DNA from: a bacterium
GTDB taxonomy: Bacteria > Vulcanimicrobiota > Xenobia > Xenobiales > JADMJV01
Reading direction: 5' to 3'
Length of the DNA stretch: 37,204 nt
Assembly (NCBI GenBank): GCA_030149525.1
Contig: JASBRJ010000068.1
Location: 1-37,204 of the forward strand
The position numbers and the translations under genes are program-made. This document shows, piece by piece, positions 1 through 37,204 of this stretch; the first letter of the stretch is position 1; each line of letters opens with the position of its first letter. The notes below the pieces were generated by a model. The model worked only from the letters and a program-made list of their open reading frames with translations, made no database searches and was not told the origin of the DNA.

Positions 1-1
1 C

Positions 2-1000
2 GATGCCGTGCTCAACGCCGCTGGTGATATCACCGGCAACGGAACGGTTTCTGCCACCAACCTGGGACTCGATGCCGCTAACATCGGCACCGCCGCTAAC
101 TCACTCAACATCGACGCCGACAACCTCGCCGTGAACGCCGATACCAACGCCTTCGTAGACGACTCCGATGATGTGACTCTGGTGAACAGTGTGACAGCCA
201 CGGCTGCCAACGACACCGTCACCGGTAACAGCGCAGGCAACGACTTCCGAGTGGAAGCCTCCGGCAACATCACCGTCGACGACGCTGTGAACGCAACCGA
301 CGTGGCTCTTGTCACCGACAACGGCGGTATCGCCGTGAATCAGTCGGTCACCGCCACATCGGACGCGGTTCTGAATGCGAGTGGAGACATCACCGGTAAC
401 GGTACCGTCACCTCTCCCAACCTGGGACTTGACGCTGCCAACATCGGAACCGTTGCCAACCCGATGAACATCGACGCCGACAACCTCGCCGTGAACGCCG
501 ACACCAACGCCTTCGTAGACGACACAGACGATGTGACTCTGGTGAACAGCGTGACCGCCACGGCTGCTAACGACAGCGTCACCGGCAACACCGCAGGCAA
601 CGACTTCCGAGTGGAAGCTTCCGGTAACATTACCGTGGACGACGCTGTGAGCGGAACGGATGTAGCTCTCGTCACCGACAACGGCGGTATCGCTGTGAAT
701 CAGTCTGTGACCGCCACCTCGGATGCAGTTCTGAATGCGAGTGGCGACATCACCGGAAACGGCAGCATCACCGCTCCCAACCTGGGCCTCGACGCCGCTA
801 ACATCGGTACCGCCGCCAACTCCCTGAACATCGACGCCGACAATCTCGCCGTGAACGCGGACACCGATGCTTTTATCAAGGACTCTGATGATGTGACCCT
901 GGTAGACAGTGTCACGGCCACGGGGGCCAATGATAGTGTTACCGGCAACACCGCAGGAAACGACCTGCGAGTCGAAGCGGCCGGTAACCTTACGGTGAAC
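2..1000 (+). repeat. 360-bp tandem coding repeats (three units)
   Basis: The unit beginning DAVLNA.GDITGNG recurs at 2, 362 and 722, an exact 360-bp (120-residue) period. Units 1 and 2 are nearly identical in protein sequence; unit 3 keeps the same order until about 1000 and then diverges. Many base differences between units are silent third-position changes. Confidence 0.9.
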
Positions 1001-4000
1001 GCACCGACCAACGGTGTGATGGCAAATGATGTAAGCCTTGTTTCCACCGGCGGAGACATCAACCAGACCGCAGGCAACGTCACCGCCAACAACGACCTGG
1101 TTCTCGACGCCAACGGAGGCATCACCCAGACTTCGGGCAGCTTGAACGCTCCCAACATCGGTCTGAGTGCAGCCAACGGTAACATCGGTACCCCGGGAAG
1201 CCCTGCATCAGTGGGTACACCGCTCAACATCAATGCGGCTAACCTGGCTCTCAACGCTCCCAACGGTGGAGCCAATATCAACGACCTCGACGACGGTTTG
1301 ACTCTAGTGGACAGCGTGACCTCGACGGCCGCAGGTGACAATGTCACCGGTACCACCATCGGAACATCGTTGCAGCTGACCGCCGGAGATGCCGACGGTA
1401 ACAACAACGGAAACCTGGTCATCGACGACGCGGTCACCGTGGGTACCGATATCGATCTGGTGGCCGAAAATAACGTGATTGTGAATCAGGCTCTTACCTC
1501 CAACGATACGGTTGACGGAAACGTGGTCATTCGGGCCGACTCCGACGGCGAAGGTCCCGGAGGCGGAGGCATCACCTTCGGTCCCGCAGGTACTGTCACC
1601 GCTGTAGGTCTCGGCCTTTCTGCCGGTGATAGCATCGGTGTTGCCGGAGACGACGGAGATGTTCCCCTGGTGGTTGACGTAAACACCCTGGCGGTGACCT
1701 CGGGTGGCGACATCAATATTGTCGACCTCAACGACGGTATCACTCTGGCCGATGAAGTCATCGGTGTGTTCGAGCGAACCTCCGGTGTTCAAGCGGGTGG
1801 CTCACTGGAGATCGAAGCTCGAGATACAAATGGCGGCGACAACGGCTCCATCACCGCTAACGGCCCTCTCACGGCGGGAACCGAGATGGACCTGGTGGCT
1901 GAAGACGACATAAATCTGAACAACAACGTCACGGCTGCCACTAACGCCGTTATCATCGCCGACAAAGATAACGACGGAAACGGTAAAATCGTGCAGGCCG
2001 CAGGCACTACGATCACTGCGGAAAGCCTGGGTATCTCCACAGGAGAAACCACCGGTAGCGCCGGTGACCCGCTGGACGTAACTGTAACCAATCTAGCTGT
2101 GGATGCCGACGGTGCCGACCTGTTTGTCAACGATACGGCGGGCGGAGTGACCATCGTGGATAGCGTCACGGCTGTCACCGAGAGTGTTGCCGGCAATAGG
2201 GCTAACAATCTCGTGGTCAACGCCACCGGCGGCAACCTTGAGTTGAACGCACCGACGAACGGTTTGACCACCACAAACGTGGATCTCACCGCCGAGCAAG
2301 ATGTGGTTCTGACCGAAGGCACAGTCACCGCAACCAACGTGGTCCTGAGTGCCGGTCAGAACATCACCCAGACCAACGGTACAGTGAATGCCACCAACCT
2401 TGGCCTGGAAACCACCGACGGGAACATTGGCGCTGCCAACGACCCTCTGGACTTCAACGCGGTCAACGTGGCTATTGACGCCAACGACCCCGACGGTCCT
2501 GGAGGAAACAACAACGGTAACGCCTACCTCAACGATACGGCAGGCGGAGTCAACATCGTGGACACGGTGACCGCCGTGGTTGAGATGGTGGGAGCTACCA
2601 ACGCCCCTGCCTCCACCGATGGCGACCTGGCTCTGTCTACCACCGGAGGCGACCTGAACGTGAATACAGGAATCGTCACCGGCGAAGACCTTGAACTGAA
2701 CAACGCCACCGGTGATGTCAACCTCGGCAACGGCAACATTGCCGTAGGTGGCACCGACCGTGATGCCGGAGAAGACGGTGACGGCGACAACGCCGTGATC
2801 GTGGCTGCCGGCAATATCACTCAAGGGGCCGGTGGAACCCTCACCGTGGACAAAGACCTGGGTCTTGCCACGACGGACGGCAATGTTGGTAGTCAGGCCG
2901 ACCCTCTGGAGTTTGATGCTCAGGGACTGGCGCTCGACGTTAACGACGACAACGCCGACGGCACGGGCGGAAGCGCTTTCCTCACCGACACCAACGGTGG
3001 AATCACACTGGTTGACTCGGTGAAAGCCGTCAACCTTGAGGTCTCGGCTCAGGGCACTCCGAACAACGTGGACAACGACCTGTCGCTGACCACTCAGAAC
3101 GGCGGAGACATCTCCCTCAATGCCGATTTGACCACCGGTGAGGATCTGGAACTCGTGTCCGAGGGAGACATCAACCTCAACGATTCCACTGTCAACGTGG
3201 GCGGTACCGACCGTGATCCTGGTTTCGACGGCGACGGCGACAACGCTGTGCTGTCGGCTGCCGGTAACATCACTCAAGGAACCGGCGGCCAACTGAACGT
3301 GGACAACGGTCTCGGTTTGGAAACCACCAATGGAGACGTGGGCCGCAAGGAACAACCTCTCAAAATCGACGCCAAAGACCTTGCCGTAGACACCAACGGT
3401 ACCGGAGGCAACGCTTACTTGCAGGATACTGCCGGTGGCGTGAATCTGGTGGACCAGGTGGGAGCCATCAATCAGAACGTCTCTGATGGAGAGCCGGGCA
3501 TGCAGACCGAGGGCGACCTCAGTCTGGTGAGCAACGACGGTGACGTGGTTGTCAAAACCGACATCGTGACCGGCGAAGACCTGGAGCTTGTGGCCAAGGA
3601 CGGCGACGACTCCGGAGACGACGGCAACATCGTCTTCGGGGAACCGGGTAATCCGGTCAACGTAGACGTGGGAGGCACCGACCGAGATGCCGGTGTCGAC
3701 GGTGACGGTGACAACGCCGTTATCATCGCCGATGGCGACATTACTCAGGAGCAAGGCGGCATGATCACTGTGGATAACATCCTCGGTATCCAGGCAGGGG
3801 GAGCCATCGGCTCTTCAGCCAATCCGCTGGACGTCAATGTGAGAGGTCTTGCGGTCGGCTCGGCTCCGGCTATCATCAGCGCCAACGACACCGCCAGAAG
3901 AGTCCCCGAGGTCCAAGCGGTGAACTTCACCATCAAGAATATCATCACCGACCCCGTCGTGGCGGAGGAACGCCCCCTCATCGTCTTGCCTCAGAATAAC

Positions 4001-4126
4001 GTCAACCTCGTGGAGAGCGTGATCGACGAAATGCTTGAGGAGGAGAACAACGAGGACAAAATCTACAACGAAAACGGCTGGTACGACTTCGGTGACGATC
4101 AGCTGGGACTGAGAAAGAGACGCTAA
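2..4126 (+). CDS. Giant beta-helix repeat surface protein, 5' end outside window
   Basis: The reading frame is open from the first bases, and the repeat unit is already under way there, so the start lies upstream; the GTG at 8 is not a real start. About 1374 residues are visible. They are rich in Asn, Asp, Gly, Thr, Val and Ala and very poor in Cys, Lys and aromatics. Short strands alternate with NG, GDI and DNG turns, the pattern of filamentous-haemagglutinin-like right-handed beta-helices and of large secreted adhesins. Three near-identical 120-residue units open the visible part, followed by diverged units and three units carrying a GGTDRD...DGDGDNA motif that could bind calcium (inference). 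The last ~80 residues are no longer repetitive, are acidic (EEENNED) and end in RKRR. There is no C-terminal membrane anchor or LPXTG. The secretion route cannot be judged without the N-terminus. Likely role: cell-surface or matrix adhesin. Confidence 0.85.
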   Translation, partial: DAVLNAAGDITGNGTVSATNLGLDAANIGTAANSLNIDADNLAVNADTNAFVDDSDDVTLVNSVTATAANDTVTGNSAGNDFRVEASGNITVDDAVNATDVALVTDNGGIAVNQSVTATSDAVLNASGDITGNGTVTSPNLGLDAANIGTVANPMNIDADNLAVNADTNAFVDDTDDVTLVNSVTATAANDSVTGNTAGNDFRVEASGNITVDDAVSGTDVALVTDNGGIAVNQSVTATSDAVLNASGDITGNGSITAPNLGLDAANIGTAANSLNIDADNLAVNADTDAFIKDSDDVTLVDSVTATGANDSVTGNTAGNDLRVEAAGNLTVNAPTNGVMANDVSLVSTGGDINQTAGNVTANNDLVLDANGGITQTSGSLNAPNIGLSAANGNIGTPGSPASVGTPLNINAANLALNAPNGGANINDLDDGLTLVDSVTSTAAGDNVTGTTIGTSLQLTAGDADGNNNGNLVIDDAVTVGTDIDLVAENNVIVNQALTSNDTVDGNVVIRADSDGEGPGGGGITFGPAGTVTAVGLGLSAGDSIGVAGDDGDVPLVVDVNTLAVTSGGDINIVDLNDGITLADEVIGVFERTSGVQAGGSLEIEARDTNGGDNGSITANGPLTAGTEMDLVAEDDINLNNNVTAATNAVIIADKDNDGNGKIVQAAGTTITAESLGISTGETTGSAGDPLDVTVTNLAVDADGADLFVNDTAGGVTIVDSVTAVTESVAGNRANNLVVNATGGNLELNAPTNGLTTTNVDLTAEQDVVLTEGTVTATNVVLSAGQNITQTNGTVNATNLGLETTDGNIGAANDPLDFNAVNVAIDANDPDGPGGNNNGNAYLNDTAGGVNIVDTVTAVVEMVGATNAPASTDGDLALSTTGGDLNVNTGIVTGEDLELNNATGDVNLGNGNIAVGGTDRDAGEDGDGDNAVIVAAGNITQGAGGTLTVDKDLGLATTDGNVGSQADPLEFDAQGLALDVNDDNADGTGGSAFLTDTNGGITLVDSVKAVNLEVSAQGTPNNVDNDLSLTTQNGGDISLNADLTTGEDLELVSEGDINLNDSTVNVGGTDRDPGFDGDGDNAVLSAAGNITQGTGGQLNVDNGLGLETTNGDVGRKEQPLKIDAKDLAVDTNGTGGNAYLQDTAGGVNLVDQVGAINQNVSDGEPGMQTEGDLSLVSNDGDVVVKTDIVTGEDLELVAKDGDDSGDDGNIVFGEPGNPVNVDVGGTDRDAGVDGDGDNAVIIADGDITQEQGGMITVDNILGIQAGGAIGSSANPLDVNVRGLAVGSAPAIISANDTARRVPEVQAVNFTIKNIITDPVVAEERPLIVLPQNNVNLVESVIDEMLEEENNEDKIYNENGWYDFGDDQLGLRKRR
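2744..3900 (+). repeat. Second repeat family in the beta-helix gene (GGTDRD units)
   Basis: The motif VGGTDRD followed by DGDGDNAV recurs at about 2744, 3197 and 3668, spacing about 453 and 471 bp (151 and 157 residues). Each copy is followed by an AGNITQ or DGDITQ strand and a PL..D..GLAV segment. The Asp/Gly-rich DGDGDN element resembles a calcium-binding loop, though this is only an inference. Confidence 0.8.
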
Positions 4127-4136
4127 GGCAGTTAAT

Positions 4137-4862
4137 ATGAGATACGCTCAAAGAAATGTCACAAAACTCGCCCTCCTCATTTGGCTGCTCGCCGTGGGTA
4201 CCGTGCCCGCCTGGGCCCAGAACGGAAGCGCTGTCGCTACCGTTGAGCAGGCCTCCAAAGTCCTGGTAGGTCAACTGGCCGATGGCTTGGGCATTAGCTG
4301 GTCGGGCCTTGGGTCGGTCGCCGGGGAGATGGTGGATGCCACTGTCACTAACAATTCCTCGGCTCCCATGGAAGTGGCCTTTTTGCCGGGCATGGTCCTG
4401 GTGGACGCCCGCGGTGAAAGTCAGCCTATTATGTTGGAAGAACATGTTCGAGTAACCCTCAAGCCCGGGGAGTCGACCACACTCTCCGGTATGAGAGCTT
4501 ACTGCTTAGATCACTCCAAAGAACCACCGGGGCAGGGCAGCGGGGTGGAGTACAAAGTGATGACAAATCTTGCCAACTATGCCTCTGCCATTCAGAACCT
4601 TTGGGCCGGCCTTCGCCTCGATAGAGAGGGCGCTTACACGCCTGTTCTCAAACCGCTTTTACACCGTACTCTTGTGATTCAGCGTAGTGTCTGGGCCAGT
4701 CTCGGCGGCAATAACCCAAATAGCCAGGAGAAGTTGACGTCGGATCTTGAGGCAGATCTGGTCGGTAAGGGCAGCGACGTCTCCCAGCAAAAGGTGAACT
4801 GGCTGTCCGACAAGATCTGGTCGGACGTTGTGAAAACCATGGACGCTTCGGGCAAAGAATAG
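4137..4862 (+). CDS. Secreted protein of unknown function
   Basis: This 241-residue protein begins with a clear Sec signal peptide (basic RYAQRN, hydrophobic core LALLIWLLAVG, cleavage after PAWA). Residues ~65-125 look like a small beta-sandwich: 'TNNSSAPMEV', then 'LKPGESTTL', then an AYCLDHSKEPPG motif with a single conserved-looking Cys. The remainder is predicted helical with no second membrane segment, so it should be periplasmic or secreted. It starts 10 bp after the beta-helix gene and probably shares its transcript, which suggests a role connected with that surface protein (inference). I do not recognise the family. The sequence before the ATG has only a weak ribosome binding site, consistent with translational coupling. 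A large hairpin follows the stop codon. Confidence 0.85.
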   Translation: MRYAQRNVTKLALLIWLLAVGTVPAWAQNGSAVATVEQASKVLVGQLADGLGISWSGLGSVAGEMVDATVTNNSSAPMEVAFLPGMVLVDARGESQPIMLEEHVRVTLKPGESTTLSGMRAYCLDHSKEPPGQGSGVEYKVMTNLANYASAIQNLWAGLRLDREGAYTPVLKPLLHRTLVIQRSVWASLGGNNPNSQEKLTSDLEADLVGKGSDVSQQKVNWLSDKIWSDVVKTMDASGKE

Positions 4863-4880
4863 ACCTCGGGCTCACCGACT

Positions 4881-4939
4881 AAAGCGGGCCATGATGGGGA
4901 ATACTCCTACCAATAGGAGAGACCGTCATGGCCCGCTTT
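4881..4939 (+). promoter_or_regulatory. Nested hairpin covering the corA ribosome binding site and start codon
   Basis: aaagcgggccatga (4881-4894) and tcatggcccgcttt (4926-4939) are perfect 14-bp complements. The right arm contains the corA ATG (4928-4930) and runs into a T-tract (4937-4941). Inside the loop a second hairpin pairs ctccta (4904-4909) with taggag (4914-4919), which is the corA Shine-Dalgarno. When folded, both ribosome binding site and start codon are buried, and stem plus T-run also resembles an intrinsic terminator. It could end the upstream transcript, attenuate corA, or both. Confidence 0.75.
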
Positions 4940-5992
4940 TTGCGTAAGAATAAGAAAGAGATTGGACTTGCTCCCGATGAGCTTCTGTTTCGAGGAGAGC
5001 AGAAGATTGAGAAAGTTCTTCTCCGTGTCATCGATTACAACGCGGACGATTTTGAGGAGCACACTCTAGAGAATGTGGCCGAGGTAGAGAAGTACGCCAA
5101 GTCGGACAGCGTCACTTGGCTCAATGTGGACGGCCTTCATTCGCCCCAAATCATGGCGGAAATCGCCAAAGTGTTTGAGCTTGATCAACTGGTTTTGGCT
5201 GCGGTGATGGAGACCAACACGCGGGCCAGAGTTCAAGAGCATGAGAACTGTCTCCTCATTTCCATCAAGATGTTGCAGCACGATGCCGAAGAGGAGACGG
5301 TCTCGTTGGAACACCTTAGCCTCATTCTCACAGATAAGACGCTGATCTCTTTTCAGGAGAAGAAGGGGGATGTTTTCGAACCTGTTCGAGGCCGAATTCG
5401 CCAGGGCAAAAAGCGGATTCGCGGTGCGGGCCCGGATTATCTCGCCTTTGCCTTGCTGGATATCGTCATCGACAACTACATCTATATCGTGAGCCTGCTC
5501 GGTGACGGCGTGGAGAGTCTGGAAGAAGAGCTGTTGAGTGATCAATCGGCAACGATCATCGACGATATCAACAGTTACAAGAAAGAACTCAATTTCTTGC
5601 GCAAGAACATCCATCCGGCAAGAGAAATGCTTCTAGCCCTCACCAAGACCGAGACAGACTTCGTCGAAGAAGAACGGCTCCTTCACTTCAAAGACCTCTT
5701 GAGCAACGTCAGTCAGGCGGTGGAGAGCACCGACGGCTATCGAGAAATTCTCTCCGACCAACTCAACATCTATCACACCAACGTCAGCAGCAAGCTCAAC
5801 GACATCATGAAGGTCCTCACCGTTTTCTCCGTCATCTTCATCCCTCTCACCTTCATCGCCGGCATCTACGGCACCAACTTCGACTATCTACCCGAACTGC
5901 ATTTTAAGTACAGCTATTACTACATGTGGGCAACCATGATTGTGGTGGCGGTGGGTATGTTGGGTTATTTCAAGAAGCGGAAGTGGCTTTAG
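4928..5992 (+). CDS. corA: CorA-family magnesium/cobalt channel
   Basis: This 354-residue protein aligns along its length with the CorA family and resembles the Thermotoga maritima type. A soluble cytoplasmic alpha/beta funnel (residues ~30-290) contains TWLNVDGLH, SLILTDKTLISFQE and VFEPVRGRIRQG. A long helix follows, then two membrane helices: VLTVFSVIFIPLTFIAGIYG and YYYMWATMIVVAVGMLGYF, ending in the basic KKRKWL. CorA proteins form inner-membrane homopentamers and import Mg2+ (or Co2+, Ni2+). The signature loop after the first membrane helix reads YGTNF instead of YGMNF, so the GMN selectivity motif is GTN here. The start is supported by taggag upstream and by family length. The start region lies in the hairpin described at 4881-4939, so expression is probably post-transcriptionally controlled. 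Confidence 0.95.
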   Translation: MARFLRKNKKEIGLAPDELLFRGEQKIEKVLLRVIDYNADDFEEHTLENVAEVEKYAKSDSVTWLNVDGLHSPQIMAEIAKVFELDQLVLAAVMETNTRARVQEHENCLLISIKMLQHDAEEETVSLEHLSLILTDKTLISFQEKKGDVFEPVRGRIRQGKKRIRGAGPDYLAFALLDIVIDNYIYIVSLLGDGVESLEEELLSDQSATIIDDINSYKKELNFLRKNIHPAREMLLALTKTETDFVEEERLLHFKDLLSNVSQAVESTDGYREILSDQLNIYHTNVSSKLNDIMKVLTVFSVIFIPLTFIAGIYGTNFDYLPELHFKYSYYYMWATMIVVAVGMLGYFKKRKWL

Positions 5993-6036
5993 GGCTTTCA
6001 CGCCTTTGATTCAAGATTTGTTTCAGACTTGTCCAA

Positions 6037-9000
6037 ATGGGGAAACCGCCTAGTACGGGCAAACTGAAGAGGTTCTATTTTTCGTTGAAGGTTAGTAGAT
6101 TGCGGAAACTACCGGTTTGTTTGTTATTGTTGTTTTGCCTGTTCATCGCCGGTTGCGGTGGCGGAGGAGGCGGAGGGTCTTCATCCTCCCCAGATCAACT
6201 CGGGGGCGCAACGTCCGTTGGGGGCGGGGGCTCAAATCCCAACCCAAGCGTCCCCACAGCTCAGGTGGTGCTTAATTTCACGCTCCTCAACCGGGCTATT
6301 CCAGGATATATCGAAGAGCTTCAATTTACCGGCTTGACTGAGTCTGGAACAGTTGTCTACGGGCCGATACGAAAGGCCAAAGCGAGTCGTATCGTTCTTG
6401 AGTCAGTTCCTCTGTCTGTAAGTCGACTGCGAATTGACTTTCTGCAAAATAGCGTGGCTCGAGGTGTTTCGGTCCTTCCTCTGAGCCTTTCTCAAGATTC
6501 AACCGTAGAGATAGTCGATCCACCATTTGAAGACATCGACGCTGTTCTGAATTCCTTGAGTATTGATCCTATAGCCCCGATACCTGTGGGATTGGAAGGC
6601 TCAGCCAGAGCGAACGGTTTATACAACACGGGTGAGAGCCTGGACATCACCTCGCTTGTGTCCTGGTCGAGTTCCGATCCCGATACGGCTGGAATTTCTG
6701 CAGCCGGGGTGATCACGCCCAAGAAAGTAGGCGCGGTCACCATCACTGCATCGGCTGGAAGCGTCACTCGAAGTGTTCAAGTTGTTATCTCTGAAGCTGT
6801 TGTGACCAGAATCAGCACGGGAGAGTCGTTGATTAAACTTCCCAAGGGATTAACTCAGACCATAAACGTTATGGCTTTGCTGTCTGACGGCAGCCAAAGA
6901 AGTCTGCAGAGCGGTTTGCAATATCAGTCCTCTAACTCTGAAGTCGCGGAAGTCGATGCCGGTGGGACGATCCTTGCAACCGGTGTGGGAAGCTGTGAGA
7001 TTACCGCCACGACCTCCAACATGGTTCAGACAGTACTTACGGTCCAGGTTCGAGCTGCAGAGCCTGTGGAACTCCGTCTCAATTCCTCCACATCCCCTAT
7101 ATCTAAAGGGGCGAATCTTCAGGTCGAGGCGTATCTGCTCCTCACCGACGGAACGTTTACGGATGTTACCGATACCGCTGTCTGGAACAGTAGTGATTCA
7201 GGTATCGCGACCGTTCTCTCCGGACAGATTATGGCTCGAACTGAAGGGGCCTTCGTAGTGAGCGCTTCGAGTCAGGGACTTCAGGCTAGCCGGTCATACA
7301 TTGTCGGGCCGGCGTCGCTCCAATCTCTTAAGACAAATCTGGACAGGACCAGTTTCCCCCGGGGGATTCGAGTAAACATCGGGGTTGAGGGGATCTACTC
7401 AGACGGCAGCACCCAAACCGTGTCCAATTTAGGTTGGAGCTCCAGTGATGAAAGTGTGGCCGGGGTTACGTCGAGCGGCGAGCTGGTAACCCACAAGCCC
7501 GGCATAGTGACATTGACCGTCCAGGAGCCTGGTGGCGTCAAGCTGGATATCTCCTTAGAAATTACCGACGCCGTTTTGAAATCATTAATTCTCTCCCAAA
7601 GAGAGGTGAAAGTTCCGCTCGGGCTGCCGCAACAAGTCTCTGTGGAAGGTTGTTTTTCCGACGGTTCTCAATTTGAGCTGGGGCAAACGGCGTTCTGGTC
7701 GAGCAACGATTTAACCACTGCTTCGGTGTCCAGTGATGGGACAATTTCCGGCCTGAAGAAAGGCCGTACTCAGATCTTTGCCACGAGTCTTGGCGGGGTG
7801 GAGGCTACCTTCGAAGTCGCCGTGATTGAAGCACAGCTTGAGTCTATCGATTTGGTCGCGCCCCGTTCGATGCCGCTAAACCTTCGATTCTCCATCCGAG
7901 TTTACGGTCACTACTCCGACGGAACACGGAGAATTATTCCCTATTATCAGTTTGCATTCGATAAACCCGAAATTGTCGAATTTGGGGTTCACTTCGTTCT
8001 CACGCCTCTTGCCCCCGGAACACTCGAGGTGACCGTTTCAGCCCCGACAAACCCGGAAGACCTACAGGGTGAGTACATGAGCGAAACTGTCTCAGTAGAG
8101 TTCTTGGACGTTGCGCTTGAGAGTTTGTCGATAGAGACGAAATCGAACTCCATACCAGTAGGTATTGAGCAGTCCTACGGGTTGAAAGGTCGCTTTGCCG
8201 ACGGTAGCGTGCATGCCCTACCCGCCAATTGGACCGTAGAAGGAACCACTGAAGCGTTCTTTCACGGGTCGTATCTGGAGTGTACTTCGCCCACGGGAAC
8301 TAGCGGGACAGTGCGAGGAAGCTACGACAAGACCGGGGCATCGGTGACCGTTCCCTTCGAGTTCGTCCAAGCTAAGCCGCAAAGCCTTCAGGTTCTTCAA
8401 GATGAGATTGTGCTCCCTCAGGGTAGAGCCTCGGCTCAGATTGAATTGGTCGTAACCTGGGATAACGGCTATGTGGAGTCGGACTTCAGGCCTGACTATT
8501 TCCGTTTTAGCGGACCGCAGGGATTGGTTCGTTTCTTGAGTTCCGCAAGAGTTAGAGCTGACCACAAGATGACGGGTTCCGGAATTCTCACCGTGCATTG
8601 GGAGAATTTGACCGCGGATATTCCATTAACGGTCATTCCGGCTCAGTTCTCCGAGATCTACCCGAAAGACAGTCGTCTTGTCTTGCCCAAGGGCATAACT
8701 CACGGAGTTGCAACGTGGGGCTCTTTCATTGGTATCTCTGAGGTCTCCTCTCAACTGGTCTGGAGCAGCTCCAATCCTACTGTGGCTGCCGTCATTCCAC
8801 GGGGCGAGGAGGTGCGGGTCGAAACTTATCAGCCTGGAGCCGCAGTGTTGACCGCAACGGATCCTGTCACGGGCTTGACTTGTGGCATTAGTGTCACCGT
8901 CGTGGATACAACGATTCGTCGAATGGAATTCGACGAGGGACCGACCTTTATGACCCCCCGGACCAGGCGAAAGTTTCAGGCTATTGGCATTGGTGAAAAC

Positions 9001-10092
9001 GGTCAGAGTTTTGATCTCACGGAAGCTGTAAGTTGGGCAACGGCAGGCCCTCCAGGAATATCCGTTGACAATAGAATTGGCTATAAAGGCACAGCCCGGC
9101 TCGATGTTGTGGGTGCGGCGGTGGTCGGTTTTCAAGGACTTGGAACGCCGGGGCAGTCTAAATCGATCACAGTGAGTGAGAGCGCGACTTTATCACGACT
9201 GGACTTCACTCAGATTCTCGCCCTGAAGATAAATCCAGTGCTTTCCCAACTTTATGTGCTTACACCAACAGCTCTCGAGGTTTTGGACCCAGTGAGTCTT
9301 AGCACACTTCGTACGGTTGTCTTTACCCGTCCCTCGAATATTGATGTGACGCCCGATGGACAAAGAGTCTTGGTCACCCACCGCGACAGGGCGGAACTCA
9401 CCGTTTTGAACACCGGCACGTTCGAAGAGCAGGCAATTCCGTTGCCGAGTAGTGCGGTCGCCGTAACTGCAGGCGATGGACAGTGGGCCTACGTTGCCGC
9501 GACCCGGCACCAGACCCCCGTCCCGGTGAATTTGAATGAGAGCTACTCCTTGCCGACCCCGGAAACCTCAAGTTCCAGAGATTATGCTTCTATGGCGTTT
9601 AACTCAGAATCGGGCATTCTTCTGGTTGGAGGAGATGGAGTTTTGTATCGCTATCGGGTCGATGGTTCGAGCGTATTCTTTGAGGAGTCTTTGAGGACAG
9701 GCGATGGACCCGTGGATGTTGCTTTGCATCCCGACGGCAAGAGCTTTCTGTCTAACAGAGGGCATTGGCCTTTGTACTTTTCTGAAGATGGGCTCTTTCG
9801 GTTCGATTCAAGAGACTTGTCGACTCTCCAGGTAGCCCCCATGACAACAGAAGCACCAGTCGAACGGAACATTTTCTCAAAGAACGGAAAGGCCGCATTT
9901 GGGACGCAGTGGTTCGGTAAGAAGCTTTCCTGCTTTGACCCGAGAACCGGGTCCTTCCTGTGGGAAATGGACGATGAGGCCTTTTTCCATATCGAATCAT
10001 CGGCGGACGGGAAGTATCTTTTCTCGAGTCAATTTTCCACAGGCTCGCTTAACGCTAAGCCTAAGTGGCTTTCCAAACTCAGGGTTCGATGA
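6037..10092 (+). CDS. Large lipoprotein: Ig-like (Big2) repeats plus beta-propeller
   Basis: The product (1351 residues) has a lipoprotein signal peptide: basic stretch, LLLLFCLFIAGC lipobox with Cys near residue 40, then a glycine-rich linker. About ten repeats of 80-95 residues follow (roughly residues 165-1050), each with a strand like LESLSI, a PxG turn, F.DGS, WSSS(N/D), V...G.I and an ITA strand; this is the bacterial Ig-like group 2 (Big2) pattern of adhesins. The last ~300 residues carry propeller blades (INPVLSQLYVLT, VTPDGQRVLVT, LHPDGKSFL, SSADGKYLFSS), like YVTN/lactonase-type folds. It should be anchored in the outer membrane and face outward. ATG 6037 has no ribosome binding site; TTG 6085, preceded by gaagagg (6066-6072), would give a normal 24-residue lipoprotein signal and may be the true start. 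Confidence 0.88.
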   Translation: MGKPPSTGKLKRFYFSLKVSRLRKLPVCLLLLFCLFIAGCGGGGGGGSSSSPDQLGGATSVGGGGSNPNPSVPTAQVVLNFTLLNRAIPGYIEELQFTGLTESGTVVYGPIRKAKASRIVLESVPLSVSRLRIDFLQNSVARGVSVLPLSLSQDSTVEIVDPPFEDIDAVLNSLSIDPIAPIPVGLEGSARANGLYNTGESLDITSLVSWSSSDPDTAGISAAGVITPKKVGAVTITASAGSVTRSVQVVISEAVVTRISTGESLIKLPKGLTQTINVMALLSDGSQRSLQSGLQYQSSNSEVAEVDAGGTILATGVGSCEITATTSNMVQTVLTVQVRAAEPVELRLNSSTSPISKGANLQVEAYLLLTDGTFTDVTDTAVWNSSDSGIATVLSGQIMARTEGAFVVSASSQGLQASRSYIVGPASLQSLKTNLDRTSFPRGIRVNIGVEGIYSDGSTQTVSNLGWSSSDESVAGVTSSGELVTHKPGIVTLTVQEPGGVKLDISLEITDAVLKSLILSQREVKVPLGLPQQVSVEGCFSDGSQFELGQTAFWSSNDLTTASVSSDGTISGLKKGRTQIFATSLGGVEATFEVAVIEAQLESIDLVAPRSMPLNLRFSIRVYGHYSDGTRRIIPYYQFAFDKPEIVEFGVHFVLTPLAPGTLEVTVSAPTNPEDLQGEYMSETVSVEFLDVALESLSIETKSNSIPVGIEQSYGLKGRFADGSVHALPANWTVEGTTEAFFHGSYLECTSPTGTSGTVRGSYDKTGASVTVPFEFVQAKPQSLQVLQDEIVLPQGRASAQIELVVTWDNGYVESDFRPDYFRFSGPQGLVRFLSSARVRADHKMTGSGILTVHWENLTADIPLTVIPAQFSEIYPKDSRLVLPKGITHGVATWGSFIGISEVSSQLVWSSSNPTVAAVIPRGEEVRVETYQPGAAVLTATDPVTGLTCGISVTVVDTTIRRMEFDEGPTFMTPRTRRKFQAIGIGENGQSFDLTEAVSWATAGPPGISVDNRIGYKGTARLDVVGAAVVGFQGLGTPGQSKSITVSESATLSRLDFTQILALKINPVLSQLYVLTPTALEVLDPVSLSTLRTVVFTRPSNIDVTPDGQRVLVTHRDRAELTVLNTGTFEEQAIPLPSSAVAVTAGDGQWAYVAATRHQTPVPVNLNESYSLPTPETSSSRDYASMAFNSESGILLVGGDGVLYRYRVDGSSVFFEESLRTGDGPVDVALHPDGKSFLSNRGHWPLYFSEDGLFRFDSRDLSTLQVAPMTTEAPVERNIFSKNGKAAFGTQWFGKKLSCFDPRTGSFLWEMDDEAFFHIESSADGKYLFSSQFSTGSLNAKPKWLSKLRVR

Positions 10093-10190
10093 GCTTGATA
10101 TGATGCCATCGGATTTGTCGGCTCATGATGTTTAAATGTTTACAAACCGTTAACATCACCAGGCAACTCTGAATGAGCTCCTTTGACACT

Positions 10191-10249
10191 CGAATGGCAA
10201 GGTATCCTCACAAGACGCACAACTCAGGAGGATACTCAAATGGCATTCG
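10191..10249 (+). promoter_or_regulatory. Hairpin sequestering the ribosome binding site of the 10240 gene
   Basis: gtatcctc (10202-10209) pairs perfectly with gaggatac (10228-10235), which contains most of the Shine-Dalgarno aggagg (10226-10231). An outer stem cgaatg (10191-10196) / cattcg (10244-10249) closes around the ATG at 10240. The layout (ribosome binding site in a stem, start codon in an internal loop) suggests translational control by temperature, ligand, protein or small RNA. Confidence 0.6.
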
Positions 10250-10641
10250 TAGGTTTCGGTGGATTCAATCAGGCAGAACAAGCACGTCTTTTACAGCAAC
10301 AGATTCGGGATCAGCAGGAGGCTCAGAGAATCATGGCTCAGATCGGGCTTGAGCAAAGACAGCATCAGCAAATGATGCAGCGGCCCAGCCCGACTCAGAA
10401 CTATCGCTTGAGCACTCCGGTTCAGAACCCCACGGTACGGCAACCTGCAAACTACAGTCCTCAGCGCTCTACGGGGATGAACGTCTTGCAGATGCAAATG
10501 TTTATGACTTCTTTGATGTCGCTCATGACGAGCATGATGCAGCTAGGTAACGGTTTTTCATCTTTTCTGGGAGGCGGAACCTATCAGCCGCAGCAGCAAC
10601 AACCGCAGCTTCGGCCGTTCAGCGACTTGATAAACGCATAG
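10240..10641 (+). CDS. Small Gln/Met-rich protein with Met-rich hydrophobic helix
   Basis: The 133-residue product is chosen to start at ATG 10240 because of the strong aggagg eight bases upstream; an in-frame TTG at 10183 lacks one. The N-terminal third is helical and Gln-rich (QQQIRDQQEAQR, EQRQHQQMMQ). A Pro/Asn/Gln linker follows, then a Met-rich amphipathic or membrane-seeking helix at residues ~80-103 (LQMQMFMTSLMSLMTSMMQL), then SSFLGGG and a poly-Gln tail. There is no signal peptide or Cys. I know no family for it. A second protein with the same plan (Pro/Gly/Gln-rich flanks around a MMQIMMKMAQMMM helix) is encoded at 30015-30272. Both start MA, have good ribosome binding sites and structured leaders. 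Confidence 0.8.
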   Translation: MAFVGFGGFNQAEQARLLQQQIRDQQEAQRIMAQIGLEQRQHQQMMQRPSPTQNYRLSTPVQNPTVRQPANYSPQRSTGMNVLQMQMFMTSLMSLMTSMMQLGNGFSSFLGGGTYQPQQQQPQLRPFSDLINA

Positions 10642-10690
10642 CTCTATGCCAAAACAGGGGGTTGCTCGCTCAGGTCGCGAAGCGTCCGAT

Positions 10691-12064
10691 ATGCGTAGCA
10701 AACTCTTACTCTCCATCTTTTTGTTGGCACAGCTCAGCCTGGCCGAACCTCTCCAAACTGTTATCACCGACCCCGACGGTGATGGGCCTTGGCCTGCCGC
10801 CGAACGGGTGGAGGGAAGACTGATTCTGGACTTTCAAGGAAGCCCGTCCGAGGTGGAGATGAATGTTTGGGGAAAGTTATTCGGCCTTTCTCCCAAGGTC
10901 ATTCTGCCCACTCACGGCCTGGCCATGGTGGATGTCGCGGAGAGCGAATTGCCGGAGCTACTGTCTCGGTTGAAACGAGACCCTATGATTCAGCAGGTGT
11001 CCCCCGATTACGTGGTCCACGTGTCGGGATTCGAGCCCGCGATAGAGGCTGAGACGAGAGGCGAAACAGCGGCCAAATTTCCCAACGACCCCCTGTTTAA
11101 GCATCAGTGGCACCACAAGATGGTCGGGGCCTCCAAGGCTTGGAAGAAGGCCAAAGGAGAAGGAGTTACCGTGGCCATCCTGGACACCGGAATAGCTTAC
11201 GCCGAGAAAGGCGTGGTGAGGCCGGTAGAAGATTTGGCGCAGACCAAAATCTTAGAGGGGTATGACTTTATTAACGACGACCCCCTGGCTGTAGACGATC
11301 TCGGATATGGTACCCACCTAGCCGGTACCGTAGCTCAATCCACTAACAACAAGCTCGGCGCAGCAGGACTTGCCTTCGAGTCGAGGCTGATGCCGGTCAA
11401 GGTTCTGAACCACGAGGGCCAGGGTACCTTCGGCGGAATCGCTGCTGGAATTCGGTTTGCAGCCGATAACGGGGCCGACGTTTTGGTAATGGGCTTTGGT
11501 TCCACGGCCGATTCCATGTTGTTGGAGGAGGCGGTAGAATACGCCCACGCAAAAGGCTGTGTGCTAGTTGCTGCCGTAGGTGTTGCAGGCGATGATACTC
11601 CCAACTTTCCAGCCCACTATGACCAAGTCATCGGGGTTGGAGCCGTTGGTGACGGAGGCAAGATAACCGACTACTCAAGTCGTGGCGCCGACATTATGGG
11701 GCCCGGCGGTGAGGCTCAAGTGGGTCTTGGAATTCTCCAGAACGCTCTTCATGTTCGCAATCCGAAGCGGAGCGGATATCTATGGTTTGCCGGAACCAAT
11801 TGCGCAGCGGCTCACGTTGGAGCCGCCGCGGCCCTCGTCATCTCGAGCGGGGTGAAGGAGCCGGTCGCAGTCAGAGAGATTCTCCTTTCTACAGCGCGAA
11901 AGAAGAAGGACAAGAAAGCCTATGGAGCGGGTATTGTGCAAGCCGACAAAGCGGTGAAGAAGGCTCATCAGACTGTTGCCGAGTCGAAAGAGTCCGCATT
12001 TGAATGGCTTGCTCTGCTCTTACTGGCTCTGCTGAGCTTGCCGGCGTTTATCAAGCGAAAATAG
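10691..12064 (+). CDS. Subtilisin-like (S8) protein, predicted catalytically dead, membrane-anchored
   Basis: The 457-residue product starts at ATG 10691, giving a good signal peptide (RSKLLLSIFLLAQLSLA); an upstream ATG at 10646 would bury it. Residues ~35-110 resemble the I9 inhibitor-type propeptide (GRLILDF...DPMIQQVSPDYVVHV). The subtilase domain follows: Asp165 in AILDTGI and His209 in GYGTHLAGT are conserved. The nucleophile motif GTSMA reads GTNCA, so the catalytic Ser is Asn370, and the oxyanion-hole Asn of AAGN is Val298 (AAVGV). A conventional serine protease mechanism is therefore not expected; Cys371 lies next to the lost Ser. The C-terminus has a single membrane helix (WLALLLLALLSLPAF) and basic tail. 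A role as a binding pseudoprotease or scaffold at the cell surface is an inference. Confidence 0.88.
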   Translation: MRSKLLLSIFLLAQLSLAEPLQTVITDPDGDGPWPAAERVEGRLILDFQGSPSEVEMNVWGKLFGLSPKVILPTHGLAMVDVAESELPELLSRLKRDPMIQQVSPDYVVHVSGFEPAIEAETRGETAAKFPNDPLFKHQWHHKMVGASKAWKKAKGEGVTVAILDTGIAYAEKGVVRPVEDLAQTKILEGYDFINDDPLAVDDLGYGTHLAGTVAQSTNNKLGAAGLAFESRLMPVKVLNHEGQGTFGGIAAGIRFAADNGADVLVMGFGSTADSMLLEEAVEYAHAKGCVLVAAVGVAGDDTPNFPAHYDQVIGVGAVGDGGKITDYSSRGADIMGPGGEAQVGLGILQNALHVRNPKRSGYLWFAGTNCAAAHVGAAAALVISSGVKEPVAVREILLSTARKKKDKKAYGAGIVQADKAVKKAHQTVAESKESAFEWLALLLLALLSLPAFIKRK

Positions 12065-12685
12065 GTGCAAAGCGTGAGCTCATCAGAAGACTTTTGTGGA
12101 ACTCTTATGGCTGTCCATCAGGAGAATTTCTTCAAGGGAGATTATGAGACAAGACAGCGACTCGACCAGGCCCTTCCCCATTGGAAACGCGACCTGGGCC
12201 TGCATTTTCCGTTGCTGAAACAAAAAGCGGACCAGCTCTTGCACCTCTTTCTCTTCACCTCCTATCCAGAGGGTGTTATGAGTCTTCTCACTCCTCAGGA
12301 ATTCGCAGGACTCTTACAAAAAGAGGGGCGACAATTACTAAAGCGTCATGTGACCCAACTCGCTCTCTCTAGAGGTTACCGAGATTACGCCCAAGCACCC
12401 CTTGAATGGAGGCTCTTTTTGGCCGATGTTTTCAGCCAGGAACCCGACCTCACCGAGGATGAAGGCAAGATGTTTCGTGACATCTTCGACGGGGTGAACC
12501 AGGATTATCTGTGCCCTAATTTCAGGGCGAAGATAAAATTGGGCACTCATTATATCAGCAACACTCCGCCCACTCATGTACCGCCCGGGAAGTACAAATG
12601 TGGGGACTGCCGTCAGGAAGTCGGAGCCGACGAGTTTCATCGCGATCGAGGTATCTGCAGCACCTGTCGTCGGTGTCCCGATTGA
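12065..12685 (+). CDS. Unknown protein with C-terminal zinc-ribbon-like Cys cluster
   Basis: The product (206 residues from GTG 12065) directly follows the pseudo-subtilase stop codon and is probably coupled to it. GTG 12074, preceded by aggtg, or ATG 12107 are alternative starts. The first ~165 residues are predicted helical (FFKGDYETRQRLDQAL, LLQKEGRQLLKRHV) without a recognised domain. The final ~30 residues contain CGDC...GICSTCRRC, two CxxC knuckles like a rubredoxin-type zinc ribbon. There is no signal peptide or membrane helix, so it is likely cytoplasmic. The function is not recognised. Confidence 0.72.
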   Translation: MQSVSSSEDFCGTLMAVHQENFFKGDYETRQRLDQALPHWKRDLGLHFPLLKQKADQLLHLFLFTSYPEGVMSLLTPQEFAGLLQKEGRQLLKRHVTQLALSRGYRDYAQAPLEWRLFLADVFSQEPDLTEDEGKMFRDIFDGVNQDYLCPNFRAKIKLGTHYISNTPPTHVPPGKYKCGDCRQEVGADEFHRDRGICSTCRRCPD

Positions 12686-12732
12686 AATTTTCTACTGTTA
12701 AGGTTTTTTCTCTCTCATTCGTTGAGTAGGTA

Positions 12733-13212
12733 GTGGAACCAACGAGACTCATCGAGCAGAACTATGAAGCGCACCGCGAGCGGTTAGTGGGCTTTTGTTT
12801 GAGAATGCTGGGCGACCGTGCCCAGGCCGAAGACCTGGCGCAAGACGTCTTTGTGAAGTCGCTGGAGGAGGGGCGAAGCGAGGTCGGGTGGCTTTTCACC
12901 TGCGCTCGCAATCGTTGTTTGGACCAGCTTCGTCGCCGAGGAGTCTGGAGCAAGGTCTCAGACGCCTTGAGTCGAGGGGTTGCTTGGATGCCGGGATTTG
13001 AGAAGGAATTGGTAGACAACGACCTTGGATTCAAAGTTCTCCAGGGGCTCAGTCCCAAGCTGCGCTCTCTTCTTCTCCTAAAAACCTACGCCGGATTTTC
13101 CTATGAGGAGCTGGCCGGTATTTACGAGACGACTCCCGAGGCTATTGGTGTGATGTTGAGCCGGGCGCGCAAGAAGGCGAGAGTGGCCTGGAAGAAGGAG
13201 ACGGGGAAATGA
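12733..13212 (+). CDS. ECF-type RNA polymerase sigma factor
   Basis: The 159-residue product has both ECF sigma domains. Region 2 is at residues ~15-70 (LVGFCLRMLGDRAQAEDLAQDVFVKS, WLFTCARNRCLDQLRR), which binds the core enzyme and the -10 element. Region 4 is at ~100-150 (LSPKLRSLLLLKTYAGFSYEELA, then the helix-turn-helix TTPEAIGVMLSRARKKAR), for -35 recognition. The start is GTG 12733. It overlaps the next gene, a zinc-finger anti-sigma factor, by four bases (ATGA), the classical arrangement in which the membrane anti-sigma protein holds the sigma factor until a stress signal. The region 2-4 linker is short. Confidence 0.92.
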   Translation: MEPTRLIEQNYEAHRERLVGFCLRMLGDRAQAEDLAQDVFVKSLEEGRSEVGWLFTCARNRCLDQLRRRGVWSKVSDALSRGVAWMPGFEKELVDNDLGFKVLQGLSPKLRSLLLLKTYAGFSYEELAGIYETTPEAIGVMLSRARKKARVAWKKETGK

Positions 13213-13577
13213 AAAGCTGTCCTGATGAAGTGGTTTTGTCTCGGTATTTCGATGGTGAGGAGGTGGGGGAGGCGGCAAATCACGTCATGTCCTGTTTACA
13301 GTGTCAGCAGTATCTTAAGGATCTTGAAGGCTTAGATGCCGTTCTATCTTCAGAACCCTCGAAGCTTGTTTCACGTCGCCGAGGCGACCGACGCTGGGTC
13401 CTGGCTGCTGCGACTCTTCTGCTCTCCACGGGGTTGTTTTGGCGGGGCCTTTACCGTGTGTCTCCTCCCGAACGGGTGCAAACCTCCTCGGGAAAAAGCT
13501 ACTCGGTGTCGGTGAGTAACGGTGTTCTACTGAGTTTGGAGATCGACGGTGAGTCGGTGGTGAGGAATCAGAAATGA
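13209..13577 (+). CDS. Membrane anti-sigma factor with zinc-binding zf-HC2-like domain
   Basis: The 122-residue product begins four bases inside the sigma gene. Residues 1-40 show the anti-sigma zinc-finger pattern: Cys4, DGE, then His25-xxx-Cys29-xx-Cys32 (HVMSCLQC). One membrane helix follows (WVLAAATLLLSTGLFWRGLY, ~64-84), then a short extracytoplasmic beta-rich tail (SYSVSVSNGVLLSLEIDGESV). By family knowledge the cytoplasmic HC2 domain binds and inhibits the cognate sigma factor at 12733-13212. The extracytoplasmic part is only about 40 residues, so the signal may be sensed with help from the next gene product. Confidence 0.88.
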   Translation: MKSCPDEVVLSRYFDGEEVGEAANHVMSCLQCQQYLKDLEGLDAVLSSEPSKLVSRRRGDRRWVLAAATLLLSTGLFWRGLYRVSPPERVQTSSGKSYSVSVSNGVLLSLEIDGESVVRNQK

Positions 13578-13993
13578 GAAGGTTAATATTGGTGTTTTGC
13601 TGGTTGATGATCAGCGGTTGTGTTTGGGCTCAGGAAAAGCTTCCTGAAGACGCCATCATCTTGAGCTTCAGGCTCAAAGTGGAGATCGGTCGTAGGACAA
13701 CGGAAATGGCTCCAAAACTCGCCGTTCTCAACGGGAAGTCGGCCGAGGTGGAGATCTGGTCGAACAAAGGGGAGGATGAGTACGTGAAACTTTCGGCTAC
13801 TCCACGGCTCTTAGAAGGCAAGAAAGTGAATCTGGATCTTCGGGTGAAATCTCGCCTCGATGGACAGGACATCGAGCGCAAGATGCGATTGGTGACTCTA
13901 CTGGGGAATGAGGCGACGTTCGAGGTGGTCGATGCCAAGAATAAAGAGAAGTTAGGACTCACGGTTTTGCCGGAAATGGCGAAGAAGAATTGA
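13574..13993 (+). CDS. Exported small protein of the sigma-factor operon
   Basis: This 139-residue protein overlaps the anti-sigma gene by four bases (ATGA). It has a signal sequence (RRLILVFCWLMISGCVWA). ISGC fits a lipobox, while VWA-Q fits signal peptidase I, so it is either a lipoprotein or periplasmic. The mature part is predicted all-beta with alternating strands (ILSFRLKVEIG, KSAEVEIWSNK, VKLSATPRLLEGKKVNLDLRVK) and ends in MAKKN. The family is not recognised. Position next to a membrane anti-sigma factor suggests a periplasmic partner in signal sensing or an output of the regulon (inference). Confidence 0.82.
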   Translation: MRRLILVFCWLMISGCVWAQEKLPEDAIILSFRLKVEIGRRTTEMAPKLAVLNGKSAEVEIWSNKGEDEYVKLSATPRLLEGKKVNLDLRVKSRLDGQDIERKMRLVTLLGNEATFEVVDAKNKEKLGLTVLPEMAKKN

Positions 13994-14571
13994 CTAGGAC
14001 GAAACTCACGGCCCTGGTTCTTGCCGCCGGAGGCTCGACCCGCTGTCCCGGAGGCAAGCTCACCCGCCACTATCAGGGGCGGCCTCTGTTGAGTTGGCTT
14101 TTAGAAAGACTTGAGAGATCTGGGCTCATCGAAAGAGTTCATCTTGTATGCGGCTTTCAGGCCGAACAGGTGGAAGTGCTTGCTCGAGTCTTTTCAAAAG
14201 TTATCACGGTGTTGAATGAGGATTGGTCGGAAGGTCTGTCCACTTCGTTGAAATGCGGAATCGAATCCTTGCCAGAAGGGACTCCGGGTGCGCTAGTTTG
14301 CCTGGGGGATACGCCGTTCTTCAGCGACGTCACACTGCAAAGAGTGGTCGGGGAGGTAGGGGAGTCGACCTCCGTCATTCTGCCGTGTTTCGAGGGCAAG
14401 ATGGGTCATCCCAAGTATTTCCCCAGTTGGCTCTTCCCCGAACTCTTGCAGCTCTCCGGCGATGAAGGAGCCCGTACGGTCTTGCGACGATTTCAAGACA
14501 GAACGAGAGTCGTTCAGGTGGATGATCCGGGCATTCTCAAAGACTTCGATACCCCGCAAGACTTTCTATGA
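13990..14571 (+). CDS. MobA/MocA-like NTP transferase
   Basis: The 193-residue product has the Rossmann-like nucleotidyltransferase fold of MobA/MocA/IspD-type enzymes. ALVLAAGGSTRC at residues ~8-19 is the NTP-binding loop (family LAAGxSxRMGxxK). GDTPF near residue 98 matches the metal-binding GDxP motif, and GHPKYFP near 137 is the usual C-terminal substrate-loop motif. MocA transfers CMP to molybdopterin in molybdenum cofactor synthesis; other relatives act on sugars or quinovose. No molybdoenzyme or cofactor gene is visible nearby, so the substrate is open. The start is TTG 13990, overlapping the previous stop codon (TTGA), so the four genes from 12733 form one translationally coupled operon. 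The loop RCPGGK is atypical compared with RMG. Confidence 0.85.
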   Translation: MTRTKLTALVLAAGGSTRCPGGKLTRHYQGRPLLSWLLERLERSGLIERVHLVCGFQAEQVEVLARVFSKVITVLNEDWSEGLSTSLKCGIESLPEGTPGALVCLGDTPFFSDVTLQRVVGEVGESTSVILPCFEGKMGHPKYFPSWLFPELLQLSGDEGARTVLRRFQDRTRVVQVDDPGILKDFDTPQDFL

Positions 14572-14592
14572 GGCTTTCGCCTTCTTTCAGCT

Positions 14593-14608
14593 AAAGAGAT
14601 ATCTCTTT
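14593..14608. terminator. Palindrome between convergent genes, possible terminator
   Basis: AAAGAGATATCTCTTT is a perfect 16-bp palindrome between the end of the nucleotidyltransferase gene and the end of the convergent Uma2 gene. It is enclosed by ATGAGGC/GCCTC-type arms. The AT-rich stem makes it a weak candidate for bidirectional termination. Confidence 0.35.
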
Positions 14609-14623
14609 TGCCTCTCATCTTAT

Positions 14624-15187
14624 CTAGGATTGCAGAACCCCCGTGTAGAGTTGGGAAAGAGAAAGTTCCAGGTCGAGAACCGTGAGAGCGTTGTCTAAGC
14701 CGTCCGTTCTTGAATAGAGCCACGAGCCTGCGGAGTGACGCCGGTAAATCTCGACCAGGGCAGTGTCCTGATGAACCAAGAGATACTCTTGCAGTGACGG
14801 AATCTGCTGATAGGTGAGAAACTTGATACCCTTGTCGTACTTTTCGGTCGATGGAGACAAGACTTCCACCAGCAGCGACGGATTCAATACAACATCCCGC
14901 TCGTTATCGTGAAACTCCGGCTCCCCACAAATGACCGATACATCAGGGTAGAAGAAGCGTGAGCCCTGTCTGACCTTAAGATCGCTGGGATAGATTCGAC
15001 ACCCTCGTTCACGAAGCCGGGGGCCAAGTTCCATAATGATGTTTGCTACCAGCGCGTTGTGGGCCAGGCTCGCCCCCGACATGGCCACAGCCGTCCCGTC
15101 TACAAACTCGCTCTTAAAATCAGCTTGTCGCTCGGCGCGGAGATAGTCTTCTGGGGTGGATGTTATCGGTTGAGGTGGTTCCGGCAC
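14624..15187 (-). CDS. Uma2-family (DUF820) putative restriction-endonuclease-fold protein
   Basis: The 187-residue product has the typical Uma2 length and layout: PEDYLRAER and SEFVDGTAVAMSGAS at the N-terminus, a middle HNALVANIIMELGPRL helix, then the PD-(D/E)xK-type core RFFYPDVSVICGE and LLVEVLSPSTEKYDKG. The Asp of YPDVSV and the Glu of VEVLSPST match the presumed metal-binding residues. The family is highly amplified in cyanobacteria, Chloroflexi and other bacteria with complex lifestyles. Its biological role is unresolved although the fold is a nuclease fold. It is a lone gene, convergent with the sigma-factor operon. Confidence 0.9.
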   Translation of the reverse strand: MPEPPQPITSTPEDYLRAERQADFKSEFVDGTAVAMSGASLAHNALVANIIMELGPRLRERGCRIYPSDLKVRQGSRFFYPDVSVICGEPEFHDNERDVVLNPSLLVEVLSPSTEKYDKGIKFLTYQQIPSLQEYLLVHQDTALVEIYRRHSAGSWLYSRTDGLDNALTVLDLELSLSQLYTGVLQS

Positions 15188-15218
15188 GGACCTGAAATTC
15201 GGGGGTGAGGAGATGGAG

Positions 15219-15233
15219 TCCCCTGGGGGATTT
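15219..15233. repeat. CCCCTGGGGGATTT palindromic repeat, copy 1
   Basis: TCCCCTGGGGGATTT lies in the divergent gap between the Uma2 gene and the 15277 gene. It matches the core of five other copies at 15924, 16674, 17414, 18078 and 20568. Confidence 0.6.
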
Positions 15234-15239
15234 GGCGTA

Positions 15240-15269
15240 TTGCGACAGCAGGGCCGAGGCTGCTAAACT
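15240..15269 (+). promoter_or_regulatory. Predicted sigma70 promoter for a leaderless transcript
   Basis: TTGCGA (15240-15245), an 18-base spacer and TAAACT (15264-15269), preceded by an extended-type TGC. The -10 ends seven bases before ATG 15277, so transcription would begin at or next to the start codon. Confidence 0.5.
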
Positions 15270-15276
15270 TTGGACT

Positions 15277-15933
15277 ATGTCTATGGAGAGGTCGCTTGAG
15301 GAAGTTTTTGAGCTCCTATTTCCAACTGGTCCCGATGCCGATGATTTAATTCTAGAACTGGCTCCGGATGGGTGGGAGCAATCGGAGTTTTTCTTTGCCT
15401 TTCATCCCACCCCTGAACAGATTGAGAAGTGGCCTCGGATGTCGAGACTGAAAACCTTGAACCAGCCCGTCCGGCCAGGGCGAGAGTGTGCGGTGTTGAT
15501 CGGGCTTTGCTTGCGAGAAGTCTTCGCGGGTCACGAGGTGGTGGCACCGTATCCCATCGACGAAGGCACGTGGCGTTCGACGGGCCACGATATTGCGGCC
15601 TGGCTCAACCGGACAATCGATGGTGTGAGTTTTGATTATATGGATTTTTATATGGGTCCGTACGATGCCCAGGAAGTTGCAGAACTCACTCCGGTCTATA
15701 CTTTGATCTTTCGTCGTTTCCAGGAACACGGTTTCGACTTTCTATACACCTATCCCCAATTTTACGTTGCTAACAGGGGAACGGACGATGACCTTGCTTA
15801 CAAAGCCCATCTGGAGACCATCAACGCTGAGAAGCGTACGGAGATTGACCAGGGGCCGGTGCCGTCGATCATGGCAGCTTACCGAAAAGTCTTCGGGAAG
15901 CTGCCCGGTAAGTCGGAACCTCTGACCCCCTGA
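15277..15933 (+). CDS. Hypothetical protein, 218 residues
   Basis: The start is placed at ATG 15277, seven bases after a good -10 element; an in-frame GTG upstream (15205) would precede the promoter. The protein is acidic and soluble with no signal peptide or membrane segment. It is rich in aromatic residues (WEQSEFFFAFHP, FDYMDFYMGPYDAQ, FRRFQEHGFDFLYTYPQFY) and has a C-terminal helix (SIMAAYRKVFGKL). I do not recognise a family. No Shine-Dalgarno precedes the ATG, consistent with leaderless translation. The stop codon lies inside a degenerate copy of the local palindromic repeat, and the next gene starts 17 bases downstream, probably on the same transcript. Confidence 0.75.
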   Translation: MSMERSLEEVFELLFPTGPDADDLILELAPDGWEQSEFFFAFHPTPEQIEKWPRMSRLKTLNQPVRPGRECAVLIGLCLREVFAGHEVVAPYPIDEGTWRSTGHDIAAWLNRTIDGVSFDYMDFYMGPYDAQEVAELTPVYTLIFRRFQEHGFDFLYTYPQFYVANRGTDDDLAYKAHLETINAEKRTEIDQGPVPSIMAAYRKVFGKLPGKSEPLTP

Positions 15934-15940
15934 GATTTGA
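15924..15940. repeat. Palindromic repeat, degenerate copy 2, overlapping a stop codon
   Basis: GACCCCCTGAGATTTGA spans the stop codon (15931-15933) of the preceding gene. It matches the copy at 16674 but has lost most of the right-hand G run. Confidence 0.4.
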
Positions 15941-15950
15941 GAATCTAGAA

Positions 15951-16685
15951 GTGCTGGAATGGTTTCGTAATAAAAAGTCAGAGTCACTGATGAAGAAGGG
16001 GGAGGAGGCGTTTGCTGAGGGAGAGGTCGAGACGGCTCTGAAGTTCTGCGAGCAGATGATCGGCAGAGGCTACTCGGGTGGCTGGGAACTGAAGGCACTC
16101 ATTCTCGCTTCTCAGGGAAAGCCCCAGGAAGCTCACCAAACTCTCCTGGAACACCTGCACCTTCACAGGGCGGCTTCGGAGGGGAAAACTCTGCGTCAGG
16201 CGGAGCTTCTCCATGTCAGATTACTCGTTCGTGCGGGGCTGTTCGAGCAACTCGATGAGCATACTTTGGAGTCATCGGTTTCTCTTGAAAACGAGTTGCT
16301 CGGTGTTGCCGCCGACGAATGTTTGAAGTCGGGTTTCCGGGAACGTGGTCGAGGCTACGCTCTAGGATTAGCGCAGCTCGACCATGATGAACAAGATGCG
16401 TTCTGGTACATCCGGGAAGCCGACAATATCTATTCTCAGGACACGACTATGTTCAAGATAACAGTGGGTGGCGAATCGACGCTCAACAGCCGATACACCT
16501 GTGTTCCGTATCATGTGGCTGCAGACGACATCGAAGCCGCCCTCGTTTTTGTCCGAGAGGTTGAACCGGTGATTCCAGATCTCGCCCTTGTGGAGATTAG
16601 AACTCAAAACCTCCAGGCGGAACTACCCCACGGTGTTTATTGGAGAGGTCCCTGGATATCAGGCTCCGGACCCGAAATCCCCTGA
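15951..16685 (+). CDS. TPR-like helical protein of unknown function
   Basis: The 244-residue product starts at GTG 15951, as no in-frame ATG precedes the first helix. Residues ~10-80 read as helical tetratricopeptide-type repeats (MKKGEEAFAEGEVETALKFCEQMI, GWELKALILASQGKPQEAHQTLLEHL). The second half is less regular and ends in Trp/Gly-rich GVYWRGPWISGSGPEIP. There is no signal peptide. TPRs mediate protein-protein contacts, but no partner can be named. The last codons (ATC CCC TGA) are formed by the palindromic repeat at 16674-16694, so the repeat supplies the protein's C-terminus and its stop codon. Confidence 0.75.
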   Translation: MLEWFRNKKSESLMKKGEEAFAEGEVETALKFCEQMIGRGYSGGWELKALILASQGKPQEAHQTLLEHLHLHRAASEGKTLRQAELLHVRLLVRAGLFEQLDEHTLESSVSLENELLGVAADECLKSGFRERGRGYALGLAQLDHDEQDAFWYIREADNIYSQDTTMFKITVGGESTLNSRYTCVPYHVAADDIEAALVFVREVEPVIPDLALVEIRTQNLQAELPHGVYWRGPWISGSGPEIP

Positions 16686-16694
16686 GGGGATTTC
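16674..16694. repeat. Palindromic repeat, perfect copy 3
   Basis: GAAATCCCC / TGA / GGGGATTTC is a perfect 9-bp inverted repeat whose loop is the TGA stop of the 15951 gene. It lies between two convergent genes and may act as a bidirectional terminator, although there is no T-run. Confidence 0.75.
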
Positions 16695-16695
16695 G

Positions 16696-17232
16696 CTAGC
16701 CCTTCGAGGCTTGAATCGATTTGTAAGTCGCGTAGGCCGCACTGCTACCCACGATCAGCGCCGTGCCTTGCGGGTTCAGGGTGAGGAGTGTGACAGCTGT
16801 CCCCGTGAGGGCCTGAGCAATGGCTCGCCCCTTGGCCGGATTCTCGGTGTTGTGGGATTCTCCGAACTGTCCGGCGCCTTGAATGATGGCTTCGCCCAGG
16901 TCGCTGCCGATGGTATAGCCCGTTCTCACGCCCATCGTCAGACCCACGGCAAGGCCTGCCAGAGGCGGAACAATTGTGTTCGTTCCGGTGAGAGCGTTGA
17001 AGGCCAGTCCCACCATTGTTCCTGCTGTAACTCCCACGCCTCCGCCCACTAGAATTCCGATTCCAGCACTGTAGCCGGGAACGGTCAGTTCAAGAGCTTC
17101 TGAGAGAGAACTGTAAAAAACGTCTTTGTTCTCGGGTGTGGAAGGTGCTTGCGAAGAGGCGTTGGGCTCCGGTTGGGGCTTGGGGCGAACCTGTAAGGTG
17201 GGAGAGTTGGGGCTCGAGGTCTTGATATTCAT
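16696..17232 (-). CDS. Glycine-rich membrane protein, unknown function
   Basis: The 178-residue product starts at ATG 17232 (aggga about 13 bases upstream). The first ~40 residues are polar and Pro/Ser/Asn-rich (SSPNSPTLQVRPKPQPEPN). Several small-residue hydrophobic stretches follow: GIGILVGGGVGVTAGTMVGL, IVPPLAGLAVGLTMGV and TAVTLLTLNPQGTALIVGS. The G-x-G-x-G spacing resembles glycine-zipper membrane proteins. There is no signal peptide. The opening MNIKTSS is reminiscent of MNISSNN in the haem dioxygenase-like gene at 36074, possibly only a compositional habit. Function unknown. Confidence 0.78.
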   Translation of the reverse strand: MNIKTSSPNSPTLQVRPKPQPEPNASSQAPSTPENKDVFYSSLSEALELTVPGYSAGIGILVGGGVGVTAGTMVGLAFNALTGTNTIVPPLAGLAVGLTMGVRTGYTIGSDLGEAIIQGAGQFGESHNTENPAKGRAIAQALTGTAVTLLTLNPQGTALIVGSSAAYATYKSIQASKG

Positions 17233-17364
17233 GGCATGGATATCCCTATCATTTGAGTTTATTGAGAGATATCTGCGAGTGCTTTCACTCTAAGCGCCGG
17301 CCTCACGTGTGAAGATTTTGTAAACGGTCGAACTTGCCGGGGATGCGACACGGACCAGTGGGAC

Positions 17365-17389
17365 GGTCGGGACCCATGAGCCCCCGACC
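17365..17389. other. GC-rich inverted repeat in intergenic region
   Basis: GGTCGGG (17365-17371) and CCCGACC (17383-17389) form a 7-bp stem with an 11-base loop. The 215-base gap 17233-17447 contains no convincing gene; this stem and the palindrome at 17414-17438 are the only structures I see. Confidence 0.4.
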
Positions 17390-17413
17390 TGCTGACGTTT
17401 CGCTGCCATTCTC

Positions 17414-17438
17414 GTGAAAATCCCCTACGGGATTTCAC
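17414..17438. repeat. Palindromic repeat, copy 4
   Basis: GTGAAAATCCC / CTAC / GGGATTTCAC is a 10-bp inverted repeat with one bulged A. It lies ten bases beyond the stop codon of the minus-strand ParE gene, where it could serve as terminator. Confidence 0.6.
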
Positions 17439-17447
17439 CCGGGCTCC

Positions 17448-17768
17448 CTAACCCCCCGATATTCGGCGGCTATCCCGCCGACCGTGATATACGGCGAGAA
17501 TCATTAGCCTCTCGTTGTTAAATGTGAAATAACATCGATGCTGACCCTTGTACAGGAAGCTCCGTACGACTTGGAGTCCCAAGCGGCTCGCAAGCACTGA
17601 TTCGTTTCGACTTGCATGGTAGGGGTTGTCGGCACGGAGTTGGATTTCACGGAATAATGCTAAAGTGTAGGCGTCTGCTTCGTCGGGACCACGAGTTCTT
17701 TCGGTATAGTCGTAGATGTCGGCAATGTCGGACTCTGCTCCTGCGCTGAGTGTGTACTCACGTATCAG
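17448..17768 (-). CDS. ParE-type toxin with apparent CTG start
   Basis: Reading the minus strand from 17768 gives 106 residues ending at the TAG at 17448-17450. The protein has the ParE/RelE-superfamily pattern: REYTLSAGAESDIADIYDYT at the N-terminus, a DEADAYTLALFREIQLRADNP helix pair, RSFLYKGQHRCYFTF strands and the final ILAVYHGRRD. ParE toxins usually poison DNA gyrase; the RelE fold is shared. The frame contains no ATG, GTG or TTG before the domain. CTG at 17768-17766 sits exactly where an ATG is expected and overlaps the antitoxin stop as CTGA, the usual four-base coupling of ParDE operons. Either CTG is used, or the start codon has mutated and the toxin is silenced. Confidence 0.82.
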   Translation of the reverse strand: MIREYTLSAGAESDIADIYDYTERTRGPDEADAYTLALFREIQLRADNPYHASRNESVLASRLGLQVVRSFLYKGQHRCYFTFNNERLMILAVYHGRRDSRRISGG

Positions 17769-18001
17769 AGAGAAGACTTCCGCTTCTGTGCGACTCTCTT
17801 GCGGATAGTTTTCAGACAGGCGATTTGTCCTTTTTCGCCCCGTTTGAAGGCTTCGGCTGAGGGTCGAAGCTTCTCTACAAGAAACTCGAATTCAGATTCT
17901 CGTTCTTGCATTTCTTCGAGCGCTCGCTGGACAACGGCTTCTCTGTCTTTGTATCGTCCAAGGCGGATTTGCCTATCTACGAATTGGTCAATGGTCTCCA
18001 T
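17765..18001 (-). CDS. ParD-type ribbon-helix-helix antitoxin
   Basis: The 78-residue product has an N-terminal ribbon-helix-helix DNA-binding part (TIDQFVDRQIRLGRYKDREAVVQRALEEM, where the GRYKDREAVV turn is typical of ParD/CopG antitoxins). The charged C-terminal half (EFLVEKLRPSAEAFKRGEKG) would bind and neutralise the toxin encoded immediately downstream. The ATG at 18001 is preceded by ggagagag. The toxin gene overlaps its stop by four bases. An extended -10 promoter with flanking GAGGAA repeats lies upstream, suggesting the usual autorepression. Confidence 0.85.
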   Translation of the reverse strand: METIDQFVDRQIRLGRYKDREAVVQRALEEMQERESEFEFLVEKLRPSAEAFKRGEKGQIACLKTIRKRVAQKRKSSL

Positions 18002-18024
18002 GATTGTCTCTCTCCACGTTCCTC

Positions 18025-18055
18025 ATTATAGCATTCCTCAGATCTTTTGCGACAA
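18025..18055 (-). promoter_or_regulatory. ParDE promoter with putative operator repeats
   Basis: On the minus strand TGCTATAAT forms a consensus extended -10 (TATAAT at 18030-18025). TTGTCG at 18055-18050 is a -35 candidate with a longish 19-base spacer. Direct repeats GAGGAA flank the -10 and could be binding sites for the ribbon-helix-helix antitoxin. Confidence 0.6.
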
Positions 18056-18077
18056 CTCTCACCTGATCGACCACGCG

Positions 18078-18107
18078 TTTCCCCTGGGGGCCCCTGGGGG
18101 ATTTCTC
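18078..18107. repeat. Palindromic repeat, copy 5, internally duplicated
   Basis: CCCCTGGGGG occurs twice in tandem (18081-18090 and 18091-18100), flanked by TTT and ATTTCTC. It lies just past the stop codon of the minus-strand gene ending at 18119. Confidence 0.65.
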
Positions 18108-18118
18108 TTAACTCTCTC

Positions 18119-19111
18119 TCAAAGCAACAAACTCTGCGCCCGGTCCATCAACTTGTCCCATCCGCTGCCTCTCGTCATCTCCTCTGCGCTGGGCACCTCT
18201 TCCGGCCAGCTGGCACTGGAGAGTCTGCCTTTCAGCCGTATGGGCTTGAGGCTTGTCTCCAGGAGTGCTCGAAGGCGCTCTAGTTCTGCCCGAGCTTGGG
18301 AGTAGGGGAGGCCGGGCTTTGTGATGACGAACTCTCGCGGGGTATAGTATCGGGCCAGAGTGTCCCCTTCCGAAAGATCGTCGGTGAGAGTTTGAGCGAC
18401 TCTCGGCAAGACCTCAAGCCAGGTTTCGTAGTTTCGCTCTGGGTTGGGCTCGACGGCGGTGATGGCCAATAAAATCCTGGTACCGAACGGGTGCTGCATC
18501 TGACGCTCGACGACCTCATGATCGTCGGCGGGAAGCCCGGTCACCGGGTCGGACTTTTCCGGATAAGGAACACCGTCGTTGGAATGTATGTCGAGAATCT
18601 GATAGGAGCCGTAAGAGCGCATCGGATATCCCCGTTCCCGGGCGGCGGCTTGCCATTCTTTGAGGGGGGACAAGATATCGTTATGCAGAGCTTGGCGAGT
18701 TCTAATGCCCCAGAGCGTCCAACCACTCTCGATGCAGTCCAGCATATCTTCGGGTTCACACGGATTGGAGTCGCAAATGACGCATTCCGTGGCGAAGTCA
18801 TAAGAGAAGTTACACAGGAAAACTTCTACTGGCTGAGTTCTCATTTTTAAAATGGTTTCGAGCCAGCTCTCTTCAACATCTCGACCGTAAAGTTCGAGCT
18901 TTGACAGTTCACAGAAGTGCTTTTCCAGGCCGACCATCAACTTACTCTTCTTCTGTCCCCAAATATCCCAACCGAGCTCCCCAGCTGCCAGCGGTCTCAA
19001 AACCGTTAACCCAAGTCCCTCCGCCGAAGCGTTCCACAACCCCGCAACCTCTTCCAAGGATTCTCGATAAAAGACGACAAGGCTCGGCAAGCTAGTGATA
19101 CCCCAATACAT
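18119..19111 (-). CDS. Hypothetical protein, 330 residues
   Basis: The start is placed at ATG 19111 (YWGITSLPSLVVFY). A longer reading from 19195 would overlap the upstream gene by 104 bases, whereas this choice overlaps by only 20. There is no signal peptide. The protein is acidic and soluble, with Trp-rich N-terminal segments (GELGWDIWGQKK), a Cys-containing middle (CVICDSNPCEPEDMLDC), a SDPVTGLPADDHEV loop and a helical C-terminus (RAELERLRALLETSL). The family is not recognised. It is downstream of and probably cotranscribed with the exported protein at 19092-20513. Confidence 0.72.
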   Translation of the reverse strand: MYWGITSLPSLVVFYRESLEEVAGLWNASAEGLGLTVLRPLAAGELGWDIWGQKKSKLMVGLEKHFCELSKLELYGRDVEESWLETILKMRTQPVEVFLCNFSYDFATECVICDSNPCEPEDMLDCIESGWTLWGIRTRQALHNDILSPLKEWQAAARERGYPMRSYGSYQILDIHSNDGVPYPEKSDPVTGLPADDHEVVERQMQHPFGTRILLAITAVEPNPERNYETWLEVLPRVAQTLTDDLSEGDTLARYYTPREFVITKPGLPYSQARAELERLRALLETSLKPIRLKGRLSSASWPEEVPSAEEMTRGSGWDKLMDRAQSLLL

Positions 19112-20513
19112 AAACGAATGAGTCGGGAAACATGGTACTATAGGAGCCGTCAAAATTATTCTCTTCGACTCCGGTAAGGATGAGATATGGGCCATGAATC
19201 ATATCGGCGAACTCCAGAAGCTTGAATCGATAGGTTCTGGTCCAGGATGGAAGGCTCTTTCTTTGAATGTGATCGTTCGGACTCTGCTCCACTTGAACCC
19301 CGCCTTGTCCTTGAAGAGTTAACTGGTTCCCGGAGACCGAGTATGTGCCGCTTTCCTCAAAATTCACAACGGTTCCATTTTTAAGCTGGATAACGCCGTC
19401 AAGGTGAAAGTCTGTTGCCCCGAAGCTATAGCTTCTGCTGGCCACGCCGTAATCTCCAAGGCTTACAGGGCCGCCGTTGAGGAATTGACGCTTGCTTCTC
19501 CCTCTATTGGTCCATTCGCCGGACGCGGCCAGATGGAGGCGGGGGCTCACGGACCTGATGAACTTTTCCACGTCCTCTGATAGTGAAGTGTCGTTAAACT
19601 TCGCCAAGATAGAGATCCGTCTTCCATAATTGGAAAGAACACCGAGAAGGACCGTTTCTGTTTCCCCATGGGACCGATTCCTCACTGAGCCGATTCTGGT
19701 GGGCCATCCAATATAGCTATCCATCGATTGGGAGGCGGGAACTGATAAGTCAAAGACCGGTTGGGCCAATTCGGACCAGGCCTGGGCGAAGTCTTTGTCG
19801 GGTTCACCTTCTCCAGGCTTGATATCGTAAGCGGCAATAAGGCCATAGCTTTCACCCCTCGCATATTGGAAGAGCGTAACGCCTGCCTCGTCTGGTAGTC
19901 TGCTCCACCCTTTCGAAGGGACGAAATCGATCCTGTCCTGAATTTCGGTCGTCATCACCAGCAGGCGTCGTGCGGTAGAGGCCGCTTTGAATTTCCCGGA
20001 GTGCGGGCCAAGATAGCGAAAAGATTTGACCACAGATTCAAAGGCGGGAATGACCTTTTTTAAGGCTGCTTTACTCGGTGCGTTCAGGGTGATTTGACAG
20101 AGCGTTTCTTCCGACTGGACGTAGGCAGCGCGACAAAAGAAAGGCTCGCCCATCTCTTCTTCCTGGTACTCATAGATCACGGCTACTCGGCCGTCATCTG
20201 TTTCTAGGGTAGCCAATGCCTGATAGTTGGCGAATTCATCGAGTTGTTTCTCTTGCACTCTACTCTCAGCAGAGCAACCGATGTATGGCTCTTCATCACC
20301 CAGTCTGGCTTTGGCCAAAGGTCGAATCAACGCATCCCGCCCTGTAATCCGATACGTTTCATTGTCAAAGACCCATCCTTCCGGCGCGGTGACTTCGAAG
20401 CCCGCGTCCCCACCGAGAACTACGCCTGTAACACCCTCCTTTTTCAGTCCTAAAACGGCGCAAGAGAGGAGAGATACAAGGAAAAAAAACAACCAAATTC
20501 GTATGCGGGGCAT
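19092..20513 (-). CDS. Exported protein with DcrB/PsbP-like repeats
   Basis: The start is placed at ATG 20513, giving a standard signal peptide (RIRIWLFFFLVSLLSC, where LLSC could be a weak lipobox). An earlier in-frame start at 20594 would put the palindromic repeat inside the protein. The mature part (473 residues in total) has two similar alpha/beta units of the DcrB/PsbP/Mog1-like type. Unit one is FEVTAPEGWVFDNE ... FFCRAAYVQSEETLCQITLNAPS...AFESVVKSFR. Unit two is RIDFVPSKGWSRLPDE...YGLIAAYDIKPGEGEPD...FIRSVSPRL. A lipocalin-like C-terminal section (GTYSVSGNQLTLQG) follows. DcrB-like domains occur in periplasmic lipoproteins; no substrate is suggested by the context. Confidence 0.75.
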   Translation of the reverse strand: MPRIRIWLFFFLVSLLSCAVLGLKKEGVTGVVLGGDAGFEVTAPEGWVFDNETYRITGRDALIRPLAKARLGDEEPYIGCSAESRVQEKQLDEFANYQALATLETDDGRVAVIYEYQEEEMGEPFFCRAAYVQSEETLCQITLNAPSKAALKKVIPAFESVVKSFRYLGPHSGKFKAASTARRLLVMTTEIQDRIDFVPSKGWSRLPDEAGVTLFQYARGESYGLIAAYDIKPGEGEPDKDFAQAWSELAQPVFDLSVPASQSMDSYIGWPTRIGSVRNRSHGETETVLLGVLSNYGRRISILAKFNDTSLSEDVEKFIRSVSPRLHLAASGEWTNRGRSKRQFLNGGPVSLGDYGVASRSYSFGATDFHLDGVIQLKNGTVVNFEESGTYSVSGNQLTLQGQGGVQVEQSPNDHIQRKSLPSWTRTYRFKLLEFADMIHGPYLILTGVEENNFDGSYSTMFPDSFVYVLGYH

Positions 20514-20567
20514 GGGCAGGGATTTCGTCAGGCTGAATGTTTGGCCTGTAGTCGAAGCTCGGCGTGT

Positions 20568-20590
20568 GAGTTTCCCCCAGGGGATTTCTC
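20568..20590. repeat. Palindromic repeat, copy 6
   Basis: GAGTTTCCCCCAGGGGATTTCTC, another member of the CCCCTGGGG family, lies between the divergent starts of the 20513 (minus) and 20641 (plus) genes. Confidence 0.6.
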
Positions 20591-20640
20591 CCAAAAAAAC
20601 AACGTGGGAAATAACACCACCCCCTCGAACTCAACCCCCC

Positions 20641-21039
20641 ATGACCGCCTTATACAAACCCTGGGCACCCTTTCTCCTGGCCACTGCCTGTTACATTCTG
20701 GGTGGGGCTGTGAGCTTTTTGATTCAGGGTCCGCCGGAGAAGTTTGTTTTCCACTACTGGCTTCATCCGCTGGTGATTCTCTTTGCTTCGGTCCCGTTTG
20801 TTTTGCTTCGAACGAGTAACCTCAAACGAAAGCATTCCGACCGGGCGAATGCCGTCGGTCAGTCGTTTCTTCTGGCCCTTGGCATCGGAGCTTACTCTTA
20901 CCTTTTCACCTGTCTCGATCAAGACCCGCTTTCGGTGTTCGGGTTTTTGATGTTTCCGCTTTATCTTTCGGTGGTTGCCACGGTGATTTTTTTAGTAACG
21001 CGAATGCTCTCAGGGCCGCAGGGCCCAAGCTCTGAGTGA
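20641..21039 (+). CDS. Small four-helix membrane protein
   Basis: The 132-residue product has four predicted membrane helices: WAPFLLATACYILGGAVSFLI, LVILFASVPFVLL, FLLALGIGAYSYLFTCL and LYLSVVATVIFLVTRML. A basic loop (RTSNLKRKHSDR) lies between helices 2 and 3. There is no Shine-Dalgarno before the ATG; the leader is C-rich. It has no recognised family and no catalytic motif. It faces the convergent membrane-protein gene at 21043-21396. Confidence 0.72.
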   Translation: MTALYKPWAPFLLATACYILGGAVSFLIQGPPEKFVFHYWLHPLVILFASVPFVLLRTSNLKRKHSDRANAVGQSFLLALGIGAYSYLFTCLDQDPLSVFGFLMFPLYLSVVATVIFLVTRMLSGPQGPSSE

Positions 21040-21042
21040 GCG

Positions 21043-21396
21043 CTACCTGTTCCGATTTTCGATAGCGTTCCCGGCACTCGCTACGAAACCGGCGATCAGT
21101 CCGGTGATGACCCCGAGCGCGGGCAAGGCGAACATGAGGATAAACCCCCAGGAAATAACAAGAGCTTTCCAATAACCTCGAGGGTCGTTGACCTCGAAGG
21201 CAGATGATACCGCGAAACCACCAAGAACGAGCCCTACTAAGGCGTAGAGGCTTGAGATAATAGCGGTGGACACAAGAGAGGCCATGAGGAAGGATTGCTT
21301 CTTGGCCCGGGCTCTCCTAACGCAAAACCTCACTCCCACTGTCCCTGGGACGATGAGAGCAGCGATTACGGCAGCGCAAAAGAAGAAACCAAACAT
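21043..21396 (-). CDS. Small membrane protein, unknown
   Basis: The 117-residue product starts at ATG 21396, six bases after a TATAGT element. Hydrophobic segments are FGFFFCAAVIAALIVPGTVGV, FLMASLVSTAIISSLYALVGLVLG and ALVISWGFILMFALPALGVITGLIAGF, with a basic loop CVRRARAKK. It looks like a three- or four-helix integral inner-membrane protein. A longer reading to 21486 would be non-hydrophobic at its start and lie upstream of the promoter. Function unknown. Confidence 0.7.
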   Translation of the reverse strand: MFGFFFCAAVIAALIVPGTVGVRFCVRRARAKKQSFLMASLVSTAIISSLYALVGLVLGGFAVSSAFEVNDPRGYWKALVISWGFILMFALPALGVITGLIAGFVASAGNAIENRNR

Positions 21397-21402
21397 GTCC
21401 TC

Positions 21403-21408
21403 ACTATA
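21403..21408 (-). promoter_or_regulatory. -10 element six bases before the ATG (leaderless type)
   Basis: On the minus strand TATAGT-gaggac-ATG places a TANNNT box six bases before the start codon, so the transcript should begin at the ATG. No good -35 is visible. Confidence 0.45.
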
Positions 21409-21489
21409 AATGAATTCGATTCTGTGAAATAGGGGCGAATGACCTGGCTTGCGGCAGGGCCCAACCGGGCCCCGCAAAACCTTCACCCC

Positions 21490-21873
21490 ATGACAGATCA
21501 GGTAATCAAGTTTCTAACCGATACGGGAGTCTGCTTGCTGCAAAGAGATGCGGACGGTCTCTTTGAGCGATTCTCTCCCTGGATTTCTCCCCAAGAGCGC
21601 TCCCATCTGCTGGAAAGGCTCAAGGCTTGCGAGGCGCAGGTGGGAGAGCCCGACAGTCTTTCGCTCCAGGGCAATCCCGCGTCGCTGGAACAACTGCAGC
21701 GAGAAGGGTTGGAACTTCCTGACGAAGTCACCGAGGAGAACTTTCTGAGTTGGAGTTGTGTCTCGGTGGAGATTGGTGAAGAGATCACCGTCTACGAGTT
21801 CTGGTGCGCTGTGGTGAAGAATCCCGAGGGAGATTGTTCCGTGGGTTATTTTGAGATTCTAGAGCCGGAGTAG
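21490..21873 (+). CDS. Hypothetical acidic protein, 127 residues
   Basis: The small soluble acidic protein starts at ATG 21490 (TDQVIKFLTDTGVCLLQRDADGLFERF). A helical N-terminal half is followed by a strand-rich C-terminus (FLSWSCVSVEIGEEITVYEFWCAVVKN, CSVGYFEILEPE). There is no signal peptide. The fold plan, a helix pair and then a sheet with a conserved-looking Trp, is reminiscent of small immunity-type proteins, but nothing supports a firm assignment. A GC-rich hairpin TTGCGG.GGGCCC / GGGCCCCGCAA (21449-21477) lies just upstream of the start. Confidence 0.7.
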   Translation: MTDQVIKFLTDTGVCLLQRDADGLFERFSPWISPQERSHLLERLKACEAQVGEPDSLSLQGNPASLEQLQREGLELPDEVTEENFLSWSCVSVEIGEEITVYEFWCAVVKNPEGDCSVGYFEILEPE

Positions 21874-21896
21874 TCTTGCATAACGACTTCCGGCTC
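21862..21896 (+). terminator. Stem-loop at the end of the 21490 gene
   Basis: GAGCCGGA (21862-21869) pairs with TCCGGCTC (21889-21896) across the stop codon region. It is followed by a second small hairpin CCAGA..TCTGG and no T-run, so it is a weak terminator candidate. Confidence 0.4.
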
Positions 21897-21929
21897 CAGA
21901 GGCATCTGGTCCCGAAAGCAATTCTAGGT

Positions 21930-21935
21930 TAAAAT
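21930..21935 (+). promoter_or_regulatory. -10 element six bases before the ATG (leaderless type)
   Basis: TAAAAT (21930-21935) is separated from ATG 21942 by aacgga only, so the transcript should begin at the start codon. No Shine-Dalgarno precedes the gene. Confidence 0.5.
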
Positions 21936-21941
21936 AACGGA

Positions 21942-23642
21942 ATGACCGGTCGGCGTCGTTTTCATATCACAGCCTCAAGTGTTCTTCTCGTTCTGCTCTT
22001 AATCCCGATTCTCGTTTTTCTTGCCCGCGCCGTCCATTGGCTTGCCGGTACGTCCGGTCATCGAGTGAATGTTCATCGCAAGCGGATTATGGCCAACTAT
22101 CTGCTGGAAGCCGGTCAGGCCCACGCTTTGGCCAAAATTAAGGAGAATGCGGATTGGCACGAAGGTTTCGAAAATGTAGCGCTCGACGACGTGCCGGGGA
22201 CATACTCTCTGGCCTTTAAGAATCCTGAAGCTACTTATCGCGAGGGTCAGTCGGTCAATAATATCACCGGGAATCAGTACGTGGATGGGCCGCGCGGGCC
22301 GAAGACGGTGAAACCCGGCACTCTAGAACTTGTAGTCCACGCCGATGTCGGGGGACAAAGAGTCTCCGGACAGAGAATTTTTGAAACGAAGACAAAACCT
22401 CTTCCTTCCTACGGCCTGGGAGCCAGCGGAAACATTGTCCTCAAGGGCTCTGTTTCCATTCGCGGCATTACCAGCCTGGCTAATCAGGTGGAGGTACCCG
22501 CCGGGATCCATTCCAACTCCGAGGGAACGATGGGCCCCACTATTCAGTGGGCGAAGAACGATCGTTCCGACAGAATGGAGGTCAAGGGGACGGTAACGTC
22601 GTCGGCCGACACCGCCGATGCGATTCAACTCCAAGGGGTTAAGGGGGTGGACTACAACGTCACCGAGATCGAAGCGAACACGGCCAAGCTTCCCGTGCCC
22701 TCGAAGAATATCGTAGAAACCGTTTCTCTCCACTCCTCTCTGCCCTCACCGAGCTTCAACAATTACGGCACGACCACATTGACCTCCGGGGCGAGCTACT
22801 ATTCCGGCAACGCTTCTCTTCAGGGGGATCTCGTTTTGAACGGGCACGACCTGTATGTGGACGGTGATCTGCGGGTCAACGGCACCATCCGAGGAGACGG
22901 ATCGGTTTATGTGACAGGGAAAACAACCCTCAAGGGAGACAGCGAGATAAAGGCCGAGGAGACCGGTGTGGCGCTCTTTAGCCACGGAGCGGTCGAGCTT
23001 CGAGGGTTCGACGGCCAAGAGTTTTTGGCGTCTCTCCGACGGGACGACGCTCAATTGGCTCAGGCCCTGGATGAGTACGATCGGTCTTTTCAGCCTCTTA
23101 CGGTTCAGACGGCCAACTTTAAGGGCACCAACAAAAAGACACATTATCTCTACGAAGACACTCGAAGCAGTTTTGCTCCAGGTCTTCTGGACTCGTTCGA
23201 TCAAAGAGGCCTGCGAGGCGAAACGGCCTCTTTTATTAGAAAACAGCTCCAAAAGCAGGCCGATCATAAACTGGTCGAATTTCAAACGACGAATACCTGG
23301 GCGGCTTCCCGTCGACGCTACAGTCGAAACTTCACCGGAAAACTCTACACCGGAAAGCCCCCCGATGCCGACTTTTCAAAAATCGGTCAAGCCTATTTTC
23401 AAGGCCTGATCGTGAGCGACCACTATGTGCTCACCGACAACTCCATATCCATCGTGGGGAGCCTCTGGTCCACAGGCTCCAATACGGCACCGCCTGTTAC
23501 TATCGACGGGAGAACGGTTCAGTCTGGAGATATCATCCTCAACAACGGTACGGAAGTGGTCATGAACCGAGAACTGCTGGAAGAACCTCGAACAGCCACC
23601 CGCGACGTCACCGACTTCCAGTTGAAGAGTTGGGTTAAGTAG
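21942..23642 (+). CDS. PilX-like protein with beta-helix passenger (paralogue 1)
   Basis: The 566-residue product has a short basic N-terminus (TGRRRFHITASS), one strongly hydrophobic helix (VLLVLLLIPILVFLARAVHWL) and an amphipathic continuation with the pilin-like NYLLEAGQAHALAKI, the pattern of PilX/minor-pseudopilin N-termini; no canonical GFTLIE cleavage site is present. The middle is a regular beta-helix (LQGDLVLNG, LYVDGDLRVNGTI, GSVYVTGKTTLKG, SEIKAEETGVALFS), similar to bactofilin-like or DUF7305-type domains. The C-terminus ends QLKSWVK. It is paralogous along its whole length to the 25120 gene (both contain SVNNI, VDGPRGPKTV, YFQGL). Likely an envelope-anchored surface or pilus-associated protein. 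It overlaps the convergent DUF2252 gene by eight bases. Confidence 0.85.
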   Translation: MTGRRRFHITASSVLLVLLLIPILVFLARAVHWLAGTSGHRVNVHRKRIMANYLLEAGQAHALAKIKENADWHEGFENVALDDVPGTYSLAFKNPEATYREGQSVNNITGNQYVDGPRGPKTVKPGTLELVVHADVGGQRVSGQRIFETKTKPLPSYGLGASGNIVLKGSVSIRGITSLANQVEVPAGIHSNSEGTMGPTIQWAKNDRSDRMEVKGTVTSSADTADAIQLQGVKGVDYNVTEIEANTAKLPVPSKNIVETVSLHSSLPSPSFNNYGTTTLTSGASYYSGNASLQGDLVLNGHDLYVDGDLRVNGTIRGDGSVYVTGKTTLKGDSEIKAEETGVALFSHGAVELRGFDGQEFLASLRRDDAQLAQALDEYDRSFQPLTVQTANFKGTNKKTHYLYEDTRSSFAPGLLDSFDQRGLRGETASFIRKQLQKQADHKLVEFQTTNTWAASRRRYSRNFTGKLYTGKPPDADFSKIGQAYFQGLIVSDHYVLTDNSISIVGSLWSTGSNTAPPVTIDGRTVQSGDIILNNGTEVVMNRELLEEPRTATRDVTDFQLKSWVK

Positions 23643-24930
23643 AGGGCGGTGTGCCGTATCGGGAGTTCCATTCCCGATAGTCGCTTTCAACCTGTCGTGC
23701 GTAGGTGCGGCTGAACCGGATCAGTTTAGACAAGAATTTGTCTTCCTGACTCCCCACCCAACCTTTCAAGTCGACACCTGATTTAGAGTGGGCGCGGGCT
23801 AAAAGTCTACCCATGGCGTCTGCCACAGGCTCCAGATTCCCCGCAATCTCATCGAGAGAGTCTTTTTCTCGTTCTCGCTCACGAGTGAAGAAGGTGAGGG
23901 AATTGTCCTTAAAAGTTTGATGACGCTCATCGGTAACGCCTCCGAGCTTGTTCCAGAGGTCCAGAAACTCTTTTCCGTCCGCCCTTTTCAGATCGCCGTC
24001 CTGATTGTTAACGGGCGAGGGGAGGAGAACTTTGGTTTCCAAAATCCACGGGTCTTCTCGATCTTTGGAAGTGACGAGCGAATAGTATCGCTCCAGGCCG
24101 CGAGTGCTGCCACCGGAATGGGGCTTGGAAGCGAGATCTAGAAACTTTAGGTCGGGAAACTCGTCCTCAAGCTCTCGAGTGATCTCTTTCTGCCGGTCTT
24201 TCTCCGGATCGACCAGCTTGCCGTCCCGTTTGAGTTTTCGGCCGCCGTCCGTCGTCCACTTTGTGATGAAGTTGTGCTGGCTTTTAGAGCCGGCTTTTTC
24301 GATGATGGCCCTGATGGGACCCTCACTCTCCTCGGCCGTGAGGTAGCTTGGTCCCTCTTCGCCCAGATGGTTCAAGTAGGCGCGGCCCATCTTCTCCACC
24401 AGTCGCATGGAGTCTCGAGCAGAAAGATTGGCCGAGCGACCTGCCACGTAGAGGCTCACACCCAGCCGTTCCAAATCGTATTCCGGCGAGCCCACGGCGG
24501 CTTGGTCGAAGTCGTTGAATCCCCAGACGGCTTTGCCCTCGGGCCCCCGAAATGTCCCACTATTGCCGAAATGGAGATCCCCTACGATGGGAACATTGGG
24601 GGCCGGGGTATCCAGAAGTCGGGAGGCTTTGCTGTAAGTTGTTTTGAGGTCTTGGTAGAAGAGGGCCGGGCTGGCCCGAAAAAAGGTGTGGCTGGATTCC
24701 GCCATCAGGGCGCGTTTCTCAGCCTTCATTTCGTTGCTGATACCCAGTTGCTCGTCGAAGTCGGCCATGAACGATACGGCTTCGTGAGGTGGACGGTACC
24801 TGATCTGAGGATCAACTCGCACCGTATCCACAAGACTTGATGGAGCCGATTCTCGACTGGCTGAGGCTGAAGACATGCGCTGAAAAACAGCTCGTTGCTG
24901 CGCGCTTAAAGATGCCAACCGACCGATCAA
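23635..24930 (-). CDS. DUF2252 family protein (kinase-like fold)
   Basis: The 431-residue product carries the DUF2252 signature: FFRASPALFYQDL, then VGDLHFGNSGTFRG, FNDFDQAAVGSPEYDLERLGVSLYVA, and a C-terminal RLLARAHSKSG helix. The GDLHFGN and NDFDQA motifs correspond to the catalytic-loop and metal-binding motifs of protein-kinase-like/aminoglycoside phosphotransferase folds, so phosphotransfer is likely by analogy, but the substrate is unknown. The start is TTG 24930 with a good aggagg nine bases upstream; ATG 24873 is an alternative. It has its own promoter (24966-24995) and sits between the two PilX-like paralogues on the opposite strand, suggesting an insertion between duplicated genes. 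Confidence 0.9.
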   Translation of the reverse strand: MIGRLASLSAQQRAVFQRMSSASASRESAPSSLVDTVRVDPQIRYRPPHEAVSFMADFDEQLGISNEMKAEKRALMAESSHTFFRASPALFYQDLKTTYSKASRLLDTPAPNVPIVGDLHFGNSGTFRGPEGKAVWGFNDFDQAAVGSPEYDLERLGVSLYVAGRSANLSARDSMRLVEKMGRAYLNHLGEEGPSYLTAEESEGPIRAIIEKAGSKSQHNFITKWTTDGGRKLKRDGKLVDPEKDRQKEITRELEDEFPDLKFLDLASKPHSGGSTRGLERYYSLVTSKDREDPWILETKVLLPSPVNNQDGDLKRADGKEFLDLWNKLGGVTDERHQTFKDNSLTFFTREREREKDSLDEIAGNLEPVADAMGRLLARAHSKSGVDLKGWVGSQEDKFLSKLIRFSRTYARQVESDYREWNSRYGTPPST

Positions 24931-24965
24931 ATCCGTCTGCCTCCTGCTCTCGTCATTAGGTGGAT

Positions 24966-24995
24966 AGTTTAGCAGGCTAAGACCCGACTTGTCAT
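24966..24995 (-). promoter_or_regulatory. Predicted promoter of the DUF2252 gene
   Basis: On the minus strand ATGACA (24995-24990), an 18-base spacer and extended TGC-TAAACT (24971-24966). The -10 core TGCTAAACT is identical to that at 15261-15269. Confidence 0.5.
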
Positions 24996-25102
24996 GGTCT
25001 TGTCCAGAAGTTTACAGACCGTCTCCGCTCCGGCAACGTTGCCGACTCTTTACCGGATTGTAACCAGGTTGTGAAGGACGAGGCTAATGAGGGAAAATCT
25101 GC

Positions 25103-25111
25103 TAGTATAAG
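25103..25111 (+). promoter_or_regulatory. -10 element for the 25120 operon
   Basis: TAGTATAAG (25103-25111), preceded by TGC, resembles an extended -10 (TATAAG). It ends eight bases before the TTG start at 25120, leaving at most a few bases of leader. No -35 is apparent. Confidence 0.4.
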
Positions 25112-25119
25112 TTTTAGGT

Positions 25120-26823
25120 TTGGTAAGAAATTTTCTTCATACATGTGGTAGGTTCCAGGATAATCGTCGTGGTGGCGCCGTTTTGCTGGTTATCTTGCTT
25201 ATCCCGATCTTGGTCTTTCTAGCCAGGGCGGTGGCCTGGCTTTCAAGCTCCAGTCACTTTCGAACCGTTTCACACCGGGATAAGATTTCCAACACCTACA
25301 TCATGGAAGCCGGATTGAATCACGCCCTGACCCTTCTCCGGGAAGACTCCGAATGGAACGAAGGTTTCGATCATCAGGGTCTCTCACGCGTCAAGGGCTC
25401 TTACTCCATCCATTTCCAGAAGTCGGGTGAACCGTACGTGCCCGGTAACTCCGTCAATAATATTTCGGGATTTGAAGCCGTGGACGGCCCCCGGGGGCCG
25501 AAAACCGTCATGCCTCTCACCATAGAACTCGTCGTTCATGCGGAGAACGGTGGCAGCGAGAGTAGCGGTGTGTTTGTCATGGAAGCTCTCTTGAAGAATC
25601 TGAGTGAGATCGCAATCGGTTCTGCGGGCAATATCGTCATGAACGGGAACGTCAACATCACCGGCGTTCAGGATGTCCTCAACTGGGCTCCCGTCAACGC
25701 AGGAATTCACTCCAACAAGACCGGCGCCGGCACCGACCCGGTGATAGCCTGGAAGCCCAAGAGGGCCGGAGACACGGCAACATTTTCCGGCAAAGTCTCC
25801 ACTACGGCAACCGGCTCTAACGCGATTCAGTTTGCCGGGACCAAGGATACCGACTTCTCCGCCTCGGCCTTTGAGACGGGGGCGGCTCGAATGCCGACAC
25901 CTGCTCCCGATATCGTCACGGCCGTCCAGCAGAACCGCTCGGCCGCCGATCCCCCGGTGAACAATTTTGGGACTACAACCCTAGGCGCCCAAGACTATCA
26001 TTCCCAGGGTAATCTCGAGTTGCAGGGCGATCTGGTTTTGCAGAACGGAGTGCTTTATGTGGAGGGGGATCTGGTGGTCAACGGCTCCATAACGGGAGAC
26101 GGCTCCATATTTGTCACCGGCAAAACAATCTTCAAGGGAGAGGCGGCCGTCAAGGCCAACGAGACCGGCATCGCGCTGTATAGCGAGGGACCGATCCAAC
26201 TGAAGGGTTTCAACGGAAGGGAGTTCGTGGAAAGGCTGCTCTCCAATCCCAACGACAGGGCTACCTACAATCAAGCCATGGCCACTTTCAAAGCGGAGAT
26301 GCATGTGGCAAGCAATAAGACTCCCAATGCACCTCAACGGGCTGCGGCGGCCAAAGCACAACAGGCTCTTGGAACGATCAAAACTCTCATCGGTCGAGAA
26401 CTGAACAGGCAACTGGGTCGTCAGGGCTCTGCTGAAACGGCGAATTTTATTGAGAGTCAACTCGCTATCTACGATAGCCTGGTGGCCTTTACCGCCCAGC
26501 ACTATCCTCATCGAAAAGAGTTCCGAGAAACGACCGCCCAACTCAATAATCAACTGGATCGCCTGGGGACCGCTTACTTTCAAGGTCTTATGGTGAGCAA
26601 TACCTACATTCACGCTGAGAGCTCGGTGGGAGTTGTTGGCGCTATGTACGCTACCGGGAACAATGCCGATGTGATCGATGAGATCGATGGAGAGACGGTT
26701 AAAAGCGGCGACATCTTTCTGGGCGACAATTGCGAAATGGTTTTCAATAAGGAGCTTCTGGATGAACCGGAAGCCAAGTCCAACGAGGTTGAGAGGTTTT
26801 TGCTCCGCGCCTGGGTTCGATGA
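25120..26823 (+). CDS. PilX-like protein with beta-helix passenger (paralogue 2)
   Basis: The 567-residue product is paralogous to the 21942 gene product. It has the same hydrophobic N-terminal helix (LLVILLIPILVFLARAVAWL), the pilin-like YIMEAGLNHALTLL, the shared SVNNISG and VDGPRGPKTV, a beta-helix core (GDLVLQNGVLYVEGDLVVNGSITG), and YFQGLMVSNTYI plus a RAWVR end. The variable part lies between about residues 380 and 480. The start is TTG 25120, the only start codon before the hydrophobic helix. The gene ends in ATGA, shared with the next gene (26820), and opens a three-gene coupled operon with the PPDK relative and a helical protein. A pseudopilin or envelope role is inferred. Confidence 0.85.
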   Translation: MVRNFLHTCGRFQDNRRGGAVLLVILLIPILVFLARAVAWLSSSSHFRTVSHRDKISNTYIMEAGLNHALTLLREDSEWNEGFDHQGLSRVKGSYSIHFQKSGEPYVPGNSVNNISGFEAVDGPRGPKTVMPLTIELVVHAENGGSESSGVFVMEALLKNLSEIAIGSAGNIVMNGNVNITGVQDVLNWAPVNAGIHSNKTGAGTDPVIAWKPKRAGDTATFSGKVSTTATGSNAIQFAGTKDTDFSASAFETGAARMPTPAPDIVTAVQQNRSAADPPVNNFGTTTLGAQDYHSQGNLELQGDLVLQNGVLYVEGDLVVNGSITGDGSIFVTGKTIFKGEAAVKANETGIALYSEGPIQLKGFNGREFVERLLSNPNDRATYNQAMATFKAEMHVASNKTPNAPQRAAAAKAQQALGTIKTLIGRELNRQLGRQGSAETANFIESQLAIYDSLVAFTAQHYPHRKEFRETTAQLNNQLDRLGTAYFQGLMVSNTYIHAESSVGVVGAMYATGNNADVIDEIDGETVKSGDIFLGDNCEMVFNKELLDEPEAKSNEVERFLLRAWVR

Positions 26824-28604
26824 TCGAAGGCAGGCTTTTCAGTCGAGATCCCAAGAGTGGTCTCAAACGACTCTCCGGTTCGGTGCTTCTGGATCCAAAA
26901 TCTCCAACCGAACTTCCTCTTTTCTGTCTTCAGCAACGTTACCCGCAAATCGTTGTCCAATTGGAGGGCCTCGTGGCCGCGCGGGAACGAGAACATGGTG
27001 GGGCCGTCCAGTGCCGTTTTCAGGTTGTGGACGAGCAAGCTGTTCTGACCGAGGTCGAAGACCTCAAGTGTTCTGTTGAAGCCAAGTTGAGAATTCTCAA
27101 GGACTTGGTGGAGGAAGGCTCGCTCACTTGCGGGCAAGCTCTAGAACGGCTTGAGCCTTTCGATCTTCGTCAATGTCCTCAAATTTCTAAGCGAGACGTT
27201 CATCGACTGAAAAACGAGGGTCGCCTAATGGCCGAGGGTTCGGGGAACGGATTAGGGATCGCCGCAGGTTACCTGGCCTTTGATGCGGAGTCGGCCTGGA
27301 AAATCCACGCACGGAATAAGCCGGTTTTGCTGGTCACCCAACGCCTTGACCTTGGGTCAAAAGACGCTCTGGAAGTTTGTCAGGGCGTCCTCTCCTCGGA
27401 GCCCGCTCCCTGGTTTCGAGAGAAGCCCCTCCTGGTGATTCCTGCTCTTGATAATCTTCGGCCGGACCGGGACTACATTCTGGATTCCACTCATCATAAA
27501 CTGTGGCGGGGGTGTGTCGAGCCTGAAATGGCCCCTGGAGAGACGGCACTGGCACCGATCCGTTCCTGGCTGAGATCGGTCGGTGGGCTGGACGTCAGGT
27601 GCAATCTTAGCTCGGTCGATGAGGCCGAGAGTCTGGCTGGGAGTGATGTTCACAGTGTGGGGCTCTGCCGGGCGGAGCTGTTTTTTCAATCCTCTCCGCA
27701 AAGATTGGAGGTTCTAAGAGAGGCGCTCAATGGAGCTATTGCAGGTGAGAAGTCGGGGACCGACGCGATGGCCGCTGTTATCGCTGCAGACGTGGAGCGC
27801 CTTTTGAAAGCGCTTTCTCCTCACCGGGACGCCGTTCTGACTCTGCGGTTTTTCGATGCGCCTTTGAGCCGAATGCTCACTCTCTGGACCCGATATTTAG
27901 GAGTCACCCGAGAGCAGCTTCACGACTTTCTTTGGGGGTTGTTGGAGGAACGGAATTCCACCCAAGGCCTTAGAGGAGGTCGGTTCTCTTTACTCTTCCC
28001 TGCTTTCTTCGAGGCTCAGGTTCGAGGTGCGGGCCTGGCGCTAAAGCGAACCGGCGAGAAGGGGAGGTTGCAACTCATGCTGCCGGGCGTGAGCACAGTG
28101 GAAGAGGTGCGCTTTTTTCACCGTAGAGCCGACAGTGTGTTCCGATCTTTGGAACTGGAACCGCCCTGCTTCGGTATGATGCTTGAGACTCCGAGAGCGT
28201 GCTTGTTGGCGGACCGTTTTGTGGAGGACTGCGACTTCTTCTCTTTCGGCACCGGCGATCTTACGGAGTCGGTTTTTGCTCTCTCTCGCTACGACGCTCC
28301 CCTTAGCTTTCTGGCCGAGTTTCTGGATGCGTCCGGCTTATCCGAGGATCCTTTCAAACGGCTCGATTCCACCGGCGTAGGAGAATTGATGGCTCTGGCC
28401 TGTCAGAAGATTCGGGCCCACAGAGACGATGTCGAGATCGGTTGGTGTGGTGCGCAGGCGGTTCACGGAGTGCCGAACGATTTGTGGGAGAGGCTCAATC
28501 TCGATTATGTCAGCGTGCCTCTCAATTCCGTCGAGGCCACCAGGCTTTCCGCGTTTCAGAGCTCTCTAGGACTGCACGCTCCATCGGAGAACACGAACCC
28601 ATGA
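26820..28604 (+). CDS. Truncated PPDK-like protein lacking catalytic His
   Basis: The 594-residue product aligns with the last two thirds of pyruvate phosphate dikinase (usual length about 870). Residues 1-115 match only the C-terminal part of the ATP-grasp domain (FSRDPKSG, AKLRILKDLVEEG). Residues 140-215 match the swivelling phosphohistidine domain, but the GGMTSHAAVVAR motif is replaced by GVLSSEPAPWFR, so the catalytic His is absent. The PEP/pyruvate barrel (250-594) keeps Arg284 (GLCRAELFF), Arg343 (LTLRFFD), Glu456 (MLETPRA), Asp480 (FSFGTGDLT) and Cys543 (GWCGAQ); the Asn before Asp480 is Gly. PEP/pyruvate and Mg binding may persist, but the ATP-dependent dikinase reaction cannot. It is translationally coupled to the genes on both sides. 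Confidence 0.88.
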   Translation: MIEGRLFSRDPKSGLKRLSGSVLLDPKSPTELPLFCLQQRYPQIVVQLEGLVAAREREHGGAVQCRFQVVDEQAVLTEVEDLKCSVEAKLRILKDLVEEGSLTCGQALERLEPFDLRQCPQISKRDVHRLKNEGRLMAEGSGNGLGIAAGYLAFDAESAWKIHARNKPVLLVTQRLDLGSKDALEVCQGVLSSEPAPWFREKPLLVIPALDNLRPDRDYILDSTHHKLWRGCVEPEMAPGETALAPIRSWLRSVGGLDVRCNLSSVDEAESLAGSDVHSVGLCRAELFFQSSPQRLEVLREALNGAIAGEKSGTDAMAAVIAADVERLLKALSPHRDAVLTLRFFDAPLSRMLTLWTRYLGVTREQLHDFLWGLLEERNSTQGLRGGRFSLLFPAFFEAQVRGAGLALKRTGEKGRLQLMLPGVSTVEEVRFFHRRADSVFRSLELEPPCFGMMLETPRACLLADRFVEDCDFFSFGTGDLTESVFALSRYDAPLSFLAEFLDASGLSEDPFKRLDSTGVGELMALACQKIRAHRDDVEIGWCGAQAVHGVPNDLWERLNLDYVSVPLNSVEATRLSAFQSSLGLHAPSENTNP

Positions 28605-29917
28605 CCACTTACCTGACGGAAGATTTCTTCGCTCTCTTATTGGAATACTCTCAAGGCAAGGTCGATCAGGCCGTCTACCAACAAGCTGTGGAGTCCACTC
28701 TTAATCAGATACGGCAACGGCGGGAACAGTTCGAAGACGATTTTCCCCCGGGGAGTCCTGAGATGCCGGAGTCCGTACGAGGCGAGTTGGCCGGCGGCTT
28801 AGGGGCCTACATAGACGCCTTAAGGAGCCTGGAACAGCTGAACGATCCTTCTCAGGTCCAAGAGAGAATGAGCGATCTGCAGAGGGCCGTTAAAGCTATT
28901 CGAAGTGCCCAGCAAGAGCACCAAAGATTTCTCTCGGAAGGGCCTACTATGCTACCTTTCCTCAACCGTTTTCTTCTCCACTACGAGGCCGCCAGAAGGG
29001 GCGAGGTCAGTCCCGCCTTGAGCCGGATTTTAGAGGAGCATCCTACCTTTTTGCAATGGATGAGCCGGGAGTTGGAGCAGCGTCCCGTCGATCCGTCTTT
29101 AAGTCAGCTTCTCTTTCAGCTTCGGCAGTTCTTTATTTCTGTTGGTCAGGCTCTTGAGGCGGGAGAAGAGCTTCCCGAAGTGTATGAGGATATCGTGGAA
29201 ATCGGCTCGGAGCTTGCCGACGGGCTTCTGCTGGAGCCACACTCAATATCATCTCAAGGTCCCACTCCCATTTCCGCCGTCAATCGAATATTCGAAGCTC
29301 TTGGCTCGGCGACCGGAGATCATGAAGAGCTTGGTTACCTTATCAGCATCATCGATCAGTGCAAGAAGTATCTTCGAACCGTTTGCCCAACCCGATCCGA
29401 TCCCCGGCTCTTCCAAGCTTTAGCGCGAGTTCTCAAGCATCTCGACGCCATGGAGGAGTGTTTGCAGAAGTCGGAGGGGTTTGATGCGCTGGTTGCATGC
29501 GCCGAGGGTTTGGAGAAAGACACCATCGAACTGGCCGACCAGGTGGAGAAGGTCATGAAAAGTGAAGCCTGGTCTAGCCCTCTCTACGAGCAGCAGACAT
29601 CCGGTCTACCGGACTTTTTTCGTAGCCACCTTCTGCCCGCCTACAAGTTTGTGGACGGCTCTGCCGAGCCCGACAGCGTCGTCGAGGCGGCAGAACATCT
29701 GGAGGCGAGCGCGGCGTATTTCCAATCTCTTCTCAATGGTGCTGAGGACGACGGACAGAAGAATCTGGTGGAGCAAGCCCTGGCGTTGGTGGCCGAGGTT
29801 TCCGGGCTTCTCAGGAGCCTGGCTGAGAGCGGTGAGGAAGGCCTGCTCTCTTTTGCAAGCGGTGCTTGCGCCCAAGCGACTTCCATGCTGCAAGAGGCCG
29901 GAGTGCCGCTTAAATAA
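28601..29917 (+). CDS. Helical protein of unknown function, third gene of operon
   Basis: The 438-residue product starts at ATG 28601, overlapping the previous stop by four bases (ATGA). It is almost entirely predicted helix, acidic and Leu/Glu/Gln-rich (TTYLTEDFFALLLEYSQGKV, EEHPTFLQWMSRELEQRP, FQALARVLKHLDAMEECLQ, VEAAEHLEASAAYFQSLL), without signal peptide or membrane span. The repeated helix-turn-helix lengths suggest an alpha-solenoid or four-helix bundles rather than a single coiled coil. No family is recognised. Stoichiometric coupling with the degenerate PPDK and the PilX-like protein suggests the three act together, perhaps as a cytoplasmic scaffold at a surface-assembly machine (inference). 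Confidence 0.8.
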   Translation: MTTYLTEDFFALLLEYSQGKVDQAVYQQAVESTLNQIRQRREQFEDDFPPGSPEMPESVRGELAGGLGAYIDALRSLEQLNDPSQVQERMSDLQRAVKAIRSAQQEHQRFLSEGPTMLPFLNRFLLHYEAARRGEVSPALSRILEEHPTFLQWMSRELEQRPVDPSLSQLLFQLRQFFISVGQALEAGEELPEVYEDIVEIGSELADGLLLEPHSISSQGPTPISAVNRIFEALGSATGDHEELGYLISIIDQCKKYLRTVCPTRSDPRLFQALARVLKHLDAMEECLQKSEGFDALVACAEGLEKDTIELADQVEKVMKSEAWSSPLYEQQTSGLPDFFRSHLLPAYKFVDGSAEPDSVVEAAEHLEASAAYFQSLLNGAEDDGQKNLVEQALALVAEVSGLLRSLAESGEEGLLSFASGACAQATSMLQEAGVPLK

Positions 29918-29934
29918 GGGGATTTGTTACAATC

Positions 29935-29976
29935 CTATGATCGCTTAGCCTCTGAGGTGCAGCTTTGATATCATAG
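29935..29976 (+). promoter_or_regulatory. Inverted repeat in the leader of the 30015 gene
   Basis: CTATGAT (29935-29941) and ATCATAG (29970-29976) are perfect 7-bp complements enclosing a small GCCTCTGAGG hairpin. The pair sits about 40 bases before ATG 30015 and could be a leader stem or an operator. The half-site GGGGATTT at 29918 resembles the local palindromic repeat but has no partner. Confidence 0.35.
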
Positions 29977-30014
29977 CGGCAAGATAACTACAGATTAGTC
30001 AGGAGCAGACCACC

Positions 30015-30272
30015 ATGGCATTAGCGCCCTTCCCTAGAACACCACAGCCGACACCTCGCCCTACTTATCCCAGACCGGGTGGTGGCGGTTACGGAAATCC
30101 ACAAATTCTTTTCACCATGATGCAGATTATGATGAAAATGGCTCAGATGATGATGACCCAATTTCAACACGGTGGAAACCAGTACGGAAGCCCTTTTCAA
30201 ACCCCCGGCGGCTACGGTTCGCCCCAGCCAAGTCCTTTCAACTACGGGGTCCAGCCACACTTTTACGCTTAA
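30015..30272 (+). CDS. Small Met-rich protein
   Basis: The 85-residue product starts at ATG 30015, with aggag upstream. A Pro/Arg/Gly-rich N-terminus (FPRTPQPTPRPTYPRPGGGGYG) is followed by a Met-rich helix (ILFTMMQIMMKMAQMMMTQFQ, ~residues 30-50) and a Gly/Pro/Gln/Tyr-rich tail (GGYGSPQPSPFNYG). It has the same plan as the 133-residue protein at 10240-10641. A Met-rich helix flanked by disorder could bind copper(I), hydrophobic partners (as in the SRP M-domain) or membranes, but none of these is demonstrated. It is a monocistronic gene ended by a good terminator at 30306-30336. Confidence 0.78.
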   Translation: MALAPFPRTPQPTPRPTYPRPGGGGYGNPQILFTMMQIMMKMAQMMMTQFQHGGNQYGSPFQTPGGYGSPQPSPFNYGVQPHFYA

Positions 30273-30305
30273 AGCCGTTCCGATATCGCAACAATCTTGA
30301 AAACA

Positions 30306-30336
30306 GTCGCTCAGGCCCCTGCCTCGGCGACTTTTT
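30306..30336 (+). terminator. Intrinsic terminator after the 30015 gene
   Basis: GTCGC (30306-30310) ... AGGC/GCCT ... GCGAC (30327-30331) form a two-part stem directly followed by TTTTT (30332-30336). It lies about 35 bases after the stop codon at 30272. Confidence 0.85.
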
Positions 30337-30486
30337 CGTTTCCCGGCAAGATTCGTGCCACATCTTCAAGCTGCAGAAAAAAGTTCTGAAGGAATGTAAC
30401 ACTCTGGAGGATGGAGTTGTCTGTTGCTGTAGAGAATCCATGCGTTTGGAGGCATTTACCATACTTTTCTTTAGGATATCGACTCT

Positions 30487-31086
30487 CTGACGGATCTGGA
30501 GAAATACCAGCTTCGCAAAGCCAAGCAAGGAGACCAGACGGCCTTTACCGCCCTGGTTTCTTCGCACGCGGCCTCCGTCTACGGGCATTTGCTTCGCATG
30601 CTGGGTGGTTCAAGAGAAGACGCAGAGGATCTGGCTCAGGAGACTTTTCTGAAGGCCTTTCGAGCTTTGAACAGTTTTCGCGAAGAGAGTCAGTTTCGAA
30701 CCTGGGTCCGCCGGATCGCCACCAATGTGGCTCTCAATCATTTGAAGAAGAAGCGACTGTTGACCATGAGCCTGGAGGTGGGGGAGGGAGAAAGCGAGAG
30801 AACTTTGGATATCCCAGACGATCAATTTTCTCCTGAGGTTCACCTCACTGGAGCGTTGGCCCAGCAGTTTGTGGAGGGCGCCCTCAATCAGTTGTCTCCC
30901 AATCTCAGAACGGTCTTTGTGCTCAAAGAATTGGAAGGCTATACCCACGAGGAGACAGCGCGACTCTTGGGCGTGAATGCTCAAGCTGTTCGGGTGAGAC
31001 ATCATAGAGCCAAAAAACAGCTGGCTCAGTATTTGCAAAATTCAGAGTTGTGTAGAGTTGAGAAAAGAGAGACGGCAAAGCGGTGA
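30487..31086 (+). CDS. ECF-type sigma factor with apparent CTG start
   Basis: The reading frame encodes a complete ECF sigma factor. Region 2 runs from KAKQGDQTAFTALVSSHAASVYGHLLRML through AEDLAQETFLKAFRAL to FRTWVRRIATNVALNHLKKKR. Region 4 is ALNQLSPNLRTVFVLKELEGYTHEETARLL with the helix NAQAVRVRHHRAKKQL. A stop codon (TAG 30472-30474) precedes it in frame, and between that stop and the conserved start of region 2 there is no ATG, GTG or TTG. CTG 30487 lies ten bases after agga (30473-30476) and would give 199 residues. TTG 30589 or ATG 30598 would remove the first helix of region 2. The gene overlaps the FecR-type gene as GTGA (31083), so sigma and anti-sigma are coupled. Confidence 0.88.
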   Translation: MTDLEKYQLRKAKQGDQTAFTALVSSHAASVYGHLLRMLGGSREDAEDLAQETFLKAFRALNSFREESQFRTWVRRIATNVALNHLKKKRLLTMSLEVGEGESERTLDIPDDQFSPEVHLTGALAQQFVEGALNQLSPNLRTVFVLKELEGYTHEETARLLGVNAQAVRVRHHRAKKQLAQYLQNSELCRVEKRETAKR

Positions 31087-32591
31087 AAATGTCTGAGAAA
31101 GAGGAAAAGTTGTTGGATTGGGCCGTGGGGGAGTTGAAGAAAGCCCCGGACCCAGTTTTGCCGGAAGGCTTTCTGCTTCGTTTTGAGCAGAAACTCAAGC
31201 AGGAGGTCGCTTATACTCAAGGTTTCACACCTTCTCAGCCTCACTGGTCTCGAAGTCTAGCCGCTGCCGTTCTCATGATGTGCTGTCTTGCCGCTATGTA
31301 TTGGTTGGGGCCGGGTTTGCCGCAAACATCGGCTGGTGAACTGGCCGTGGCAGCTTGCCCGGGTCAGGTGCTGGTGGATGGTCTGGCCGTTTCTCAGGTG
31401 ACTCAACTCAAGCCCAGCCAGATACTCGAGACCGAAGAGGAGAAAGCTCTTTTGGTGAGCTCCGATTCACGTAATAGAGTCGTGGTGGGCGAACGGACGA
31501 AGCTTGTTGTGGGCAAGAAGAGCCAGGCCGTCAGGACGGAGTTGGAACTGGCCGACGGCTCCATCTCTGTTAGCGAAACGACCATGAAGATTGCCGTGAG
31601 AACACCGGAGTTACTGATCGTTCCCGTGGGCACAGAGTATCGGGTTGATCGTCGAACCGACTCCACTCAGGTCGCTGTTTTGAGTGGGGAGGTGAGGCTG
31701 GAGTCGCTCAAGCCGTCTGAGACTGTGACCGTCCGAGCTGGAGAATCCCTTCACTGGAAGCACGGAGAACCTCTTCGCCCTTCCATGATCGAGAAACTCG
31801 GACCGGAACAGGGAGCGAGTCTCAATTCGGACTTGAGTTTTGCTCACAGGCTGAGGAGACGACCCGAACTGGGCCATCCCTTCCCCAACTTTCTAAGGAA
31901 AACTTCGAGAAAGAGGCATCAAGATGCCAAATCAAGGCGGGCCGCTCCCGGCAAGCTGGATCTGGGTGAGGATTATCCCACCAGTCGGCCCCGTCGAACC
32001 GAGCCTGAGCAACGTCGCCGCTCGGGAGCCAAATGGGAAAAGCGCTCGCAAAAAAGAGGAGCGCGCCCGAAAGGAACCTTCGATTCATCTCCACAGCCGC
32101 AGAGGGTTCCAAGGCAACCCGTTACCAAAAGTGAGGTCCGTCGACGCTCGGGAGTTCGACGTGAGCCGGGCAAAATGCGCGAGATACCGGCTTACCGACC
32201 TGGCGCGGGTCGAGCTGTGCGAAAGCGACCGGGTGTTGTTCAACCTGGTCGAGATGAGACGCGCGGGGCGCCGGCCTATCGACCTCGCACCCGAGGACCT
32301 GTTGACCTTGAGCCGTCTTATCGAGTGGACGTCAAGCCTCCCATGCGGGAGATCCCGTCTTATCGAAAGGCAGAAAAAGAGACCTCCACCCGACGCCCTT
32401 TTCGGCGCTCGCGTGAGGATTTCAAGAATAGAACCACCCATAGGTCTCGGAATGAAGACTTCAAGAATAGAACGGGCTTCGGACGGGCTCAAGACTTGAA
32501 AAACCGAACCGGCGGAAATGGCCGAACAGGGTTTCCTCGACGAGCACCGGGAGTAAGACGGGCTGTCGGTTCAAGTCGTAGGCTGAGATGA
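31083..32591 (+). CDS. FecR-domain anti-sigma protein with long Arg-rich tail
   Basis: The 502-residue product starts at GTG 31083, overlapping the sigma gene (ATG 31089 is an alternative). Residues ~3-45 (EKEEKLLDWAVGELKKAPDPVLPEGF) are the cytoplasmic anti-sigma part. A membrane helix follows at ~60-78 (LAAAVLMMCCLAAMYWLG), then an extracytoplasmic FecR domain at ~85-225 (PGQVLVDG, ADGSISVSE, VPVGTEYRVDRR, VAVLSGEVRLES). From residue ~255 to the end the protein is a low-complexity, strongly basic tail with repeated short motifs: (R/G).(I/A)P(A/S)YRP several times and (E/Q)D(F/L)KNRT three times. FecR domains sense periplasmic or surface signals and release the sigma factor. The tail is unusual for the family and could bind polyanions or peptidoglycan. 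Confidence 0.85.
   Translation: MKMSEKEEKLLDWAVGELKKAPDPVLPEGFLLRFEQKLKQEVAYTQGFTPSQPHWSRSLAAAVLMMCCLAAMYWLGPGLPQTSAGELAVAACPGQVLVDGLAVSQVTQLKPSQILETEEEKALLVSSDSRNRVVVGERTKLVVGKKSQAVRTELELADGSISVSETTMKIAVRTPELLIVPVGTEYRVDRRTDSTQVAVLSGEVRLESLKPSETVTVRAGESLHWKHGEPLRPSMIEKLGPEQGASLNSDLSFAHRLRRRPELGHPFPNFLRKTSRKRHQDAKSRRAAPGKLDLGEDYPTSRPRRTEPEQRRRSGAKWEKRSQKRGARPKGTFDSSPQPQRVPRQPVTKSEVRRRSGVRREPGKMREIPAYRPGAGRAVRKRPGVVQPGRDETRGAPAYRPRTRGPVDLEPSYRVDVKPPMREIPSYRKAEKETSTRRPFRRSREDFKNRTTHRSRNEDFKNRTGFGRAQDLKNRTGGNGRTGFPRRAPGVRRAVGSSRRLR
32414..32509 (+). repeat. Short coding repeat (DFKNRT) in the FecR-gene tail
   Basis: The element gaagacttcaagaatagaac and two variants encode (E/Q)D(F/L)KNRT at about 32414, 32453 and 32489, spaced 36-39 bases. 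Confidence 0.6.
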
Positions 32592-32671
32592 TGTTAACTC
32601 TTCTTCATTCTGAGGAAATTGTGGCCAGGGAGGCCGGAAGATAGGTCTGCTACACGAATGTTAGGGACCAG

Positions 32672-32685
32672 GGCGGAATTCCGCC
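32672..32685. promoter_or_regulatory. 14-bp palindrome upstream of the RNB gene
   Basis: GGCGGAATTCCGCC is a perfect palindrome centred about 33 bases before ATG 32711. It could be an operator or a hairpin in the leader. The gene's ribosome binding site aggag lies downstream of it. Confidence 0.45.
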
Positions 32686-32710
32686 ATCCGCTGCACGATT
32701 AGGAGAACAC

Positions 32711-34501
32711 ATGAAGTTAGACCCTACCTCCCAGAGATTTCAGACTCAGCATCACGGCAAGACCCGTGGCCGGTCGAAGTCTCAACAATCCAGAGGTCCC
32801 AAAGACAATTTTGCTCGAGGGGAAGTCCATAGCAAAAGGACGGACTCCGTCAAAGAGTTCAAGGCCCAGCAGCAGCGGGAGCGTCGGGAGAAAAATCTCC
32901 GCTACATGGACGACAAGGCCCAGGCTCACGTCTCCGGTGCCACAAGCTTTATGGGTACCATCGGGACCATGTCGCTCAAGTATCCCGACGGGCGATGGAA
33001 CCTTAAGGAGCTTGCCGCCAAGGCACTCGAAAATTACGGCCTCAAGACGGAATATCCAGAAGATGTGAAGCAGCAGGTGGCCGATATCGTCGCTAACGCC
33101 AACGGGTTGCCGGACGATGCAAAAAAGCCGTGGGTGAGAGACTATCGGGACAAGCCGTTCATGTCCATCGATAACGGTAAGCTCTGGACCGAGATGGACC
33201 CGGCCGAGTTGGCCAAGAATCCCGAGGCGAACGTCAGTTCACGGGACATCGACCAGTTGCAAACGGCCAGAAGGCTCGACAACGGAGATATCCGTGTCAC
33301 CGTGGCCGTGAGCGATATCGATGCCTATGTGAAGAAAGGCTCGCCCCTGGACAAATTCATGGACGAGAACACGTCCAGTATTTACACCCCGGATAAAGTC
33401 TTTAACCTCGTTCCCCCGGAACTGGCCGAAGATCTTGCCTCTCTCAACCCTCGCGAAGAGCGTTTGGCGACGGTTGTAGAATACTCCGTCGATCCCGACG
33501 GAAACATCAAAGACGAGGAAGTTTTTCAGGCGATTGTCAAGAGCCGGACCAAGCTGGACTACGACAGTGTGAGCGCCTGGATGGACGGCAAGGCGGACGC
33601 CTCACCGGCTATGAAGGCCCAGGGCGAGAGTCTGCTGGAAGACTTGCACCTGCAACAGCAGGCCTCCGACTGGATCGACAAGGGCAAGACCAACGATCTG
33701 GAAGTGGACCGAACGGAAACTCGAATCGTGACGGAAGACGGGAACGCCGTGGGCTTTGAGACCAGCAAGAAAGGTCCGGCCAACCGAATCGTGGAGAATT
33801 TCATGGTCTCCAGCAACACGGTGGTGAGCAAATTCTTGAGAAAGAAAGGCTATCCCACCATGGAACGGACTCTTAAGGAGCCTGAGAAGTGGGACCGACT
33901 GCAAAAGCTTGCCAAAGATAACGGATACACTCTTCCCAACAAGCCGGACGCGGGAGCACTCACCGACTACATGGCTTACTACAAACAGAAGAACCCCGAA
34001 GGCTACGATGAGATGGCTGTCTCTATCTTCAAGCTGAGCGGTCGTGGAATGTACGAAGCCACCGCCCCTGATCAAGAGTTGGTGGGCCAATTCTTCCTGG
34101 GAGTGAAGAACTACATGCAGAGCACGGCAAGCATTCGTCGTGGCGGTGACCGCTTAACGCCTCGCTTACTTAAGGCGGCCCTGGCCGGTGAGCCTTCTCC
34201 CTACAGCATGAGCGAGTTGAGTTCTTTTGCCGACAATCTGAATGATAAGGCAAGAACTCTCGCCAAGGCGGAGCGGCAAGCCACCAAAATGGTCACGGCA
34301 ACCATGCTGGAAGACAGAGTCGGAGAGCAATTTCAGGCTGTTGTCACCGGCTTGAAAGGTAAGCAGAAGTGGTGCCGGATAGGCAATCCGCCCGTAGAAG
34401 GCAGCCTCTTCACGCGGGATAATGTAGAAGTCGGCGACAAGATCACCGTGACCCTCTCCAAGATAGACGTAGAGCGCGGTTTCATCGATTTCAAATCGTA
34501 A
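32711..34501 (+). CDS. RNase II/R-family (RNB) protein with active-site insertion
   Basis: The 596-residue product has a polar, basic N-terminus (~1-65), then the RNB exoribonuclease domain: PFMSID (Asp154), SSRDIDQ (Asp179, Asp181, Gln182), VAVSDIDAYVKKGSPLD, LVPPELAEDLASLNP, IVKSRTKLDYDSV, NRIVENFMVSSN and STASIRRGGD (Arg476-477). A C-terminal S1-like OB fold ends in VERGFIDF. RNB enzymes degrade single-stranded RNA 3' to 5' using four Asp residues and Mg2+. Here the fourth Asp of the DxDD cluster is Gln182, and the loop between Asp154 and Asp179 is about 19 residues longer than in E. coli RNase II. No N-terminal cold-shock domains are evident. The start ATG 32711 has aggag eight bases upstream. 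Activity is uncertain. Confidence 0.88.
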   Translation: MKLDPTSQRFQTQHHGKTRGRSKSQQSRGPKDNFARGEVHSKRTDSVKEFKAQQQRERREKNLRYMDDKAQAHVSGATSFMGTIGTMSLKYPDGRWNLKELAAKALENYGLKTEYPEDVKQQVADIVANANGLPDDAKKPWVRDYRDKPFMSIDNGKLWTEMDPAELAKNPEANVSSRDIDQLQTARRLDNGDIRVTVAVSDIDAYVKKGSPLDKFMDENTSSIYTPDKVFNLVPPELAEDLASLNPREERLATVVEYSVDPDGNIKDEEVFQAIVKSRTKLDYDSVSAWMDGKADASPAMKAQGESLLEDLHLQQQASDWIDKGKTNDLEVDRTETRIVTEDGNAVGFETSKKGPANRIVENFMVSSNTVVSKFLRKKGYPTMERTLKEPEKWDRLQKLAKDNGYTLPNKPDAGALTDYMAYYKQKNPEGYDEMAVSIFKLSGRGMYEATAPDQELVGQFFLGVKNYMQSTASIRRGGDRLTPRLLKAALAGEPSPYSMSELSSFADNLNDKARTLAKAERQATKMVTATMLEDRVGEQFQAVVTGLKGKQKWCRIGNPPVEGSLFTRDNVEVGDKITVTLSKIDVERGFIDFKS

Positions 34502-34514
34502 GAAAGCGGATATG

Positions 34515-34544
34515 AAAAAAGCCCGGTCTAGACCGGGCTTTTTT
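34515..34544. terminator. Strong bidirectional intrinsic terminator
   Basis: AAAAAA (34515-34520), then the perfect palindrome GCCCGGTCTAGACCGGGC (34521-34538), then TTTTTT (34539-34544). It lies between the convergent RNB gene and catalase-like gene and can terminate both. Confidence 0.95.
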
Positions 34545-34563
34545 CTTTTCGGCAGAGAGAGGC

Positions 34564-35922
34564 TCAGCCGGCTACGCCACGATTTCGGGCTGACTCACCG
34601 TAGGCCCACAGCCTCATCAGGTTGGTATTTCCGTGAGGATAGAAAACCTCGAAGTCGGGCCCCTGATCGTGCGCTTCCTTGCCTTTCCAGATATTGAATT
34701 TTGTCTCTTCGGCAGCCTGTGCCATCTCCTTGGCTTTGGCCCCATCCTGAATTTTGGGTATAACGATCTCACCGGCATTCACCCAGGGGCCGCTCCAGGT
34801 CTTGCGCCCGTCATTGGGGTCATCTCCCGGTTGCATGAATTGGAGGTCGAAGGACCAGCGGGTGTCGTTTTCAGCGGTTTTCGCTGCGAAATCGTTGGCC
34901 AGACGCTCAGAGGTGGTTTCGCCTTCCCTCTCCTGAGCCTCAGGGGCCTTCTCACTCAGAGGTGTGGCCTTCATCTTGACCAGATAGTGATGGCCGTCTT
35001 TACCTTTGAGGCGGAAAGGTGCTCTGCTCCAGGCTTCCAGGTCGCTAACACTATTGAGCTCGGTTTTCATTCGACCCACATCCACGACCATCCGACCGGC
35101 GTCGATGGGGCCTACCTCGTAAGCCATCTTGGCCAGGCCGCCCACCTTGGATGAAATACCTACCATGTTGAGCAGCGCCAACTGAGCCATTCCGTCTTCA
35201 GCCTGGGAGGCAGCCGTGCGGGGAGTTCCGCCTGTCATAAGAATGTCTGTGACCTGACCGTCGGTGCCCACGAGCTCCAGAGCGAATCCGTACATATCCT
35301 TGCCGTCCGGATTTTGCTCGTTGGAAGCTGCTGATATGCGGGCGAGCCCCCCGGTGGAGTCTTCGGAGAAGAAATTGAACATCTCCTTGACAGCCGGGTT
35401 CCAGTGAACCTCAACATCCCCACCGAAAAGCTGCTTGGTATGGATGGTGCGGTGCATCTTGTCGGCTCCGGCGTCCAGTTGTCGATGCTGTATCTCACCG
35501 ATGCGCTCCCTGGCGAAAAGTCTCATTTCGGTCGCTTCTTCGCCTTTGGCTGCGTTGTCTTCCACATTCTTGGGCGAAGTGGAAAGAACTTTTTGAATCT
35601 CTTCTTTGCCGGTCCACTCGCGGCTGGGTTGAGTGACAGCTTGAAAGTTTGCCGGAGCCTTTTCCTGAATCCAGGAGCCGTTTTCGGCGAGAGCCACAGA
35701 TTCTAAACCGTTTTCCTGGGAGAGAGCGGGGCCACCGGCCTTCATTCGCTCAAACATGGCTCTTGCGTGGGGGCACGCCTCCAAGGCTTCAGGGGTGAAA
35801 AGCTCCATAGGGACCCCGTTGCTAAAGTCCGGCATGGCGGGCTTGTCGGCCTCTTGCGGTTTGAGAGCCTGGGTGGGGGTCCTCATTACGGATTCTGAAC
35901 GGGCAAGTCTTGTTTGTATCAT
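34564..35922 (-). CDS. Catalase-like haem protein
   Basis: The 452-residue product matches the catalase-like superfamily rather than a classical catalase. MHRTIHTKQLFGG contains the distal His161 (catalase VHAKG). RISAASNEQNPDGKDMYGFALEL corresponds to the RFS...RGFA strand region. The C-terminal MRLWAYGESARNR corresponds to RLFAYPDTHRHR, with Tyr441 the predicted haem-iron ligand and Arg437 its partner. The distal Asn motif (GNNTP) reads TGGTP, so the Asn needed for H2O2 dismutation appears lost. Catalase-related haem proteins in corals and bacteria rearrange or cleave fatty-acid hydroperoxides. The ATG 35922 is preceded by ggagaag. It diverges from an alpha-dioxygenase-like gene across 151 bases, so a shared lipid-hydroperoxide pathway is plausible. 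No signal peptide; likely cytoplasmic. Confidence 0.85.
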   Translation of the reverse strand: MIQTRLARSESVMRTPTQALKPQEADKPAMPDFSNGVPMELFTPEALEACPHARAMFERMKAGGPALSQENGLESVALAENGSWIQEKAPANFQAVTQPSREWTGKEEIQKVLSTSPKNVEDNAAKGEEATEMRLFARERIGEIQHRQLDAGADKMHRTIHTKQLFGGDVEVHWNPAVKEMFNFFSEDSTGGLARISAASNEQNPDGKDMYGFALELVGTDGQVTDILMTGGTPRTAASQAEDGMAQLALLNMVGISSKVGGLAKMAYEVGPIDAGRMVVDVGRMKTELNSVSDLEAWSRAPFRLKGKDGHHYLVKMKATPLSEKAPEAQEREGETTSERLANDFAAKTAENDTRWSFDLQFMQPGDDPNDGRKTWSGPWVNAGEIVIPKIQDGAKAKEMAQAAEETKFNIWKGKEAHDQGPDFEVFYPHGNTNLMRLWAYGESARNRGVAG

Positions 35923-35951
35923 GGTGGTATTCTTCTCCAGCGTGTGGCCAG

Positions 35952-35981
35952 CTTATCGTCTCGGGCTGAAAACATGCTCAA
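35952..35981 (-). promoter_or_regulatory. Possible promoter of the catalase-like gene
   Basis: On the minus strand TTGAGC (35981-35976), an 18-base spacer and GATAAG (35957-35952); each box matches consensus at four of six positions. No clear promoter is visible for the divergent gene in the same 151-base gap. Confidence 0.3.
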
Positions 35982-36073
35982 AGAAGGCGCTTCTCGACAA
36001 TTCAGTCTTCTTTAAGCTTGTCGTGAGAGATTGATAAAAATCGTACTCAAGACGTGCTTATCGAGGTTAAAGA

Positions 36074-37204
36074 ATGAATATCAGCTCAAACAACACACAA
36101 AGACCGGTGCCCCAGCAAACCCAACGACTTCACGCCGATGCGGAAAAGCTGTTACAGGCCGGCAAGGTCAAGGAAGCAGAAGAGCTGCTGACCTCCATCG
36201 GAACCCAGGATAGCTCTCCTCAGACTCAGGGTCTCCTGGGTGCCGCTCTTTATCGGCAAGAGAAGTACGAAGCTGCTGCAGACGCGTTTGAGAAGGCCTC
36301 GGAAGATAACGACATCTACTCAGGACTTGCCGAGCAAGCGCGACAGAATGCCAAGACCAATATTAAGTACGACAACGCTATCAACCCTTTTAAGCAGGCG
36401 GCAATCAACGGCACCCCCGACCCTGGAACCGTTGCTCCCGAAGCGGCCGAGCCTACCATCGTAGAGCGCTCTCTCCTGGCCAAGGGTTGGCGTGGGAGCA
36501 TGAATTTTATCGGTAAAGTGATCGGCGGTGTCTCCGGAGCTGTGATGAGCCTGGGAGCAAAGGTTCTTGGTAAAGAAGACTCTCAGGAAGTGTGGACCCA
36601 ATGGTCGCGGAAAAACTTTGTTCAAGGCCTTCTGATGCTGAAGAACCACCGCGACAGACTCAACAAAGAGAACCTTCACGATACTTATCCCGAAGGCGAA
36701 CTCACCGGATTTGCTAAACCCGGTCAGGAGCAGCCTGAGTGGACCAAGTACAACCGAACCATGGACGGCAGTTGGAACAACGCCGCCAATCCGATGGAGG
36801 GGGCCGCAGGAACTCGCTTCGGACGTATGGTCAGTCGCGACAAGACTTTTATGGACGAGAAGATGTTGATGGTTCCTAACCCTCGTCTTATCAGTCGCCT
36901 TCTACAAACCCGTAAGAACGGGGAGATGAAAGAGGTTCCTTTCCTCAATATGAACGCCGTCTGGTGGATTCAGATGGAGACCCACGACTGGGTGAGCCAC
37001 GGTGACAACAAAACCACCGAACTAATGGAAGTTCCCCTGGCCAAAGACGACCCCAAGCGTCAGGCGCTCCACATGACTCACATGCTGGTCCCCAAGACCG
37101 CCGACGACCCCACCCGCAAAGCGTCCGAAGCCAACACTCCTCAGACTTACCTCAACGAGGTCACTCACTGGTGGGACGGCTCTCAAATTTACGGCTCTTC
37201 CGAC
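36074..37204 (+). CDS. Fatty-acid alpha-dioxygenase-like haem peroxidase, 3' end outside window
   Basis: 377 residues are visible. ATG 36074 is preceded by gagg at seven bases. Residues ~17-80 are TPR-like (ADAEKLLQAGKVKEAEELL, GLLGAALYRQEKYEAAADAFEKA). Residues 141-166 form a Gly-rich hydrophobic stretch that may touch the membrane. From ~225 the animal haem peroxidase/PIOX domain begins: RTMDGSWNNAANPMEGAAGTRFGR, VPNPRLISRLL, VPFLNMNAVWWIQMETHDWVSHG with the predicted distal His304, and NEVTHWWDGSQIYGSS with Thr364, Trp366, Asp368 and Ser370 matching the calcium loop of plant alpha-dioxygenase. The proximal His and catalytic Tyr would lie beyond the window. Alpha-dioxygenases add O2 to C2 of fatty acids, giving 2-hydroperoxides. 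The catalase-like gene is divergent. Confidence 0.9.
   Translation, partial: MNISSNNTQRPVPQQTQRLHADAEKLLQAGKVKEAEELLTSIGTQDSSPQTQGLLGAALYRQEKYEAAADAFEKASEDNDIYSGLAEQARQNAKTNIKYDNAINPFKQAAINGTPDPGTVAPEAAEPTIVERSLLAKGWRGSMNFIGKVIGGVSGAVMSLGAKVLGKEDSQEVWTQWSRKNFVQGLLMLKNHRDRLNKENLHDTYPEGELTGFAKPGQEQPEWTKYNRTMDGSWNNAANPMEGAAGTRFGRMVSRDKTFMDEKMLMVPNPRLISRLLQTRKNGEMKEVPFLNMNAVWWIQMETHDWVSHGDNKTTELMEVPLAKDDPKRQALHMTHMLVPKTADDPTRKASEANTPQTYLNEVTHWWDGSQIYGSSD

Follow-up and report, generated by a model that had tools for sequence, protein, structure and literature searches.

The gene located at positions 10691 to 12064 (+ strand) of the window, a 37,204-nucleotide stretch that corresponds to one whole contig (C46) of the 8.27 Mb genome, assembled in 398 contigs, of an uncultured Candidatus Eremiobacterota bacterium (G000), encodes a 457-residue protein, here P0001, with the fold of an S8 subtilase and a predicted inactive catalytic site. 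We consider it probable that P0001 is an exported, C-terminally membrane-anchored S8 pseudoprotease whose propeptide stays in place and whose role is that of a non-catalytic binding module. The reading frame is intact, as the initial annotation stated. Residues 156-414 (11156 to 11932, + strand) form the S8 domain, which covers the full Pfam Peptidase_S8 model (PF00082, model positions 1-288) with 124.6 bits and shows an rmsd of 1.7-1.8 Å to thermitase. Using the AlphaFold model of P0001 (mean pLDDT 89.2, pTM 0.89), Foldseek retrieved mostly unprocessed pro-subtilisins among its top matches, with E values down to 1e-28, including Pro-Tk-subtilisin S324A mutants and unautoprocessed pro-subtilisin E. 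Both the full-length Pfam match and the Foldseek results place P0001 in the subtilase fold.

The S8 domain is flanked by segments that point to export and membrane tethering. By inspection, residues 1-19 (MRSKLLLSIFLLAQLSLAE; 10691 to 10747, + strand) correspond to a Sec-type signal peptide, and the orthologues described below have the same start. A subtilisin-type propeptide spans about residues 37-115 (10799 to 11035, + strand). It is delineated by alignment with related enzymes carrying a DUF5942 domain (S8-DUF5942 enzymes, see below), among them one with a Fervidolysin_NPro-like match that is weak and under the cut-off, and by the strand-helix pattern of the model; moreover, the best Foldseek matches are pro-forms with the propeptide attached. 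At the C-terminal end, hydropathy indicates a single membrane helix at about residues 435-454, followed by KRK (11993 to 12052, + strand), within a model helix covering residues 418-456. This hydrophobic segment is the only one at the C-terminus of P0001 and is weakly hydrophobic in two orthologues. Thus, the propeptide and the C-terminal anchor noted initially were both recovered, with the addition of a signal peptide. From these features, we infer that P0001 is exported and tethered to the outer face of the membrane, the topology being a prediction.

Active-site residues were mapped by profile alignment of P0001 to subtilisin BPN', the reference sequence having been matched to PDB entries. 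The catalytic Asp32 corresponds to Asp165 (11183 to 11185, + strand), which is kept as previously reported. The catalytic His was also thought to be kept, as His209 (11315 to 11317, + strand). In subtilisins, the catalytic residue is well established to be His64, the first His of HGTH (PROSITE subtilase-His motif); His209 aligns with His67, the non-catalytic second His of this motif, and the position of His64 is occupied by Tyr206 (TAT, 11306 to 11308, + strand). The oxyanion Asn155 is replaced by Val298 (11582 to 11584, + strand) and the nucleophile Ser221-Met222 pair by Asn370-Cys371 (11798 to 11803, + strand), in agreement with the GTNCA motif and the AAT codon at 11798-11800 described at the outset. 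In addition, V266-M-G268 (11486 to 11494, + strand) replaces the substrate-binding strand containing N123 and S125 (N123 to V266, S125 to G268), and P225 corresponds to A374. Of the catalytic triad, only the Asp remains; neither the Asp-His-Ser triad nor the oxyanion Asn of an active S8A enzyme is present. A sequencing error is unlikely. The Ser and Met codons, TCG or TCC and ATG in the orthologues, read AAT and TGC in P0001, so that at least five base changes would have to be read errors, besides those at Y206 and V298.

Three complete orthologues of the same length (L039, L040, and L041), 41-44% identical to P0001, come from a sister genus within the same family. Of a fourth one, the first part was identified in G005:C692, where the contig ends inside the gene; the same O-methyltransferase-like gene lies next to it. 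In the three complete proteins, the relevant motifs read GQGTH or GQGSH at the His site, IAATGV at the oxyanion site, and GTSMA at the nucleophile site; the catalytic His is thus replaced by Gln and the oxyanion Asn by Val, and the nucleophile Ser is retained. In a tree of 48 sequences, P0001 and these orthologues form a clade (support 100/99) whose neighbours are full D-H-N-S enzymes. Since the grouping survives removal of the columns of five active-site motifs (99/96), the idea that it is an artefact of the trait columns was rejected. The closest relatives in the named collection are the Candidatus Eremiobacterota MAGs ACE_ERE1 and SCN18_25 and the isolate SZAS-1 EREM-KAN-1; no relative was found in viral contigs.

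The initial annotation anticipated a clade sharing N370 and V298. V298 is indeed common to the clade, as is the loss of His at position 206, but N370 is unique to the P0001 genome. Close relatives with a canonical GTS motif, which had been expected to argue against the pseudoenzyme reading, do exist, since the orthologues have this motif. It would however restore no activity there, because these proteins have neither a His to act as base nor an oxyanion Asn. With Gln in place of His and Val in place of the oxyanion Asn in the orthologues, the whole clade is predicted to be dead as a protease. Correcting the identity of the catalytic His therefore shifts the reading from the loss of a nucleophile and an oxyanion residue in one protein to a clade predicted to be inactive as a whole. 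The clade-wide losses comprise the His, the oxyanion Asn, and the equivalents of N123, S125, and P225; the Ser to Asn and Met to Cys changes are private to the P0001 genome. As read from this distribution, the His and the oxyanion Asn were lost first and the Ser-to-Asn change came later.

In the tree, the active sequences closest to the clade are S8-DUF5942 membrane proteases from the same phylum (e.g., G000:C93, G003:C11, and G006:C561). Like P0001, they are predicted to be exported and membrane-associated, and identity is about 40-44% over the propeptide and the S8 domain. They keep D-H-N-S, whereas the dead clade lacks H and N (and P0001 also S), and their C-terminal DUF5942 is polytopic whereas the dead clade has one short C-terminal hydrophobic segment. 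DUF5942 was not found in P0001 or in the two orthologues examined, which places P0001 outside the S8-DUF5942 group. Within the family, active paralogues carry DUF5942 in five of the six genomes. Because of the tree position and of this co-occurrence, we infer that the dead clade arose by duplication of an S8-DUF5942 gene. At the level of the phylum, DUF5942 occurs in 20 of 58 genomes, once in each (e.g., G006:C561, G026:C60, and G000:C93), and lies beside or is fused to an S8 domain wherever compared. This suggests that S8-DUF5942 is a conserved uncharacterised membrane protease of the phylum; a literature search covering DUF5942 and reviews of S8 pseudoenzymes returned nothing.

It may be asked whether P0001 is instead a decaying gene, with a function recently lost in its genome and an intact frame that merely reflects a lag. 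The Ser loss, private to this genome, is in line with such a view, as is the long terminal branch of P0001 (1.4, versus about 0.8-0.9 for the orthologues), which leaves some room for late relaxation. Moreover, no orthologue was found in G002, so that some relatives may do without the gene. Nevertheless, the P0001 frame runs free of stops over 457 codons, its identity to the orthologues being about 42%, and its GC content by codon position resembles that of neighbouring genes. The distribution of changes was examined at 87 aligned positions that are near-invariant in active relatives, 31 in active-site motifs and 56 elsewhere. P0001 is changed at 14 of the 31 active-site positions and at seven of the 56 others (Fisher p=0.0013), the latter number being no higher than in the orthologues (7, 7, and 8 of 56); its losses are thus local rather than diffuse. 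Finally, the orthologues also lack the His and the oxyanion Asn, yet the NG86 dN/dS values among the three complete ones are 0.116, 0.131, and 0.140, figures that describe constraint on the orthologues and not on the P0001 branch, pairs with P0001 being saturated (ML dS about 19-20) and left out. For the G001/G004 pair, dN/dS is 0.116 for the orthologue versus 0.050 for the active paralogue. It follows from the sequences that the orthologues are under purifying selection after a predicted loss of catalysis. Decay is accordingly judged unlikely, and a retained non-proteolytic function, already preferred in the initial annotation, is supported by a clade that lacks the His and the oxyanion Asn and whose other members are under purifying selection. 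P0001 itself has the sequence characters of an S8 pseudoprotease, with catalytic residues lost and the fold and constraint kept, constraint being measured on the orthologues.

Altered or residual catalysis is a much less probable explanation. Cys371 could act as a nucleophile in P0001, as had been envisaged, or the Ser retained in the orthologues could support substrate-assisted cleavage with a substrate His as base. In its favour, Asp165 is kept in P0001 and GTSMA in the orthologues, and subtilisin that lacks His64 is able to cleave certain substrates that themselves contribute a histidine. However, Cys371 lies one residue off the nucleophile position and is Met in all orthologues; the His at the base position and the oxyanion Asn are absent, the S125 and N123 equivalents are replaced, and P0001 has no Ser left for a substrate-assisted route. 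Cys371-based chemistry in P0001 is thus unsupported and very unlikely.

By analogy with CspC and with the non-proteolytic role of mycosins (see below), the most probable function of P0001 is binding or scaffolding at the membrane. It can be proposed that an S8-DUF5942 gene was duplicated in one Eremiobacterota (Xenobia-like) family, giving rise to a small clade from which the polytopic DUF5942 part disappeared together with the catalytic His and the oxyanion Asn, and that the P0001 lineage then lost the nucleophile Ser as well. Because self-cleavage requires the triad, the propeptide would stay uncleaved and attached, as in CspC, and would fill the old substrate cleft. P0001 would then have become a stable binding module devoid of catalysis, located at the outer face of the membrane and most likely engaged in protein-protein contacts with a partner in the envelope, for which it would serve as scaffold, regulator, or decoy; the active S8-DUF5942 paralogue is a guess at this partner. 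The more specific proposal, that the pseudoprotease evolved from the phylum's S8-DUF5942 protease through staged residue loss (His and Asn, later Ser) and now regulates this protease or its substrates, is only tentative, and we would rather bet against it. Comparison of the gene neighbourhoods in the P0001 and orthologue genomes revealed no synteny and indicated no partner.

In the window, the gene upstream of P0001 (6037-10092, + strand) encodes a 1351-residue lipoprotein-like surface protein with Big_2 (bacterial Ig-like) domains. Directly after the P0001 stop codon (12065, + strand) begins an ORF of 206 residues with a CxxC zinc-ribbon-like end. Next on the same strand come genes for an ECF sigma factor (12733-13212) and a putative anti-sigma factor (13209-13577). 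As no homologue of the 206-residue ORF was found in the 18 relatives searched, it gives no functional clue.

With 56 Pfam matches over its 8.27 Mb, the G000 genome is unusually rich in S8 subtilases, and nearly all of the full-length ones have a canonical active site. P0001 is the only full-length S8 protein of this genome lacking His, Asn, and Ser together (about 38 aligned). Two other loci, L131 (G000:C206:42000-45500; ORF 1458-1991, reverse-strand count) and L134 (G000:C155:13500-16500; ORF 967-1548, reverse-strand count), encode proteins of 178 and 194 residues, 43% identical to each other, that resemble miniature subtilases in which the middle of the domain is missing. On visual inspection, their triad is entirely replaced (DTG by GDG/SDG, HGTH by EGTH/NGTH, GTS by GTG/GSG), and they may represent a second pseudo-subtilase family in G000. 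The S8 homologue L120 (G000:C202:41500-45500) reads HGTY in the His motif and GAS in the Ser motif and retains the catalytic His, Asn, and Ser. An S8 relative from Thermoleophilaceae (L066) has STSAAAA for GTSMAxP as its nucleophile motif and keeps D, H, and N.

To our knowledge, few bacterial subtilase pseudoproteases have a known role, the Csp proteins of Clostridioides difficile being the worked example. The clade described here would be an independent case: its catalytic residues were lost in stages, there is evidence of selection after the predicted loss of catalysis, and the genomes that carry it also contain a clear set of active relatives. In CspC, the triad positions are occupied by D105, T170, and G485, the prodomain is uncleaved and bound, and the role is non-catalytic (PMC6636752). 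CspC and CspA thus resemble P0001 in keeping the Asp and replacing the His and Ser. Unlike them, P0001 is membrane-anchored, lies outside any sporulation operon, and has no jelly-roll insertion, since an S8 domain confined to residues 156-414 leaves no room for 130 residues; its origin would be independent. Its NCBIfam scores, 19.1 against a cut-off of 675 for CspC and 18.5 against 1250 for CspBA, likewise set it apart from the Csp proteins. In mycobacteria, the mycosins (MycP) of type VII secretion are likewise membrane-anchored subtilases and have an essential role, complex stabilisation, that does not require proteolysis (PMC5082899). They are active proteases, whereas P0001 is predicted to be inactive and no type VII secretion system was found in its genome. 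That P0001 is itself a mycosin-like secretion component is hardly credible: the T7SS mycosin model TIGR03921 is its best NCBIfam match and the layout (signal peptide, S8 domain, single C-terminal helix) is common to both, but 145.4 bits is far under the cut-off of 278.75, the EccC model reaches only 39 bits in the genome with no match above its cut-off, and the nearest relatives in the tree are the S8-DUF5942 proteases; membership was rejected on the first two grounds. Among active S8A enzymes, fervidolysin, thermitase, and AK.1 protease share the fold of P0001, whose propeptide is of the fervidolysin type; unlike P0001, they have an active triad and oxyanion hole and no membrane anchor. Finally, the inactive rhomboids regulate their own systems, as is proposed here, tentatively, for P0001 with respect to S8-DUF5942.
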